From Dongibacter bovis (GTDB taxonomy: Bacteria > Bacillota > Negativicutes > Selenomonadales > Selenomonadaceae): DNA of 64,000 nucleotides. The stretch lies in NCBI GenBank assembly GCA_902763085.1, contig CACWQW010000022.1:1-64000 (forward strand). The letters are read 5' to 3'. Below are positions 1-64,000 of this stretch, piece after piece; within the stretch, counting starts at the first letter, position 1, and the number at the start of each line of letters is the position of its first letter. Made by a program: the position numbers and the translations under genes. Below the pieces are notes generated by a model. It was not told the origin of the DNA. It saw nothing but the letters and a program-made list of their open reading frames with translations, and made no database searches.

Positions 1-110
1 AGCGATTCTCCTTTGTGGTTGTGTTTTTGTGCAACTACATTTTACCACAAGGGTTCGCTATGGATTTTTAAGTGTTCAACTTAATTATACAATCCGCCGG
101 AGAATAGTCA
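1..110 (-). promoter_or_regulatory. Leader of a leftward gene starting beyond the left edge (tentative)
   Basis: On the minus strand an AAAGGAG Shine-Dalgarno sequence lies at about 9-15, reading toward the left edge, and a TATAAT-like hexamer lies at about 85-90. This suggests the leader of a gene whose coding part lies outside the window. Bases 1-58 also carry an imperfect inverted repeat (TTTGTGGT near the left, ACCACAA near 50). The inverted repeat could instead be a mobile-element end. No coding sequence can be supported here. Confidence 0.3.
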
Positions 111-122
111 TCAAAAAATTCC

Positions 123-151
123 TTGACAGCGACAACCTGTTCCGCTATAAT
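123..151 (+). promoter_or_regulatory. Promoter of the tRNA cluster
   Basis: TTGACA and TATAAT are separated by exactly 17 bases and end 29 bases before tRNA-Asp. This is a consensus housekeeping-sigma promoter and very likely drives all four intact tRNAs down to the terminator at 645. Confidence 0.9.
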
Positions 152-180
152 AATTTATGTCGCTGAAACAAAGCGATGTC

Positions 181-257
181 GGCCCGGTAGTTTAGTTGGT
201 TAGAATGCCGCCCTGTCACGGCGGAGGTCATGGGTTCAAGTCCCATTCGGGTCGCCA
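181..257 (+). tRNA. tRNA-Asp (GTC)
   Basis: A complete cloverleaf of 77 nt with encoded CCA. The anticodon stem CCGCC/GGCGG encloses the loop CTGTCAC, giving anticodon GTC. The acceptor stem pairs over seven positions with two G-U pairs. First gene of the cluster. Confidence 0.96.
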
Positions 258-261
258 ATTT

Positions 262-336
262 GCGGAAATAGCTCAGTGGTAGAGCACCACCTTGCCAAGG
301 TGGGGGTCGCGAGTTCGAGTCTCGTTTTCCGCTCCA
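262..336 (+). tRNA. tRNA-Gly (GCC), copy 1
   Basis: A 75-nt cloverleaf with encoded CCA. The anticodon stem CCACC/GGTGG encloses TTGCCAA, giving anticodon GCC. It is identical over its whole length to the copy at 399-473, so one is a recent duplicate. Confidence 0.95.
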
Positions 337-395
337 TGGTAAGGCCGAGGACTGCAAATCCTCTATCTTCAGTTCGATTCTGAATGTCGCCTCCA
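337..395 (+). pseudogene. Truncated tRNA-Cys
   Basis: These 59 bases are identical to the 3' part of the intact tRNA-Cys at 559-632, from inside the D-loop through the encoded CCA. The first 15 bases (the acceptor 5' strand and start of the D-arm) are missing. The fragment abuts the CCA of tRNA-Gly directly. Without a 5' acceptor strand it cannot fold as a tRNA, so it is a relic of a Gly-Cys duplication that then lost the intervening part. Confidence 0.9.
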
Positions 396-398
396 AAT

Positions 399-473
399 GC
401 GGAAATAGCTCAGTGGTAGAGCACCACCTTGCCAAGGTGGGGGTCGCGAGTTCGAGTCTCGTTTTCCGCTCCA
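399..473 (+). tRNA. tRNA-Gly (GCC), copy 2
   Basis: A 75-nt cloverleaf, anticodon GCC, encoded CCA, identical to the copy at 262-336. A short T-run follows the CCA (474-480) but no stable hairpin precedes it other than the tRNA itself. Confidence 0.95.
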
Positions 474-558
474 TTTTTTTGTAAGGGACTCGGAGGGTCG
501 CGCGACAGGCGCGCTGTCCGTTGTGTTTCATAAAGAGTGCAGTTGCTGCACTGATGAT

Positions 559-632
<74 letters not shown>

Positions 633-644
633 AAGAGAGGATTC

Positions 645-671
645 GCCCGGGAGCATCGCTTCCGGGCTTTT
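645..671 (+). terminator. Terminator of the tRNA cluster
   Basis: A 10-bp stem (645-654 with 658-667, one G-T pair) and a 3-base loop are followed by TTTT. It closes the tRNA operon. The next gene starts only about 28 bases downstream. Confidence 0.8.
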
Positions 672-699
672 GTGTGCATGAGGGAAGGAAGTGCCTGCT

Positions 700-1608
700 A
701 TGGCCGGTGAACCTGGGAAATTCAAGGATCAGCTCGCGAGCGTGTATGAATATTGTTTCGTGGAGACGGTTCCGTATGCGTTCTTCAAGCCGAACCCGAC
801 GCGCGATATCGCCGTCAACCTGCGCGCGAAGGAGTATCGCTGCCCGGTGTGCGGCAAGGTGACGCGCGTCGCCTACCGCTATCATGGGGACACGTATTTT
901 TCCAAGGGAAAGCTGGCGGAGCAGCGGCGCACGTACGATGCGCTCGGGCTCGATTTCCCGACGATGGGCGAGATCGCGTCGGGCGTGCCGTTCGTGAACG
1001 AGGCCATCGGCACCTGCGCGTCGTGTGCAGAAAAGCAGTTTGGCCGAGCGGAGGAGCCGGCGCAGAGGGCCGTGAATCTCGCGGAGCAGCTGCACTGCGC
1101 CGATGCGCTCGTCGTCGCTGCAGCGAAGCAGGCGATGGAGGCGTCGCTCGCGCGCTGGCTTGCTGCTGCTGACGCTGAGACAATCCAGCAGTTCGACGTC
1201 TCGACGATGGAAAAGATGCGCGATCTCATCTGCGCCATCATGCTCGCCGATACGGCAGGCGTGCAGGAAGCGCTCACGGAATATCGCGCGGTCGTGCACC
1301 ACGGGAAAGAGGAATGTGCACGCTTGCTCACAGAGCTCCCTGCGGTCTTCACGGCGCAGGTCGGGCGCTCGACACACGCGCCGGAGTCGATGTCGGATAC
1401 GGTGTATCATGAGTACACGGTGGCGTTTGCCGCAGCGGAGGCGCCGCGCGAGGTGTTCTACTTCCCGCGCCGCATCGAGAAGCAGCGCCTCGAGATGTTC
1501 CTCGAGCAGCCGCGCCTTACGACCCTGGCGGAGCTTTTCTCTGAGGTCGGTTTCCACGGGGAGTGGCTGGAGATATTCTCCACTCGCCTCGGCGCGCTTA
1601 CGGCGTGA
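700..1608 (+). CDS. Hypothetical protein with zinc-ribbon-like cysteine pairs
   Basis: A protein of about 302 residues that I do not recognise. Near residue 49 it has CPVCG and near residue 106 CASC, so two CxxC pairs could form one zinc-binding ribbon; the rest is helical and charged. No signal peptide or membrane segment is seen. The start was set at ATG 700 because AAGGAAG (684-691) lies at a normal distance; an in-frame GTG at 691 touches that ribosome site. It sits alone between the tRNA terminator and the rny promoter. It may be a metal- or RNA-binding protein; function is unknown. Confidence 0.75.
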   Translation: MAGEPGKFKDQLASVYEYCFVETVPYAFFKPNPTRDIAVNLRAKEYRCPVCGKVTRVAYRYHGDTYFSKGKLAEQRRTYDALGLDFPTMGEIASGVPFVNEAIGTCASCAEKQFGRAEEPAQRAVNLAEQLHCADALVVAAAKQAMEASLARWLAAADAETIQQFDVSTMEKMRDLICAIMLADTAGVQEALTEYRAVVHHGKEECARLLTELPAVFTAQVGRSTHAPESMSDTVYHEYTVAFAAAEAPREVFYFPRRIEKQRLEMFLEQPRLTTLAELFSEVGFHGEWLEIFSTRLGALTA

Positions 1609-1615
1609 GCGGATA

Positions 1616-1644
1616 TTGACGCGTAGGGGATTGGCTGATAGAAT
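1616..1644 (+). promoter_or_regulatory. Promoter of the rny transcript
   Basis: TTGACG and TAGAAT are separated by 17 bases, about 70 bases upstream of rny and just after the preceding stop codon. Good match to a housekeeping promoter. Confidence 0.7.
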
Positions 1645-1715
1645 AGAAAGGTATAGTTACGCCACAAAAACTACTACAACAATAAATTGCATCCAAGCAA
1701 ACATCCAACCAGGGG

Positions 1716-3260
1716 GTGAACATCATTATCGTAACAATTTTAGCGGTATGTATTGCAGTGATCATCGGCGGAATCGCCGGTTATACGATGAGGAAGCGCT
1801 CGGCGGAGGCCCAGATCGGCTCGGCGGAAGAGGAGGCGCTCAAGATCGTTTCCGATGCCGAGTCGAAAGGCGAGGCGCGCAAGAAGGAGCTCATGCTCGA
1901 GGCGAAGGAGGATATCCATCGCCTGCGTCAGGAGCTCGACCGTGATACGAAGGAACGCCGCAGCGAGCTCTCGCGGCAGGAGCGCCGCGTCGTCCAGAAG
2001 GAAGAGAACCTCGACCGCAAGCTCGACTCGGTCGAGAAAAAGGAAGAGCAGCTCGCGCGCAAGGAGTCTCGCATCGACAAGACGCAGCAGGCAGTTGATG
2101 AGATGCACGCTAAGCAGAAATCGGAGCTCGAGCGCATCTCCGGGCTCACGTCCGATGAGGCGAAGACGATCCTCATGGCGGAGACGGAGGAAGAGCTCAA
2201 GCACGAGAAGGCCCTGAAGATCAAGGAGTACGAGCAGCAGACGAAGGATGAGGCGGATAAGAAGGCCCGTGACATCCTTTCGATTGCCATCCAGCGCTGC
2301 GCGGCAGATCATGTGGCGGAGACGACGGTCTCGGTTGTCTCCCTGCCGAACGATGAGATGAAAGGTCGCATCATCGGGCGCGAGGGTCGGAATATCCGCA
2401 CGCTGGAGACGCTGACGGGCATCGATCTCATCATCGACGATACGCCGGAGGCCGTTATCCTCTCCGGGTTCGATCCAGTGCGTCGCGAAGTGGCTCGCAT
2501 CGCACTGGAGAAACTCATCCAGGACGGGCGCATCCATCCTGCCCGCATCGAGGAAATGGTGGAGAAGGCCAAGCGCGAGGTCGATGCGCGCATCAAGGAA
2601 GCCGGTGAGCAGGCGACGTTCGATACGGGCGTTCACGGCTTGCATCCGGAGCTCGTGAAGCTCCTCGGCCGCCTGCGCTACCGCACGAGCTATGGGCAGA
2701 ACGTGCTCGACCATTCCATCGAGGTATCGCACCTCGCTGGCACGATGGCGGCGGAGCTCGGCTGTGACGTCATGCTCGCGAAGCGCGGCGGTCTGCTGCA
2801 CGATATCGGCAAGGCGATCGACCATGAGGTCGAGGGGTCGCATACGAGCATCGGTGCGGATCTCGCGCGTAAGTTCCGCGAGTCGAAGGACGTCATCAAC
2901 TGCATCGCGTCGCATCACGGCGACTGCGAGGCGACGAGTGTCGAGGCCGTCCTCGTCGCGGCGGCCGATGCCGTGTCGGCGGCACGTCCCGGCGCGCGTC
3001 GCGAGAGCCTCGAATCTTACCTCAAGCGCCTGAAGCGCCTCGAGGAGATCGCGGAGTCGTTCGACGGCGTCGAGCGTTGCTTTGCCATCCAGGCAGGGCG
3101 CGAGATCCGCGTGATGGTCAAGCCGGACAAGGTCGATGATGCGGGCGCGGCAGCGCTGGCACATGACATCGTCAAGAAGATCGAAGAAGAGCTCGAGTAT
3201 CCGGGCCAGATCAAGGCGACGGTAATCCGTGAGACGCGTGTGGTCGATTACGCAAAATAA
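1716..3260 (+). CDS. rny: Ribonuclease Y
   Basis: Membrane-anchored endoribonuclease that initiates mRNA decay in Firmicutes. The 514 residues match the family length and order: an N-terminal membrane helix (residues 3-22), a long charged coiled coil (about 30-190), a KH domain with [10 protein letters not shown] near residue 217, and an HD domain with [10 protein letters not shown] near 360 holding the metal-binding His-Asp pair. The GTG start at 1716 overlaps its own ribosome-binding stretch AGGGGGTG (1711-1718); a start a few codons later is possible but would trim the membrane helix. It is first in a run with a conserved hypothetical gene and ymdB, a common Firmicute arrangement. Confidence 0.96.
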
Positions 3261-3318
3261 GAACATTCAGGGGATGCTGCATGCGTGGCGTCCCTTTCGC
3301 TATCAAGGAGGTGGGACG

Positions 3319-3849
3319 ATGTTTCCCTTTCCCTTCCGCAAGAAGAAACGGCAGAAGCCGAGCAAGGAGGGTGTGAGCCTTCTGGCATCCATCCTCGTCT
3401 GCTACGAGGAGATCACCAAGGTGAGCTATGAGCCGGAGAATGCGACGATCCGTCTGACGTTTTCCATCGAGGAATCTCTGACGCATGCGCAGTTCCAGAA
3501 AATCGGCAAGCTGCTCGCGGAGAGCATCGCCGCGTATCTCGATCTCAATGGGCTGCACGCGCGCGTCGTGAGCCTCGAGATGGAGACGACGCCCAAGGTG
3601 TCGTTCCTCCATCTCATCCGCGATGTCGCGACGCTGACCCGCGATGAGCTTTCCCTGGTGGCGGATATCCTCTACGATGCGTTTCCTGAGACGCTGCTGC
3701 TCGATGAGCGCGATCCGCTCGATCCGAACTTCGAAGTCGAGCAGGAGAACCTGCTCGATCACATGCTCGGGACCGTGCGGCAGCAGCGCTTGCACGAGAA
3801 ACTGCTCGGCATCCGCGAGGGAGATCGCGTCGTCGTTTACAATCAATAA
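3319..3849 (+). CDS. Conserved hypothetical protein between rny and ymdB
   Basis: A protein of 176 residues with a very basic N-terminus (FRKKKRQKPSK) and an otherwise soluble, mixed alpha/beta composition. I do not recognise a family. ATG 3319 was chosen because AAGGAGGTG (3305-3313) lies just upstream; the open frame extends to 3229 but without a ribosome site. It is 58 bases after rny and 15 before ymdB, so it is probably co-transcribed with RNA-turnover genes. A link to RNA metabolism is only inferred from position. Confidence 0.75.
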   Translation: MFPFPFRKKKRQKPSKEGVSLLASILVCYEEITKVSYEPENATIRLTFSIEESLTHAQFQKIGKLLAESIAAYLDLNGLHARVVSLEMETTPKVSFLHLIRDVATLTRDELSLVADILYDAFPETLLLDERDPLDPNFEVEQENLLDHMLGTVRQQRLHEKLLGIREGDRVVVYNQ

Positions 3850-3864
3850 TCTGGGAGTCTTTTC

Positions 3865-4653
3865 ATGAGAATCATGTTCGTTGGCGACGTCGTTGGCCGT
3901 AACGGCCGGAAGGCGTTTCGCAAGTATACACCGGAGCTGCGCAAGGAGAAAGGCATCGATGTCGTCGTGGTCAACGGCGAGAACTCCGCAGCGGGCAAGG
4001 GCTTCACGCGGAAATCCCTCGATGAGCTCTATCAGGGAGGCGCGGATATCGTGACCTCTGGCAACCACGTCTGGGATAAGAAGGACGTGCTCGAATTCAT
4101 CGATCAGGAGCCGTTCCTCATCCGCCCGGCGAATTACCCCGGGGAGGCGCCGGGCAAGGGATGGTGCGTGTATCCGTTCAAGGCGAAGAACATCGGCGTC
4201 ATGAACCTATCGGGGCGCGCGTTCATGCCGCCGCTCGACGATCCGTTCCAGAAAGTCGAGGAACTCCTCAAGGAGATGCAGCAGGAATGCGATCTCCTCT
4301 TCCTTGATTTCCACGCGGAGACGACCTCGGAGAAAATCGCGATGGGGTGGTATCTCGACGGCCGCGTGAACGGTGTCGTCGGGACGCATACCCACGTGCA
4401 GACGGCGGATGCCTGCCTGCTTCCCCAGGGGACGGGCTATATCACGGACCTCGGCATGACAGGACCGCGCTGCTCGGTGCTCGGCGTGGAGACGGAGAAG
4501 ATCCTCTACCGTTTCCAGACCTGCCGCCCCGTCCGCTTCGAGGTCGCGGAGGGGCCTTCCGTCTACGCAGCCGTCATCATGACCATCGATGATGCTTCCA
4601 ATCGCACGGTTGACATCGAGCGCGTGCAGATCTTGGAAGATTGGCCGAATTGA
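3865..4653 (+). CDS. ymdB: YmdB-family metallophosphoesterase
   Basis: Calcineurin-like phosphoesterase of 262 residues, the family length. Family members hydrolyse 2',3'-cyclic nucleotides and affect RNase Y-dependent processes. Visible metal-site motifs in order are GDVVGRNG near the N-terminus, NGENSAAGKG, GNHVWDKK, DFHAETTSEK and GTHTHVQTAD. It follows the hypothetical gene by 15 bases and lies downstream of rny, the same order as in Bacillus. Cytoplasmic; no signal peptide. Confidence 0.93.
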   Translation: MRIMFVGDVVGRNGRKAFRKYTPELRKEKGIDVVVVNGENSAAGKGFTRKSLDELYQGGADIVTSGNHVWDKKDVLEFIDQEPFLIRPANYPGEAPGKGWCVYPFKAKNIGVMNLSGRAFMPPLDDPFQKVEELLKEMQQECDLLFLDFHAETTSEKIAMGWYLDGRVNGVVGTHTHVQTADACLLPQGTGYITDLGMTGPRCSVLGVETEKILYRFQTCRPVRFEVAEGPSVYAAVIMTIDDASNRTVDIERVQILEDWPN

Positions 4654-4662
4654 TGCCGCGCG

Positions 4663-4689
4663 GCAGGAGTTTCCTCTTTCGTGTAGAAA
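4663..4689 (+). repeat. Intergenic motif shared with 58098-58125
   Basis: The pattern GCAGGA, a T-rich TTTCC, CTTTCG and then AGAAA occurs here, ten bases after the ymdB stop, and again at 58098-58125 after sdaAA. Both copies lie in leaders upstream of small genes (spoVS, secreted protein). It may be a conserved cis element or RNA feature; function unknown. Confidence 0.4.
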
Positions 4690-4785
4690 CATGTAACAGA
4701 GAAAAATCTCGCGAAGACCGCTTCAGAGAGAGAAATGCCTTTTACAGGCAGACGATGCGCTTTGGAAAGAGAGGATGTGCCGCTC

Positions 4786-5046
4786 ATGGAGATTTTGAAG
4801 GTGTCAGCAAAATCCAACCCCAATTCCGTTGCCGGGGCCTTGGCTGGTGTGCTCAGGGAGTCCGGCAGCGCGGAAATGCAGGCTGTGGGGGCGGGCGCGC
4901 TCAATCAGGCGGTCAAGGCCATCGCGATTGCCCGCGGTTTTGTCGCACCGCATGGCATTGACCTCATCTGCATCCCGGCGTTCACCGATGTCGAGATCGA
5001 TGGCGTCCACCGCACGGCGATGAAGCTCATCGTCGAGCCGCGCTGA
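4786..5046 (+). CDS. spoVS: Stage V sporulation protein S
   Basis: An 86-residue protein, exactly the size of SpoVS, beginning MEILKVSAKSNPNSVAGAL and containing AEMQAVGAGALNQAVKAIAIARGF. SpoVS belongs to the Alba superfamily of small nucleic-acid-binding dimers; in Bacillus it is needed for coat and cortex formation and affects septation. ATG 4786 was chosen because it gives the family length; an upstream extension to 4735 adds unrelated residues. It is followed after 24 bases by the PHP phosphatase gene. SpoVS also occurs in non-sporulating lineages, so it does not prove sporulation. Confidence 0.93.
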   Translation: MEILKVSAKSNPNSVAGALAGVLRESGSAEMQAVGAGALNQAVKAIAIARGFVAPHGIDLICIPAFTDVEIDGVHRTAMKLIVEPR

Positions 5047-5070
5047 ATGGTGTGAGGAGGAGAAAACGGC

Positions 5071-5895
5071 ATGTCAAGCGATCTGCATACGCATACGACG
5101 TTCTCCGATGGGAAACTGACCCCGGAGGAACTCGTCTGTGCCGCTAAGAAAGCAGGACTGAAATACCTTGCCATCACGGATCACGATACCGTGGATGGCA
5201 TCGCCCATCTCTATGAGAACGGGTACTATCCGGCAAAGGGGATCCACATCATCCCCGGGATCGAGTTCTCCGCCCATCATCCGACGCAGGAGATCCACAT
5301 CCTCGGCTATCAGGTAGATATCTATAACAGCGAGCTCGCCGACCGCCTCAACGAGGTCACGGAGGCGCGCTGGACGCGGTTCACGGAGATGGTGGAGAAG
5401 CTGCAGAAGCTCGGCTATGATATCCGGGAGAAGGACGTGCTGACGGTCGCCGGCGCGAGCAAGTCCATCAGCCGCTCGCACATCGGACGCGTGCTCGTCA
5501 GCAAGGGGTATTTCAAGACCGTGCGCGACGCCTTCGCGGAGCTCTTGCAGAAGGGGCGCCCGGCGTATGTTCCGCATTACCGGCTCGAGGTCGAGGATAT
5601 CATCGGCCTCATCAAGCAGGCAGGCGGTCTCGCCGTCCTCGCGCATCCGAAACTCGTCTGGGATGACACCATCGTCGAGAGGATCTGCCAAAGCGGCATC
5701 GACGGTCTCGAGGTCTTCTATCCGCAGCACAATCCTGAGGACACGGCACATTACCTCGCCCTGGCGGAGAAATATCATCTGTTGCCCTCAGGCGGCTCTG
5801 ACTTTCACGGGTTCCCGACGCGCTATCCGACGGAACTCGGCGTCTTCACCATCGAGGACCGCTACGCAGAGCCGTTCGATCGGCCGGAGGAGTAA
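5071..5895 (+). CDS. PHP-domain phosphoesterase
   Basis: A 274-residue PHP-domain protein of the TrpH/YciV type, whose members hydrolyse 3',5'-nucleoside bisphosphates or act on RNA ends. The metal-site motifs are clear: DLHTHTTFSDG at residue 4, ITDHDTVDG near 36, GIEFSAHH near 68, LAHPKLVWDD near 190 and GSDFHG near 243. Good GAGGAG ribosome site upstream of ATG 5071. It lies between spoVS and the P-loop/Asp23 gene. A role in nucleotide or RNA salvage fits with the neighbouring RNase Y and YmdB genes but is inferred. Confidence 0.88.
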   Translation: MSSDLHTHTTFSDGKLTPEELVCAAKKAGLKYLAITDHDTVDGIAHLYENGYYPAKGIHIIPGIEFSAHHPTQEIHILGYQVDIYNSELADRLNEVTEARWTRFTEMVEKLQKLGYDIREKDVLTVAGASKSISRSHIGRVLVSKGYFKTVRDAFAELLQKGRPAYVPHYRLEVEDIIGLIKQAGGLAVLAHPKLVWDDTIVERICQSGIDGLEVFYPQHNPEDTAHYLALAEKYHLLPSGGSDFHGFPTRYPTELGVFTIEDRYAEPFDRPEE

Positions 5896-5964
5896 CGGGC
5901 AGGGCAGGCCCTATGGTGGGAGCCTGCCCTGCCGAGAGGCAGGAATAAGGAGAGAGGAATCCCT

Positions 5965-6798
5965 ATGGATGTCATCGCACTCGTCGGCCCGAGCGGCACA
6001 GGCAAGAGCCATCGCGCGCTGCTCGTCGCACATCAGCATCAGGCGGATGCCATCATCGACGACGGCATTCTCATCAAGGATGGGAAGATCATCGGCGGCC
6101 ACTCCGCCAAGAAGGAGAAGAGCCGCATCATGGCCGTGCGCCGCGCTATCTTCATCCTGCCTGGACATGCAGAGGAAGTGCGCGCGGCCATCGCTCAGGT
6201 CAAGCCGCATCGCATCCTCGTGCTCGGCACTTCGGAAAACATGGTGCATAAGATCACGAAGGCACTGCACCTGCCTGCCATCGCGCAGATCATCCACATC
6301 GAGGACATCGCGACGAAAGCGGAGATGGAGAAGGCGCGCTTCTATCGCCTCAAGCAGGGGAAACACATCATCCCCGTGCCGACCATTGAGCTCAAGCCGC
6401 ATTTTTCCGGCTATCTCGTCGATCCGCTGCAGACGTTCTTCAAGCGCTCGCGCACGCGGCGCCGCCGCCTCGGCGAGAAGTCTATCGTGCGTCCTGTCTT
6501 CAGCTATTACGGCAAGCTCAGCATTGACGATTCCGTCGTGGCGAACATCGTGCGCAACGTCGTCTCCCGCGAGGAATCGGTCAGCCGGGTCAGCCATATC
6601 CGCGTGCGCCATCGCTACGTCGATGATGAGGATCAGGGGCTCGACATCGTCTGTGAGATCACGCTTTCCTACGGCGGCCATATCCCGAGCCTCATCGAGG
6701 GGGCGCGGGAAAAGGCGAGGGAAGCGGTCGAATTCATGACGGGGATGGTCGTCCACGAGATCGATATCGTCGTCAAGGCACTCTATGTGAATGGATAA
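5965..6798 (+). CDS. P-loop protein with C-terminal Asp23/Gls24-like domain
   Basis: A 277-residue two-part protein. Residues 1-120 carry a Walker A motif (GPSGTGKS, 8-15) and resemble a nucleotide-binding domain. A basic linker follows (RSRTRRRRLG near 153). Residues about 170-277 resemble the Asp23/Gls24 (DUF322) fold seen in envelope-stress proteins of Firmicutes, with the typical GKLSIDDSVVANIV start and a conserved terminal beta strand. No membrane segment. Its stop overlaps the open frame of ftsH, so the two genes are probably co-expressed. An ATP-dependent role in membrane or envelope maintenance with FtsH is an inference. Confidence 0.75.
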   Translation: MDVIALVGPSGTGKSHRALLVAHQHQADAIIDDGILIKDGKIIGGHSAKKEKSRIMAVRRAIFILPGHAEEVRAAIAQVKPHRILVLGTSENMVHKITKALHLPAIAQIIHIEDIATKAEMEKARFYRLKQGKHIIPVPTIELKPHFSGYLVDPLQTFFKRSRTRRRRLGEKSIVRPVFSYYGKLSIDDSVVANIVRNVVSREESVSRVSHIRVRHRYVDDEDQGLDIVCEITLSYGGHIPSLIEGAREKAREAVEFMTGMVVHEIDIVVKALYVNG

Positions 6799-6814
6799 AA
6801 AAGAGGGAACCTCT

Positions 6815-8749
6815 ATGAAGGAAGTCAAAGAACCAAAGAAACCGCTGCTCTTCTTCTATGTCATGATGCTGTTCCTCGTGCTGCTCTTCAATGAGATGGC
6901 GCGTCCCTATCTCGAGCAGGCACAGTTCGAGAAGGTGGACTACAGCACGTTCATGGACATGATCGAGGAGAAGGACATCGGCCGCGTCGAGATCCAGGAG
7001 AACCAGATTCTCTTCACGGATGCGAATGATGCAAAAAAATACCGCACGGGCATCATGAACGATCCGACGCTCGCCGACCGCCTGCACGCCTCCGGCGCGA
7101 AGTTCACGCAGGACATCAAGGAGCAGACGTCGCCGCTCGTCGATTTCTTCATGACGTGGGTGTTGCCGATCCTCATCTTTTTCGCCATCGGGCAATATTT
7201 CAGCCGCAAGCTCATGGAGAAAGCGGGAGGCGGTGGCGGCTCTCTCATGTTCGGCATGGGCGGCAAGCAGGCGAAGATCTACGTGCCGTCCTCGGCAGGG
7301 ATCCACTTCAAGGACGTCGCTGGCGAGGATGAAGCAAAGGAGAACCTCTCAGAGATCGTCGACTACCTCCACAACCCGCAGAAGTATTCTGTCATCGGCG
7401 CGCAGATGCCGAAAGGCGTCCTGCTCGTCGGACCTCCGGGCACAGGCAAGACCATGCTCGCGAAAGCGGTGGCGGGCGAGGCGGACGTGCCGTTCTTCTC
7501 GATCGCCGGCTCGGAGTTCGTCGAGATGTTCGTCGGCATGGGCGCCTCCAAGGTGCGCGAGCTCTTCAAGCAGGCGAAGGAGAAGGCGCCCTGCATCGTC
7601 TTCATCGATGAGATCGATGCGATCGGGCAGAAGCGCAGCGGCAATGTCATGGGCAATGACGAGCGCGAGCAGACGCTCAACCAGCTGCTCACGGAGATGG
7701 ACGGGTTTGAGGGGAACAACGGCGTGATCATCCTCGCCGCGACGAACCGGCCGGAGTCACTCGATCCCGCCCTCCTGCGCCCCGGTCGTTTCGATCGCCG
7801 CGTGCCGGTCGAGCTGCCGGACCTCGCGGGACGCGAGGCCATTCTCAAAGTACACGCGCAGAAGATCCAGCTCGAAGAGGACGTCGATCTCCATACCATC
7901 GCCCGCATGGCGGCGGGAGCCTCGGGTGCAGAGCTCGCGAACATCGTCAACGAGGGCGCGCTGCGCGCCGTGCGCAACGGCAGGAATACGGTGCGCCAGT
8001 CCGATCTCGAGGAAAGCGTCGAAGTCGTCATCGCCGGCTATCAGAAGAAGAACGCGATCCTCTCCGACAAGGAGAAGCGCACGGTGGCCTATCATGAGAT
8101 CGGCCACGCGCTCGTTGCGGCCCTGCAGACGGACAGCGCGCCTGTGCAGAAGATCACGATCATCCCGCGCACGTCCGGCGCCCTCGGCTATACGATGCAG
8201 GTCGAACAGCAGGATAAGTACATCCTCACGAAAGAGGAGCTTGAGAACAAGATCGCGACGTTCACAGGCGGCCGTGCGGCAGAAGAGGTTAAGTTCGGCC
8301 AGGTCAGCACGGGCGCCGCGAACGATATCGAGCAGGCGACGAAGCTTGCGCGCGCGATGATCACGCGCTATGGTATGAGTGAGGAGTTTGACATGGTCGC
8401 GATGGAGACCGTCAACAACAAATACCTCGGCGGCGACACGAGCCTCACCTGCTCGGCAGCGACGCAGCAGCAGATCGACAAGCGCGTCGTCGAACTCGTG
8501 CGGCGTCAGCACGATGTCGCGAAAAAGCTCCTCGAGGAGCACATGGACAAGCTAGACGAGCTCGCAGGCTACCTCTACGAGAAGGAAACCATCACGGGGC
8601 AGGAGTTCATGGACATCCTGAAACGGGAAGAGAAGCCTGCCGACCTGCTTGCGGCAGGGGGCGGAGACGCTGACACTGCGCAGGTAGAAGCAGAGCTATC
8701 ACAGCGGGAGAATGTGACAAGCGATACAGGTTTGCCAAAAGAAAACTAA
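6815..8749 (+). CDS. ftsH: ATP-dependent zinc metalloprotease FtsH
   Basis: Membrane-anchored AAA+ protease that removes damaged membrane proteins and short-lived regulators. Two membrane helices flank an extracytoplasmic domain (about residues 10-130). Walker A GPPGTGKT is near 206, Walker [10 protein letters not shown] near 262, the second region of homology near 310, and the zinc site HEIGH near 426. ATG 6815 was chosen because AAGAGGGA (6801-6808) is well spaced; an upstream in-frame ATG at 6791 overlaps the previous gene and lacks a ribosome site. 644 residues, normal length. Followed by a strong terminator. Confidence 0.97.
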
Positions 8750-8763
8750 ACATTTGAGAGATG

Positions 8764-8801
8764 AAAAGCTCTTGCGGCTTGAATGCGGCAAGAGCTTTTT
8801 T
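8764..8801 (+). terminator. Terminator after ftsH
   Basis: A perfect 12-bp stem (8764-8775 with 8788-8799), 12-base loop and a run of T. It separates the housekeeping block from the accessory cluster. Confidence 0.88.
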
Positions 8802-8822
8802 AGTGGAAAATAAGAAAATGTC

Positions 8823-8852
8823 TTGCGGGGGGAGGGATAACTTTGCTATCAT
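8823..8852 (+). promoter_or_regulatory. Possible promoter of the glycolipid cluster
   Basis: TTGCGG and TATCAT are separated by 18 bases, with TGC before the -10 box (extended -10). It is the only candidate between the ftsH terminator and the UbiA-type gene. Confidence 0.4.
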
Positions 8853-8881
8853 AGAGGACAGCATGCAGCTGTCAGGGGAAA

Positions 8882-9781
8882 ATGCCTGTCAGTGTTCATA
8901 GGGAGATGAAAGCTACGACGATGATAGGAATTATCCTTCAGGAAATCCGCGTCAAGCAATATACGAAGAATGTGCTGGTGTACGCGGCACCGCTGTTCAG
9001 CGGCACCTTGCTCGTGCCAGATATGCTGAAGCGATCAACGTTGGCCTTTGTGTCGTTTTGCCTGGTGGCCAGTGCAGTTTATATCCTCAATGACATCCTG
9101 GATCGCGAAAAGGATCGCCAGCATCCGACCAAATGTCATCGGCCGATTGCCTCCGGCGAACTGTCTCTTGTCATGGCGATAGGGATTTTCTGCACGCTGC
9201 TGCTGGCGGCGGGGGTGCTTTCCTGGCTGGTTCGGCCTGGACTGACGGCGCTGCTCGCAGGCTATTTCCTGATGAATATCGCGTACTCGGTGCGGCTGAA
9301 ACATATTGTGCTTGTCGATGTCATGATCATAGCGGCAGGGTTTGTCATGCGCGCATTTGCCGGGACGCTCGCCGTTGGCGTTGGTGCCAGCAGCTGGTTC
9401 GTTGTCTGCGTATTCATGCTCTCGATGTTTCTGGCACTTGCCAAAAGGCGCTCGGAGCTGGTTTTGCTATCTGAGCATCCCGGCTGCCAGCGCCGCGTTC
9501 TGCAGGACTATTCGCTGGAACTAGTCAATCAGTTGCTCACCGTGGTCACCGCGGTTGCGGTGACAAGCTATTCACTGTTCGCAATCCAGGCTGACAATGT
9601 CGCCGAGCCGTTTATGCTGGGCACAGTACCTCTGGTAGTCTATGGCATCTTCCGCTATTTGTATTTGATCAATATCAAGGGATTGGGCGGCAAACCAGAG
9701 GAAATTCTGCTGAAAGACAAAGGAATCCTCTGCACTTGTTTGATGTTTTTTGTTTGCATTATGGTGATCAGGGATTTATAG
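8882..9781 (+). CDS. UbiA-family decaprenyl-phosphate phosphoribosyltransferase-like
   Basis: An integral membrane prenyltransferase of 299 residues. It has the UbiA Asp-rich motif as NDILDREKDRQHPTK near residue 69, followed by RPIASG, the signature shared with enzymes that add 5-phosphoribose from PRPP to polyprenyl phosphate (Rv3806c/DprA-like). About eight membrane helices follow, plus a cytosolic loop with LALAKRRSEL near 189. Family knowledge supports a polyprenyl-phosphate sugar, not quinone, product; the exact substrate is inferred. ATG 8882 has AGGGGAA upstream; ATG 8906 or 8921 could also serve. It opens the cluster of membrane glycolipid genes that runs to 13942. Confidence 0.85.
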   Translation: MPVSVHREMKATTMIGIILQEIRVKQYTKNVLVYAAPLFSGTLLVPDMLKRSTLAFVSFCLVASAVYILNDILDREKDRQHPTKCHRPIASGELSLVMAIGIFCTLLLAAGVLSWLVRPGLTALLAGYFLMNIAYSVRLKHIVLVDVMIIAAGFVMRAFAGTLAVGVGASSWFVVCVFMLSMFLALAKRRSELVLLSEHPGCQRRVLQDYSLELVNQLLTVVTAVAVTSYSLFAIQADNVAEPFMLGTVPLVVYGIFRYLYLINIKGLGGKPEEILLKDKGILCTCLMFFVCIMVIRDL

Positions 9782-9797
9782 ACTCTTTCAGAGAGGT

Positions 9798-10919
9798 ATG
9801 AATACTGGGGGGGAGAAAACAGGGATGAGGTCTGTCTTTCAAAATCAAAAGCTAGAGCGATGGATCGAGAAATTGATGCTCTTATTTCTTGTCATTACGA
9901 TTTCTGCTGCTTCGTTTGAGGGATTCTTCTCTAAATGGAGCTTTCGGGATGACGCGCATAGTTTTGGGATCGAACGTATGTTGGAGGGGACGGCGGATCG
10001 CCCTTATGTGTATCGTCGCCTTCTTCCAGAGGCAGCGAAGGCTATCGTTTCTTCCATGCCGACAGAGGCAAAGGACAAGCTGGAGAAAAAACTATCCACA
10101 CAACGACCGGCTGAAGACGTTTACGCGCGCTCGATCCCTCCTGCATCGTATCGGATTGAGTACTATTTATTGATGGCCTTTTGCTATCTCTTTCTAGTGG
10201 CAAGTGTCTATCTCTATCGTTCTATCTTTAGTGAAATTACGAAAGATTCAGTTGCTGGGACGCTCACAGCTTTTCTGTTTGCATTAATCTTTCCCTATTT
10301 GGAGGTGCTCGGCGGATATTATTACGATATTCCTGAAATCTTTTTCTTTGGATTGGCTGTTCGATGTGCGATGAATGGACGCATTGTTCCGTTTCTGTTT
10401 CTTTCCATTATTGCAACGTTGAATAAAGAAGCATTCTTTTTCTTTTTGCTTACGATGTTTCCATTTTTCCGGTTGCGCTACGGGACGAAGAAGGCGGCCT
10501 GCGTTGTTGCGGCATCGATTGTTCTTTCAGGGATTTTCTACGCAATGCTTTCGGGCATGTACGTTCAGAATCCGGGGGAGCGCGCGCAGTTTCATTTCAT
10601 TGATCACATCGTCGACTTCGTCCATTTGAATTCTTATCTCGTCACATCCACAACCTATGGGTTACCGCTAGCATCGGGCTTCTTTGTTACGCATGTTCTT
10701 TACGTGATCTGGATTGCATGGATGGGGTGGCAGTACCTCCCCGATGTCTGGAAGACACAGACGAAACTCGCGGCTCTTGTCAATGTGCCACTGTACTTGC
10801 TCTTCGCTAATCCGGGAGAGGTTCGCAACCTCAGCCTGCTCTATGTCTCCTTTTTTGTCATGTTAGCCTACTGGTTGCACCACTTACTGCGAACTGCGTA
10901 TGACGGCATGAAAAAATAG
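9798..10919 (+). CDS. Multi-pass membrane protein, possible GT-C-type glycosyltransferase
   Basis: A 373-residue protein with about nine hydrophobic segments and an N-terminal extracytoplasmic loop bearing FRDDAHSF near 52 and RPYVYRRLLP near 72, a pattern like GT-C enzymes that use polyprenyl-phosphate sugars. No close family is recognised. The gene is visibly more T-rich than the rest of the window, which suggests transfer. A G7 tract (9807-9813) lies between ATG 9798 and ATG 9825; the tract could itself act as the ribosome site for ATG 9825, so tract length could affect expression. It follows the UbiA-type gene by 16 bases, so it probably uses or modifies its lipid product. Confidence 0.65.
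   Translation: MNTGGEKTGMRSVFQNQKLERWIEKLMLLFLVITISAASFEGFFSKWSFRDDAHSFGIERMLEGTADRPYVYRRLLPEAAKAIVSSMPTEAKDKLEKKLSTQRPAEDVYARSIPPASYRIEYYLLMAFCYLFLVASVYLYRSIFSEITKDSVAGTLTAFLFALIFPYLEVLGGYYYDIPEIFFFGLAVRCAMNGRIVPFLFLSIIATLNKEAFFFFLLTMFPFFRLRYGTKKAACVVAASIVLSGIFYAMLSGMYVQNPGERAQFHFIDHIVDFVHLNSYLVTSTTYGLPLASGFFVTHVLYVIWIAWMGWQYLPDVWKTQTKLAALVNVPLYLLFANPGEVRNLSLLYVSFFVMLAYWLHHLLRTAYDGMKK
9807..9813 (+). repeat. G7 homopolymer tract near a start codon
   Basis: Seven consecutive G lie three codons into the T-rich membrane-protein gene and directly upstream of a second in-frame ATG (9825). It is one of three G7 tracts inside the 9.8-12.2 kb stretch. Confidence 0.9.
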
Positions 10920-10924
10920 TTCGA

Positions 10925-10950
10925 GCGGTATACCGCATCATATATGATGC
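10925..10950. repeat. Two overlapping perfect palindromes
   Basis: GCGGTATACCGC (10925-10936) and GCATCATATATGATGC (10935-10950) are both perfect palindromes and share two bases. They lie just after the GT-C-like gene, in a 135-base gap before the PAP2-like gene. They could be operators, or an RNA hairpin pair without a T-run. Confidence 0.7.
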
Positions 10951-11054
10951 ATAGGGAAAGAGGTTTTTGAAGGCGGGATGCTATTCAAGAAATTCTGAGG
11001 GAAAGAGATTTATTGGGCGGAAGCTCAGCCGAAGCCTGAGTCGTGAGGTGAGCC

Positions 11055-11471
11055 ATGATGATGTATATTCTACTGCCGTTTTTGTCCTGGGTGATTGCTG
11101 GTTGTTGCAAGTTTGCAGTGAACACGCTGCGCCATGGGCGTGCGGCAAAGAATCTCATCGGCTACGGAGGTTTTCCCAGTACGCATACGACGGTGCTTTC
11201 CTCTGTCGTTTTCTTTGCGGGTTTTCAACTCGGCTGGCAGTCACCTGTATTCACGCTTGGTCTGGGAGCTTTGGTCATACTGATCATCGACGCGCATGGC
11301 CTGCGGCGCAAGGTCGGCGAACAGGCGGCTGTATTGAATCGTCTGCAGCAGAAGGTGGATCCCGAGCACGCCATTTTGTTGCGCGAACGCATGGGACACA
11401 GTTGGATGGAGATCGGCGGCGGCCTGGCACTTGGAGCGTTTTTGGGGTGGCTGGCTGGTTTCTTTTGCTGA
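11055..11471 (+). CDS. Divergent PAP2-family (DUF212) membrane protein
   Basis: A 138-residue membrane protein of the divergent PAP2 family (YuiD-like). Key motifs are GGFPSTHT near residue 37 and MGHSWMEIGGG near 114, which match the histidine-containing phosphatase signatures. Family members are predicted lipid phosphatases. Placed two genes after a phosphoribosyl-polyprenyl-phosphate synthase-like gene, it would fit the 5'-phosphatase step of that pathway, as Rv3807c does in mycobacteria; this is an inference. GAGGTGAGCC is the ribosome site. A GTG further upstream in another frame is not coding. Confidence 0.82.
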   Translation: MMMYILLPFLSWVIAGCCKFAVNTLRHGRAAKNLIGYGGFPSTHTTVLSSVVFFAGFQLGWQSPVFTLGLGALVILIIDAHGLRRKVGEQAAVLNRLQQKVDPEHAILLRERMGHSWMEIGGGLALGAFLGWLAGFFC

Positions 11472-11574
11472 TGGGGCATGTACTTATTGCTGTGCATAGG
11501 ATTAAGCAGGGCGCAGGGCTTTGCATGTAACGAATCCGCGTGTCGTATCGTTCGACGTTGAGACATGGCCAGGC

Positions 11575-11581
11575 GGGGGGG
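11575..11581 (+). repeat. G7 homopolymer tract, intergenic
   Basis: Seven G in the 150-base gap between the PAP2-like and SMR genes, 40 bases before the SMR start. If a promoter or leader spans it, slippage could tune expression. No other signal is clear in this gap. Confidence 0.9.
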
Positions 11582-11621
11582 CTGCTGGACGTATGAAGTT
11601 TTGTAGGAAAGGATGGAATAG

Positions 11622-11984
11622 ATGAATCTCGTCATGATTATCAGCAGTGTTCTGCTCAATGCGATGGCGCAGCTGTTCCTGAAAAAAGGGATGATATCGA
11701 TTGGCGACATTGCCGTCAGTTTGGCGGGGGTTATCGGCATGATCCCCAAGGCGATCCTCAATCCGTTCATCTGGGGCGGCTTTGCCTGCTATGCCGTGAG
11801 TATTTTGCTCTGGCTGGTGGTATTGTCGAAGGTGGAAGTGAGCTACGCGTATCCGTTTTTGAGCATTGGGTATATTGTGGCTGCATTCGTTGGCTATTAT
11901 TTTCTAGGTGAGAGCATGAGTTTTTCCAAGGTTTGCGGCATTGCTGCAATTTGCTTGGGGATTATTTTGCTCTATCGGTCGTAG
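11622..11984 (+). CDS. SMR/EamA-type small membrane protein (flippase subunit-like)
   Basis: A 120-residue protein with four hydrophobic helices, beginning MNLVMIISSVLLNAMAQLFLKKG and containing YAYPFLSIGYIVAAF, typical of the small multidrug resistance fold. It most resembles the ArnE/ArnF-type subunits that flip aminoarabinose-phosphoundecaprenol. In this cluster it probably flips a polyprenyl-phosphate sugar; drug efflux is the alternative. GTAGGAAAGG precedes the ATG. Its stop is 13 bases from the next gene, so the two are co-transcribed. Confidence 0.8.
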   Translation: MNLVMIISSVLLNAMAQLFLKKGMISIGDIAVSLAGVIGMIPKAILNPFIWGGFACYAVSILLWLVVLSKVEVSYAYPFLSIGYIVAAFVGYYFLGESMSFSKVCGIAAICLGIILLYRS

Positions 11985-11997
11985 GAGGCGTGATTCT

Positions 11998-12977
11998 GTG
12001 AAATATTTCATCTTTGGTGGTAGCGGTTTTGTCGGACACGCTCTGACGAAAGCGCTCCTCGCCGAGGGAAAAGAAGTCTGTGTTTGTGATCTTGTACGCG
12101 ATAAAAGGATAAATGATGTCCGGGGGGGACATTTCTTTCCGTTGACATCACGGATCCTTCCGCCCTGCGGTCGGTGCCTCTGACATCAGGGGATGTGGTC
12201 ATTCATCTCGCCGCTCGGCAATATCATCTTTCTGTTCCACGGCAGCGCCGCAGGGAGTTCTTTTTTGATGTCAACTATCAGGGCACGGCGAATCTTCTTT
12301 CCGTCATGCAGGAGAAAGGATGTCGCCAGCTGATCTATTTCAGCACGGATATGACATATGGGAAGCCGGAGTTCTTGCCAGTAACGACGGATCATCCGCA
12401 GCGTCCCTTCGGCCCGTATGGAGCGAGCAAGAAGGCATCAGAAGATCTCTGCCGACGTTATCGTGCGCAGGGCATGTCCGTCACGATTTTTCGCCCGCGC
12501 ATGATTCTAGGGCCGGGACGTCTAGGCATCTTGAAAAAGTTGTTTCGGCTCATGGAATGGAATCTCCCTGTACCGATGATTGGTAGCGGAAGGAATTGCT
12601 ATCAAATGATCTCCGTATTTGATTGCGTTTCGGCCATCCAATGCTGTCTCAGGAAGGGAATCCCGAACCGTGAGTATGATCTCGGTTCGGAGAATCCACC
12701 AACTGTGCGTGAACTGCTTACTGGTACGATTCGCAAGGTCGGCTCACATTCAATCCTCTTGCCGACCAACGGAGGGCTGGTGAAAAGTTGTCTTGCGTTG
12801 CTCGGCAAGCTGGGGTTCGATATCATGTATCGTGAGCAGTATGAGATCGCGGATGAGAACTATATCGTCGACATCGCGGCGACGAAACAGGAGCTCGGCT
12901 GGACACCTCGTTATAACGATGAAGACATGCTCGCGCAGGCGTACGAATATTATGAGCAGGAAAAGGCCGCGCGATGA
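11998..12977 (+). pseudogene. NAD-dependent epimerase/dehydratase (extended SDR), frame broken at a G7 tract
   Basis: An extended short-chain dehydrogenase. The Rossmann start is KYFIFGGSGFVGHALTKAL just after GTG 11998 (AGGAGG upstream), and YGASKKASEDLCRRY gives the catalytic Tyr-Lys pair. The first frame stops at 12183; the rest is read in another frame from about 12129. One extra G in the G7 run 12122-12128 restores a continuous protein of 326 residues (joining VRGG to TFLSVDITDPSALRSVPL). The gene is therefore either phase-variable by slippage, freshly broken, or mis-sequenced. In the cluster it would modify a nucleotide- or lipid-linked sugar. Its stop overlaps the next ATG by four bases. 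Confidence 0.85.
12122..12128 (+). repeat. G7 homopolymer tract at a frameshift
   Basis: Seven G, inside the SDR gene at codon 42. Eight G would restore the frame. Candidate slipped-strand switch. Confidence 0.9.
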
Positions 12978-13942
12978 GGGGGATGATACACGACCTCTGG
13001 AAAAAGTTCCTCGGCGTCCTGGTGTTCGGCATTGTCGTTACGGTGGTCGTTTTGCTCATCGGCAATGTTTCTCAGATGGAAGTAGCCGTTGTGGCCGCTA
13101 ATGGAGGAGATCTCGCCTTGGCTGCGCTGTTCTCGCTTCTGATCTATAGCGGTCGGTTTCTCAAATGGCAGATATTCCTCCATGTATTGCACGTCGATGT
13201 TCCGCGTCCGATGAGCCTGCGCATTTTTCTCTGTGGCATCTCTATGGGCATCACGCCGGGGAAACTCGGCGAGGTATTGAAATCCTATTTGTTGAAGCTG
13301 GAAGCGGGTGTGGATTTTTCGCGTACGGCACCGACGGTGGTTGCGGAGCGATTGACAGGTGTGGTCGGGTGTTTCCTGCTCTGTTGCAGCGCGTTCGTGA
13401 TTTCTAAGGGGACGGCGTGGTATCAGGTGCTCGCGGCAGCGGCGGCAGTATCCTGCGTGCTGTCAGGGATCCTGCTGTTCCGCTCGTCGCTCTTTGCTGG
13501 CTGGTTCCGGAGAGGCGTCGCCTATCTGCCGTTTCTGAGGAGGAAGCAAGAGGCAATCGCCGAGATGTATGACAGTCTGGCGGAAATCCTTTCGCCGGGG
13601 GGATTCCTTCTCTGTGTCTTTATCAGCATTTGTTACTGGAGCATGGAATGCATGGTGTTCGTTTTCGTGCTGCGGGCGTTCTCTGTACAGTTGCCGTTGA
13701 CGGAGGCGGTGCTCTCTCTTACGGCACTTTCTCTCGGCAGCGGCATCACATTCCTGCCAGGAAGTATTGGAGCACTCGAGGGAGGAATGATTGGCTTCTT
13801 CGCGTATCAAGGGATTTCTGTGGCGACGGCGGGATGTATTGCGCTTTTGCACCGTTTTTTGCTATGTGGCTCTATGTTGGGATTGGCGCATTGCTGCTGC
13901 TTCGCTCTTATCGTCGGATTTTGTAAATCGCAGTGGTGTTGA
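12974..13942 (+). CDS. LPG-synthase-TM/UPF0104 family membrane protein (C-terminus probably frameshifted)
   Basis: A polytopic membrane protein of the lysylphosphatidylglycerol-synthase transmembrane family (PF03706), a group often found with polysaccharide and glycolipid genes. GITPGKLGEVLKSYLLK near residue 95 and LPGSIGALEGG near 260 are typical. The deduced last 30 residues are Cys-rich and atypical. One added T in the T6 run 13855-13860 gives a normal ending (RFFAMWLYVGIGALLLLR) with a stop at 13926 and 317 residues. So a one-base deletion or sequence error is likely. Probably acts in lipid-linked sugar transport or handling; this is inferred from family and context. Confidence 0.82.
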   Translation: MRGMIHDLWKKFLGVLVFGIVVTVVVLLIGNVSQMEVAVVAANGGDLALAALFSLLIYSGRFLKWQIFLHVLHVDVPRPMSLRIFLCGISMGITPGKLGEVLKSYLLKLEAGVDFSRTAPTVVAERLTGVVGCFLLCCSAFVISKGTAWYQVLAAAAAVSCVLSGILLFRSSLFAGWFRRGVAYLPFLRRKQEAIAEMYDSLAEILSPGGFLLCVFISICYWSMECMVFVFVLRAFSVQLPLTEAVLSLTALSLGSGITFLPGSIGALEGGMIGFFAYQGISVATAGCIALLHRFLLCGSMLGLAHCCCFALIVGFCKSQWC

Positions 13943-13954
13943 ATTTTTAGGGGA

Positions 13955-13983
13955 TTGACGCGGCAGAGTGTGTCTGTTATACT
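13955..13983 (+). promoter_or_regulatory. Promoter of the riboswitch-MFS transcript
   Basis: TTGACG and TATACT are separated by 17 bases, ending about 18 bases before the riboswitch. Confidence 0.85.
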
Positions 13984-14000
13984 GAAAGCGAATTGAATAG

Positions 14001-14080
14001 GCATCATAGGGCTGACGGAATCATGTGGAGACTACCACGTGCACTATGGTGTCAGGAACGGCCGACCGTCTGGGCAGAGA
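14001..14080 (+). promoter_or_regulatory. ZTP (pfl-type) riboswitch aptamer
   Basis: P1 pairs CATAG (14005-14009) with CTATG (14044-14048). Inside is a hairpin CATGTGG/CCACGTG. The loop stretch GACGG (14014-14018) pairs exactly with CCGTC (14066-14070) in the downstream conserved element CCGTCTGGGCA, as in the pfl-motif pseudoknot. ZTP riboswitches sense ZMP/ZTP, a sign of low 10-formyl-THF, and turn on purine and one-carbon genes. Assigned by eye from conserved bases; a covariance search would settle it. Confidence 0.7.
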
Positions 14081-14105
14081 GATTTTGCTCAGGCGGTTTT
14101 TGTTT
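14066..14105 (+). terminator. Riboswitch-controlled terminator
   Basis: CCGTCTGGGC (14066-14075) pairs over ten positions with GCTCAGGCGG (14087-14096), followed by TTTTTGTTT. The 5' arm is the same conserved segment that the riboswitch pseudoknot needs, so ligand binding should prevent termination and switch the transporter gene on. Confidence 0.8.
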
Positions 14106-14155
14106 GGGCGGAACCTCTCTTTCGTATGCTTTTTTCAGCAGAAAGGATGGTTTTC

Positions 14156-15370
14156 ATGCGGAATCGTTGGTGCATCGCCCTCGCGGCGGTCGGAATCCAT
14201 ATCTCCATCGGCAGCGTCTACGCCTGGAGCGTGCTCACACGGCCCATCATGGCGCAGCTCGGATTCTCTCTCTCCGAGACGACCTGGGCGTTCTCGCTCG
14301 CGATTCTCTTCCTCGGTTTTTCGGCGGGCTTCCTCGGCAAGTATGTCGAGAAATACGGCCCGAGGAGGAGCGGGCTCGTCTCCATGTGTTTTTTCGGGGC
14401 GGGGATGCTTGGCACGGCGCTTGCACTTTCCCTTGGCAGTCTGCCGCTGCTCTATCTTTTCTACGGCGTCATCGGTGGCATTGGACTTGGTGTCGGCTAC
14501 ATTACGCCGGTCTCGACGCTCGTCAAGTATTTCCCGAATCATCGCGGCTTCGCGACGGGGCTCGCCATCATGGGCTTCGGGTTTGCGGCGCTTATCGCGG
14601 GGCCGCTGATGCAGTATCTCACGGCACGGTTCGGTCTCGTGGAGAATTTCCTTATCCTCGGCGTCTGCTATATGGTGCTTATCGGCGCATCGGCGCTCTA
14701 TCTCAAGGCACCTGCCCAGCCAGGGGGTAAGGGCGCTGTGACGAAGCGCCTGCGTGGTGCGACGGCGGCTGAAGCGATGCGCACCTGGCAGTTCGGCGCG
14801 CTCTGGTGGGTGTTTTTCGTCAACATCACTTGCGGGATCGGTCTGCTCGCGGTCGCCTCGCCGATGGCACAGGAGGTCGTCGGCATGGATGCGGCGCAGG
14901 CAGCGTCTATGGTCGGCATCATCGGACTTTTGAACGGCGGCGGCAGGATCCTTTGGTCGACGCTTTCTGATTATCTCGGGCGCGGCTTTACCTACATGTT
15001 GTTTTTCGCGCTTGAGATCGGCGCGTTCGCGCTGCTTTCCGGCACGCATGACGCGCTGGTTTTCCAGCTGCTCGTCCTGCTCATCATCAGCTGCTACGGC
15101 GGCGGGTTCTCCTGCATGCCTGCGTATCTTTCTGATCTCTTCGGCACGCGTGAGCTCTCCGCAATCCACGGTCGTGTGCTCACGGCATGGGGCGTCGCTG
15201 GCGTCGTCGGCCCGACGCTCGTCTCTCTGCTGCGTGAGCGCACGCAGGGCTATACGACGATCCTGCTCTTTTTTGCTGGTCTTTTCATCGTGAACTTCGC
15301 GGTGGCGACGGTGCTGAAGCTCTATGGGAAACGACAGGCTGCAGCGGCTCTGCGGCAGGCATGTGTTTGA
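14156..15370 (+). CDS. MFS transporter, oxalate/formate antiporter family
   Basis: A 404-residue major facilitator with 12 hydrophobic segments. MRNRWCIALAAVGIHISIGS and VYAWSVLTRPI at the N-terminus are typical of the OxlT/OFA branch; GRILWSTLSDYLGRG appears in the second half. Substrate is probably a small carboxylate (formate, oxalate, lactate or similar). ATG 14156 was chosen because GAAAGGA (14141-14147) is well spaced; ATG 14147 overlaps that site. It is alone downstream of a ZTP-like riboswitch and terminator, which points to formate or one-carbon metabolism. Confidence 0.88.
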   Translation: MRNRWCIALAAVGIHISIGSVYAWSVLTRPIMAQLGFSLSETTWAFSLAILFLGFSAGFLGKYVEKYGPRRSGLVSMCFFGAGMLGTALALSLGSLPLLYLFYGVIGGIGLGVGYITPVSTLVKYFPNHRGFATGLAIMGFGFAALIAGPLMQYLTARFGLVENFLILGVCYMVLIGASALYLKAPAQPGGKGAVTKRLRGATAAEAMRTWQFGALWWVFFVNITCGIGLLAVASPMAQEVVGMDAAQAASMVGIIGLLNGGGRILWSTLSDYLGRGFTYMLFFALEIGAFALLSGTHDALVFQLLVLLIISCYGGGFSCMPAYLSDLFGTRELSAIHGRVLTAWGVAGVVGPTLVSLLRERTQGYTTILLFFAGLFIVNFAVATVLKLYGKRQAAAALRQACV

Positions 15371-15392
15371 AGATCCGCCAGGAAGATAGAAA

Positions 15393-15442
15393 GAGGCGGC
15401 AAGCCACGGATGAAGGATTCTTCGCCTGGGGCTTGCCGCCTC
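15393..15442. terminator. Strong hairpin after the MFS gene
   Basis: GAGGCGGCAAGCC pairs perfectly with GGCTTGCCGCCTC over 13 bp. Only a weak T-run (CGCGTATTTC) follows, so it may act as a weak or bidirectional terminator. The 245 bases between the MFS stop and the tRNA-Ala hold only this hairpin and the tRNA terminator. Confidence 0.55.
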
Positions 15443-15551
15443 GCGTATTTCTTGGGCGCATCAGGCAGGCGCAGCGCTCCGCGAAGGGAATCGGCGTGTG
15501 CTTGTCGCTGATGCGCGGATCGTTTCGTTTTTCCAGAGGTCTAGAGACACG

Positions 15552-15579
15552 AAAAAAGCACGAACCGAATGGCTCGTGC
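15552..15579 (-). terminator. Terminator of tRNA-Ala
   Basis: On the minus strand GCACGAGCC pairs with GGTTCGTGC (one mismatch) and is followed by TTTTTT. It lies about 36 bases after the tRNA-Ala 3' end. Confidence 0.75.
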
Positions 15580-15615
15580 CTCTCTATGACGCATCCTCAC
15601 GGATGGAATCTTCCA

Positions 15616-15691
<76 letters not shown>

Positions 15692-15715
15692 GTCGATGTC
15701 CTGACGACAATAGAT

Positions 15716-15744
15716 AGTATAGTGGAATCAATGCGTTTTGTCAA
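15716..15744 (-). promoter_or_regulatory. Promoter of tRNA-Ala
   Basis: On the minus strand TTGACA and TATACT with a 17-base spacer, ending about 25 bases before the tRNA. Near-consensus. Confidence 0.88.
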
Positions 15745-15827
15745 GAAAAAATTCGCAGAGACGCAACGGGAGCTTCTTTGTCAGCACGGTTCCTCTTTCG
15801 TGCCGGGGACTCGGATGCTGCATGGCA

Positions 15828-16670
15828 TCAGCACATTTTTTCACGCCATTCCTTTGGCGTCATGTGAAACATCGCGCGGAAGGCGCGGGAGAAGGTGGAG
15901 TAGTCGCGAAAGCCGCAGCCATAGCAGATGTCCGTGACGGATTCTTTGCCAGAGAGCAGATGGCGCGCGGCGAGCAGGCGCTTGCTCGTGATGTACTGAT
16001 GAATGCTGTAGCCCGTTTCCTGCTTGAATTTCCGCATGAGGTAGTATTTGCTCAGGTAGATCTTGCTGGCGAGTGCGTCGATGGAGAGATCGGCATCGAG
16101 GTGTTCGTTGATATGGGTGAGCACGGACTGGATCTTCTCGTCGTAGGACGAGGCGTGCAGCTCGCCGAGCTCGTGCGCGATGAGCGCGCGGTTGAGCAGG
16201 ATCATGAATTCGATGAAGAGGATCTCCGTGTAGAGGCCGTTGGCGAATCCGTCGGCATGTGCCGTGCGCTCGAGCTTCTCCATGTGGAAGAGCAGGTCGT
16301 GGCTGAGGCCCGTGCCGGCATGCATGACGCTCGAGCCCTCGTGCGCCTTGCGGAAGCAGGCGGAAAGGTCGTCCTGTCCACGCTCGCAGCGGGCGAGGAA
16401 TGATGGCGCGACGTAGATGACGATGCGCTCGTAGTCGGCGCCTGGGTGGAGCACAGGGCGGTGGATCTCGCCGGCGGAGACGAAGATGATGTCGCGGGCG
16501 GCGAGCGGATAGTTGCGCCCCTCGATGATGTACTCCGCGTTGCCGCTCAGGAAGAGGACGATCTTGTGGAAGTCGTGGTAATGGAACGGGATGGGCGCGA
16601 GGCGCGCATCCTTCAGGCGGAAGACGCGGAAGTCGCGCAACAGGTAGCCCTTTTTCTCATACGTGTCCAT
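15828..16670 (-). CDS. AraC-family transcriptional regulator
   Basis: A 280-residue regulator. The N-terminal cupin-like sensing domain has FHYHDFHKIVLFLSG near residue 32; the C-terminal pair of helix-turn-helix motifs (about 180-280) includes IYLSKYYLMRKFKQETG and the signature FRDYSTFSRAFRAMFHMTP. The start was set at 16670 because GGAGAGGAG lies about 10 bases upstream; the frame stays open to 16748 without a ribosome site. Ligand and targets are not evident. It is divergent from the DapF-like gene, so it may control that gene. Confidence 0.88.
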   Translation of the reverse strand: MDTYEKKGYLLRDFRVFRLKDARLAPIPFHYHDFHKIVLFLSGNAEYIIEGRNYPLAARDIIFVSAGEIHRPVLHPGADYERIVIYVAPSFLARCERGQDDLSACFRKAHEGSSVMHAGTGLSHDLLFHMEKLERTAHADGFANGLYTEILFIEFMILLNRALIAHELGELHASSYDEKIQSVLTHINEHLDADLSIDALASKIYLSKYYLMRKFKQETGYSIHQYITSKRLLAARHLLSGKESVTDICYGCGFRDYSTFSRAFRAMFHMTPKEWREKMC

Positions 16671-16719
16671 ATCGCAGTACACTCCTCTCCATTCACAATC
16701 GTTGCGCGTATCTAAGGTT

Positions 16720-16748
16720 ATTATACGGAGTGAGTGCATTTTTTGCAA
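16720..16748 (-). promoter_or_regulatory. Promoter of the AraC-family gene
   Basis: On the minus strand TTGCAA and TATAAT with a 17-base spacer, about 50 bases before the start codon. Confidence 0.7.
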
Positions 16749-16768
16749 CTATCATAGCAGTATTGTCG

Positions 16769-16797
16769 TTTTCATTGAGGAAAGTGCTTGATATAAT
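16769..16797 (+). promoter_or_regulatory. Promoter of the DapF-like gene
   Basis: TATAAT (16792-16797) preceded by TGA (extended -10) with a weak -35 TTTTCA at 17 bases. It is back-to-back with the promoter of the AraC gene, so one bound regulator could act on both. Confidence 0.5.
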
Positions 16798-16828
16798 ACA
16801 TTCAGAAACAGAAAGGGAGGCGTCCGAT

Positions 16829-17251
16829 ATGATGGTGGTTTTTAGCTATACGATGGACGGAAAAGAATATCTTGTGCTCAACGCGAGTGAGAAGGGGAGC
16901 TTCCTGCCGCAGGCAGCAGGCGTCCGTCTGTTGGCAGACCGCCATCAGGGGGTGGGCGCAGACCGCGTGCTCGTCTTTACGGGAACGAAGGAAGAGCCTT
17001 CGTTGCTCGTCTACACGCCGGAAGGGGAAGAGGTTGCACCGTCGCAGTCGGATTACAAGATCCTCGTCCGTTACCTCGCTGAGGCGCAGATCGCCGCGAA
17101 CCCCGCGGAGATCGCCCACGCGTTCGGCGATCAGGCATTCGTCAAGGCCTATGAGGGCGCACGTGTCTCACGCGTCGAGTTCCGCGTGACCGAGTCCTTC
17201 CTCTCCCGCCTGCGCGAGGCGGATCGCGAGGCCGAGCGCCTCGTCGGCTGA
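16829..17251 (+). CDS. Half-length DapF-like protein lacking the catalytic cysteine
   Basis: A 140-residue protein resembling only the N-terminal half of diaminopimelate epimerase. RLLADRHQGVGADRVLVF near residue 30 matches the DapF signature LCDRHFGIGADG, and VYTPEGEEV matches its NADGSE strand. Where DapF has the catalytic CGNG, this protein has SQSDYKI, and the second half is absent. So epimerase activity is not expected; a regulatory or binding role is possible. AAAGGGAGG is upstream of ATG 16829. A terminator follows 16 bases after the stop, so the short length is not a frameshift of a longer gene. It is divergent from an AraC regulator. Confidence 0.7.
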   Translation: MMVVFSYTMDGKEYLVLNASEKGSFLPQAAGVRLLADRHQGVGADRVLVFTGTKEEPSLLVYTPEGEEVAPSQSDYKILVRYLAEAQIAANPAEIAHAFGDQAFVKAYEGARVSRVEFRVTESFLSRLREADREAERLVG

Positions 17252-17266
17252 AGCGATAGCGCACGC

Positions 17267-17317
17267 AAAGAAGCGCCGTCTCCCTCCTGGGATAACAGGA
17301 GGAGGCGGCGCTTCTTT
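17267..17317. terminator. Bidirectional terminator after the DapF-like gene
   Basis: A long stem (about 20 bp with a few mismatches) from AAAGAAGCGCC to GGCGCTTCTTT, T-rich on both outer sides. It can end the DapF-like transcript and back up the tRNA-Pro terminator on the other strand. Confidence 0.75.
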
Positions 17318-17329
17318 GCATATCGTATG

Positions 17330-17372
17330 AAAAAGAGGTTTTGCCGAACGATGAACGTTCCGACAAAACCTC
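17330..17372 (-). terminator. Terminator of tRNA-Pro (minus strand)
   Basis: On the minus strand GAGGTTTTG pairs with CAAAACCTC and is followed by TTTTTC. Confidence 0.75.
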
Positions 17373-17381
17373 GTATCTTCC

Positions 17382-17458
<77 letters not shown>

Positions 17459-17593
17459 CGAACACAAGAAATATTATGTCAAGGGGAAATCGAAAAAGTT
17501 CGAGGAATATGCAGAGGGTGGAGGAACTGCCGGGAACTCCCGGTGGAAAAGTCTCGCCTTTCGTGCTAGAATAGAGCCATCCTATTGAGTTTT

Positions 17594-17690
17594 GGCAGAG
17601 TAGGTGCCTGCGCGTCAAGTGCCGATCGGACGGGGAGTTGCCGATCGGACGAAGGGAAACCGCGGTGCAGGTGTTGCATCCCGCTGCTGC
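17594..17690 (+). promoter_or_regulatory. THF (tetrahydrofolate) riboswitch
   Basis: The conserved THF class-I pattern is present in order: GAGTAGGTGCCTGCGCG, TCAAGTGCC, a hairpin GCCGATCGGAC, CGAAGGGAAACCGCGGTG, and GCAGGTGTTGCATCCC at the end. It lies 52 bases before a folate-type ECF transporter gene, the usual target. Control is probably at translation, as no terminator hairpin with a T-run is seen before the ribosome site. Confidence 0.85.
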
Positions 17691-17742
17691 ATGGGCGGGA
17701 CCTTCTCGTGATGCGGCAACGCTGAGCGAGGAGGTCTTTTTG

Positions 17743-18303
17743 ATGCGTAAATTTCCTGTGGTCCTTCCTGTGGAGCAGCCGCCATCGGGTGCGGTGCGGT
17801 GGCGCTCGCGCACGCAGTCGCTCGTGCGCGCCGGCGTCTTTACGGCGCTCACGGTCTTGCTCACGTATGTCTTCGCTGTGCAGACACCGTTCGTGCGGCT
17901 GAGCTTTGGCTTTCTGCCGCTGGCACTCTACGGCGCGCTGGCGGGGCCGTGGCGCGCGGCGCTCGTCTCTGCGGCAGCGGATCTCATCGGCGTGAGCCTC
18001 TTTGGTACAGGGGCCTTCTTCCCTGGCTTTACGCTCTCCGCGCTCATCGTGGGCGCGGCGTACGGCGCTTCGTTCTACGGCCACCGTCTGACGGTACGGC
18101 GTGTGGCGCTGACGTTCCTCTGCGTGGATATCGCTGTGCACCTCATCCTCAATACGCTCTGGCTCGCCTTGCTCTACGAGAAGGGCGCGGTGCTCTTGCT
18201 CGGCAGCCGCGTGCCGAAGATCGTCCTCTGCTATCCGCTGCACATCGCCGCCTTCCTCGCCGTCTGCCGTCCGCTCGCGCCCGTGCTTACGGGGCGGCGC
18301 TGA
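17743..18303 (+). CDS. folT: Folate-type ECF transporter S component
   Basis: A 186-residue membrane protein with about five to six helices and the typical S-component start RAGVFTALTVLLTYVF after a basic stretch. PFVRLSFGFLPLALYGALAG near residue 50 matches the substrate-binding subunits of ECF vitamin transporters. Folate specificity is supported by the THF riboswitch directly upstream. GAGGAGG precedes ATG 17743. It needs EcfA/EcfA'/EcfT, which are not in this window. The moxR gene follows after 100 bases. Confidence 0.87.
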   Translation: MRKFPVVLPVEQPPSGAVRWRSRTQSLVRAGVFTALTVLLTYVFAVQTPFVRLSFGFLPLALYGALAGPWRAALVSAAADLIGVSLFGTGAFFPGFTLSALIVGAAYGASFYGHRLTVRRVALTFLCVDIAVHLILNTLWLALLYEKGAVLLLGSRVPKIVLCYPLHIAAFLAVCRPLAPVLTGRR

Positions 18304-18403
18304 GCGCCGTTTGCGCGGTAGCAGTTTTCGCCTGGAGAGGGGAGAGGATTCTGCAGTTTCTTCGCGAATACATAAGGGAGAAAACGAAAAGGAGCGCGAG
18401 GAA

Positions 18404-19311
18404 ATGGACGAGGAGATGAGCGGCCTGCTCAGCGAAGGATTGCGGCGCGATCTCGCCGCGTGGCGGAAGCGGTATCCGTGGGAAGGGGAGCGGCGGCTGC
18501 CGCAGCCAGCCTATCGCTACCACGGCAGGGAGGTCTTCGAGGCGGCCGTCACAGCCCTGTTGGCGGGAAAGCATCTGCTGCTGGTCGGCGCGAAGGCGAC
18601 GGGGAAGAATGTTCTGGCGGAGAATCTCGCGGCGGCGTTCGGCAGGCCGGTCTTCAACGTCTCGCTGCACATCAATGCGGATGCCGCATCGCTCATCGGG
18701 ACGGATACGTTCCGCGCAGGCGAGGTGCGGTTCCGTCCGGGCCCTGTCTACGAAAGCGCGGTGCAGGGCGGATTCTGCGTGCTCGATGAGATGAATATGG
18801 CACGCAACGAAGCGCTCGCCGTGCTGCATGCGCTGCTCGATGACCGGCGCCTGCTCGAGGTCCCCGGCTACGGTGCGCTGACGGTGCATCCTGCCGCACG
18901 CTTCCTCGCGACGATGAATGAGGGCTATGCGGGTACGAGGGAACTCAATGAGGCGCTCGCCTCGCGCTTCCTCGTCCTGCGCCTGCCGCCACTCGATGAT
19001 GCGGGGCTTGTTGCGCTCTTGCAGGAGGCGGTGCCAGGGCTCCTGCCGAAGGGCGCCGAAGTCCTCGCCGCGCTCTTCCAGGCTATGGCGGAGAAACATC
19101 GCGCGGGGGAGATCTCGAGCCGAGTGGTCGACCTGCGTGGGCTCATCGCGGCGGCGCAGCTCATCGGACGCGGCCTCGCGCCCTGGACGGCGCTCACGAT
19201 GGGGCTCGTCAATCACTGCCTGGAGGCAGGGAACGTGAGGTCGCTGCGGATGTTCTCGCGCTGTTCGCTACGCGGGAGACGAAGGCGTCTCAGTTTTTCA
19301 GGGACGCTTGA
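18404..19311 (+). pseudogene. MoxR-type AAA+ ATPase, C-terminal frameshift
   Basis: A MoxR/CobS/NorQ-like ATPase. Walker A GAKATGKN is near residue 61, Walker B CVLDEMN near 125, and sensor residues TMNEGYAGTRELN near 170. These ATPases remodel partner proteins together with a VWA protein, often to load metals or activate enzymes. The frame is intact to about 19230; then one base is missing near 19231-19236. Restoring it gives REVAADVLALFATRETKASQ and a stop at 19311, for 302 residues. Without repair the frame runs to 19840 as nonsense inside the VWA gene. AAGGAG precedes ATG 18404. It lies 24 bases before its VWA partner. Confidence 0.82.
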
Positions 19312-19335
19312 GGGAGCGCTGGGGGAGGCGAAGCC

Positions 19336-20994
19336 ATGGGAGCGGAGAGGCAGAGACGGCGGGCGGAGAACCAGGTCTGGACGGCGGCGGGAACGTACGA
19401 CTTCTCGCCAGCATTCCTCGCATTCCATGCGGATGGGACACCGGATGCGTATCTTAATGCCATCGTCGGGTTCACCCATCGCTTCTACGATACGGCGGCG
19501 CTGCGGGCGTATTTTAAGGGGCTTGGCACCTCGCTGCTCGTCGATACGTTTACCGACCTCTGCTGGCTTGCCCTCGCGTCCGCCGTCGATCCGCAGGCAG
19601 TGCCCTATGCGCCCTCCCTGCCGCAGCTGCGCGAGGAGCACGCGCGCCGGTATCTGCAGGAGCTCCAGTGCGTCGATGTTTCCCTGCAGAGCCGCATGCT
19701 GCGCACGGGTGTCGTGCAGACGCTCCAGACGGCGCGCTGTCGCGAGATCCTCCACGAGCCGATCCGCCTTGCCAATCCTTGGGACCGCAGCCTGTACGAG
19801 GCGCTCGCGTTCCCACCGGAGCGCGACACGCAGGCGCTGATCCGTCGGCTCGATGATGTCTTGCATCGGTATTTCCTCTTCCGCTGGACGAACCACTTGC
19901 ACCGGGCGGTGCACATCGTGCTGCCGGCGTGGCTGCGTGCTGCCGCAGAGCGGCTGCTCCCCGTCTCGACCCAGCAGGAGGGCGCGGTGCGCCGCGCTGG
20001 TATGGGAGCGGCGGAGGACCGCGCGGGTCTGCGCGAGCTCTCTCTCCTTCGCGGCGGGGATTGGCGCGCGCCGCTTGCCCAGTGCGGCGCGCCGTATTTC
20101 CCCGAGCCGCAGCGCGCACGGCTCGAGGCAGAGATCTGCACGGAGGCGCACAGGGGAGCACACATCTTCTATGCCAAGGCGCAGGCGGTGGCGGCAGATG
20201 CGGGGAATGCGGCGTACTACCAAGCACATCGCCAGGCCTATCGAACGGCGGCGCGCCTGTTGTCTGAGCGCATCCGCAACGCGCTTTCCGTCTGGCGGCA
20301 GCCGCTTCCCACGTACGCGCGCAGCGGCAGGCTCGTGAGCGCACGGACGTGGCGCGCTGTCTGCGGCCTCGACGGGCGCATCTTTTCCGGCAGCGAGGAG
20401 CGGGTGCGGCGAGAGTTCGATGTGACGCTGCTGCTCGACGCCTCCGCCTCCCGCGCGCCGCAGCAGGCAGTCATCGCCGCCCAGGCGTATACGATGGCGG
20501 AAGGGCTCTTGCAGGCGGGGCTCCGCGTGCAGGTCTGGGCGTACGCGAGTCTCGAGCGCGTGACCGTGCTCACCTCGCTCAAAGCGCTGACAGCGCGCCA
20601 TGCGGAGCGCGTGCTTTCCTATAAGGCGCAGGGGTGGAACCGGGACGGCCTCGCGCTGCGCGCGCTCTTGCCGCTGCTCCTCGCGGGCAGGCGCCATCTC
20701 GTCCTCTGCTTCACAGATGCGCATCCAGGCGATGCGTTCGGGATGGCGGCGCCCGGGAGGCCGTTCGCCAAAGCCTACATGGGCGAGGCGGCCGTCGCTG
20801 ATGCCGCGGATGGTGCACGGGCACTGCGCAAGAACGGCGTGCGCTTGGTCGGGCTCGTCAACAGCGTTTTCCCGGAGGAGACGACCGAGGCGTCGGCGCG
20901 CAGGATGTTCGGCACCTCGTTCCTGCAGGTGCGCAGCCCACAGGACCTCGCGCGGCGGGCGGGCAGCATCATCGAGCGGGAACTGCGCCTCTGA
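19336..20994 (+). CDS. VWA-domain protein, CobT/NorD-like
   Basis: A 552-residue protein with a C-terminal von Willebrand A domain whose metal-ion site is DASAS near residue 368, followed by CFTDAHPGD near 458. The N-terminal 350 residues are helical and not recognised. MoxR-VWA pairs act as chaperones that assemble or activate metal enzymes or complexes. GGGGGAGG precedes ATG 19336. The target enzyme is not evident from neighbours (folT before, recJ after). Confidence 0.8.
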   Translation: MGAERQRRRAENQVWTAAGTYDFSPAFLAFHADGTPDAYLNAIVGFTHRFYDTAALRAYFKGLGTSLLVDTFTDLCWLALASAVDPQAVPYAPSLPQLREEHARRYLQELQCVDVSLQSRMLRTGVVQTLQTARCREILHEPIRLANPWDRSLYEALAFPPERDTQALIRRLDDVLHRYFLFRWTNHLHRAVHIVLPAWLRAAAERLLPVSTQQEGAVRRAGMGAAEDRAGLRELSLLRGGDWRAPLAQCGAPYFPEPQRARLEAEICTEAHRGAHIFYAKAQAVAADAGNAAYYQAHRQAYRTAARLLSERIRNALSVWRQPLPTYARSGRLVSARTWRAVCGLDGRIFSGSEERVRREFDVTLLLDASASRAPQQAVIAAQAYTMAEGLLQAGLRVQVWAYASLERVTVLTSLKALTARHAERVLSYKAQGWNRDGLALRALLPLLLAGRRHLVLCFTDAHPGDAFGMAAPGRPFAKAYMGEAAVADAADGARALRKNGVRLVGLVNSVFPEETTEASARRMFGTSFLQVRSPQDLARRAGSIIERELRL

Positions 20995-21105
20995 TGCGGA
21001 GTGCGCTCTGCGTGAGGCGGAAAGATGATACATCCATGCGTCGGGGAATGTCTTATGGTACCGGGCAGATCGCCGGCGATATTTTTTTGATGGGAAGTGC
21101 AGGAT

Positions 21106-23100
21106 ATGCAGAAACGATGGAAAACCATGCCGAGTGATGAGGAGGCGTCAGGCAGCCTTGCCCGCCGCCTCGGGATCTCTGACGTGCTGGCGCGGCTTCT
21201 ATGGAACCGCCAGCTGCGCACGGAGGAGGACGCGCGCCGGTTCCTCGCGCCGGAGGAGCGCCAGGAATCCTACGACCCGTTCCTCATGCGCGATATGGAG
21301 CGCGCCGTGCAGCGCATCAGCGCGGCAATCGATGGAGAAGAGCGCATCACCATCTATGGGGACTACGACGTCGACGGCATGACGGCGACGGCGCTCCTCT
21401 ACCGCTGCCTGCGCGGGCTCGGCGCGCAGGTCGATTTCTATATCCCCGATCGCTTCACGGAGGGGTACGGGTTCCATCTCGCGGCGCTCGAGCGCATCGC
21501 GGCGTCTTCATCCCTGCTGGTTTCTGTGGACTGCGGCATCGCCTCCGTCGCGGACGTGGCGGCGATGGCAGGAAGGCTCGACATCATCATCACGGACCAT
21601 CACCTGCCGGGAGAGGCGCTGCCGCCGGCGCTCGCCGTCGTCAATCCGCATCGCGCAGACTGCCCCTATCCTGATAAGGACCTCTGCGGCGTCGGTGTCG
21701 CCTACAAGCTCTGTGAGGCGCTCTATCAGGCGCGTGCGCACCGCAGCTACGGCAAGGATATCGAGCTCGTGGCTCTCGGCACGATCGCGGACATCGTGCC
21801 GCTCGTCGGAGAGAACCGGAAGATCGTGCGGCTCGGGCTCGCGCGCATGAAGGATACGGAGAGCGTCGGCCTGCGGGCCCTCATGGAGGTGGCAGGCGTC
21901 GAGGCGGAGAAGCTGGGCGCGGAGCAGGTGGGCTTCCAGCTGGCGCCGCGGCTGAACGCCGCAGGCCGCATGGAGCGCGCGACGCTCGGCGCCCGCCTGC
22001 TGCTGACGCAGGATGCGGCAGAGGCGCAGGAGCTCGCAGGTCATCTCGACGCGCTGAACCGGCAGCGGCAGGCGGTGGAGCAGGACATCCTGTGCGCTGC
22101 CGAGGCGGAGCTCGCTGCCGAGGATGTCGCCTCCCTGCCCGCCATCGTGCTTGCTGGGGAAGGATGGCATCAGGGCGTCATCGGCATCGTCGCCTCGCGC
22201 CTCGTCGAGAAATACTATAAGCCCGTCGTCATCCTCAGCGTGAACGGAGCGATGGCGAAAGGCTCCTGTCGCAGCATCGAAGGTCTTCATATCTACGAGG
22301 CGCTCAAGGCGTGCGAGCGCTTCCTCGTAGGCTTCGGCGGCCATGCGCAGGCGGCAGGGCTCTCTCTGCGTACAGCGGACATTCCCGCGTTCCGGCGCGC
22401 GTTCGAGGAGACCGTGCGCCGCACGCTTCGTCCGGAGGACTATGTGCCCGTCGCCTGCATCGAGTTCGAGATGGACCCGTGTGCGGTGACGACGGAGCTC
22501 GTGGAGGAGATTGCACGCCTCGAGCCCTACGGCGAGGGCAACCCGCGGCCACTGTTCGGCTGCAGGAACCTGCGCGGCAGCGGCGCACGCCGCATCGGCA
22601 GCGAGGGGCAGCATCTGAAATTCGTCGTGGAGGATGCGGACCATCATGCGATCGATTTCCTCTACTGGGGGCAAGGCGCGCTCGCGGGACTCGTGAATGC
22701 TGAGCCGCTCGATATCGTCTACAAGCCTTCCATCAACGAGTGGCGAGGAATACGCAAGGTCCAGGCCATCGTCGACAGCATCAATCCCGCAGCGGGCGCG
22801 CGCGTCCATCCCGACCGCGATACTCTCGCGGACATCTATCGCTATCTTTTCCGGCTGGCGGCGGGCGGTGCGCCGCTTTCCCTCGATCCCTGGGAGCTCA
22901 CGGCGGGCTTCCGGACGGCCATGGGGCATGGGCTCTCGCTGTTCACGATGAAGGAAGGACTGCGCGTGTTCCTGGAGCTCGGTCTCCTGCGCGAGGCATC
23001 TGGGGAAGACGCCTATGCCTTCTGCCCGCCCGCGCGGAAGCTCGACCTCAAGGCATCTCCGACGTATCGACGCTTCCTCGGGCAGGCGGGAGAGTTGTAA
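21106..23100 (+). CDS. recJ: Single-stranded-DNA-specific exonuclease RecJ
   Basis: DHH-family 5'-3' exonuclease used in recombination and repair. YGDYDVDGMTATALLY near residue 83 and ITDHHLPGE near 163 give two metal motifs; DHHA1 follows with FGGHAQAAGLSL near 408. 664 residues. The C-terminal part (about 560-660) is an extra domain seen in Firmicute RecJ proteins. ATG 21106 is preceded by GCAGGA; a GTG at 21097 is an alternative. Upstream gap of 111 bases shows nothing clear. Confidence 0.94.
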   Translation: MQKRWKTMPSDEEASGSLARRLGISDVLARLLWNRQLRTEEDARRFLAPEERQESYDPFLMRDMERAVQRISAAIDGEERITIYGDYDVDGMTATALLYRCLRGLGAQVDFYIPDRFTEGYGFHLAALERIAASSSLLVSVDCGIASVADVAAMAGRLDIIITDHHLPGEALPPALAVVNPHRADCPYPDKDLCGVGVAYKLCEALYQARAHRSYGKDIELVALGTIADIVPLVGENRKIVRLGLARMKDTESVGLRALMEVAGVEAEKLGAEQVGFQLAPRLNAAGRMERATLGARLLLTQDAAEAQELAGHLDALNRQRQAVEQDILCAAEAELAAEDVASLPAIVLAGEGWHQGVIGIVASRLVEKYYKPVVILSVNGAMAKGSCRSIEGLHIYEALKACERFLVGFGGHAQAAGLSLRTADIPAFRRAFEETVRRTLRPEDYVPVACIEFEMDPCAVTTELVEEIARLEPYGEGNPRPLFGCRNLRGSGARRIGSEGQHLKFVVEDADHHAIDFLYWGQGALAGLVNAEPLDIVYKPSINEWRGIRKVQAIVDSINPAAGARVHPDRDTLADIYRYLFRLAAGGAPLSLDPWELTAGFRTAMGHGLSLFTMKEGLRVFLELGLLREASGEDAYAFCPPARKLDLKASPTYRRFLGQAGEL

Positions 23101-23123
23101 TCTCGCACTAGGTCATGTATACT
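23095..23123 (+). promoter_or_regulatory. Promoter of relA/spoT
   Basis: TTGTAA and TATACT with a 17-base spacer, overlapping the end of recJ and 41 bases before the RSH start. Confidence 0.6.
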
Positions 23124-23163
23124 AAAGGGTAAATTAGATTTACCGAAAGCGAGGGATGGGACC

Positions 23164-25386
23164 ATGCAGAGCATCGACAAGGAACCGGTTACCATCGAAT
23201 CCATCATTGAGGCGGTCAAGAGCTATCAGCCGAAGGCGAACATCCGCCTGATCCAGCGCGCCTATGAGCTGGCGAATTCCGCGCACAAGGGGCAGAAGCG
23301 CGTCTCTGGTGAGGAATACATCATCCATCCCCTGCATGTCGCTCAGATCCTCACGGAGCTGCACATCGATGACGTGACGATCAGCGCGGCGCTCCTGCAC
23401 GATGTCGTCGAGGACACCATCTATACGAACGAGCAGGTCGAGCAGATGTTCGGCAAGGAAGTCGCCATGCTCGTCGACGGCGTGACGAAGCTCGGCAAGA
23501 TCAAGTACAAGTCGCGCGAGGAGCAGCAACTCGAGAACTATCGCAAGATGTTCCTCGCGATGGCGAAGGACATCCGCGTCATCATGATCAAGCTCGCAGA
23601 CCGCCTGCACAACATGCGCACGCTCAAGTACATGCGGGAGGACAAGCAGAAGCGCATCGCCAAGGAAACCATCGAGATCTATGCGCCGCTTGCCAACCGC
23701 CTCGGCATCTCCAACATCAAGTGGGAGCTCGAGGACCTCTGCCTGCGCTACCTCGAGCCGGAGAAATATTACGACCTCGTGGAGAGCGTGAAGCAGAAGC
23801 GGCAGGAGCGGCAGGCATTCATCGACGATGCCATCGAGCAGATCAAGGTGAAGCTCCAGGACTCCGGCATCAAGGCGGAGATCAGCGGCCGTGCGAAGCA
23901 TTTCTACAGCATCTACAAGAAGATGAAGCGCGACAACAAGGACATCAGTGAGATCTACGACCTCTCTGCCGTGCGCGTGCTCGTCGATACGGTCAAGGAC
24001 TGCTACGGGGTGCTCGGCGTCATCCACGCGATGTGGAAGCCGATCCCAGGCAGGTTCAAGGACTACATCGCCATGCCGAAGTCGAACGGCTATCAGTCGC
24101 TGCATACGACAGTCATGACGAAAGGCTATCCGCTCGAGATCCAGATCCGCACGTTCAAGATGCATCAGGTCTCTGAGTACGGCGTCGCGGCGCACTGGAA
24201 GTACAAGGAACAGGGGCGCGGCGCGACGGCGGGCAGCACCGTCGATCAGAAGATGAGCTGGCTGCGGCAGATGGTCAACCTGCAGCAGGAGTTCAGCGAT
24301 CCGCGCGAATATTTCGAGGCGCTCAAGGTCGATATCTTCTCGGATGAGGTCTTCGTCTTCACGCCGAACGGCGATGTCGTCGACCTGCCGAAAGGCTCGA
24401 TTCCCATCGATTTCGCATATCGCATCCATACGGAGATCGGCCATCACTGCGTGGGCGCCAAGGTCAACGGCAAGCTCGTGCCGCTCGAGTACAAGCTCAA
24501 GAACGGCGACATCGTCTCCATCATCACGAACAAGGCAAACAGCGGGCCGAGCCGCGATTGGCTCAACATCGTCGCCTCGAGCGAGACGCGCACGAAGATC
24601 CGCTCGTGGTTCAAGAAGGAGAAGCGCGAGGAGAACATCGCCCGCGGCCTCGAGCTCATCAAGGAAGAGGCGAAGCACCTCGGCTACGATCCGCACGACC
24701 TCCTCAAGGAGGGGAGACTGCAGACCGTCGCGGAGAAACTCAACGTGCTCACGGCGGACGACTTGCTCGCCGCCGTCGGCTTCGGCGGCACGACGCTCCA
24801 CGGCGTGCTCACGAAGCTCATCGAGCTGCACAAGAAGGACCTGCAGGAGAGCACGCCGCCTGATATGTCAGCCATCCTCTCCAAGCTCAAGCAACCGGCG
24901 GGCAAAGGGGACAAAAAGAAAAAGTCAAGTCACGGCATCCTCGTCGAGGGAGAGAGCGGCCTGCTCGTGCGCCTCGCGAAATGCTGCAACCCGATCCCCG
25001 GCGATCCCATCACGGGCTACATCACGCGCGGGCGCGGCGTCTCGGTGCATCGCTCCGACTGCCCGAATATCCTCAAGGACACGGACCTCTCGCGCATGAT
25101 TGAGGTCAACTGGGACGTCGGTCTCGACAAGGACTACACGGTCGAGCTCGAGATCATCTGCAACGATAAGGCAGGCGTGCTCACGGAGCTGCTCGCCGTG
25201 CCCTCCGAGATGAAGATCAACATCTCCTCGGTCAATGCGAGCCCGAACCGCAGCAACAAGACCTCGACGGTGCGCATGGGACTTTCTGTCCAGAACGCGC
25301 AGCAGGTCCAGCAGATCATGACGAGGCTGCGGCGGCTTAAGAATGTCTACAGCGTCGCGCGTGCGATGGGAAAAGCGACGAATTGA
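23164..25386 (+). CDS. relA: Bifunctional (p)ppGpp synthetase/hydrolase (RSH)
   Basis: Long RelA/SpoT homologue of 740 residues that makes and degrades (p)ppGpp. The HD hydrolase (about 30-190) keeps its histidines (IIHPLHVA, LLHDVVEDT, LADRLHNMRTL), so hydrolysis is expected. The synthetase (about 235-345) has FKDYIAMPKSNGYQSLHTT. TGS (about 395-455) and a C-terminal ACT domain (about 665-735) follow. One RSH with both activities is usual in Firmicutes. AAAGCGAGGGA precedes ATG 23164. Confidence 0.95.
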   Translation: MQSIDKEPVTIESIIEAVKSYQPKANIRLIQRAYELANSAHKGQKRVSGEEYIIHPLHVAQILTELHIDDVTISAALLHDVVEDTIYTNEQVEQMFGKEVAMLVDGVTKLGKIKYKSREEQQLENYRKMFLAMAKDIRVIMIKLADRLHNMRTLKYMREDKQKRIAKETIEIYAPLANRLGISNIKWELEDLCLRYLEPEKYYDLVESVKQKRQERQAFIDDAIEQIKVKLQDSGIKAEISGRAKHFYSIYKKMKRDNKDISEIYDLSAVRVLVDTVKDCYGVLGVIHAMWKPIPGRFKDYIAMPKSNGYQSLHTTVMTKGYPLEIQIRTFKMHQVSEYGVAAHWKYKEQGRGATAGSTVDQKMSWLRQMVNLQQEFSDPREYFEALKVDIFSDEVFVFTPNGDVVDLPKGSIPIDFAYRIHTEIGHHCVGAKVNGKLVPLEYKLKNGDIVSIITNKANSGPSRDWLNIVASSETRTKIRSWFKKEKREENIARGLELIKEEAKHLGYDPHDLLKEGRLQTVAEKLNVLTADDLLAAVGFGGTTLHGVLTKLIELHKKDLQESTPPDMSAILSKLKQPAGKGDKKKKSSHGILVEGESGLLVRLAKCCNPIPGDPITGYITRGRGVSVHRSDCPNILKDTDLSRMIEVNWDVGLDKDYTVELEIICNDKAGVLTELLAVPSEMKINISSVNASPNRSNKTSTVRMGLSVQNAQQVQQIMTRLRRLKNVYSVARAMGKATN

Positions 25387-25405
25387 AGGGAGTATTTACT
25401 TTATT

Positions 25406-25858
25406 ATGGGACAGAAGTTCACGATGGACGACCTGCGCAAGAAGCTGCAGGAGCGCCAGCATAAGATGACACCGCAGCGCCAGACGGTGCTGCAGATTTT
25501 CCTTGACCATCCGGGCGAGCACCTCTCGGCGGAAGATGTGCATGATATCCTCCGCGAGCGCAAGGTGGACATCGGGCTCGCCACGGTCTACCGCAGCCTT
25601 GAACTGCTCTCCGAGCTCGGCATCCTGCAGAAGATGGAGTTCGGCGACGGCTGCAGCCGTTACGAGGTCAATACGATGGACCCGACTCGCCACCATCACC
25701 ATCATCTCATTTGCACGCAGTGCGGCAAGGTGGAGGAGTTCGATGACGACCTGCTCGAAGACCTCGAGCAGGATATCGCGCAGAAATCCGGCTTCAAGAT
25801 CAGCGACCACCAGGTGAAGTTCTTCGGTATCTGCAAGGAGTGTCAGGAAAAGCAGTGA
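25406..25858 (+). CDS. Fur-family transcriptional regulator
   Basis: A 150-residue Fur/PerR-type repressor. The winged helix includes MTPQRQTVLQIFLDHPG and GLATVYRSLELL; the metal site has HHHHHLIC near residue 94, and two CxxC pairs (CTQC, CKEC) form the structural zinc site. Whether it is Fur, PerR or Zur is not decided by sequence alone. ATG 25406 gives the family start; GTG further upstream lies inside relA. Its stop overlaps the next gene start (GTGA), so hemZ is translationally coupled, which hints at iron or peroxide control of haem or iron-sulfur metabolism. Confidence 0.9.
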   Translation: MGQKFTMDDLRKKLQERQHKMTPQRQTVLQIFLDHPGEHLSAEDVHDILRERKVDIGLATVYRSLELLSELGILQKMEFGDGCSRYEVNTMDPTRHHHHHLICTQCGKVEEFDDDLLEDLEQDIAQKSGFKISDHQVKFFGICKECQEKQ

Positions 25859-27357
25859 AGATCCAGACACTCACCCTGTATCCGGCGCAGGAAGTTTTCA
25901 CGAAGATCACGAAAGAGGTCCTGAACCTCTTCAAGGTCGCGGTCGTCGGCGGCAAGGAGGCGGCGGACTACGCGCAGCTTTCCGTCGTCTATCGGTGGCA
26001 GCATACGGAAGGCGGGCGGGTACAGGTCCGCGTGCGCCTTTACGCGTTCCGCTGTGACGGCATGCGGAAGGAATACGAGACGCAGGGGGACGGTGCGGAC
26101 GATGAGCGGGAGATGGCGGCAGTCCATCGCCTCGCTAAGCTCGGTCTCTATCAGATCTTCCGGCGTCATTTCGGCATGCCCCAGGCTCCCTGGGGCATAT
26201 TGCATGGCGTGCGCCCGACGAAGATCGTCCACCGCTGGATCGCCGGCGGCCTCACGGAGCAGGCGATCATCCGGCGGCTGCAGCAGGACTATGCGTGCAG
26301 CCGGGAGAAGGCGGAGCTCATCGTGCCCATGGCGTTCCGGCAGCTGCCGTTCCTGCAGACGTCTTCGGAAAAGACCGTGAGCATCTACGTCGGCATCCCG
26401 TTCTGCCTGACGCGTTGCCTCTACTGCTCGTTCCCTGCGAACCTCTTGCCGGGAGAGGAAGAGTTGCGCGAGTTCATGGCGGTCTTCCGCAAGGACCTCG
26501 CCGCCGCGCAGGACGCCGTGCGCCGTTATGGCTTCACGGTGCAGAACATCTATGTGGGCGGCGGCACGCCGACGAGCCTGCCCGACAAATCCTTTGCCGA
26601 AATGCTCCAATTGGTATATAATGCTTTTTATGGTCCCGCGTGCGGGGAGTTCACGGTGGAGGCGGGGAGGCCCGACAGCATGTCCGCGGCAAAGATCGAG
26701 ACGATGCGTGCGCTCGGCGTCACGCGCGTGAGCGTCAACCCGCAGTCGATGCAGGAGAAGACGCTCGTGCGCATCGGCCGCCGCCATACGCCGGCGCAGG
26801 TCGTCGAGATGTTCCGCGCCCTGCGCGCGGCGGGCATTCCGCACATCAATATGGATCTCATCCTCGGGCTGCCGGGCGAGACGGCCACGGATGTCGAGGA
26901 TACCATGCGGCAGGTCGTGGCGCTCGCGCCCGATGACATCACGCTGCACGCGCTCGCGCTCAAGCGCGGATCGCGCCTGAAGCTCATGATGGAGGAGCAG
27001 CATGTGGAGCTGCCGGACGACGCGGAGACGCGGCGCATGTCGGAGACAGCGCTGCGCTATGTGCGCGCGGCAGGCATGCAGCCATACTATCTCTATCGGC
27101 AGGGCTACATGAGCGGTGATCTCGAGAATATCGGCTGCTGCCGCCCGGGCGCGGAAGGCATGTACAATATCCAGATCATGGAGGAACATCAGACGATCCT
27201 CGGCATCGGCGGCGCGGCGACGACGAAAGTCGTCGATTTCCGCCGCCACCGCATGAAGTCCGCGTTCAACGCGAAGGATCTCACGACGTACCTGCGGGAT
27301 ATTGACCACTACATCGAGAAACGTGCGCTCCTCCTCGAGGAAGCGTATGGAGAATAG
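25855..27357 (+). CDS. hemZ: Coproporphyrinogen dehydrogenase HemZ (radical SAM)
   Basis: Radical-SAM protein of the HemZ/HemN family, 500 residues. The cluster cysteines are CLTRCLYC near residue 183, followed by YVGGGTPTSL near 238 and LILGLPGETATDVEDT near 340. HemZ differs from HemN by its long N-terminal extension, which is present here. GTG 25855 was chosen (AGGAAA at normal spacing); it overlaps the fur stop. HemZ-annotated proteins in anaerobes may have roles other than haem synthesis. 12 bases before hisS. Confidence 0.88.
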   Translation: MKIQTLTLYPAQEVFTKITKEVLNLFKVAVVGGKEAADYAQLSVVYRWQHTEGGRVQVRVRLYAFRCDGMRKEYETQGDGADDEREMAAVHRLAKLGLYQIFRRHFGMPQAPWGILHGVRPTKIVHRWIAGGLTEQAIIRRLQQDYACSREKAELIVPMAFRQLPFLQTSSEKTVSIYVGIPFCLTRCLYCSFPANLLPGEEELREFMAVFRKDLAAAQDAVRRYGFTVQNIYVGGGTPTSLPDKSFAEMLQLVYNAFYGPACGEFTVEAGRPDSMSAAKIETMRALGVTRVSVNPQSMQEKTLVRIGRRHTPAQVVEMFRALRAAGIPHINMDLILGLPGETATDVEDTMRQVVALAPDDITLHALALKRGSRLKLMMEEQHVELPDDAETRRMSETALRYVRAAGMQPYYLYRQGYMSGDLENIGCCRPGAEGMYNIQIMEEHQTILGIGGAATTKVVDFRRHRMKSAFNAKDLTTYLRDIDHYIEKRALLLEEAYGE

Positions 27358-27369
27358 GAGGACATTCTT

Positions 27370-28638
27370 ATGCTGACAAATGCGCCTCGCGGCACGAACG
27401 ATATCCTGCCCGACAAGGTCGGCGCCTGGAACTACGTCGAGGGCAAGATCCGGGCGCTCTGCGCGCGGTACGGCTACGAGGAGATCCGCACGCCGATGTT
27501 CGAGCACACGGAGCTTTTCCATCGCGGCATCGGTGAGGGCACCGATGTCGTCGACAAGGAGATGTACACGTTCGAGGACCGCGGCGGGCGGAGCATCACG
27601 CTGCGCCCGGAGAACACGGCATCCGCCGTGCGCGCCTACCTGCAGAACAAGCTCTACGGAGACGCCTCGCTCGTGAAGCTCTTCTACATCGGCTCGATGT
27701 TCCGCTACGACCGCCCACAGGCGGGACGCATGCGCGAGTTCCATCAGTTCGGCATCGAGGCACTCGGCGAGGAGAATCCGGCCGTCGACGCCGAGGTCAT
27801 CCTCGTCGCGATCGATTTCCTGCGCTCGCTCGGGCTCAAGGACCTCTCGCTGAGCCTCAACTCCGTCGGCTGTCCGAACTGTCGTCCCGTCTATCGCAAG
27901 GTCCTGCAGGAGTTCTTCCGCGACAAGCTCGATGAGCTCTGCGATGACTGCCGGGATCGCTTCGAGCGCTCGCCGCTGCGCATCCTCGACTGCAAGGTCG
28001 ATGCGGATAAGCCGTTTATGAAGGACGCGCCGAAGATCACGGACTGCCTCTGCGACGAGTGCCGCGACCATTTCGAGCACGTACAGGCGTACCTGCGCGA
28101 GGCGGGCATCTCCTTCACGCTCGATCCGCGGCTCGTGCGCGGCCTCGACTACTACACGAAGACGGCGTTCGAGATCAAGTACGCACCGCTCGGCGCGCAG
28201 AGCGCCGTCGCGGGCGGCGGCCGCTACGACGGACTCATCGAGGAGATCGGCGGCAAGCCGACGCCAGCGGTGGGATTTGCGACGGGGCTCGAGCGCGTCT
28301 TGCTCGCGCTCGAGAAGCAGGGCCTGCTGCCGCCAGAGGAGAGGTCATCAGACGTCTTCGTCGTCGCGCTCGGTGAGGCGGCCCAGGCGCCGGCGTTCCG
28401 CCTCTTGGAGCTCTGCCGTCGCGCCGGCCTCAAGGCGAACATGGACTACGCGGGGCGCAGCATGAAGGCGCAGATGAAGCAGGCGAACAAGGCGCAGGCG
28501 CGGTTCGCGCTCATCCTGGGAGAAGAAGAAGTCAAGGAGTCCTGCGCGCAGCTCAAGGATATGTCTAGGAGCGAGCAGCAGAAGGTTCCCTTTGATAGAA
28601 TTATAGACAAGCTCAAGGAGTCGCTGGGGAAACAGTGA
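27370..28638 (+). CDS. hisS: Histidyl-tRNA synthetase
   Basis: Class II synthetase, 422 residues, the normal length. Motif 2 region RYDRPQAGRMREFHQFGIEA lies near residue 116, the histidine-A signature GLDYYTKTAFEIKY near 260, and motif 3 VGFATGLERVLLAL near 300. C-terminal anticodon-binding domain present. TAGGAGG precedes ATG 27370. Directly upstream of aspS, a common Firmicute pair. Confidence 0.97.
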   Translation: MLTNAPRGTNDILPDKVGAWNYVEGKIRALCARYGYEEIRTPMFEHTELFHRGIGEGTDVVDKEMYTFEDRGGRSITLRPENTASAVRAYLQNKLYGDASLVKLFYIGSMFRYDRPQAGRMREFHQFGIEALGEENPAVDAEVILVAIDFLRSLGLKDLSLSLNSVGCPNCRPVYRKVLQEFFRDKLDELCDDCRDRFERSPLRILDCKVDADKPFMKDAPKITDCLCDECRDHFEHVQAYLREAGISFTLDPRLVRGLDYYTKTAFEIKYAPLGAQSAVAGGGRYDGLIEEIGGKPTPAVGFATGLERVLLALEKQGLLPPEERSSDVFVVALGEAAQAPAFRLLELCRRAGLKANMDYAGRSMKAQMKQANKAQARFALILGEEEVKESCAQLKDMSRSEQQKVPFDRIIDKLKESLGKQ

Positions 28639-28668
28639 TCCTACGGGCTGTGTGCTGAGGTGAAATTC

Positions 28669-30500
28669 ATGGAAACATTACAGGGTATGAAGCGCGATCA
28701 TCATTGCGGCGCGCTTCGCAAGGCAGACGTGGGGACGGAAGTCGTCCTCTGCGGCTGGGTGTCGAGACGGCGCGACCATGGCGGACTCATTTTCGTCGAC
28801 ATGCGCGACCGTTCCGGTTTCGTGCAGGTGGTCTTCGATGAAGCGGCGATGAACGAGGGGACGTTCCACAAGGCGGAGTCCCTGCGCAACGAGTTCTGCA
28901 TCGCCGTGCGCGGCAAGGTGCGCGCGCGCAGCGAGGAGACCATCAACCCGAACATCGAGACGGGCGAGGTCGAGGTCGTCTGTGCGGAGCTGCGCATCCT
29001 CAACAAGGCGAAGACGCCGCCGTTCTACATCCAGGACGACATCGATGTCGATGAGAAGGTGCGCCTCAAGTACCGGTATCTCGACCTGCGCCGCCCTGAG
29101 ATGCAGAAGAACATCATCCTTCGTCACCGCGTGACGAAGATCATGCGCGACTACTTCGACCGCAACGGCTTCCTCGAGATCGAGACACCGATGCTCTGCA
29201 AGAGCACGCCGGAGGGCGCGCGCGATTTCCTCGTGCCGAGCCGCGTGAATCCGGGCGAGTTCTACGCGCTGCCGCAGTCGCCGCAGATCTTCAAGCAGAT
29301 CCTGCAGGTGGCGGGCTTCGAGAAATACTTCCAGATTGTCCGCTGCTTCCGTGATGAGGACCTGCGTGCCGACCGTCAGCCGGAGTTCACCCAGCTCGAC
29401 ATCGAGATGAGCTTCATCAGCCAGGAGGACATCCTGACGATGATGGAGGGCATGATCAAGGAGCTCTTCAAGAAAGCCATCGATCGCGATATCCCCGTGC
29501 CGTTCGAGCGCATGGATTGGGATACGGCGATGGACAAGTACGGCTCCGATAAGCCGGATCTGCGCTTCGACATGCCGCTCATGGATATCTCGGAGTACGT
29601 CAAAGGCTCGTCCTTCAAGGTCTTCAACTCTGTCATCGAAAGCGGCGGCATGGTCAAGTGCATCAAGGTGGACGGCTATGCGGACATCCCGCGCCGTCGC
29701 CTCGATGAGCTCGTCAAGTTCGTGCAGATCTACGGCGCCAAGGGCCTTGCGTGGGTCCAGTATACGGCGGAAGGCATCAAGAGCCCGTTCAAGAAGTTCT
29801 ACGACGATGCGGCGTTCGCGAAGATCGCCGAGGCGACAGGGGCGAAGACGGGCGACCTGCTGCTCGTCGTCGCGGACAAGCGCCTCGTCGTCTCGTCGCG
29901 GACAAGCGCCTCGTCGTCGATACGGCGCTCGGCCAGCTGCGCCTCGAGATGGGCAAGGAGCGGGGGCTTATCGATCCGGATGCGTTGCGCTTCCTCTGGG
30001 TCGTCGATTTCCCGATGTATGAGTGGAGCGACGAGGAGAACCGTTGGAAGGCGATGCACCATCCGTTCACGGCACCGCGTGATGAGGATATCCAGTACCT
30101 CAAGAGCGATCCGGGCCGCGTGAAGGCCAACGCCTACGACATGGTGCTCAACGGCGTCGAGATCGGCGGCGGTTCGTTGCGTATCTACAATGCGGAACTG
30201 CAGGAGAAAGTCTTCGAGTCGCTCGGCCTCACGCCGGAGCAGGCCCATGCGAAATTCGGCTTCATGATGGATGCGTTCCAGTATGGCACGCCGCCGCATG
30301 GCGGTCTCGCGTTCGGCCTCGACCGCCTCGTGATGCTCATGGCGAAGCGCGGCTCGATCCGCGACGTCATCGCGTTCCCGAAGAACCAGAGCGCGCGCGA
30401 CGTCATGAGCGACGCGCCGTCGGAAGTCGATCCGAAGCAGCTGCGCGAGCTCTCCATTCGCACGGCCGTTGCAAAGAAGAAGGAAGCGCCGAAGGCTTGA
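28669..30500 (+). pseudogene. aspS: Aspartyl-tRNA synthetase, broken by a 26-bp tandem duplication
   Basis: Class II synthetase. The OB-fold is at the N-terminus, motif 2 FRDEDLRADRQPEFTQLD is near residue 232 and motif 3 [12 protein letters not shown] is near 545, so both ends are intact. At 29872-29923 a 26-base unit (GCGGACAAGCGCC...) is repeated in tandem, which shifts the frame; the upstream frame then runs through nonsense to 30123. Removing one 26-base unit gives an open frame of 602 codons, exactly the length expected. Since AspRS is essential, a mistaken duplication in the assembly, or another aspS copy, should be considered. ATG 28669 follows TGAGGTGA. Confidence 0.93.
29872..29923 (+). 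repeat. 26-bp tandem duplication inside aspS
   Basis: The unit starting GCGGACAAGCGCCTCGTCGT recurs 26 bases later, at 29898. Identity of the two units is nearly complete. It is the cause of the aspS frame break. Confidence 0.9.
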
Positions 30501-30527
30501 CTGCTGGCGCCGCCGAGCAAGAAAGGA

Positions 30528-30559
30528 AAGCTGTCCTCTTTCGAGAGGGCGGCTTTTTT
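30528..30559 (+). terminator. Terminator after aspS
   Basis: A 12-bp stem (two G-T pairs) with TTCG loop and a T-run. Confidence 0.88.
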
Positions 30560-30586
30560 GCAATCCCTTACATTCTGTGGTACAAT
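30558..30586 (+). promoter_or_regulatory. Promoter of tagA
   Basis: TTGCAA and TACAAT with a 17-base spacer; TGG before the -10 box gives an extended -10. Starts in the T-run of the aspS terminator. Confidence 0.6.
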
Positions 30587-30653
30587 TTGAAAATGCTATA
30601 AAAGGACGCGTTCCAGGCGTCCGGCAGGTCCTGTCGATATAGGAGGGAACAAC

Positions 30654-31409
30654 GTGCCAAAGAAAGTCACAATCCTCGGCATTCCGGTGGATGCCATCAC
30701 GATGCGGGAGGCGGTCGCGCGCATCGATGGCTTCATCGAGAAGCGCGAGCCGGTCCTCATCGCCACGGCGAATGCGGAGATGCTCCTGCGCGCGACGCAC
30801 GACGGAGAGCTGTGCCGCATCCTGCAGGGGGCGGCGCTCGTCACGCCGGACGGTGCGGGAACGGTCTGGGCCGCGCATCACCTCGGCCACGCGATGCCGG
30901 AGCGCGTTGCCGGCTACGATATGGCACAGGAGCTCATGCGCAAGGCACCGGAGCGGCACTGGCGGTTCTACTTCTTCGGCTCGGCACCCGGCGTGGCGGA
31001 GAAGGCGAAGGCAAAGGCGGAGCGCCTCTATCCCGGCATCGAGATCGTCGGCACGCGCAACGGCTTCTTCACCGAGGCGGACGAAGCGGCGATCGTGCAG
31101 GAGATCAAGGAGGCGCAGCCAGATATCCTGCTCGCAGCGCTCGGCGTGCCGAAGCAGGAGAAATGGCTCTCGCGGCACCTCAGGGAGCTCGGCGTGCCCG
31201 TCTGCATCGGCGTGGGCGGGACGTTCGACGTCATGGCCGGCGTGATGAAGCGCGCGCCGCTCTGGATGCAGCGGGCCAAGCTCGAGTGGCTGTTCCGCGG
31301 CCTCATGCAGCCCAAGCGCGCGGGGCGCCTCCTGGCGCTGCCCAAGTTCGTCCTCAAGGTCCATGCGGAGAAAAGTAAGAATGGACAAACAAAGAGCAAT
31401 CCTCTATAA
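30654..31409 (+). CDS. tagA: WecG/TagA/CpsF-family glycosyltransferase
   Basis: GT26 family, 251 residues. Members add N-acetylmannosaminuronic acid or ManNAc to undecaprenyl-PP-GlcNAc in teichoic-acid or enterobacterial-antigen synthesis. Motifs include ITMREAVARIDGFI, TANAEMLLRA, TPDGAGTVWAA and AALGVPKQEKWL. GTG 30654 follows AGGAGGGAACAAC. In a diderm the product is probably a polysaccharide linked to the cell envelope. The acceptor is inferred. Confidence 0.92.
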   Translation: MPKKVTILGIPVDAITMREAVARIDGFIEKREPVLIATANAEMLLRATHDGELCRILQGAALVTPDGAGTVWAAHHLGHAMPERVAGYDMAQELMRKAPERHWRFYFFGSAPGVAEKAKAKAERLYPGIEIVGTRNGFFTEADEAAIVQEIKEAQPDILLAALGVPKQEKWLSRHLRELGVPVCIGVGGTFDVMAGVMKRAPLWMQRAKLEWLFRGLMQPKRAGRLLALPKFVLKVHAEKSKNGQTKSNPL

Positions 31410-31410
31410 T
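31382..31410 (+). promoter_or_regulatory. Promoter of psd-pssA
   Basis: TGGACA and TATAAT with a 17-base spacer, inside the last codons of tagA; leader of about 100 bases before psd. Confidence 0.75.
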
Positions 31411-31515
31411 TGTTAAGGAATATCAACAGGGGAACACGGGATGCATGACGTTCGCTCTACGTGTCTCGTTCCCATCGTGCGCCACGGAACTTTATTTCAT
31501 TCAGGAGGTGGGAGA

Positions 31516-32160
31516 TTGACTCCTATCGTCAGAGAAGGGTATCCGTTTATCGGTACGTGCTTCCTGCTCACCGTCCTCTTTGGGTTCGGGCTGCATCCGT
31601 ATGCGGCCGTGATCCCGGCGGTGCTCATGGTGTATTTCATGTATTTCTTTCGCAACCCGCAGCGACGGATCGTGCGGGATGAGACGGCAATCCTCTCGCC
31701 GGCGGACGGCACGGTGCAGGAGGTCGTCGAGCTCGCGCAGGACCCCGATGAATTCGTCGCGGGGCCGTGCCGGAAAGTCGTGATCTTCATGTCGGTGTTC
31801 GACGTCCATGTGAACCGCAGCCCGATGGATGGGGAGATCAAGCTACAGAAGTATTTCTGCGGGCGCTTTCGCCCCGCGTACAAGGATGAGGTCGGCTTCG
31901 AGAACGAGCACCATCTCATCGGTCTCGAGAACGAGCGGCTGCGCATCACGGTCAAGCAGATCGCCGGCATCCTCGCGCGTCGCATCGTCTCGTGGGTGAC
32001 GCTCGACGATACGCTCCGGCAGGGCGAGCTCTACGGCATGATCCGCTTCGGCTCCTGCCTGGAGGTCGTCATGCCCGCGGAGGCAGTCGACGTCCTCGTG
32101 CGGCCGGGACAGAAGGTCGTGGGCGGAAAAACGATTCTTGGGAGGCTGAAAAGCAAATGA
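31516..32160 (+). CDS. psd: Phosphatidylserine decarboxylase proenzyme (short type)
   Basis: Makes phosphatidylethanolamine from phosphatidylserine. Short (214-residue) type. Two N-terminal membrane segments, SPADGTVQEV near residue 59, and FDVHVNRSPMDG near 96. The self-cleavage site is FGS near residue 180, whose serine becomes the pyruvoyl cofactor. TTG 31516 was chosen because AGGAGGTG (31503-31510) is perfectly spaced; an ATG at 31441 would add 25 residues with no ribosome site. Its stop overlaps the pssA start. PE synthesis fits a diderm Negativicute. Confidence 0.93.
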   Translation: MTPIVREGYPFIGTCFLLTVLFGFGLHPYAAVIPAVLMVYFMYFFRNPQRRIVRDETAILSPADGTVQEVVELAQDPDEFVAGPCRKVVIFMSVFDVHVNRSPMDGEIKLQKYFCGRFRPAYKDEVGFENEHHLIGLENERLRITVKQIAGILARRIVSWVTLDDTLRQGELYGMIRFGSCLEVVMPAEAVDVLVRPGQKVVGGKTILGRLKSK

Positions 32161-32867
32161 ATTATCGGAGGATCATTCCGAATCTCTGTACGGCATCGAA
32201 CCTGTTCTTCGGCATGTGCTCGATGCTCTCGACGCTCCATCACGATTTCTTCTGGGGCTCTGTGTTCATCCTCCTCGCGCTGGTCGCCGACGGTCTCGAT
32301 GGGCGCACGGCGCGTTTCTTCGGTGTGGCGAGCGAGTTTGGCAAAGAGATGGATTCCCTTTGCGATCTCGGTTCCTTCGGCGTGGCGCCGGCACTGCTCG
32401 CCTATGAGTTCTGCCTGGAGGCACACGGCCTGCTCGGCGCCGCCGTGGCGATCTTCTTCGCGCTGTGCGGCATGTGGCGGCTCACGCGCTTCAACGTGGA
32501 CGCGGGGGTCGTACACGGGTATTTCATGGGGCTCGCTATCCCCGCGGGCGGCAACATCGTCGCGATGACGACGCTGCTCTTCACGCAGCTCGGCATCGAT
32601 CCTCTGGTGTTCGGCGTCTCCTATCCCTTGCTCATGGCCATCGTCGCCTATCTCATGGTGAGCCATGTGCATTATCCGAATTTCAAAGGCGACGGCGGCG
32701 ATCGTCTCTACGCCATCCCGAAGGTACTGGCGCTCCTCATGCTGCTCGCAATCCTCTATCTGGGGCGTGCGGCACTCGTCCCCGCGGCCTTCGTCGCCAT
32801 CTTCTCGACGTACGCGGCCTTCGGCATCGTGAATTCTCTGTTCTTATTGTTCGGCAAAAAGGATTGA
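32157..32867 (+). CDS. pssA: CDP-diacylglycerol-serine O-phosphatidyltransferase
   Basis: Membrane CDP-alcohol phosphatidyltransferase of 236 residues. The active-site pattern DG(x)2AR(x)8G(x)3D(x)3D is present from DGLDGRTAR near residue 45. About seven helices. The ATG overlaps the psd stop by four bases, so the two steps of PE synthesis are translationally coupled. Confidence 0.94.
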   Translation: MNYRRIIPNLCTASNLFFGMCSMLSTLHHDFFWGSVFILLALVADGLDGRTARFFGVASEFGKEMDSLCDLGSFGVAPALLAYEFCLEAHGLLGAAVAIFFALCGMWRLTRFNVDAGVVHGYFMGLAIPAGGNIVAMTTLLFTQLGIDPLVFGVSYPLLMAIVAYLMVSHVHYPNFKGDGGDRLYAIPKVLALLMLLAILYLGRAALVPAAFVAIFSTYAAFGIVNSLFLLFGKKD

Positions 32868-32870
32868 ACC

Positions 32871-34139
32871 ATGACTTTGACACATCCCTTTGACATCATC
32901 ATGGTGCCAATGCAAATTCTCATCTTTCTCTTCACGCTGTATTTTTTCGTCATCGGCTTCTGTGGCATGTGGCGGCGCAAGGAGAAGAAGATCATGACGC
33001 CGCGCAAGACGTTTGCCCTTGTCGTGGCGGCGCATAATGAGCATGCGGTCATCGGGGAACTCGTGGAGAACCTCCAGCAGCTGAACTATCCGAAGAACAT
33101 GTACGACATCTATGTCATCGCGGACAACTGCTCAGATGATACGGCAGAAATCGCCGCGCGCGCGGGCGCGCTCGTCCACGTCCGCACGCATCCGACGAAG
33201 AAGAGCAAGGGCTACGCGCTCGAATGGATGTTCGACCGCCTGTTCAAGATGGAGAAGCAGTACGATGCCATCTGTGTCTTTGACGCGGACAACCTCGTGC
33301 ATCCGCAGTTCCTCATGGAGATGAACAATCGCCTCTGCAAGGGCGACAAGGTCATCCAGGGCTATATGGACGCGAAGAATCCCTATGATACCTGGGTATC
33401 GGGGACGTTCGCCATTGCTTTTTGGGTCATCTGCTACATCTCGCATCTCGCGAAGTCCAACATCGGCCTTTCTGCCTGCCTCGGCGGTACGGGCATGTGC
33501 TTCGATGCGGAGATCCTCAAGAAGCACGGCTGGCAGGCGACCTGCCTCACCGAGGACATGGAGTTCACGATGAAATGCATGGCGGAGGGCATCAAGACGA
33601 GCTGGGCGCATGACGCCATCATCTACGATGAGAAGCCGCTGACGTTCAAGCAGTCCTGGAATCAGCGCCGCCGCTGGGCGCAGGGACAGTTCGACGTGGG
33701 CAATCGGTTCATCCCGAAGATGCTCAAGGCGGGGTGGAAGCACAAGGATATCCGCATGTGGGATGAGTGCATCTACCTCATGCAGCCGCACTTCCTCATG
33801 ATCTCGACGGTCTTCATCATCATCAGCTACATCCAGCTGGCGTTCCCGCCGTTCTATACGAATATCTACAATTTCATGCCGTCGCAACTCATGACTGCGA
33901 TCATGCTCGGCCAGTACATCCTGCCGATGATCATCCTCATCAAGATTCGCGCGAAGTGGAAGTCCTGGCTCTACATGCTGCTCTATCCGGTCTTCATCTA
34001 CTCCTGGATCCCGATCATCTTCCTCGGTTTCATCCACCGCAATGAGCACGAATGGAGCCATACGCAGCATACGCGCGCCATGAGCATGAGCGATATCGTC
34101 GGCAACGTCAAGAATACGGAAACGATAGAGAAGGAATGA
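32871..34139 (+). CDS. Membrane-bound family 2 glycosyltransferase
   Basis: A 422-residue processive-type GT2. One N-terminal helix, then the GT-A domain: VVAAHNEHAVIGELV near residue 48, FDADN near 137, the acceptor motif TEDMEF near 230 and QRRRWAQGQ near 263. Four or more helices follow at the C-terminus. It resembles cellulose or hyaluronan synthase-like enzymes. It starts three bases after pssA, so a link to envelope lipid or exopolysaccharide is likely. Product unknown. Confidence 0.87.
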   Translation: MTLTHPFDIIMVPMQILIFLFTLYFFVIGFCGMWRRKEKKIMTPRKTFALVVAAHNEHAVIGELVENLQQLNYPKNMYDIYVIADNCSDDTAEIAARAGALVHVRTHPTKKSKGYALEWMFDRLFKMEKQYDAICVFDADNLVHPQFLMEMNNRLCKGDKVIQGYMDAKNPYDTWVSGTFAIAFWVICYISHLAKSNIGLSACLGGTGMCFDAEILKKHGWQATCLTEDMEFTMKCMAEGIKTSWAHDAIIYDEKPLTFKQSWNQRRRWAQGQFDVGNRFIPKMLKAGWKHKDIRMWDECIYLMQPHFLMISTVFIIISYIQLAFPPFYTNIYNFMPSQLMTAIMLGQYILPMIILIKIRAKWKSWLYMLLYPVFIYSWIPIIFLGFIHRNEHEWSHTQHTRAMSMSDIVGNVKNTETIEKE

Positions 34140-34145
34140 CAATCC

Positions 34146-34544
34146 ATGTATGAGTTGAAAGTAGAGGGCGCCTTCGAAGCCGCACATCAGATCGAGGGCT
34201 ATCCGGGGAAGTGCGCGCGCCTGCACGGCCATAACTGGGTCGTAGAGGCCGTCGTGCGCGGGCGCGTGCTCGATGACCTCGGCATGCTCATCGATTTCAA
34301 GACGGTCAAGGGACTGCTTGCGGACGTGCTCGACCGCTTCGATCATCGCTATCTCAATGAGCTCGCACCGTTCTCAGAGGGCATCCATCCGACAGCAGAG
34401 CACCTCGCACGCGTGATCTATGAGGAGCTCGCGGCGCGGGAGCCGCTTGCCGCTGCAAAGGCGGTGCGCCTCGCGGCCGTCACGGTCTGGGAGTCGCCGA
34501 AGTCGTCCGTGACGTATGCGCCGGATGAGGACGACGATAGGTGA
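34146..34544 (+). CDS. queD: 6-carboxytetrahydropterin synthase QueD
   Basis: 132 residues, tetrahydrobiopterin-synthase fold. FEAAHQIEGYPGKCARLHGHNW holds the zinc histidines and catalytic cysteine (residues 11-30), and DHRYLNELAPF follows. Makes 6-carboxytetrahydropterin for queuosine. Six bases after the GT2 gene and 16 before queE. QueC/QueF are not in the window. Confidence 0.93.
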   Translation: MYELKVEGAFEAAHQIEGYPGKCARLHGHNWVVEAVVRGRVLDDLGMLIDFKTVKGLLADVLDRFDHRYLNELAPFSEGIHPTAEHLARVIYEELAAREPLAAAKAVRLAAVTVWESPKSSVTYAPDEDDDR

Positions 34545-34559
34545 TGGGAGGAAAAGGGC

Positions 34560-35291
34560 TTGCAGCGAAGCATCATTGAAATATTCTCCTCCGTTCAGGG
34601 CGAGGGCAAGTACGTCGGCTGTCGCCAGGTTTTCGTGCGCTTCGAGGGGTGCAATCTCGCCTGCCGCTACTGCGATACGGAGAACGCCCCCGGCGCGCAT
34701 CCGCACTGCCGGATCGAGCGTCAGGCTGGCTCGCAGTCGTTCTACGAGCGAGAGAATCCGCTGACGCCGATGCAGGCGGCGGAGGAGATCAACCGCCTGC
34801 TCGCCGAGACGCCGCATCAGGCGGTGAGCTTCACAGGGGGCGAGCCGCTCCTGCAGGCAGAGTTCATCCACGCCCTGCGGCCGCTGCTCGCTGTGCCGTT
34901 CTTCCTCGAGACGAACGGCACGTGCGTGCCGCAGCTCGAAGAGATCATCGAGGATGTCGATATCATCAGCATGGATATCAAGCTGCCGAGCGTGCTCTCT
35001 CGTCCTGTCTGGGAGGAGCATCGACGGTTCCTCGCCGTCGCTCGCCGCAAGGACCTCTATCTGAAGATGGTTCTCTCCGCGGAGACGACGCGAGAGGAAT
35101 TCGAGGCGGCCATCCGCCTTATCGGTGCGTGTGCGCCGGACACACTGCTCGTCCTGCAGCCGGTCACGCCGTTTGGTGGCTGCGTCGCCATCGCGCCGGA
35201 GCGGATGCTCGCAGCGCAATCGTTCGCGGCGAAGCGACTCAGGGATGTGCGCGTGATTCCGCAGACGCATCGGATGATGGATCAGTTATGA
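34560..35291 (+). CDS. queE: 7-carboxy-7-deazaguanine synthase QueE
   Basis: Radical-SAM enzyme, 243 residues. The cluster motif is CNLACRYC near residue 31, preceded by FSSVQGEGKYVG, and SFTGGEPLLQ binds SAM near 91. Follows queD in the queuosine pathway. TTG 34560 follows GGGAGGAAAAGGG. Confidence 0.93.
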   Translation: MQRSIIEIFSSVQGEGKYVGCRQVFVRFEGCNLACRYCDTENAPGAHPHCRIERQAGSQSFYERENPLTPMQAAEEINRLLAETPHQAVSFTGGEPLLQAEFIHALRPLLAVPFFLETNGTCVPQLEEIIEDVDIISMDIKLPSVLSRPVWEEHRRFLAVARRKDLYLKMVLSAETTREEFEAAIRLIGACAPDTLLVLQPVTPFGGCVAIAPERMLAAQSFAAKRLRDVRVIPQTHRMMDQL

Positions 35292-35352
35292 GGAAGCGCT
35301 GAATCGGTGAGCGTGATTTCCTCAACATTTGCATCGGCAGGGGGCTGTTCTT

Positions 35353-35835
35353 TTGCATATCGTATTGGTGGAGCCTGAGATCCCGGGCAACACGGGCAAC
35401 ATCGCGCGGCTCTGCGCGGCGACGGGCATCGACCTTCATCTCGTCAAGCCGCTGGGCTTCTCGACGGATGACAAGTATCTGAAGCGGGCAGGGCTTGATT
35501 ATTGGCATCTGGTCCGCGTCCATTACCATGAGAATTTCCAGGAGGTCGCGGCGATGTACCACGGCCATCCGTTCTATTTCCTTTCGACGAAGGCGCCGCG
35601 TTCCTATACGGAGGTTGCCTATCCAGAGGATGCGCTGCTCGTCTTCGGCAAGGAGACGGCGGGACTGCCGGAGACGCTCCTTCAGGAGCACTGGGACCAC
35701 GCCGTGCGCATCCCGATGATCCGCGAGGCGCGCTCGCTGAATCTTTCGAATTCCGTTGCCATCGTCGCCTATGAAGCCCTGCGGCAGCAAGGGTTCCTGC
35801 GGCTGGCTGAGGACGGTCCCGGTCTGCATATCTGA
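35353..35835 (+). CDS. trmL: tRNA (cytidine(34)-2'-O)-methyltransferase TrmL
   Basis: SPOUT-family methyltransferase, 160 residues, the normal size. IVLVEPEIPGNTGNIARLC at the N-terminus, FGKETAGLP near residue 101 and EARSLNLSNSVAIVAYE near 127 form the knotted SAM site. Modifies the wobble base of tRNA-Leu. TTG 35353 was chosen because AGGGGG is eight bases upstream. Confidence 0.93.
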   Translation: MHIVLVEPEIPGNTGNIARLCAATGIDLHLVKPLGFSTDDKYLKRAGLDYWHLVRVHYHENFQEVAAMYHGHPFYFLSTKAPRSYTEVAYPEDALLVFGKETAGLPETLLQEHWDHAVRIPMIREARSLNLSNSVAIVAYEALRQQGFLRLAEDGPGLHI

Positions 35836-35846
35836 GGAGGATGCAC

Positions 35847-36767
35847 ATGTGTGAGATCAATGAAGCCTTTGTGAAGGACCTGCATGGCTTCCTGCAGCCG
35901 GAGCAGGTGCTGCTGCACGAGCCCATGAAGGAGCATACGACGTTCAAGATCGGCGGCAATGCCGACTACCTGATATTCCCCGCTGACGTGGAGCAGGCGG
36001 CGCACATCCTGCGACTCATCGCGCGCTACGAGATCCCGCTGACGATCCTCGGCAACGGCTCGAACGTCCTCGTGCTCGATCGAGGCATCCGCGGGGCGGT
36101 CGTGAAGTTCAATCACCCGATGTCCTCCATCCGCGTGGAGGGGGAACGTATCGTCGTCGGCGCCGGGGCGCTGCTCAAAGACGTCTCGGCAGCCGCGGCG
36201 GACGCCGGGCTCACGGGGCTCGAGTTCGCCTGCGGCATCCCCGGCAGCATCGGCGGTGCCGTCTTCATGAACGCTGGGGCCTACGGCGGGGAGATGAAAG
36301 ATGTCGTCGCGTCCGTGCGCTCCGTTACCAGGGAGGGGAGCAGCCAGGAGCGTCAGGCCGCTGCGCTCGATCTCGGCTATCGTCAGAGCGTCTATCAGAG
36401 GAACGGTGAGGCGATCTGCGAGGTCACGCTGTCCCTGGCGCACGGCGACCGCCGCGACATCGAGGCGCGCATCGCGGATTTCACGGCGCGGCGCGAGGCG
36501 AAGCAGCCGCTCGAGATGCCGAGCGCCGGCAGCACGTTCAAGCGCCCGACAGGCTACTACGCGGGCACACTGATCCAGGAGACGGGCCTCAAGGGGCTCA
36601 CGGTCGGCGGTGCCCAGGTCTCGCTGAAACACGCAGGATTCGTCGTCAACACGGGGACGGCGACGGCGGCGGACGTGCTGCAGCTCATCCGCGAGGTACA
36701 GCGGCGCGTCAAGGAGGCACATGGCGTCGAGCTGCATCCTGAGGTGCGCATCCTCGGGGAGGAGTGA
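35847..36767 (+). CDS. murB: UDP-N-acetylenolpyruvoylglucosamine reductase MurB
   Basis: FAD enzyme that makes UDP-MurNAc. FKIGGNADYL, GNGSNVLVLD and GIPGSIGGAVFMNAGAYGG bind FAD. The catalytic residues sit in MPSAGSTFKRP near residue 220 and ELHPEVRILGE at the end. 306 residues, normal for type II MurB. ATG 35847 has AGGAGG at good spacing; ATG 35841 is too close. Confidence 0.95.
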   Translation: MCEINEAFVKDLHGFLQPEQVLLHEPMKEHTTFKIGGNADYLIFPADVEQAAHILRLIARYEIPLTILGNGSNVLVLDRGIRGAVVKFNHPMSSIRVEGERIVVGAGALLKDVSAAAADAGLTGLEFACGIPGSIGGAVFMNAGAYGGEMKDVVASVRSVTREGSSQERQAAALDLGYRQSVYQRNGEAICEVTLSLAHGDRRDIEARIADFTARREAKQPLEMPSAGSTFKRPTGYYAGTLIQETGLKGLTVGGAQVSLKHAGFVVNTGTATAADVLQLIREVQRRVKEAHGVELHPEVRILGEE

Positions 36768-36818
36768 CGTCGCTACTGCCTGGGCAGGGCGCGTTCGCCA
36801 TTGCTGCGCGGCGAGGGG

Positions 36819-36847
36819 TGGACAGATGCTTCCTCACGTGTTATACT
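36819..36847 (+). promoter_or_regulatory. Promoter of the riboflavin operon
   Basis: TGGACA and TATACT with a 17-base spacer, ending 16 bases before the FMN riboswitch. Confidence 0.8.
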
Positions 36848-36862
36848 TGAGGGCGTGAATAG

Positions 36863-36980
36863 GACATCTCTTTAGGGCGGGGTGCGATTCCCCACCGGCG
36901 GTACAGCCCGCGAGCCCCCTGGGGCATGATTCGGTGAAACTCCGGAGCCGACAGTATAGTCTGGATGAGAAAAGAATGTC
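36863..36980 (+). promoter_or_regulatory. FMN riboswitch (RFN element)
   Basis: The RFN core is clear: GGGCGGGGTGCGATTCCCC, ACCGGCGGT, GCCCGCGAGC, and GATTCGGTGAAACTCCGG with GCCGACAGTATAGTC. P1 pairs GACAT with ATGTC at the two ends. FMN binding represses the downstream riboflavin genes. Confidence 0.95.
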
Positions 36981-37001
36981 GTGATTTTTTCGCGAAGATT
37001 T

Positions 37002-37033
37002 GCCACGGAGAGAGTTTTCTCCGTGGCTTTTTT
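37002..37033 (+). terminator. FMN-controlled terminator
   Basis: GCCACGGAGA pairs perfectly with TCTCCGTGGC, then six T. It is the off-switch of the FMN riboswitch. The 327 bases between murB and ribD are filled by the promoter, riboswitch and this terminator. Confidence 0.88.
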
Positions 37034-37094
37034 GCTTTCTCAGTGCCTATTCCATCGGAAGACAATCAGTTTTCAGCAAAAACGATGTGAGGTG

Positions 37095-38192
37095 ATGAGA
37101 TTGACAGATGAAGATTTCATGCGCGAGGCGCTGCGCATCGCGCGGAATGCGGAAGGGCGCACGAGCCCGAATCCGCTCGTCGGTGCCGTCATCGTGCGCG
37201 ACGGCCGCATCATCGCGGAGGGATGGCATCGAAAGGCCGGGACGCCGCACGCCGAGATCCACGCGCTCCGCATGGCGGGCGACCTCGCCCGCGGGGCGAC
37301 GCTCTACGTGACGCTCGAGCCGTGCTCCCACTACGGGCGTACGGGCCCTTGTGCAAAGGCTGTGGCGGAGGCGGGCATCGCGCGCGTCGTCGTCGCTATG
37401 CAAGATCCCAATCCGAAGGTCGCGGGCAGGGGGCTCTCCATGCTCCGCGAAGCGGGCATCGAGGTGCGCTGCGGCGTGCTTGCAGACGAGGCAGCGCGCC
37501 TCAATGAGGTGTTCCTGCACTGGATCACGACGGGGATGCCGTTCGTCGTGCTCAAGACGGCGATGACGCTCGACGGCAAGATCGCGACGTCTGCGGGTGA
37601 TTCCCAGTGGATCACGGGAGAGGCATCCCGCCTGCGCGTCCATGAGCTCCGGGATCGGTGCGACGCCATCCTCGTCGGCATCGGCACGGTGCTGCACGAT
37701 GATCCGAGTCTCACGACGCGCCTGCCGGATCGGCAGGGGAGGAATCCGCTGCGCATCGTCCTCGACAGCGAGGCGCGCACGCCGCTCTCGGCGAAGCTCC
37801 TCACGGATGGAGCGGCCAAGACGCTCATCGCCGTGACAGAGCAGGCCCCGAAGGCGCGCGTCGAGGCGCTGCGTCAGGCAGGCACGGAGGTCCTCGTCTG
37901 CGGCGCGGGGCCGCGCGTCGATGCCGTAGAGCTTCTGCGGACGCTCGGTGGCCGGGAGGTTTCCTCTCTCCTCGTCGAGGGCGGGGGGCGCGTGAACGAC
38001 GCGCTGCTCCAGGCGGGTCTCGTCGACAAGGTCTACGCGTTCATCGCGCCCAAGATCATCGGCGGCAGGGACGCGCTGACGCCCGTCGAGGGCGTGGGCA
38101 GGGAAAGGCTCGCCGATGCCGTGCAGCTCACGGGGCTTACGGCGGAGACGATTGGCGAAGACATACTGCTCACCGGCTATGTCAGGAAATGA
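37095..38192 (+). CDS. ribD: Bifunctional deaminase/reductase RibD
   Basis: First committed pyrimidine steps of riboflavin synthesis. N-terminal deaminase with the zinc motifs HAEIHAL near residue 51 and PCSHYGRTGPC near 77; C-terminal reductase (about 150-365) with MTLDGKIAT and LVEGGGRVNDALL. 365 residues. ATG 37095 sits close to GAGGTG; TTG 37101 is an equally good start at better spacing. First gene of ribD-E-BA-H. Confidence 0.95.
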   Translation: MRLTDEDFMREALRIARNAEGRTSPNPLVGAVIVRDGRIIAEGWHRKAGTPHAEIHALRMAGDLARGATLYVTLEPCSHYGRTGPCAKAVAEAGIARVVVAMQDPNPKVAGRGLSMLREAGIEVRCGVLADEAARLNEVFLHWITTGMPFVVLKTAMTLDGKIATSAGDSQWITGEASRLRVHELRDRCDAILVGIGTVLHDDPSLTTRLPDRQGRNPLRIVLDSEARTPLSAKLLTDGAAKTLIAVTEQAPKARVEALRQAGTEVLVCGAGPRVDAVELLRTLGGREVSSLLVEGGGRVNDALLQAGLVDKVYAFIAPKIIGGRDALTPVEGVGRERLADAVQLTGLTAETIGEDILLTGYVRK

Positions 38193-38201
38193 GGTGAGAC
38201 A

Positions 38202-38852
38202 TTGTTTACGGGGATCATTGAAGAGGTCGGCACCGTCCGCCGCATCGGCGGCGGCACGCTCGCCATCGACGCCGCGGGCGTGCTCTCAGACGTGCATCTC
38301 GGCGACAGCATTGCCGTGAATGGCGTCTGCCTCACGGTCACGGCCTTTGACGCCCATTATTTTGAGGCGGATGTGATGCCGGAGACCGTGCGCCGCACCT
38401 CGTTTTCCGAGCTGCGCAAGGGGAGCCTCGTGAACCTCGAGCGCGCGCTCACGCTCGCCTCGCGGCTCGGGGGACATATCGTGAGCGGACATATCGACGG
38501 CGTGGGCACGGTGGCGGCCCTCCGGCAGGAGGGTAATGCGCTCCTGCTCACGGTCGCCGCGGCGCCCGCGCTCCTGCGCGGCATCGTCGAGAAGGGCTCC
38601 GTGGCGCTCGACGGCATCAGCCTCACGGTCGCTGCGGTCACGAAGGAGACGTTCACCGTCTCGCTGATCCCGCATACGCGCGACGTGACGAACTTGCGTG
38701 CCAAGCACACGGGCAGCCGGCTGAACATCGAGACGGATATCATCGGCAAGTATGTGGAAAAGCTCATGCGCGGGAATGAGCGCGGAGAGATGAAGGCTGC
38801 AGAGGAGACACCTGGCATCACGCCGGCGTTTCTCGCACGCTATGGATTTTGA
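38202..38852 (+). CDS. ribE: Riboflavin synthase alpha subunit
   Basis: Final step of riboflavin synthesis, 216 residues. Two lumazine-binding repeats, with MFTGIIEEVGTV at the start and VNGVCLTV and LDGISLTV as the matching loops of each repeat. TTG 38202 after GAGGTGAG. Nine bases after ribD. Confidence 0.95.
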   Translation: MFTGIIEEVGTVRRIGGGTLAIDAAGVLSDVHLGDSIAVNGVCLTVTAFDAHYFEADVMPETVRRTSFSELRKGSLVNLERALTLASRLGGHIVSGHIDGVGTVAALRQEGNALLLTVAAAPALLRGIVEKGSVALDGISLTVAAVTKETFTVSLIPHTRDVTNLRAKHTGSRLNIETDIIGKYVEKLMRGNERGEMKAAEETPGITPAFLARYGF

Positions 38853-38864
38853 GGAGGGAATATC

Positions 38865-40073
38865 ATGTCGGATTTTGCAACGGTCGAAGAGGCCATTTCG
38901 GATATCAGGGAAGGCAAGATGGTCGTCGTCGTCGATGATGAGGACCGGGAGAACGAGGGCGATCTCATCATCGCGGGCGAGAAAGTCACGCCGGAAGCCA
39001 TCAATTTCATGGCGAAGTACGCCAAGGGGCTCATCTGCACGCCGATGGAAGGCGCGCGCCTCGACGCGCTCGATATCCCGCCGATGGTGACGAACAACAC
39101 GGACAACCACGAGACGGCGTTCACGGTCTCCGTCGATGCCTATGACACGGAGACGGGCATCTCGGCCTTCGAACGTTGCCAGACGGTGAAGACGCTGCTC
39201 GACCCGCAGGCAAAGCCGGCGAGCCTGCGGCGCCCCGGGCACATGTTCCCGCTCCGCTCCGTCGAGGGCGGCGTGCTGCGCCGCGCAGGGCACACGGAGA
39301 CGACGACGGACCTCGCGCGCCTTGCGGGCCTCGCGCCCCTCGGGCTTTGCTGCGAGATCATGGATGACGACGGGCACATGATGCGCACGCCGCGCCTCAA
39401 GGAGTTCGCGGCAAAGCACGGGCTCCACATCATCACGGTCAAGTCGCTCATCGAGTACCGCAAGCGCACGGAGAATTTCGTCAAGGAGGTCGCGGACGTC
39501 GACTTCCCGAGCAAATACGGTCATTTCCGCATCCATGCGTATGAGAACGAGCTCAATAACAAGTGCGACCTCGCCATCGTCAAAGGCGATGTGCGCGGCA
39601 AGAAGAACGTGCTCGTGCGCGTCCATTCCGAATGCCTCACGGGCGATGCGCTCGGCTCGCTGCGCTGTGACTGCGGCGATCAGCTCGCGCTTGCGCTCAA
39701 GAAGATCGAGGCCGAGGGTGAGGGCGTCGTGCTCTACATGCGCCAGGAGGGACGCGGCATCGGCCTCGCGAACAAGATGCGTGCCTATGAGCTGCAGGAC
39801 AAGGGCGCGGACACCGTCGAGGCGAATGTCGAGCTTGGCTTCGCTCCCGACCTGCGCGACTACGGCATCGGCGCGCAGATCCTCGCGGACCTCGGGCTCA
39901 CGAGCATTCGCCTCATGACGAACAACCCCGCCAAGCGCGCGGGCCTCGAGGGCTACGGACTCGAGATCGTCGAGCGCGTGCCGCTGCAGGTCCGTGCGAA
40001 CAAGTTCGACAAGCGCTATCTGACCGTCAAGAAGGTGAAGATGGGCCATCTGCTCGAGGAGGAAAAGCTCTGA
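38865..40073 (+). CDS. ribBA: Bifunctional RibBA (DHBP synthase/GTP cyclohydrolase II)
   Basis: 402 residues. The N-terminal RibB half has VDDEDRENEGDL near residue 25 and GHTETTTDLARLAGL near 142; the C-terminal RibA half has HSECLTGDALGSLRCDCGDQ (zinc) near 250 and RQEGRGIGLANK near 292. Supplies both precursors of riboflavin. GAGGAGGG precedes the ATG. Confidence 0.96.
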   Translation: MSDFATVEEAISDIREGKMVVVVDDEDRENEGDLIIAGEKVTPEAINFMAKYAKGLICTPMEGARLDALDIPPMVTNNTDNHETAFTVSVDAYDTETGISAFERCQTVKTLLDPQAKPASLRRPGHMFPLRSVEGGVLRRAGHTETTTDLARLAGLAPLGLCCEIMDDDGHMMRTPRLKEFAAKHGLHIITVKSLIEYRKRTENFVKEVADVDFPSKYGHFRIHAYENELNNKCDLAIVKGDVRGKKNVLVRVHSECLTGDALGSLRCDCGDQLALALKKIEAEGEGVVLYMRQEGRGIGLANKMRAYELQDKGADTVEANVELGFAPDLRDYGIGAQILADLGLTSIRLMTNNPAKRAGLEGYGLEIVERVPLQVRANKFDKRYLTVKKVKMGHLLEEEKL

Positions 40074-40151
40074 GCGCAGTAGCGGCTGGTATAGGACAGT
40101 GAACGAAAGATGCGCGGGAGCGGCACTCCCGCCTGTGAGGAGGAGATTCCA

Positions 40152-40619
40152 ATGGCAAACGTTATGGAAGGGTATGTGACAGGCAAGGGCCTGAAATTCG
40201 GCATCGTGGTCGCACGGTTCAATGAGTTCATCACGAGCAAGCTCCTGAGTGGTGCGCTCGATACGCTCCACCGCCATGAGGCGGCGGATGAGGATATCGA
40301 CGTCGCCTGGGTGCCGGGCGCGTTCGAGATCCCGCTCGTGGCGAAGAAGCTCGCCGCGAGCGGCAAGTATGACGCCGTCATCTGCCTCGGCGCCGTCATC
40401 CGCGGCTCGACGACGCACTACGATTACGTGTGCAACGAGGTATCGAAAGGGGTTGCGCAGGTCGGTCTGACGACGGGCGTGCCGACGATCTTCAGCGTCG
40501 TGACGACGGAGAACATCGAGCAGGCCATCGAGCGCGCGGGCACGAAGGCGGGCAACAAGGGCGTCGACGGCGCGATGGCGGCGATGGAGATGGCGAACCT
40601 CCTGAGAAAAATCGGTTGA
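40152..40619 (+). CDS. ribH: 6,7-dimethyl-8-ribityllumazine synthase
   Basis: 155 residues. [41 protein letters not shown] and [17 protein letters not shown] are typical. ATG 40152 follows GAGGAGGAG. Last gene of the riboflavin operon. Confidence 0.96.
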
Positions 40620-40635
40620 GAGCGAGGCGCGGACT

Positions 40636-41193
40636 ATGAAGATCGGCATCATCAGCGATACGCACGGCCACGAAATGGCCTGGGCAGACGCCTATGAGAA
40701 ATACTTCCAGGATGCGGACATGATCCTTCATGCGGGCGATGTGCTCTACCACGGGCCGCGCAACCCGCGCAAGGCGGACTACAATCCCGCGGGGCTCGTC
40801 AGCCGCATCAACAGCTGCCCGGTGCCTGTTGTCATCGCGAAGGGGAACTGTGACTCCGACGTCGACGCGAGCTGTATCGAGCTCCCGATACTCGCACCGT
40901 ATGCGTATGTCGTCTACGAGGGACTGCGCATCATCGTCACGCATGGAGACGCCGTGATGACGGATGCTGCGAAGGATCAGCTCGCGCGGCACCTCCGGGC
41001 GGATCTCTTTATCAGCGGGCACATCCATACGACCGTCCTTGAGAAGCGCGGTCAGACGGTGTTCCTCAATCCGGGCTCCGCGGCACTCTCCAAGCGCGAG
41101 GATGGCAAGAATACCATCGCTGTGCTCGAGGATGGTATCATTCGCATTCTTGAGCTCAAGACGGGCGCTTGCCTCGCCGAGCACAAGCTGTGA
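40636..41193 (+). CDS. YfcE/MJ0936-type phosphodiesterase
   Basis: Calcineurin-like phosphoesterase, 185 residues. Metal motifs are SDTHGHEMAW near the start, LHAGDVLYHGP near 35, KGNCDSDVD near 73, THGDAV near 104 and SGHIHTTVL near 128. Substrate of this subfamily is uncertain (phosphodiesters). 16 bases after ribH, so probably the tail of the rib transcript; followed by a terminator. Confidence 0.88.
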   Translation: MKIGIISDTHGHEMAWADAYEKYFQDADMILHAGDVLYHGPRNPRKADYNPAGLVSRINSCPVPVVIAKGNCDSDVDASCIELPILAPYAYVVYEGLRIIVTHGDAVMTDAAKDQLARHLRADLFISGHIHTTVLEKRGQTVFLNPGSAALSKREDGKNTIAVLEDGIIRILELKTGACLAEHKL

Positions 41194-41214
41194 TTTCAGA
41201 TGATATGATGATGG

Positions 41215-41258
41215 CTGTCCCATCCTCCTGCGCTGCGTTTGGATGGGGCAGTTTTTTT
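41215..41258 (+). terminator. Terminator after the riboflavin/phosphodiesterase run
   Basis: An 11-bp stem (CTGTCCCATCC with GGATGGGGCAG) followed by seven T. Confidence 0.88.
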
Positions 41259-41295
41259 CGCGTGTGCAGCGCGCTTAGAAAGGAAGAAAAGCAAT

Positions 41296-42174
41296 ATGAA
41301 GGATCATCTCGTAAAGGCGGTGGCGGACGGCGTGCGCGTCTACGCCGCCGTGACGACCGACCTCGTAAATGAGGCCATCCGACGCCACGACTGCTATCCG
41401 GTAGCGGCGGCGGCGCTCGGACGGACGATGACGGGAGCACTGCTCTTCGCGGCGAACCTCAAGAACAAAGAGGCCGTGACCATCACATTCGATGGTCACG
41501 GCCCCCTCGGGAAAGTAACGGCAGATGCCGTGCCGGAGGGATTCGTGCGCGGTGCCGTCGGCGACCCGCACGTCAACCTGCCGCTGAACGCGAAAGGAAA
41601 GATCGATGTCGGCGGTGGTGTCGGCACGGATGGCATGGTGACGGTCACGCGCTTCACGGGACTGCGCAATCCCGTGATGGGGAGCACGCCGCTCACGGAT
41701 GGCGAGATTGCCGACGACCTCACGAAGTATCTCTATGACTCCGAGCAGACGCCTTCGAGCGTCGGCCTCGGAGTGCTGATCGATCCGCAGTTCCACTGCA
41801 TCGGTGCGGGCGGGTTCCTGCTCCAGCCGCTGCCAGACGCGACGGAGGAGACCATCGGGCGGCTCGAGGAGAACCTCAGCCGCGTGCAGTCCGTCTCCCA
41901 CATGGTCGAGCAAGGGCTCGACGCGAAGGGGATCATCGCGGAGCTCCTGCGTGGCTTCGCTGTTGATTACCTCACGACGACGGAGCTCGCCTTTCGCTGC
42001 ACCTGCTCCAAGCAGCGCATCAGCGAGGTGCTGCTGAGTCTCGGCCTCAATGACCTCAAGTCGCTCGTCGAGGACGGCAAGGCGGAGGTCGTCTGCCATT
42101 TCTGCGGCGAGCGGTACGCGTTCACGGGCGAGGAGCTCCAGGCGCTTTACGAGAAAGCAGCCGCGCAGCGCTGA
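41296..42174 (+). CDS. hslO: 33-kDa redox chaperonin Hsp33
   Basis: Holdase chaperone activated by oxidation, 292 residues. The four zinc cysteines are CTCSKQRI near residue 236 and CHFCGERY near 269. GHGPLGKVTADA is the dimer-core motif. Oxygen protection suits an anaerobe. Its last 53 bases overlap the convergent YibE/F gene. Confidence 0.95.
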   Translation: MKDHLVKAVADGVRVYAAVTTDLVNEAIRRHDCYPVAAAALGRTMTGALLFAANLKNKEAVTITFDGHGPLGKVTADAVPEGFVRGAVGDPHVNLPLNAKGKIDVGGGVGTDGMVTVTRFTGLRNPVMGSTPLTDGEIADDLTKYLYDSEQTPSSVGLGVLIDPQFHCIGAGGFLLQPLPDATEETIGRLEENLSRVQSVSHMVEQGLDAKGIIAELLRGFAVDYLTTTELAFRCTCSKQRISEVLLSLGLNDLKSLVEDGKAEVVCHFCGERYAFTGEELQALYEKAAAQR

Positions 42175-43237
42175 ATGCGGCGAGCGGCACGGTGAGGATG
42201 ACGCCGATGCCGCCGCAGAGACCCTGCATGATGACGATATCGAGCCCGTTGGAATTCACGAGCTGGAGGAGCGGCAGATCGTAGACATAGTCGAGTACCC
42301 AGGTGCCGAGGGAACCGCCGAAGACGGCGAGGATGAGCGTCGCCGCCATCGTGCCCATGACATCCTGTCCGACGCGCATGCCGCTCGCGAAGAGCTCCCG
42401 CCGGGAGGCGGGGTGCGCCTCCGCCACCTCGGTGACTGCCGCCGAGACATCCATCGAGATGTCGAGCACGGCGCCGAGGCTCGCGAAAAGGATGCCCGCG
42501 AACAGCAGGCCGCCGACGTCGATGCGCGTATTCTGCGCGACGAAGAGCAGTGCCTCGATGTTCGTGACATTGTAGCCGGAAAGGTGCGCTGTTGCACCGA
42601 AGATTTCCGCTGAAAGCCCTGCTGCCAGGACACCGCCGAACGAGGCGATGCCGGCGGCGAGGGCTTTTTTCGTCTGCCCGCAGATGAGCCAGACCGTGAG
42701 CGCGAGGATGATCGTCGCCGTGATGACCGCAGCGATGATCGGTGCGATGCCGTACATGAGCAGCGGGAAGAAGAAGAAAAGGAAACTCGCGAACGTCAGG
42801 AAGAGCGCGAGTACGGATTTCAGCCCCTTGCTGCCGCCGACGAGGATGAGCAGCGCGCAGAAGAAGAGCAGGAAACCGAGGACGGCCTTCATGCGGTCAT
42901 AGCTATAGACCGTGCAGGAGGAGAGGGTACCCGCCTGGCTCCGCATGGCGATGACCGTCATGCCCGGCTGGCAGACCGTACCGAAGAGCAGGCCGTTCGG
43001 GCAGTTCGCCTCGGCTGCGGTGCCGTCTGCGAACTGCAGGCGCACGATCTGATCGCCGATGCGGCTGCCGTTCTCCTGCAGGTTATCCCGCAGGATCTCC
43101 GTGACCGTCGCGCGCTCGAAGCTGCGCCCCTGCGTGTTGACGAGCTGTGGTTTCTCGACGTCGTTGAGGTGGAAGAGGAAGGCGAGCAGAGCGACGAGCA
43201 GCAGCGCGGCGCCGAAACGCTTGAAAATAGATTGCAT
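42122..43237 (-). CDS. YibE/F-like membrane protein
   Basis: A 371-residue protein with an N-terminal anchor, an extracytoplasmic domain (about 30-115) and eight hydrophobic segments of the YibE/F family (PF07907), including GAVLDISMDVSAAVTEV and GQDVMGTMAATLILA. Function is unknown; a transporter is often suggested. Start at 43237 (GAAAGG upstream); the frame is open to 43294. Its 3' end overlaps hslO on the other strand. Confidence 0.83.
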   Translation of the reverse strand: MQSIFKRFGAALLLVALLAFLFHLNDVEKPQLVNTQGRSFERATVTEILRDNLQENGSRIGDQIVRLQFADGTAAEANCPNGLLFGTVCQPGMTVIAMRSQAGTLSSCTVYSYDRMKAVLGFLLFFCALLILVGGSKGLKSVLALFLTFASFLFFFFPLLMYGIAPIIAAVITATIILALTVWLICGQTKKALAAGIASFGGVLAAGLSAEIFGATAHLSGYNVTNIEALLFVAQNTRIDVGGLLFAGILFASLGAVLDISMDVSAAVTEVAEAHPASRRELFASGMRVGQDVMGTMAATLILAVFGGSLGTWVLDYVYDLPLLQLVNSNGLDIVIMQGLCGGIGVILTVPLAAFSAARLLSRKAPGAPRP

Positions 43238-43307
43238 AGGGATTCTCAACCTTTCGGATGGGCCGCTCGTTGCTGGCAAGGCAAAGCGGCGCATTCATTC
43301 TTATAAG

Positions 43308-43343
43308 GAAACTGCTGCCCGCGCACGCACGGGCAGCAGTTTC
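43308..43343 (-). terminator. Terminator of the phosphoesterase gene
   Basis: A perfect 14-bp stem (GAAACTGCTGCCCG with CGGGCAGCAGTTTC) just after the stop of the minus-strand phosphoesterase gene, with a short T-rich tail on that strand. Confidence 0.65.
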
Positions 43344-43378
43344 AAAGAGCAAAAAGAGTAAGAGGAAGGGAAAGACCG

Positions 43379-44926
43379 TCAGTTCTTGATGATGCGATAC
43401 GTCTCATCGATGGGGCTTCCCGTCTCCGCGTCGTACGTGTCAATACTGAAGGAATCTTTCGTGATGTGGATGACGGAGTACGTCGGGCGCCAGCTCTGGC
43501 TGCGCGCTGCGACATAGTCCTGCTGCTGCGGGATGAGCTGGTAGAACTTCGAGCCCGTCGCCGAGTTCGAGGACATGTAGAAGACACCCTTCGGGTTCAC
43601 GAGCGTGCCCTGCTTCATGTCGGCAATCGTGTAGCAGAGGTTCTGGCTCACATAGCTGGACTTCGTCGCGCTGTCCTTGAGCGCTGCGTCCAAGACGTTA
43701 TGATGCTGACCGACCTGGCCTTCACCCTTGTACTCCGCGAAGTCTGCGTGCTGCTTGCCGTCGCTTGAGATCTGGTACGTGCGCGCGTACGTGTGGTCAT
43801 GCCCCTGCAGGACGACGTCGATCTTGTTCGCGTCGTAGATCGGCGTGAGCTGCGTGCGCATGAGGATGCCGTCGGAGTCGGAGTGATCGAGGCCAGAGCC
43901 GTAGATGTCCTGATGCATGACGACGATGCGCCATTTCGTCTTCGGGTTCGCCTTGATGGCTTTCTTGATGAGCGCTTCATGGTCTGCCGCGTTGTAGTTG
44001 TTTGCGTTGATGACGATGAAGAGCGCGTTGCCGTACGTGTAGAAGTAGCCGTGGCCGGCAGCCGTCGGCGTCGCTTCCTCCGTGAACGGATTCGGCACGT
44101 TGAAGTGGTTCTGATAGCCGACCGTCATGCTGTCGTGGTTGCCGATGCTCGTGGCCTCCGGCAGGCTGCGCAGAGCCTTGGCGGAAAGATAGCCCGCATA
44201 CTGCATCTCCTGGAGCTGGATCTTCTTATCGGACTGGTCCTCAGCCGGCTCGTTGATCTGATCGCCGGGGGAGACGAGGAAGTTGATCTCCGGATGCTGC
44301 GCGAGCGCGCTGTTGAGCGTCTTGTTCCAGTTGTAGGCATCGTTGCGGGCGGCGAGCTCGCCGTCCTGCTTATTGCCCTCGGACGAGGTCTGTCCCTTGG
44401 AAGCGCCGATCTGCGGATCGCCGACATACATGAACGAGAAGTCATCCGGGTTGCCCGTCTTAAATGACTCGACCGGTTTCCAGTCACCGTTGACCTTCAC
44501 CTGATAGTAGTACGTCGTGTCCGGCTTGAGGCTGCGCACCGTCACTTTGTTCGTATAGTACTGCGTGCCGGCGACGACCGTGCCTTCCTTGGACGTGCCG
44601 CGGAACTCCGAGGCGCCCGACATATCCTCATGCGTCGAGATGCGCACTTCGGCGTTCTTCGCCTGTTCCTTGGAGTACCAGGCGAGATTCATCTGGGAGG
44701 CATCTTTGCCCGGGGCGAGGGAAACCTGCTCGAAATCCGTCTTGATCGTTTCCCAGCTGGATTTCCACTGTTCCCAGTTCTGGTCGCCGGCCTGCGTCGC
44801 GACGACGGCCTGCGGCGTCAGCGATGCATCGTTCCAGTGCTCGGTCGCGGCATACGCCGTCGTGGCCGCACAGAGTGCGAGCAGGACATAAGCGGTGATG
44901 CGTTTCTTGCTCTTGCAGAACTTCAT
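43379..44926 (-). CDS. Secreted purple-acid-phosphatase-like metallophosphoesterase
   Basis: A 515-residue exported protein. Signal peptide AYVLLALCAATTAYA (about 12-27); a fibronectin-type-III-like purple acid phosphatase N-terminal domain with LKPDTTYYYQVKV near residue 140; then the calcineurin-like core: YVGDPQIGAS, SPGDQIN, IGNHDSMTVG, VVMHQDIYGSGLDHSD and LQGHDHTYART. Probably a periplasmic phosphatase. AGGAGGTC precedes the ATG. Divergent from the HD gene. Confidence 0.88.
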   Translation of the reverse strand: MKFCKSKKRITAYVLLALCAATTAYAATEHWNDASLTPQAVVATQAGDQNWEQWKSSWETIKTDFEQVSLAPGKDASQMNLAWYSKEQAKNAEVRISTHEDMSGASEFRGTSKEGTVVAGTQYYTNKVTVRSLKPDTTYYYQVKVNGDWKPVESFKTGNPDDFSFMYVGDPQIGASKGQTSSEGNKQDGELAARNDAYNWNKTLNSALAQHPEINFLVSPGDQINEPAEDQSDKKIQLQEMQYAGYLSAKALRSLPEATSIGNHDSMTVGYQNHFNVPNPFTEEATPTAAGHGYFYTYGNALFIVINANNYNAADHEALIKKAIKANPKTKWRIVVMHQDIYGSGLDHSDSDGILMRTQLTPIYDANKIDVVLQGHDHTYARTYQISSDGKQHADFAEYKGEGQVGQHHNVLDAALKDSATKSSYVSQNLCYTIADMKQGTLVNPKGVFYMSSNSATGSKFYQLIPQQQDYVAARSQSWRPTYSVIHITKDSFSIDTYDAETGSPIDETYRIIKN

Positions 44927-45082
44927 AGTTTGGAAGACCTCCTACATGCTCAGATATTAGGAATACACAAAACCTGTTTTTACCCTACCATGGGATTCGG
45001 CTGTGCCTGTTATGCCTTTGTAAATTCTATGTTATTTCGTAAATCGCGAGCAGTGCGCAGGGACGGATGTCTTGGAGTGCGC

Positions 45083-45110
45083 TTGCCCCCCGACGGATTT
45101 ATGCTATACT
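45083..45110 (+). promoter_or_regulatory. Promoter of the HD-domain gene
   Basis: TTGCCC and TATACT with 16 bases between and TGC before the -10 box (extended -10). Confidence 0.65.
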
Positions 45111-45136
45111 AGAAAAATGCGAAAGGAGTGATCGGG

Positions 45137-45637
45137 ATGGATATGGATCTCGTCTTGAAAGAAATGATAGACTACGATGCAGGGGATGCGCGGCGCATTC
45201 AGCATTTCCTCAAAGTGTATCTCTACGCGGGGCTGATCGGCCGCGCGGAACAGCTGCCGGAAGAGATGCTCGAGACGCTCGAGACAGCAGCGATCTTGCA
45301 CGATATCGGCATCCACGCGGCAGAGGAGAAATACGGCAGCGCTGCGGGGAAGTATCAGGAAATCGAGGGGCCGGCACCGGCGCGGGCCCTGCTCGAGCGG
45401 ATCGGTTGCCCAGAACATCGCATCGAGCGCGTCTGTTATCTCATCGCCCATCATCATACGTACGGTGAAGTCGACGGGCCGGACTATCAGATCCTCATCG
45501 AGGCGGATTTCCTCGTCAACGCGTATGAGGACGCTCTTTCTCCCCAGGCGATTGCCGCGTTCCGGGAAAAGTGCTTCCAAACGGAAAGCGGTAAGCGACT
45601 GCTCGATACGATGTACGGCCTTTCGTCGCGGCTATAA
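45137..45637 (+). CDS. HD-domain phosphohydrolase
   Basis: 166 residues. HD signature AAILHDIGIHAAEEKYG near residue 54 and a second histidine pair HHHTYGE near 106. The first helix has ARRIQHFLKVY with a metal-ligand His. Substrate is unknown; small HD proteins act on nucleotides. ATG 45137 after AAAGGAGTGAT; GTG 45128 overlaps that site. Confidence 0.85.
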   Translation: MDMDLVLKEMIDYDAGDARRIQHFLKVYLYAGLIGRAEQLPEEMLETLETAAILHDIGIHAAEEKYGSAAGKYQEIEGPAPARALLERIGCPEHRIERVCYLIAHHHTYGEVDGPDYQILIEADFLVNAYEDALSPQAIAAFREKCFQTESGKRLLDTMYGLSSRL

Positions 45638-45654
45638 AATTCTTTCTTCCGAGC

Positions 45655-45683
45655 TGGACAAAGGGAAATCAGCGGTATAAAAT
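45655..45683 (+). promoter_or_regulatory. Promoter of corA
   Basis: TGGACA and TAAAAT with a 17-base spacer, giving a leader of about 170 bases before corA. Confidence 0.55.
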
Positions 45684-45689
45684 GAGGTT

Positions 45690-45860
45690 CGGATAAAAAT
45701 CTCAACTACAAGGATGGTGAGGAACATGGACGACCACCCTAGCTCAGCAGAGCCCAAACGATGCCAAAAGAGAATACGGGGGAGGCGTCCTGTCCTCGGT
45801 GCCGTCTGACGGCACGTGTGCATGGCGGGCGTTTCCCTGACCGAAAGGAGACAGCCATCC
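45690..45860 (+). promoter_or_regulatory. Structured leader of corA (unassigned)
   Basis: A 170-base untranslated stretch with hairpins such as GTGCCGTCTGACGGCAC (45800-45816) and GGAGGCGTCC. It starts with GGTGAGG, as M-box leaders do, but the rest of the M-box pattern is not there. It may be a divergent metal-sensing leader; no class is claimed. Confidence 0.4.
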
Positions 45861-46814
45861 ATGCTGAAAATCTACAAATCAATGGAGAGCGGTCCGCTCG
45901 TGGAGCTCACGCTGAAGACGCTCGAGAAGGGCGCCTGGATCAATATCATCGATCCGACGCCCTACGAGCTGAAGGTCGTGAGCAATCTCACGGAGGTCGA
46001 CCCGGATTTCCTGCGGTCGGCGCTCGACGATGAGGAGCGCTCCCATACGGATGTCGAAGACGATTCCGTCATGGTCCTGACGAACGTGCCTGTCTGCCGT
46101 GACCGCGACAGCTATGATGCCCTGCCGCTCGCCATCATCGTGACGGAGGAGTACATCATCACGGTCTGCCTGGAGGAGACGCCCGTGATGATGGAGTTCA
46201 ACGAGCGCACGGCAAAGCTTTTCCGTACCTATAAGAAGACGCGGTTCCTCTTCCAGATCCTCTATAAATCTGCGACGTATTTCCTGCGCTATCTGCGTCA
46301 GATCTCCAAGATCTCGGATGAGATCGAGGATCAGCTGCGCCATGATATGAAGAACAGCGAGATCCTGCGTCTGCTGACGCTGCAAAAGGGCCTCACGTAT
46401 TTCAATGCGGCGATCCGCTCGAACGGCGCCGTGCTCGACAAGCTCACGCGCATGCGCAACAACCAGAACCTGCAGCCCATCCTCAAGACGTACGAGGAGG
46501 ATGAGGACCTGCTCGAGGACGTCATCATCGAGAACAAGCAGGCACGCGAGATGGTCGAGATGTACAGCAAGATCCTCGCCCGTCTCGCCGATACGTTTTC
46601 TTCTATTATTTCCAACAACCAGAACCTCGTGATGAAATTCCTCGCGGCGATGACGATCATCGTCGCAATCCCGACGGTCGTGTCGAGTTTCTTCGGCATG
46701 AATGTCCCCGTGCCGTTCGCGGAGAATCCGCTCGGGTTCGCTTACATCATGATCATCGCGGTGGTGATTTCCATCACGTCCGCCTATGTGCTCTGGCGGC
46801 GGGATATGTTCTGA
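45861..46814 (+). CDS. corA: CorA-family magnesium/divalent-cation channel
   Basis: 317 residues. A large cytoplasmic domain with a long helix precedes two C-terminal membrane helices, separated by the signature GMN (FFGMNVPVPF near residue 280). Carries Mg2+ or Co2+/Ni2+. ATG 45861 after GAAAGGAG. A long leader precedes it. Confidence 0.93.
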   Translation: MLKIYKSMESGPLVELTLKTLEKGAWINIIDPTPYELKVVSNLTEVDPDFLRSALDDEERSHTDVEDDSVMVLTNVPVCRDRDSYDALPLAIIVTEEYIITVCLEETPVMMEFNERTAKLFRTYKKTRFLFQILYKSATYFLRYLRQISKISDEIEDQLRHDMKNSEILRLLTLQKGLTYFNAAIRSNGAVLDKLTRMRNNQNLQPILKTYEEDEDLLEDVIIENKQAREMVEMYSKILARLADTFSSIISNNQNLVMKFLAAMTIIVAIPTVVSSFFGMNVPVPFAENPLGFAYIMIIAVVISITSAYVLWRRDMF

Positions 46815-46827
46815 GAGGAGGCGGCGG

Positions 46828-47019
46828 ATGGAAGCCGTACCATCGGGAAGTTTTTTGGAGGAGTTTACGCTCATTGCCGATCGCGCTGCTGAGGAGGGCG
46901 AGACCTTCCTCATCGAGCGGAAGAACGGCAGGGATGTGGTCCTACTTTCCCTTGACGCGTACAATGAACTGCGGCGAAGCCTCTATGAGGCGCGTCGCGC
47001 ACGGGACTGCCACGATTGA
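46828..47019 (+). CDS. Phd/YefM-like antitoxin-type protein, no toxin seen
   Basis: 63 residues. The pattern FTLIADRAAEEGETFLIERK, GRDVVLLSLDAYNELRR follows the Phd/YefM fold, in which a short beta-alpha segment binds DNA. A partner toxin would normally overlap or follow; here a terminator and then a permease follow. It starts 13 bases after corA. It may be an orphan antitoxin or an unrelated small regulator. Confidence 0.7.
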   Translation: MEAVPSGSFLEEFTLIADRAAEEGETFLIERKNGRDVVLLSLDAYNELRRSLYEARRARDCHD

Positions 47020-47036
47020 CGCGGCAGTCTTTTTTT
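47005..47036 (+). terminator. Terminator after corA and the Phd-like gene
   Basis: GACTGCC pairs with GGCAGTC and is followed by seven T; it overlaps the last codons of the Phd-like gene. Confidence 0.75.
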
Positions 47037-47114
47037 CGTGCAAATGCTTTTTATTTATACCGAAATATGATAGAATGTATGCTTGTAAAGCAATCCTATG
47101 GGGAGGGTGTACGG

Positions 47115-48515
47115 TTGAATTTCCTGCGTACAAAAAGCATTGAGGAATATCAGACAGATGCCGCAGCATCACATCTGCGGCGCACGATGGGAGCGCTGGA
47201 TGTGACCTTGCTCGGCGTTGGCGTCATCGTCGGCACGGGGATCTTCGTCTTGACAGGGGTCGCGGCGGCGAAATATGCGGGCCCTGCGCTCATGCTTTCC
47301 TTTCTGATTGCCTCGGTGACCTGCGGTTTCGTGAGCATGACGTATTCGGAGCTCGCGTCGATGGTGCCGGTGGCGGGGAGTGCTTATGCCTACGCTTATA
47401 CGTCGGTGGGCGAGCTCCTGGCCTGGCTCGTCGGATGGAATCTCGTGCTCGAGTATTCCGTCGGCGCTTCGGCCGTGGCGGGCGGCTGGTCCGCTTATGT
47501 CGTCGGCCTGCTCAAGACGGCGGGGCTCGATCTGCCGCTCGCGTATACCGCGGTCCCCGCGGATGGCGGCATCGTGAATCTGCCGGCCGTGCTCATCACG
47601 CTCTTCCTCTCCGCGCTGCTCGTCCGCGGCGTGCACGAGAGCGTCGCGGTCAACAAGGCGCTCGTCGCCGTCAAGCTGCTCGCCATCTTCATCTTCCTCT
47701 TCCTCGCGGCGCCGTCGGTGAACGCGGCGAACTGGGAGCCGTTCCTGCCGTTCGGCTGGGCGGGCGTCTCCGCCGGTGCCGCAGTCATCTTCTTTGCCTA
47801 TCTCGGCGTGGACTCGGTGGCGACGGCGGCGGAGGAGACGAAGAATCCCGCGCGTGACATGCCGATCGGCATCATCGCTTCCCTCATCATCTGCACGCTG
47901 CTCTATGTCGGCGTCACGGCGGTCATGACGGGCAACGTTCCCTACGCCGAGCTCGATAACGCCGAGCCTGTCGCGTATGTGCTGCGTGCGCTCGGCTATC
48001 GCTTCGGCTCGGCGCTCGTCGGGACGGGGGCCATCGCCGGACTCACGACGGTGCTGCTCGTCATGATGTACGCACAGACGCGGGCGTTTTTCGCCATGAG
48101 CCGCGACGGTCTGATCCCGCAGTTGGTCTGCAAGATCCATCCGCGCTATGCGACGCCGCACCGCATCACGCTCATCGTGGGCATCGGGGTCGCGCTCATC
48201 TCCGGTTTTACGCCGATCCATGTCGTCGCGGAGATGTGCAGCGTGGGGACGCTCTTCGCCTTCATCGTTTCCGCTGTCGGCGTCGTCGTCATGCGCCGCC
48301 GGTATCCGAGGGCGCGGCGTCCTTTCCGCTGCCCGGCTGTCTATGTCATGAGCCTGCTCGCGGTCGTGAGCTGCGGCTATATCATGTACAATCTCTCATC
48401 CATGACGTGGGAGCGTTTCTGGATTTGGAGCGCGCTGGGCCTCTTGATCTATTTCCTCTACGGCTACCGCCACAGCAGAGAGGGAGCGAAGCAGGCGGGG
48501 GAGAAAACCTGCTGA
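47115..48515 (+). CDS. APC-family amino-acid permease (cationic amino-acid type)
   Basis: 466 residues, 12-13 hydrophobic segments. GVGVIVGTGIFVLTGVAA near residue 37 and FFAYLGVDSVATAAEETKNP near 230 are the CAT/YfnA signatures. Substrate unknown. TTG 47115 was chosen because GGGAGGGTG is just upstream; the frame stays open to 47016. Confidence 0.88.
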   Translation: MNFLRTKSIEEYQTDAAASHLRRTMGALDVTLLGVGVIVGTGIFVLTGVAAAKYAGPALMLSFLIASVTCGFVSMTYSELASMVPVAGSAYAYAYTSVGELLAWLVGWNLVLEYSVGASAVAGGWSAYVVGLLKTAGLDLPLAYTAVPADGGIVNLPAVLITLFLSALLVRGVHESVAVNKALVAVKLLAIFIFLFLAAPSVNAANWEPFLPFGWAGVSAGAAVIFFAYLGVDSVATAAEETKNPARDMPIGIIASLIICTLLYVGVTAVMTGNVPYAELDNAEPVAYVLRALGYRFGSALVGTGAIAGLTTVLLVMMYAQTRAFFAMSRDGLIPQLVCKIHPRYATPHRITLIVGIGVALISGFTPIHVVAEMCSVGTLFAFIVSAVGVVVMRRRYPRARRPFRCPAVYVMSLLAVVSCGYIMYNLSSMTWERFWIWSALGLLIYFLYGYRHSREGAKQAGEKTC

Positions 48516-48557
48516 GCAGGGTAATCTGTCCTTTACATTCGCGAAAGCGGCATGTAA

Positions 48558-52105
<3,548 letters not shown>

Positions 52106-52125
52106 GCCCGCTAGCTGAGATATCG

Positions 52126-52175
52126 CAGGAAAAACCGCGCATGGCCCGCAGGGGCTGTGCGCGGTTTCCTGTTTT
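52126..52175 (+). terminator. Terminator after nifJ
   Basis: A strong stem (CAGGAAAAACCGCGCA with TGCGCGGTTTCCTG) followed by TTTT. Confidence 0.82.
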
Positions 52176-52185
52176 GAAAAAATGC

Positions 52186-52214
52186 TTGCTTTTCTTTTGC
52201 AAATAGCGTATAAT
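52186..52214 (+). promoter_or_regulatory. Promoter of tRNA-Pro copy 2
   Basis: TTGCTT and TATAAT with a 17-base spacer, ending 12 bases before the tRNA. Confidence 0.8.
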
Positions 52215-52226
52215 AATCATCGTTGT

Positions 52227-52303
<77 letters not shown>

Positions 52304-52305
52304 TA

Positions 52306-52330
52306 GGTCAGCCGTTGGGCTGGCCTTTTT
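52306..52330 (+). terminator. Terminator of tRNA-Pro copy 2
   Basis: GGTCAGCC pairs with GGCTGGCC, GTTG loop, then TTTTT. Confidence 0.82.
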
Positions 52331-52418
52331 CATATGCAAAAATCCACAGGAGCACAAGCTCTGGGAAGAACTGGGGGAGCGGTTTCGTAGCCTTCGTGTG
52401 CGTATGGCGGCGTATAGT

Positions 52419-52448
52419 TTGTTCACGTCCATTATGGTATGGTATAAT
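52419..52448 (+). promoter_or_regulatory. Promoter of the M16C peptidase gene
   Basis: TTGTTC and TATAAT with 18 bases between, 37 bases before the start codon. Confidence 0.65.
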
Positions 52449-52484
52449 AGGGATGTTTTGAAATGATAGCGAGGAGGAATTCCC

Positions 52485-55403
52485 ATGAAGATACAAGAAG
52501 TTCGTCACGGCTTTCGCCTGCTGCGGGAAACGGAAGTTCCCGAGGCGGATGTGACGGCGTATGAGTTCACGCACGAGAAGAGCGGAGCGCGTCTGCTCTA
52601 TCTGAAGACGACGGATGACAACAAGGTCTTTTCCATCACGTTCCGCACGCCGCCGACGGATGATACGGGCGTCGCGCATATCGTCGAGCATTCGACCCTC
52701 TGCGGTTCGCGCAAGTATCCGCTCAAGGAGCCGTTCGTCGAGCTCGTCAAGGGCAGCCTCAACACGTTCCTCAACGCGATGACGTACCCAGATAAGACGA
52801 TGTATCCCGTGGCGAGTCGCAATGACAAGGATTTCCAGAATCTCATGGACGTCTATCTCGATGCCGTCTTCTATCCTGCGATGCGGGAAAACCCGCAGGT
52901 GCTCATGCAGGAGGGCTGGCACTACGAGATCGAGAGTCCGGAGGCGCCGCTCACCTATAGCGGCGTCGTCTACAACGAGATGAAAGGGGCACTCTCCTCG
53001 CCAGATGACCTGCTCGAGAGCAAGATCATGGCCTCCCTCTATCCCGATACGACGTATCACTACGAGTCGGGCGGCGATCCGCAGGCAATCCCGCAGCTGA
53101 CGCAGCAGAAATTCATCGATTTCCACGCGCGCTACTATCATCCGTCCAACAGCTATATCTACCTCTACGGCGATCTCGATATCGATGAGAAGCTGCGCTA
53201 CCTCGACCGGGAATATCTCTCGCAGTTCGATCGCATTCCCGTGCCGTCGCAGATCAAGGCGCAGCCGCCCTTTTCCGGTCTGCGCCGCTTGACGGAGCAG
53301 TATCCCGTGGGCGCCGATGAGGACACGAAGGAAAAGACCTTCCTCTCCCTGAACTGGAAGGTCGGCAAAGCGGCGGACGCGAAGACAATGCTCGCGCTCG
53401 CCATCCTCGAGCAGGCCCTCCTGCGCTCGCAGGCGGCGCCGCTGCGCAAGGCACTCGTCGATGCACACCTTGGCAAAGACGTGGATTCTGAATTCGAGAC
53501 CGATCTCATGGAGCCGTTCTTTTCCATCATCATCAACAATTCGGAGGGCGAGCGGCAGGAGACGTTCTATCGCACCGTTATGGATACGCTGCGCACGCTT
53601 GCGACACAGGGTCTCGACCGCACGCTCATGGAGGCGTCACTCAACCGGTTTGAGTTCAAGGCACGGGAGGCGGATTTCGGCTCGGCGCCGAAAGGGCTCA
53701 TCTACAATATCCGCTGCCTCAGGAGCTGGCTCTATGATGGGGATCCTTTGGACTACCTCTTTTATGAGAAGACGTTCCAGCAGCTTCGCGCAGGCCTCGA
53801 AGACGGCTATTTCGAGCAGCTCATCAAGACGTATCTCCTTGACAATCCCCATGTGACGCTGCTGACGCTCGCACCGTCGACGACGCTCGCGGCGGCAAAG
53901 GAGCAGGCGATGCAGCAGGAGCTCGCGGCACGGAAGCGCGCGATGAGCGCGGCGGACATCAAGGATGTCATCGAGGGGACACGGGCGCTCAAGCAGCGCC
54001 AGCAGACGCCGGATACGCCGGAAGCGCTGGCGACGATCCCCGTGCTGAAACTCGAGGATATCCGCAGGAAAGCGTACGAGCTGCCGCTCTCCCTTGGTGA
54101 GCTGGCGGGCAGGAAGCTGCTCGAGAGCGATGTGGAGACCAACGGCATCGTCTACCTCACGTTCTATTTCGATGCGTCGCGCGTGGCGCAGGCGGATCTT
54201 CCCTATGCGTACTTGCTCTGCGCGCTGCTCGGCAGTGTCGACACGGAAAAGCATTCGTACATGGAGCTCGCCAATCTCACAGACCTTCACACGGGCGGAC
54301 TGAGCTATGATCTCGGCGCTTATACGTACAAGGACGCTCCGGAGACCTTCCTGCCGAAGTTCCGCGTGAAAGCGAAGGCGCTGACGCGCAAGCTGCCGGA
54401 ACTCTTTTCCCTGCTGGAGGAGATCCTCCTGACGAGTCGCTTCACTGATGGGAAACGCCTCAGGGAGCTGCTCGAGCAGGAGCAGGTCTCCATCGAGATG
54501 AACATGCAGCGCAGCGCCCATAATGTTGTCGCCTCTCGTCTCGCCGCGTACTTCACGAAGGCCGGCGCCTATGAGGATGAGGGGATGCTGCCGTACTATG
54601 AGTTCGTCAAAGCCTTCCTCAAGGATTTCGATGCTTCGCTGGTCCGCATGCAGGAGGCGATGGCACGCGTCGTACCGCGCCTCTTCGGGGGGATGGGGCT
54701 CGCTGTCAGCCTGACCGTCGCGGCCGCCGACGCGCCGGCGGCGAAAGCGGAGCTCGGACAATTCCTGCAAGCGTTGCCCGCGCAGGACTATCCGGAGGAG
54801 GCATATCATTTCCCGCTGAAGAAGCGGAATGATGCGTTCCTCTCTGCCAGCCAGGTGCAGTATGTCGGGAAGGGCGCGAACTTCAAGCAGCTCGGATTTG
54901 CGTATACGGGTGCGATGCGCGTGCTCGAGACGCTGCTGCGCTACGGCTATTTCTGGACGAAGATCCGCGTGCAGGGCGGTGCGTACGGTGCGTTCACGCG
55001 CTTCCGCCGCGACGGGCAGCTCTATTTCGGCTCCTATCGCGATCCGAACTTGAAGGAGACACTCGCTGTCTTCGACGGTACGGCGGAGTTCGTGCGGAAT
55101 TTCAAGGCGACGGATCGCGAGATGCTCAAGTCCATCATCGGCACGATGAGTGCCGTCGATCTGCCGATGACCGCGAAGATGAAGGGCGAGGCGGCAGCGG
55201 AATGCTACCTGCGCGGCATCACTTATGAGGACCGCCAGCAGTCGCGCGACGAGATCCTCAGCACGCGGCAGAAGGATATCCGCGCGCTCGCGCCGCTCGT
55301 CGATGCCTGCATGCATGAGAATGCCATCTGCGTCTTCGGCGGTGAGGAGAAGGTGCAGGAGAATGCGGCGCTCTTCGACCATCTGACCCATGTGATGGAT
55401 TGA
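52485..55403 (+). CDS. M16C zinc metallopeptidase (presequence-protease-like)
   Basis: 972 residues. The inverted zinc motif is HIVEH near residue 65 (GVAHIVEHSTLCGSRKYP), with the third ligand in YNEMKGALSSPDD about 85 residues later. Two M16 halves are joined by a hinge near 480-520. Related to yeast Cym1/PreP, which degrades peptides in a closed chamber. Cytoplasmic; no signal peptide. GAGGAGG precedes the ATG. Confidence 0.92.
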   Translation: MKIQEVRHGFRLLRETEVPEADVTAYEFTHEKSGARLLYLKTTDDNKVFSITFRTPPTDDTGVAHIVEHSTLCGSRKYPLKEPFVELVKGSLNTFLNAMTYPDKTMYPVASRNDKDFQNLMDVYLDAVFYPAMRENPQVLMQEGWHYEIESPEAPLTYSGVVYNEMKGALSSPDDLLESKIMASLYPDTTYHYESGGDPQAIPQLTQQKFIDFHARYYHPSNSYIYLYGDLDIDEKLRYLDREYLSQFDRIPVPSQIKAQPPFSGLRRLTEQYPVGADEDTKEKTFLSLNWKVGKAADAKTMLALAILEQALLRSQAAPLRKALVDAHLGKDVDSEFETDLMEPFFSIIINNSEGERQETFYRTVMDTLRTLATQGLDRTLMEASLNRFEFKAREADFGSAPKGLIYNIRCLRSWLYDGDPLDYLFYEKTFQQLRAGLEDGYFEQLIKTYLLDNPHVTLLTLAPSTTLAAAKEQAMQQELAARKRAMSAADIKDVIEGTRALKQRQQTPDTPEALATIPVLKLEDIRRKAYELPLSLGELAGRKLLESDVETNGIVYLTFYFDASRVAQADLPYAYLLCALLGSVDTEKHSYMELANLTDLHTGGLSYDLGAYTYKDAPETFLPKFRVKAKALTRKLPELFSLLEEILLTSRFTDGKRLRELLEQEQVSIEMNMQRSAHNVVASRLAAYFTKAGAYEDEGMLPYYEFVKAFLKDFDASLVRMQEAMARVVPRLFGGMGLAVSLTVAAADAPAAKAELGQFLQALPAQDYPEEAYHFPLKKRNDAFLSASQVQYVGKGANFKQLGFAYTGAMRVLETLLRYGYFWTKIRVQGGAYGAFTRFRRDGQLYFGSYRDPNLKETLAVFDGTAEFVRNFKATDREMLKSIIGTMSAVDLPMTAKMKGEAAAECYLRGITYEDRQQSRDEILSTRQKDIRALAPLVDACMHENAICVFGGEEKVQENAALFDHLTHVMD

Positions 55404-55428
55404 CTTTCAGGGTTCATCATGCAATAAT
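55400..55428 (+). promoter_or_regulatory. Possible promoter of dapA
   Basis: TTGACT and AATAAT with a 17-base spacer, overlapping the stop codon of the peptidase gene. Nothing else clear is seen in the 130-base gap before dapA. Confidence 0.35.
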
Positions 55429-55533
55429 GATAGAAAACTTTGCTGACCTGTTTCTCCTTTCCAGAAGCGGGTCACCGGCAAGTGCTCCCAGCTTTCCTAG
55501 TAGATGGCGCGGAGCTGATAGGGAGGGCTTTTT

Positions 55534-56421
55534 GTGAAAAAAGAGATTTTTCAGGGCGCGGCGGTCGCTCTCATCACGCCGTTCACGGAGGATGGGATCA
55601 ACTTCGACGAGCTCGCACGCGTGCTCGAGGATCAGATCGCCGGAGGGACGGATGCCATCGTCATCACTGGGACGACGGGCGAATCTGCAACCATGACGGA
55701 TGAGGAGCATCGCGCCGTGATCAAGTTCGCCTGCGAGCGGGTACACGGCCGCATCCCTGTCATCGCCGGTACGGGCTCGAACGAGACGGCTTACGCGATC
55801 TCGCTCTCGCAGTACGCAGAAAGCGTGGGAGCAGATGCGCTGCTCGTCGTGACGCCGTACTACAACAAGTGCACGCAGAACGGTCTCGTGGCGCATTACA
55901 CGGCCATTGCCGACAGCGTGAACATCCCCATCATTCTCTACGATGTACCCTCTCGCACAGGCGTTGGCATCCAGACGGAGACGTATGTGAAGCTCGCGCA
56001 GCATCCGAACATCGCGGCGGTCAAGGAGGCAAACGGCGATCTCTCCAAGATCCTGCGCCTGCGCGCGGCCGTCGGTGACCAGCTGACGATCTACTCCGGA
56101 AATGACGACCAGATCATCCCCATCCTCTCCCTGGGTGGCAAGGGTGTGATTTCCGTCCTTTCCAATGTCGCACCGCAGGATATGCATCGGATGTGCGCTC
56201 TCTACTTCGAGGGCAAGGTCGAGGAGGCGGCGAAGATGCAGATTGATTACTGCGATCTCATCGATGCGCTGTTCTGTGAGGTCAATCCGATTCCGGCGAA
56301 GACGGCTATGCATCTCCTCGGCTATGAGACGGGGCCGCTGCGCATGCCGCTTTCCCCCATGGAGCCGGCACATGTCGAGAAACTCAAGACGGCGCTCCGC
56401 CGCCACGGATTGCTGAAATGA
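55534..56421 (+). CDS. dapA: 4-hydroxy-tetrahydrodipicolinate synthase
   Basis: First step of lysine/DAP synthesis, 295 residues. GTTGESATMTDEEHRAVI near residue 45, YYNKCTQNGLVAHY near 108 and the Schiff-base lysine in AAVKEANGDLSKI near 163 are typical. GTG 55534 after GGGAGGG. Separate from other lysine genes in this window. Confidence 0.93.
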   Translation: MKKEIFQGAAVALITPFTEDGINFDELARVLEDQIAGGTDAIVITGTTGESATMTDEEHRAVIKFACERVHGRIPVIAGTGSNETAYAISLSQYAESVGADALLVVTPYYNKCTQNGLVAHYTAIADSVNIPIILYDVPSRTGVGIQTETYVKLAQHPNIAAVKEANGDLSKILRLRAAVGDQLTIYSGNDDQIIPILSLGGKGVISVLSNVAPQDMHRMCALYFEGKVEEAAKMQIDYCDLIDALFCEVNPIPAKTAMHLLGYETGPLRMPLSPMEPAHVEKLKTALRRHGLLK

Positions 56422-56508
56422 ATTTGATACGATTGGCAGGCAAAGAGGCTTCCGATGCAGAGGGAGCCTCTCTCTTTTTCCTGTCTCTCCAAAGGTGGTA
56501 TGGACTTT

Positions 56509-57174
56509 ATGCATGGTGTCTTTGATATCGTCGGGCCCGTGATGATCGGTCCGTCGAGTTCTCATACGGCAGGGGCTGTCCGGCTGGGACTCATGGCGCG
56601 TCAGGTGCTTGGTGAGGAGCCGGTGAAAGCAGAGATCTTCCTGCATGGCTCATTCGCGCAGACGTACCGTGGACACGGCACGGACAAGGCGCTCGTGGCG
56701 GGCATCCTCGGGTTCGCGCCGGACGATGAGCGCATTCGAGAGGCGCTCGAGATCGCGACGCGGCGGGGCGTGAAGTATCGCTTCGAGCCGGTCCAGCTCG
56801 AGCAGGCGCATCCCAATACGGCGATCCTGGCGCTCACGGGCGCCTCCGGGCGGGTGGTGCGCGTGCGCGGCTCCTCCGTCGGCGGCGGCAACATCCTCGT
56901 CACGAACATCGACGGCTATGAGGTCGAGCTCACAGGGGCATATCCCGCGCTCATCACGATCCATCGCGACCGTCCCGGCGTCATCACCCAGGTGACGCAG
57001 GTGCTCTCGCGCTATGAGGTCAATATCGCGTTCATGCGCGTTTCTCGTAAGAATCGCGGGGAAACCGCCATGATGATCATGGAACTTGACGATATTCCTG
57101 CCGACGAAGTCATCGAGGAGTGCAGGGAAGTCTGTGATGTCGAGAATGCGTTCAGCATTCCGCCCATCGGTTAG
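56509..57174 (+). CDS. sdaAB: L-serine dehydratase, beta subunit
   Basis: Iron-sulfur L-serine dehydratase converts serine to pyruvate. Beta subunit of 221 residues with GPSSSHTAGAVRLGLMAR near the start and a C-terminal ACT domain (about 147-215). ATG 56509 lies about ten bases after AAAGGTGG; ATG 56500 is too close. Ten bases before the alpha subunit. Confidence 0.93.
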   Translation: MHGVFDIVGPVMIGPSSSHTAGAVRLGLMARQVLGEEPVKAEIFLHGSFAQTYRGHGTDKALVAGILGFAPDDERIREALEIATRRGVKYRFEPVQLEQAHPNTAILALTGASGRVVRVRGSSVGGGNILVTNIDGYEVELTGAYPALITIHRDRPGVITQVTQVLSRYEVNIAFMRVSRKNRGETAMMIMELDDIPADEVIEECREVCDVENAFSIPPIG

Positions 57175-57183
57175 GAGGACAGG

Positions 57184-58062
57184 ATGATTGATTTTCATAC
57201 CGTCGGCGAGCTCATCAGGCTCGCAGAGGAAAAGGATGTGCCGGTGCATGAGATCGTCATCGCCCGCGAGATGCATGATGCGCAGCGGTCGCGGCAGTCG
57301 CTCCTCGACGAGATGACGAAGAACTGGGAGGTCATGCAGGCAGCCGTCGAGCGCGGCATCGAGAACGAGGAACACTCGCTGAGCGGTCTCACAGGAGGCG
57401 ATGCGCAGAGACTCTACGCCTCCGCCGGGAAGGGATGGCTGGGAGCGCACGTCCTGCAGGCAGCGGCGTATGCCGTCGGCGTCAGCGAAGTCAATGCCGT
57501 CATGGGGCGCATCGTCGCCTGTCCGACAGCGGGCAGCTGTGGCATCCTGCCAGCGGCGCTCTACGCAGCACGTGCACAGCGCCATGTGTCCGATGCGGCG
57601 GTGGTAGACGCGCTCTTCACGGCGGCGGGCATCGGCATGGTCATTGATCGGAACGCCTCGATCGCCGGCGCCGAGGGCGGCTGCCAGGCGGAGTGCGGCA
57701 CGGCTGCCGGCATGGCTGCGGCGGCGCTCGTCGAACTCGCAGGCGGCACGCCGCCCGCCATCGGCAACGCCTGTGCCCTGGCCATCAAGAACCTGCTCGG
57801 CCTCGCTTGCGATCCCGTCGCTGGTCTCGTCGAAGTGCCTTGCGTCAAGCGGAACGGGTTCTGCACCGTGCACGCGATGCTCGCGGCGGACATGAGCCTT
57901 GCGGGCGTGACCTCCGTGATTCCCGTCGATGATGTCATCGAGGCGATGGCATCCATCGGCCGCATGATGCCGCATGCGCTCAAAGAGACAGCGAAGGGCG
58001 GCCTTGCGGCGACCGCTGCTGGAAAGGCGCTGGCTGCGCGGATCTATCCATCCCACGGCTGA
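57184..58062 (+). CDS. sdaAA: L-serine dehydratase, alpha subunit
   Basis: 292 residues. VACPTAGSCGILPAAL near residue 115 and ECGTAAGMAAAALVELAGG near 175 carry the cluster ligands, and DPVAGLVEVPCVKRNG near 213 adds another cysteine. Forms the enzyme with SdaAB. Supplies pyruvate, the substrate of nifJ. Confidence 0.93.
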   Translation: MIDFHTVGELIRLAEEKDVPVHEIVIAREMHDAQRSRQSLLDEMTKNWEVMQAAVERGIENEEHSLSGLTGGDAQRLYASAGKGWLGAHVLQAAAYAVGVSEVNAVMGRIVACPTAGSCGILPAALYAARAQRHVSDAAVVDALFTAAGIGMVIDRNASIAGAEGGCQAECGTAAGMAAAALVELAGGTPPAIGNACALAIKNLLGLACDPVAGLVEVPCVKRNGFCTVHAMLAADMSLAGVTSVIPVDDVIEAMASIGRMMPHALKETAKGGLAATAAGKALAARIYPSHG

Positions 58063-58069
58063 GCAAGCG

Positions 58070-58095
58070 CCTGCAAAAGAAAAACTTTTGTCAGG
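58070..58095 (+). terminator. Hairpin after sdaAA (weak terminator)
   Basis: CCTG-CAAAAG pairs with CTTTTG-CAGG (one bulged base) around an AAAAA loop. No T-run follows. Confidence 0.4.
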
Positions 58096-58097
58096 AA

Positions 58098-58125
58098 GCA
58101 GGATTTTCCCTTTCGGAAGAGAAAT
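58098..58125 (+). repeat. Intergenic motif shared with 4663-4689
   Basis: GCAGGA, TTTTCC, CTTTCG then AGAGAAA. It is the second copy of the motif found after ymdB. Lies in a 195-base gap between sdaAA and the small secreted gene; no promoter is clear there. Confidence 0.4.
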
Positions 58126-58257
58126 AGTCTAGAGATTGAGTTCTATCAGGCACGACTGTGCCGGGCGCCTTGTGCGGCACTCTCCCGCGTTCGCTATATT
58201 GCGAGCTGGGAGATGGCGGCAGGAGGCAAAGACAAAAGGAAAGCAGGGGGTACATCC

Positions 58258-58833
58258 ATGAAAAAGATCATTCAGCTGGCGCTGGTTCTTTGCCTCGTCA
58301 TTTTCAGCACGCAGGTGGCGTTCGCGAATGCAGACAAAGTGACTCTGATCGATGGGGCAGACATCACGGGCATTCATCGCCTCGCCCTGGCGAAACCGCT
58401 CTACATGCAGGCGGACAAGCTGGCACCGACGATGGATCAGCTCATCCAAATTGAGAGCGAGTCGAGCAAGGTCGCCCGCATGTACGTGATTCCGTACGAT
58501 ACGGTGGCGGAGAGCATCAAGGCGGACAGCAATGTCGATATCAAGGCGCTGGACCGTCATAAGGCGGCAAAGGTATTCAAGGAAAATGCTGGCAAGTACG
58601 CCGACGCCTATGCCGTGCTGACGGTCGCCAATGACAGCCGCACGTCGTTCTTTTTCGATGTCTATCGGGCGGGCACGAACGAGCTCCTTTACTCGTATCA
58701 GATCCAGGCGAACCGCTCCGATAAAGATGACGTGAGCACGTATCAGACCCTCTGCGAGCAGTTCTACAAGAACTTTGAGCGCTCGATCGCTGATCAGCAG
58801 AAGAAAGATACCAAGGCAGAAAAGAAGAAATAA
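58258..58833 (+). CDS. Small secreted or lipid-face protein, unknown function
   Basis: 191 residues with a signal peptide (KKIIQLALVLCLVIFSTQVAFA, about 2-23) and no further membrane segment. The mature part is rich in Lys and Asp and ends in a lysine-rich tail. No family is recognised. GGGGGTACATCC precedes ATG 58258. Monocistronic, followed by a strong terminator. Probably periplasmic. Confidence 0.75.
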   Translation: MKKIIQLALVLCLVIFSTQVAFANADKVTLIDGADITGIHRLALAKPLYMQADKLAPTMDQLIQIESESSKVARMYVIPYDTVAESIKADSNVDIKALDRHKAAKVFKENAGKYADAYAVLTVANDSRTSFFFDVYRAGTNELLYSYQIQANRSDKDDVSTYQTLCEQFYKNFERSIADQQKKDTKAEKKK

Positions 58834-58837
58834 AAGA

Positions 58838-58877
58838 AGAGAGAGTCCCTCGAGTTAGAGGCGACTCTCTCTTTTTC
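58838..58877 (+). terminator. Terminator after the secreted-protein gene
   Basis: AGAGAGAGTC pairs perfectly with GACTCTCTCT, followed by TTTTT. It may also help end the convergent mtgA transcript. Confidence 0.85.
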
Positions 58878-58888
58878 ATTGGGGATGG

Positions 58889-59725
58889 CTACTTCTTCGT
58901 ATGGGCGAGCTTGAGCGGCTTGATCTTGGCATCCTCTGCGAGGTCCTCGCTGATGTAGCCGGCGGCAACCATGGCGTCGAGCACGATGAACTGCCGCTTC
59001 TTCGCCATGAGGAAATCCTCGTAGGGGGAGTAGACCGAGGGCGCGTTGGGGATGCCGGCGAGCATGGCGGATTCTGGCAGGGCGATGTCCTGCGGTGCCT
59101 TGCCGAAATAGCCGTCGGCGGCGGCGGCGATCCCGTAGTAGCCGCTGCCGTAGTAGATCGTGTTGAGGTAGAGCTCGAGGATCTCGTCCTTGGAGTAGTT
59201 TGCTTCCATGTCGAGGGCGAGCAGCAGCTCCTCCGCCTTGCGGCCGAACGTCTGTTCGTGGCTGAGGAAGAGGTTCTTCACGAGCTGCTGCGTGATGGTG
59301 CTCGCTCCTTCCTCGATGCTGCCGTACTGGAGGTTGACGAGTGACGCGCGCAGAATGCCTTCGGGATCGATGCCATGATGCTCGTAGAACCGCCGATCCT
59401 CGACGGCGATGACGGCATGGAGCAGGTCTGGTGGCATCTTCTGGATGGGGACGTAGCTGTCTTTCTGTATGTGGGCATTCACGGCGCGGCGCAGGAAGAT
59501 GAGGCGTTCGAGCCGGTCGCAAGTTGTGACGGCTTCCCCGTCTCCGTCCGAGCGGCCTGCAGGCGGCACGTAAGCTGGTTTCGGCAGGAAATCGCCGATG
59601 CCCTGCCAGGTGCGCGGCAGAAAGATGTTCAGGCCGCCGGAGAGCGAAAAAGTGAGGAAGAAGACGACCAGGAGAAAGATGAGGAAACGAAGCGGCCGCA
59701 AGCGGCGCCTACTGTTTTTTTTCAT
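58889..59725 (-). CDS. mtgA: Monofunctional peptidoglycan glycosyltransferase (GT51)
   Basis: 278 residues. Short basic N-terminus, one membrane anchor (about 13-32), then a GT51 domain: VIAVEDRRFYEHHGID near residue 107, GASTITQQLVKNLFLS near 139 and KDEILELYLNTIYYGSG near 178. No transpeptidase domain follows, so it polymerises glycan strands only. AAAGGAGC precedes the ATG at 59725. The open frame of the same strand extends past this start to 62248, but that part is the shadow of argC and argJ. Confidence 0.92.
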   Translation of the reverse strand: MKKNSRRRLRPLRFLIFLLVVFFLTFSLSGGLNIFLPRTWQGIGDFLPKPAYVPPAGRSDGDGEAVTTCDRLERLIFLRRAVNAHIQKDSYVPIQKMPPDLLHAVIAVEDRRFYEHHGIDPEGILRASLVNLQYGSIEEGASTITQQLVKNLFLSHEQTFGRKAEELLLALDMEANYSKDEILELYLNTIYYGSGYYGIAAAADGYFGKAPQDIALPESAMLAGIPNAPSVYSPYEDFLMAKKRQFIVLDAMVAAGYISEDLAEDAKIKPLKLAHTKK

Positions 59726-59755
59726 GCGCAAAGCTCCTTTGGAAGAATCCCCTCC

Positions 59756-59785
59756 ATTATAGCATAGGCGGTGGGAAGAAAGACA
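59756..59785 (-). promoter_or_regulatory. Promoter of the transglycosylase gene
   Basis: On the minus strand TATAAT preceded by TGC (extended -10), with no good -35. About 30 bases before the start codon. Confidence 0.45.
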
Positions 59786-59800
59786 TACAGAAAAAAGTTC

Positions 59801-59830
59801 TTGCATTTTTATGCATAAAAGTCGTATAAT
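59801..59830 (+). promoter_or_regulatory. Promoter and likely ArgR box of the arginine operon
   Basis: TTGCAT and TATAAT are separated by 18 bases. TGCATTTTTATGCA (59802-59815) is a near-perfect ARG-box palindrome that overlaps the -35 box. ArgR/AhrC bound with arginine would block transcription. A second half-box may lie in the AT-rich -10 region. Confidence 0.7.
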
Positions 59831-59953
59831 TATAAACATCAAATTCAAGGGAGCGCGGATGGAGGCGCACGCAGCGAATCTGTGTGAAGTGGCGTGTGAG
59901 CTCATCGGTGCGTTCTCAAGAGACGGCTGTGACCGCCTCGAGGAGGGAGCAGA

Positions 59954-60988
59954 ATGAAGGTTAGTGTCTTGGGGGCAACAGGCTATGCCGGCGCAGAGCT
60001 CCTGCGCATCCTCTATCGACATCCGCAGGCAGAGGTCGTGCACATCACTTCGGAGAGCCATACGGGCGAGAAGATCGCCGCGCTTTATCCGCATCTGCGA
60101 GGGCTCTACGACATGACGCTCGAGAGCATGCAGCAGATCCGGTCGATCGGCGAGGACAGCGATTTCCTTTTCATCGGCCTGCCGCACGGGCACGCGATGG
60201 AGGTGGCGCGTCAGCTGGCGGACCTGCCGACGCGCATCATCGACCTCGGTGCCGATTTCCGCTTTGACGATACGGATGTCTATGAGGCATGGTACCACGT
60301 GCCGCACACGTATCCAGAGGCTCCGCGCGTCTATGGGCTCGCCGAGCTCTACCGAGACGAGGTGCGTTCCGCCAAGATCATCGGCAATGCCGGCTGCTTC
60401 ACGACGGCGAGCATCCTCGCGCTCGCGCCGCTTGCAAAGTCGCATCTCATCGATACGAAGAGCATCATCGTCGATGCCAAATCCGGCGTGACAGGAGCGG
60501 GGCGCTCGCCGAAGCCGGCGAACCATTTCCCCGAGCTCTACGATAACTTCCGCGCCTATAATGTCGCGCATCACAGGCATACGCCGGAGATCGAGCAGGC
60601 CATCGCGGACCTTTCGGACGAAGAGACGCGCATCAACTTCACGCCGCATCTCGTGCCCATGGGGCGAGGTATCCTCGCGACCTGTTACGCCGATCTCCGC
60701 GACGGCGTGACGCCGGAGCTCGTTGATGCCGCCTACGAGAAGCTCTACAGCAAGGAGTTCTTCATCCGCCTGCTCGGGCGTGGCGGCTATCCGTCGACGA
60801 AGGAAGTGCGCGGCTCGAATTTCTGCGATCTCGCCTGGCACATCGACGAACGCACGCACCGCGTGATCGCGCTCTCGGCCATCGACAATCTCGTCAAGGG
60901 CGCTGCCGGGCAGGCCGTGCAGAATTTCAACATCGCGTGTGGGTTCGATGAGAAGACCGCGCTTGATGTCGTGCCGATGTATCCGTGA
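59954..60988 (+). CDS. argC: N-acetyl-gamma-glutamyl-phosphate reductase
   Basis: Third step of arginine synthesis, 344 residues. NAD(P)-binding SVLGATGYAGAELLRIL at the N-terminus and the catalytic cysteine in IGNAGCFTTASILAL near residue 148. GAGGAGGGAG precedes the ATG. First of argC-J-B-D. Confidence 0.96.
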   Translation: MKVSVLGATGYAGAELLRILYRHPQAEVVHITSESHTGEKIAALYPHLRGLYDMTLESMQQIRSIGEDSDFLFIGLPHGHAMEVARQLADLPTRIIDLGADFRFDDTDVYEAWYHVPHTYPEAPRVYGLAELYRDEVRSAKIIGNAGCFTTASILALAPLAKSHLIDTKSIIVDAKSGVTGAGRSPKPANHFPELYDNFRAYNVAHHRHTPEIEQAIADLSDEETRINFTPHLVPMGRGILATCYADLRDGVTPELVDAAYEKLYSKEFFIRLLGRGGYPSTKEVRGSNFCDLAWHIDERTHRVIALSAIDNLVKGAAGQAVQNFNIACGFDEKTALDVVPMYP

Positions 60989-61042
60989 GAAAGCGGCGCT
61001 CATCACAGGGAAATCCACAACCATATTTGGGAGGCATGTAAC

Positions 61043-62254
61043 ATGTTCAGTGAAGAAAATGCGAAAAAAGGCGTAACGTATCCGAAGGGATTCCAGGCAG
61101 CAGGCGTCAAGGCTGGCATCAAGAAGAGCGGCAACCCGGATGTCGCTGTCATCTATACGGCGAAGGAGGCAGCTGTCGCAGGTACGTTCACGCAGAACCA
61201 GGTCGCGGCAGCGCCGGTCTACGCCTCGAAGGATGTCGTAGCGACGGGCACGGCGCATGCCGTCGTCTCGAACTCCGGCTGCGCGAATGCCTGCACAGGT
61301 GCCCAGGGGGAAGCGGACGCAGCGAAGACGCAGGAAATTGCGGCGGCGGCGCTCGGCTGTGCACCGCTCGACGTCATCGTCGGTTCGACGGGCGTCATTG
61401 GTGTGCCGCTGCCGATGGATAAAGTGGAGGCCGGTGTCAAGCAGGCGGTCAGCGAGCTCTCGGAGACCGGCAGCGAGAAAGCGGCGAACGCGATCATCAC
61501 GACGGATACGCACACGAAGGCATGCGCGACCTCGATCTCGCTCGGCGGCAAGGAGGTCCGCTTCGGCGCTATCGCTAAGGGCTCGGGCATGATCCGCCCG
61601 AATATGGCAACGATGCTCTGCTACGTGACGACGGACCTCGCCATCGATCAGAAGCTCTTGCAGGAAGCGCTCTCCAGCGTCGTCGAGACGACGTTCAACA
61701 TGATCTCCATCGACGGTGATATGAGCACGAACGATATGGTCATCGTACTTGCGAACGGCGAGGCTGGCAACGAGAAGATCACGGAGAAGGGAGCGGACTA
61801 CGATAAGGTCGTCGATACGTTGCATGCCATCTGCCAGGGCATGGCGCAACGGATTGCTGCGGACGGCGAGGGCGCAACGAAGTTCCTCACGATCCACGTC
61901 AAGGGCACGAAGTCGTTTGACGATGCGAAGAAGGTCGGCATGGCCGTCGCCAACAGCCCGCTCGTCAAGACGGCATTCTTCGGGGAGGATCCGAACTGGG
62001 GCCGCGTCATTTGTGCTGTTGGCTACGCCGGCGTGCCGATGGACCCGGAGAAGACGGTCGTGAGCTTCGGCGGGATTCCCGTCTACGCGCACGGCGTCGG
62101 TGCACAGACGGATACGGAAAAGATCGCCAAGGTCATGGCAGAGCACGACATCACGATCGACATCGATCTCGCAGACGGTGACAGCGAGGCGACGGTCTGG
62201 ACCTGCGACTTCTCCTATGAATATGTCAAGATTAACGGGGAGTATCACACCTGA
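61043..62254 (+). CDS. argJ: Bifunctional ornithine acetyltransferase/N-acetylglutamate synthase
   Basis: 403 residues. The self-cleavage site KGSGMIRPNMATML near residue 183 has the conserved threonine that becomes the beta-subunit N-terminus. Recycles the acetyl group from acetylornithine to glutamate. GGGAGGC upstream. Its stop overlaps an in-frame ATG of argB. Confidence 0.96.
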   Translation: MFSEENAKKGVTYPKGFQAAGVKAGIKKSGNPDVAVIYTAKEAAVAGTFTQNQVAAAPVYASKDVVATGTAHAVVSNSGCANACTGAQGEADAAKTQEIAAAALGCAPLDVIVGSTGVIGVPLPMDKVEAGVKQAVSELSETGSEKAANAIITTDTHTKACATSISLGGKEVRFGAIAKGSGMIRPNMATMLCYVTTDLAIDQKLLQEALSSVVETTFNMISIDGDMSTNDMVIVLANGEAGNEKITEKGADYDKVVDTLHAICQGMAQRIAADGEGATKFLTIHVKGTKSFDDAKKVGMAVANSPLVKTAFFGEDPNWGRVICAVGYAGVPMDPEKTVVSFGGIPVYAHGVGAQTDTEKIAKVMAEHDITIDIDLADGDSEATVWTCDFSYEYVKINGEYHT

Positions 62255-62268
62255 TGGGAGGGGCTTCG

Positions 62269-63153
62269 ATGTTTTCTGCAGAGGAAAAAGCCTCAGTCCT
62301 CATCGAGGCGCTGCCCTACATCCAGCAGTTCTACGGCAAGACCGTCGTCGTGAAGTATGGCGGCAACGCCATGGTGAGCGATACCCTGAAGGAAAAGGTC
62401 ATGGAGGACATCGCCCTCCTCAAGTACGTCGGCGTGCGGCCGGTCATCATCCACGGCGGCGGTCCGGAGATCACCGGCTTCCTCAAGAAAGTCGGCAAGC
62501 AGACCTCCTTCGTTTCCGGCCTGCGCGTCACGGATGAGGAGACCGTCGAGATCGCGGAGATGGTCCTCGACGGCAAGGTGAATTCCGAGATCGTCAACCT
62601 ACTCAATCATCGCGGCGTCCGGGCAGTCGGCATCTCGGGGAAGGATGCCGGCCTCATCCGTGCGAAGAAGAAACTCGCGACAGTCTACGAAGGCGACGAT
62701 ACGAAGAAAGTGGATATCGGCTATGTCGGCGAGGTGGAGGCAGTCGATACCGGGCTGCTCGACGACCTCATCGACCATGATTACATCCCCGTCATCGCCC
62801 CAATTGGCGTCGATGAGGAGGGCGCGAGCTACAATATCAACGCTGACTACGTTGCCGCGGAGATCGCCGGCGCGCTCCACGCGGAGAAACTGCTCTTGCT
62901 CACGGATATCGAGGGCGTCTACAAGGACTATCATGACAAAGATACGTTCATCTCCACGTTGCATCGATCGGAGGCGCGGGCGTACATCAAGGACGGCATT
63001 ATCAACGGCGGCATGATCCCGAAGATCGAAGCGTGTCTCAAGGCGCTCGACGCGGGGGCGGGCAAGGCGCATATCATCGACGGGCGCCTTGCACACTCCA
63101 TCCTGCTTGAGATCTTGACTCCGCAGGGCATCGGTACACAGGTTGTCAGATAG
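62269..63153 (+). CDS. argB: Acetylglutamate kinase
   Basis: 294 residues, amino-acid kinase fold. VVVKYGGNAM near residue 25, IHGGGPEITGFL near 62, and NINADYVAAEIAGAL near 190. ATG 62269 has GGGAGGGG at normal distance; ATG 62254 overlaps the argJ stop. The N-terminal helix ending in ALPYIQQFYGK suggests the arginine-inhibited hexameric type. Confidence 0.95.
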   Translation: MFSAEEKASVLIEALPYIQQFYGKTVVVKYGGNAMVSDTLKEKVMEDIALLKYVGVRPVIIHGGGPEITGFLKKVGKQTSFVSGLRVTDEETVEIAEMVLDGKVNSEIVNLLNHRGVRAVGISGKDAGLIRAKKKLATVYEGDDTKKVDIGYVGEVEAVDTGLLDDLIDHDYIPVIAPIGVDEEGASYNINADYVAAEIAGALHAEKLLLLTDIEGVYKDYHDKDTFISTLHRSEARAYIKDGIINGGMIPKIEACLKALDAGAGKAHIIDGRLAHSILLEILTPQGIGTQVVR

Positions 63154-63167
63154 GAGAGGTAGACGTT

Positions 63168-64000
63168 ATGAGTGAGATAGATGAAAAAGTTTTTGCGGAA
63201 GACGCGGCGGACTATCTGCCGGTCTTCAGCCGGTATAAGATCGTCCTCGACCACGGGGAAGGCGCCTATACCTACGATGTGGATGGCAACCGCTATCTCG
63301 ATTTCCTCGGCGGCATCGCCGTCAACGTGCTCGGTCATGCCTACGCACCGCTCGTCGAGGCAATCAGCCGTCAGGCGGGCAAGATGATCCATTGCTCGAA
63401 CCTCTATTACACGGAGGCGCAGGCGAATGCCGCGGCGAAGCTCGTGAAGCTCTCCGGACTTGATAGGGCGTTCTTCGGCAACTCCGGTGCAGAGGCCAAT
63501 GAAGGCGCTATCAAGGTCGCGCGCAAATACGCACACTCGCTCGATCCGGAGAAGTCTCAGATCATAACGGCGCTTGGCAGCTTCCACGGCCGCACGATCG
63601 CGACGCTCACAGCGACGGGGCAGCCGCATTATCACGAGGGCTTCGGTCCTTTGCCGGCGGGATTCGATTACGTTCCATACAATGATATCGATGCCCTCTC
63701 CCAGAAGATGAGCGAGAAGACCTGCGCCGTCATGCTCGAGACGATCCAGGGCGAGGGCGGCGTCTATACGCCGGCGCCCGGCTACCTTGAGCAGGTGCGC
63801 GCTCTCTGCGATAAGTACCATGCGCTGCTCATCCTCGATGAGATCCAGGCGGGCATCGGTCGCAGCGGCAAGTTCTTCGCCTACGAGAACTACGGCATCA
63901 AGCCGGATATCGTGACGCTCGCGAAGGGTCTGGCGGGCGGCGTGCCCATCGGCGCGTTCCTCACGACGGAGGAGGCGGCGTCCGCGATGAAGCCGGGGGA
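63168..64000 (+). CDS. argD: Acetylornithine aminotransferase (cut by the right edge)
   Basis: Class III PLP aminotransferase, first 277 residues present. GNSGAEANEGAIKVARKY near residue 103, SFHGRTIATLTATGQ near 136, LDEIQAGIGRSGKFFAYE near 222, and LAKGLAGGVPIGAF near 247 with the PLP lysine. TAGGAGAGG precedes ATG 63168. Fourth gene of the arginine operon; the reading frame is open to the edge. Confidence 0.95.
   Translation, partial: MSEIDEKVFAEDAADYLPVFSRYKIVLDHGEGAYTYDVDGNRYLDFLGGIAVNVLGHAYAPLVEAISRQAGKMIHCSNLYYTEAQANAAAKLVKLSGLDRAFFGNSGAEANEGAIKVARKYAHSLDPEKSQIITALGSFHGRTIATLTATGQPHYHEGFGPLPAGFDYVPYNDIDALSQKMSEKTCAVMLETIQGEGGVYTPAPGYLEQVRALCDKYHALLILDEIQAGIGRSGKFFAYENYGIKPDIVTLAKGLAGGVPIGAFLTTEEAASAMKPG

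Follow-up and report, generated by a model that had tools for sequence, protein, structure and literature searches.

A probably imported gene island of Dongibacter bovis encoding a predicted polyprenyl-phosphate phosphoribosyltransferase and a candidate pentofuranosylation pathway

The analysed window, a stretch of 64,000 nucleotides from contig CACWQW010000022.1 of Dongibacter bovis (Selenomonadaceae), contains a compact gene cluster (8882-13942) between ftsH and an MFS gene (Table 1). All of its genes are encoded on the same strand; five are intact and the sixth, coding for an extended SDR, is split. The initial annotation described six genes in one direction between ftsH and a new promoter, of which the common strand and the extent from ftsH to a promoter-like site stand, whereas the reading frame of the extended SDR is interrupted. 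In the closest relative (genome G049), FtsH is 96% identical, and the 3' end of ftsH in the window, the last 82 bases, differs from its counterpart. A blastn comparison aligns positions 6724-8667 and 13951-15374 of the window with this genome at 89%, the two blocks being separated there by 183 bp. The breaks at 8667 and 13951 indicate an island that begins within the 3' end of ftsH and stops shortly before the MFS promoter. The GC content of the island genes is 46-55% compared with 60% for the window, and is lowest in the gene for P0002. The UbiA gene is present in 13 of the 189 genomes of the order, spread over three genera, and is absent from the 6 other genomes of the genus. The gene island was probably imported.

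Table 1. Features of the island and its flanks in the window
Feature	Coordinates	Strand	Remarks
ftsH	6791-8749		upstream flank of the cluster
Accessory island between ftsH and the MFS gene	8668..13950	.	takes in the last 82 bases of ftsH
P0001, UbiA-superfamily polyprenyl-phosphate phosphoribosyltransferase (PPPR/DPPR synthase), predicted	8882..9781	+	NF008977, 8j8j, motifs
P0002, unclassified polytopic membrane protein, candidate GT-C pentosyltransferase	9798..10919	+	start may be ATG 9825
P0003, DUF212 (divergent PAP2) protein, candidate polyprenyl-P-ribose-5-phosphate phosphatase	11055..11471	+	PF02681, 89 bits
P0004, ArnE/ArnF-like SMR/EamA membrane protein, candidate flippase subunit	11622..11984	+	EamA PF00892, over cut-off
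Extended SDR, N-terminal part	11998..12183	+	GTG start 11998; GGSGFVG NAD-binding motif; weak epimerase-family matches
G7 tract, SDR frame-change site	12122..12128	+	in small hairpin (12115-12133)
Extended SDR, C-terminal part	12174..12977	+	FSTD, YGASK catalytic motif; PF01370, 94.6 bits
P0005, LPG_synthase_TM/flippase-like membrane protein, second candidate flippase or accessory	12974..13942	+	PF03706, 125 bits; TIGR00374, 92 bits
Promoter-like site of the downstream MFS gene	13955..13983	+	just outside the island; common to the empty site
MFS gene	starts 14039		downstream flank of the cluster

P0001 scores 272 bits with the NCBIfam model NF008977 (cut-off 234) and 239 bits with NF008978 (cut-off 207), and its best match in the PDB is 8j8j, decaprenyl-phosphate phosphoribosyltransferase (DPPR synthase), with an E value of 2.1e-43. 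P0001, which aligns to 8j8j, carries NDILDREKD at residue 70 (the NDxxDxxxD motif of loop II), RPIASG, and KRRSE at 188, in agreement with the initial annotation, which had named the first two motifs. NDxxDxxxD and the R/E pair of loop IV are residues conserved in these enzymes or needed for their activity (PMC11127046), and P0001 keeps both. Given the model scores, the match to 8j8j and the retained residues, PRPP-dependent synthesis of polyprenyl-phospho-ribose-5-phosphate is well supported as the predicted activity of P0001. A grouping with quinone or haem prenyltransferases had been named beforehand as an outcome that would speak against a sugar pathway; P0001 groups with DPPR synthases instead.

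Genes of this UbiA family occur in a variety of neighbourhoods (open reading frames in the unannotated comparison loci were called mechanically). The arrangement UbiA-DUF212-P0002 family is found in five loci (L034, L036, L061, L063, L066), and UbiA-(DUF212)-P0002 family in relatives from genus g13. In two loci (L032, L033) the order is UbiA-SMR-(SDR)-DUF212-large membrane protein, and in genus g17 UbiA-SMR-(SDR)-DUF212 likewise precedes a larger membrane protein that belongs to no Pfam family. Two further loci (L029, L030) consist of UbiA-HAD and then a relative of the large membrane protein of L032 and L033, an arrangement found in Bacteroidales MAGs; PDB searches with the large membrane proteins of L032, L033 and L029 returned nothing meaningful. 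More distant examples are UbiA-DprE1-DprE2-HAD in flavobacteria, UbiA-HAD-GtrA on a Lactococcus plasmid, UbiA-GtrA-FAD oxidoreductase-SDR in Rhizobium, UbiA-PHP-LPG_TM on haloarchaeal plasmids (with an extended SDR and a DolP-mannose mannosyltransferase nearby), UbiA-LPG_TM-SDR or UbiA-LPG_TM-PHP in several clostridia-like genomes of the phylum, and the tight run GMC-UbiA-DprE1-DprE2-LPG_TM-DUF212 (L164 from genome G452). The complete six-gene order of the window was not seen in any other genome compared. The recurrence of the cluster genes as neighbours in other genomes argues against chance grouping; such recurrence had been set as a check on the pathway reading, and many genomes indeed carry the partner genes together with this UbiA. 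As judged from gene content, accessory genes appear to be swapped around one UbiA family while the pathway logic stays constant. Literature searches retrieved nothing on a DPPR transferase together with Selenomonas.

The protein encoded third, P0003, belongs to DUF212, also known as divergent PAP2. The canonical PAP2 signature is K-x6-R / PSxH / R...H-x3-D/E. In seven UbiA-linked DUF212 proteins, a PAP2-like set of residues, K-x6-R, PSTH, DAHxLR and GHxxxE, is invariant; a more distant member encoded in L164 has Q in place of the first R of the signature, and in most members the R-to-H spacing exceeds that of canonical PAP2. At the level of sequence, the seven UbiA-linked DUF212 proteins carry the PAP2-superfamily signature. 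Among the 189 genomes of the order, DUF212 is present in 8/13 of the UbiA-positive and 14/176 of the UbiA-negative genomes (Fisher p 8e-6, a value that ignores shared ancestry), and it lies beside UbiA in all 8 genomes that have both. DUF212 occupies the slot that is taken by a HAD or PHP phosphatase in sister loci. Besides DUF212, the L164 operon encodes the two epimerase subunits and a candidate flippase; the families searched yielded no further phosphatase there. A PDB search with DUF212 gave nothing meaningful, no relatives were found in the viral contigs searched, and a single-sequence structure model (mean pLDDT 61.1) is too poor for fold comparison. The titles and abstracts of the papers retrieved for DUF212 showed no functional work on the family.

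Searches of Pfam and NCBIfam give no match for P0002, and a PDB search with a profile of 29 relatives detects no convincing relative; the designation "GT-C-like", which the initial annotation gave to this protein, therefore refers to architecture only. The protein has one N-terminal TM segment followed by an 84-residue loop and then several hydrophobic segments, a layout that agrees with the general layout of GT-C enzymes as described in PMC11127046. None of the GT-C families tested could be related to P0002 by sequence. Profile comparisons detected no similarity to haloarchaeal Mannosyl_trans4, to GT39 or to the large membrane proteins (a control was run with LPG_TM). The sole hint of GT-C by sequence is a weak match to PF15971 in 3 of the 29 relatives, with a best E value of 0.07. 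Invariant residues of the family include R73, E121, R141, D177, E180, N209-K210-E211, E341 and R343. The single-sequence structure model (mean pLDDT 45.8) is too poor for fold comparison, and the viral contigs searched contain no relatives. The family is found in 11/13 UbiA-positive and 19/176 UbiA-negative genomes of the order (the Fisher test applied here ignores shared ancestry) and adjoins UbiA in 11/11. It adjoins UbiA or UbiA-DUF212 in relatives from the same taxonomic family, and is also located beside UbiA in Sphingomonadaceae (on plasmids) and in Burkholderia. A second branch is encoded mostly beside dnaJ, in UbiA-negative genomes. P0002 is nearer to this dnaJ-adjacent branch (41-46% identity versus 32-37% to the other), so that it may have joined the island separately from the other genes; this kinship makes a connection of P0002 with pentose less certain.

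P0004 resembles ArnE/F in sequence and falls short of curated membership: its best NCBIfam match is ArnF with 60 bits (cut-off 99), and ArnE scores 38 bits (cut-off 92). An SMR protein adjoins UbiA in both L032 and L033, and genes for LPG-TM proteins such as P0005 are found beside UbiA in many clostridia and in haloarchaea. The divergent PAP2, EamA/SMR-like and LPG_synthase_TM identities originally given to P0003, P0004 and P0005 hold, all of them above Pfam cut-offs.

The extended SDR contains both the GxxGxxG and the YxxxK motif, but in two frames that are split by a one-base change at the G7 tract; the C-terminal frame is open from about 12120. Addition of one G to the tract yields an SDR of 326 amino acids whose alignment with intact relatives continues across the joint. 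GGSGFVG, FSTD and YGASK are all kept, and there is no second lesion. Slippage by -1 at the G7 tract, during translation or transcription, would repair the frame in an equivalent way. The break may reflect an assembly error, a switch or recent decay. The C-terminal part of the SDR shares 60-66% identity with its intact counterpart in L033, which adjoins UbiA-SMR-DUF212. In a phylogenetic tree, the window SDR, L033, Neorhizobium and Azospirillum form one clade (support 98/94), and the sister group contains SDRs encoded at further UbiA loci within the phylum, together with those of haloarchaea and NGR234. The Neorhizobium SDR, which is 48% identical, is encoded with DprE1 and SMR beside UbiA (UbiA-DprE1-SMR-SDR), and a GMC oxidoreductase is located near the related SDRs of Azospirillum and NGR234. 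With flavoenzymes nearby in these three bacteria, the SDR there may be the reductase of a pair.

The absence of a DprE1-type flavoenzyme from the cluster, pointed out in the initial annotation, extends to the genome level: no convincing DprE1 homologue was found in the source genome (G000, 88% complete) or in 12 UbiA-positive relatives; G043, a 99%-complete genome with an intact UbiA-SMR-SDR-DUF212 set, likewise has none. The best matches in the source genome are short, with 23-29% identity and E values of 1e-6 at best. GMC oxidoreductases were not detected in the 5 genomes searched, including the source genome and G043. Given that neither flavoenzyme is found here or in G043, a lone NAD epimerase, like ORF13 of Citrobacter, is the simpler reading.

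Taken as a whole, the island is likely to represent an imported pathway of extracytoplasmic pentofuranosylation, with a UbiA enzyme and a candidate phosphatase, epimerase, flippase and transferase. Following the step assigned to P0001, the DUF212 protein would take off the 5'-phosphate, the role of the HAD, PAP2 or PHP phosphatase in sister systems; for those phosphatases the role is shown or thought. The GalE-like, NAD-dependent extended SDR, whose gene is broken in the assembly, would then act without a flavoenzyme to turn ribofuranose into xylo- or arabinofuranose. Presentation of the lipid-linked sugar at the outer face would fall to the ArnE/F-like SMR protein, alone or together with the LPG-TM protein, and P0002, as gene order and architecture suggest, would transfer the sugar to an envelope glycan or protein. 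The idea of a lipid-linked pentose pathway, already put forward in the initial annotation, gains from the class of the UbiA enzyme and its recurring partners, whereas the place of P0002 in it as a GT-C enzyme is drawn from architecture and gene order. A more elaborate scheme, in which a DUF212 phosphatase, epimerisation by SDR only and a new GT-C family represented by P0002 are combined with slippage on G7 that sets ribose versus its epimer at the surface, appears very unlikely.

Several alternatives have to be weighed against this pathway. The common UbiA superfamily and the Asp-rich motif would be compatible with P0001 acting as a prenyltransferase of the quinone, haem or archaeal-lipid type in a cluster that has nothing to do with sugars; models for these three groups score below 50 bits each on P0001 against 272 for the DPPR synthase model, and the best PDB match is a DPPR synthase, which makes this extremely improbable. 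As a quinone/haem prenyltransferase, P0001 is rejected at the family level on model scores. It is unlikely, although less so, that DUF212 and P0002 are mere passengers, with DUF212 taking part in the turnover of lipid phosphates in general and some unrelated phosphatase of the cell removing the 5'-phosphate. The 14 of 176 genomes that have DUF212 without UbiA, its absence from 5/12 related UbiA loci and the P0002 relatives found without UbiA all favour this possibility, but DUF212 has the position of the HAD and PHP phosphatases, is part of the DprE1/DprE2 operon L164 and conserves PAP2-like catalytic residues.

The remaining alternatives concern the sugar. The pathway might end at ribofuranose; in this case, the SDR would be a pseudogene and the lineage would transfer polyprenyl-P-ribose in the manner of Citrobacter O1, which has lost orf13 (PMC11127046). 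This outcome, which is rather unlikely, would account for the frame change and finds parallels in the relatives that carry UbiA-(DUF212)-P0002 without an SDR and in the Citrobacter O1/O2 precedent (PMC11127046). However, outside the G7 tract the SDR shows no further lesion and retains every motif, so that any loss must be recent or only apparent, and a G7 tract borne on a hairpin is prone to errors in sequencing and assembly. Alternatively, a DprE1-type flavoenzyme encoded elsewhere could pair with the SDR, yielding arabinofuranose by the classical two-enzyme route. The association of the 48%-identical Neorhizobium SDR with DprE1 and SMR beside UbiA, the GMC oxidoreductases near the Azospirillum and NGR234 SDRs and the 88% completeness of the source genome are compatible with such a route; the short, 23-29% identical DprE1 matches (E 1e-6 at best), the lack of DprE1 in the 99%-complete G043 and the lack of a GMC oxidoreductase argue against it and render it quite unlikely.

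The closest known system is the three-component polyprenyl-phosphate pentofuranose pathway, which has been shown experimentally in Citrobacter (Kelly et al. 2024, PMC11127046). In Citrobacter youngae O1/O2, it comprises PPPRS-PRP (ORF15), the flippase ORF14, the SDR epimerase ORF13, which converts the ribo to the xylo form, and ORF12, a GT136 enzyme (PMC11127046). The cluster resembles O1/O2 in that one accessory locus joins a UbiA PPPR synthase and a single SDR, with no DprE1, to candidates for the 5'-phosphatase, the small ArnE/EmrE-like transporter and the GT-C transferase. The candidate phosphatase is DUF212 in the window and HAD in Citrobacter, P0002 has no detectable family whereas ORF12 belongs to GT136 (a comparison based on the published description), the window adds LPG-TM and the SDR frame change, and the hosts belong to different phyla, that of the window being termed a diderm Firmicute in the initial annotation. 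The mycobacterial decaprenyl-phosphoryl-arabinose pathway (Rv3806c, Rv3807c, DprE1/DprE2, Rv3789, Emb/Aft; Rv3807c and Rv3789 as given in PMC11127046) shares the family of the first enzyme (8j8j) and the logic of phosphatase, epimerase, flippase and membrane transferase. It differs in that the window has an extended SDR in place of the short DprE2, DUF212 instead of canonical PAP2 and an accessory island instead of core genes; with no DprE1 found, the cluster lacks the defining feature of the mycobacterial arabinose pathway. The haloarchaeal clusters (plasmids of Haloterrigena, Natronococcus and Halostagnicola) resemble the window in the DPPR-synthase-like UbiA, LPG_TM and an extended SDR that is homologous to the window SDR (E about 1e-46) and lies beside a GT-C gene, but they have a PHP-domain protein where the window has DUF212, a different GT-C family and no SMR. 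No functional study of the haloarchaeal UbiA-PHP-LPG_TM clusters was found in the literature.

The general idea of a lipid-linked pentofuranose pathway is already known; new in this cluster are a candidate phosphatase and a putative transferase whose types have so far not been linked with pathways of this sort. The island would extend an experimentally founded, so far narrow pathway (Citrobacter, Pseudomonas, mycobacteria) into another phylum, with phosphatase, epimerase and flippase modules apparently exchanged around one conserved enzyme, and every step could be assayed with published substrates. It gives DUF212, a widespread family, a specific candidate role and flags an unclassified membrane protein family that is linked to PPPR synthase across phyla.

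The junction of the island lies within the ftsH coding sequence, and the last codons of FtsH (8667-8749) are unlike those of the close relative G049; given this position of the junction, the insertion seems to have swapped out the C-terminal tail of FtsH. The 64-kb window contains three G/C runs of at least 7 nucleotides (expected number for the whole window, 4.9), all three of which are located inside the 5.3-kb island.

G/C runs of at least 7 nucleotides in the window
Positions	Location
9807-9813	at the probable ribosome site of the P0002 gene
11575-11581	upstream of the SMR gene
12122-12128	within the SDR gene

Like the SDR gene of the island, the UbiA gene of genome G176 is broken: it lies in two pieces, with stops (L066, 7582-8438); the neighboring DUF212 and P0002-family genes are both intact. 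The P0002 family (unclassified polytopic membrane proteins) has a second branch, which in genus g13 (L099-L116) adjoins dnaJ, often with a chromate transporter alongside. Most genomes with this branch lack a UbiA gene.

On the symbiotic plasmid pNGR234a of Sinorhizobium fredii (L161, 5845-12942), the gene for a related SDR precedes those for an SMR transporter and a GMC oxidoreductase, and UbiA lies some 5 kb from this group; perhaps this gene set is a variant of the island's pathway. The G452 genome encodes a compact run in the order GMC oxidoreductase-UbiA-DprE1-DprE2-LPG_TM-DUF212 (L164, 4420-10506), possibly a complete arabinose-lipid operon outside Actinobacteria that includes an extra GMC enzyme. 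Haloarchaeal plasmids (L124, L125, L126 and L127) combine a DPPR-synthase-like UbiA with proteins of the PHP-domain and LPG_TM types; they also encode an extended SDR and a DolP-mannose mannosyltransferase, and this gene content suggests that pentofuranose lipid chemistry is present in archaea.
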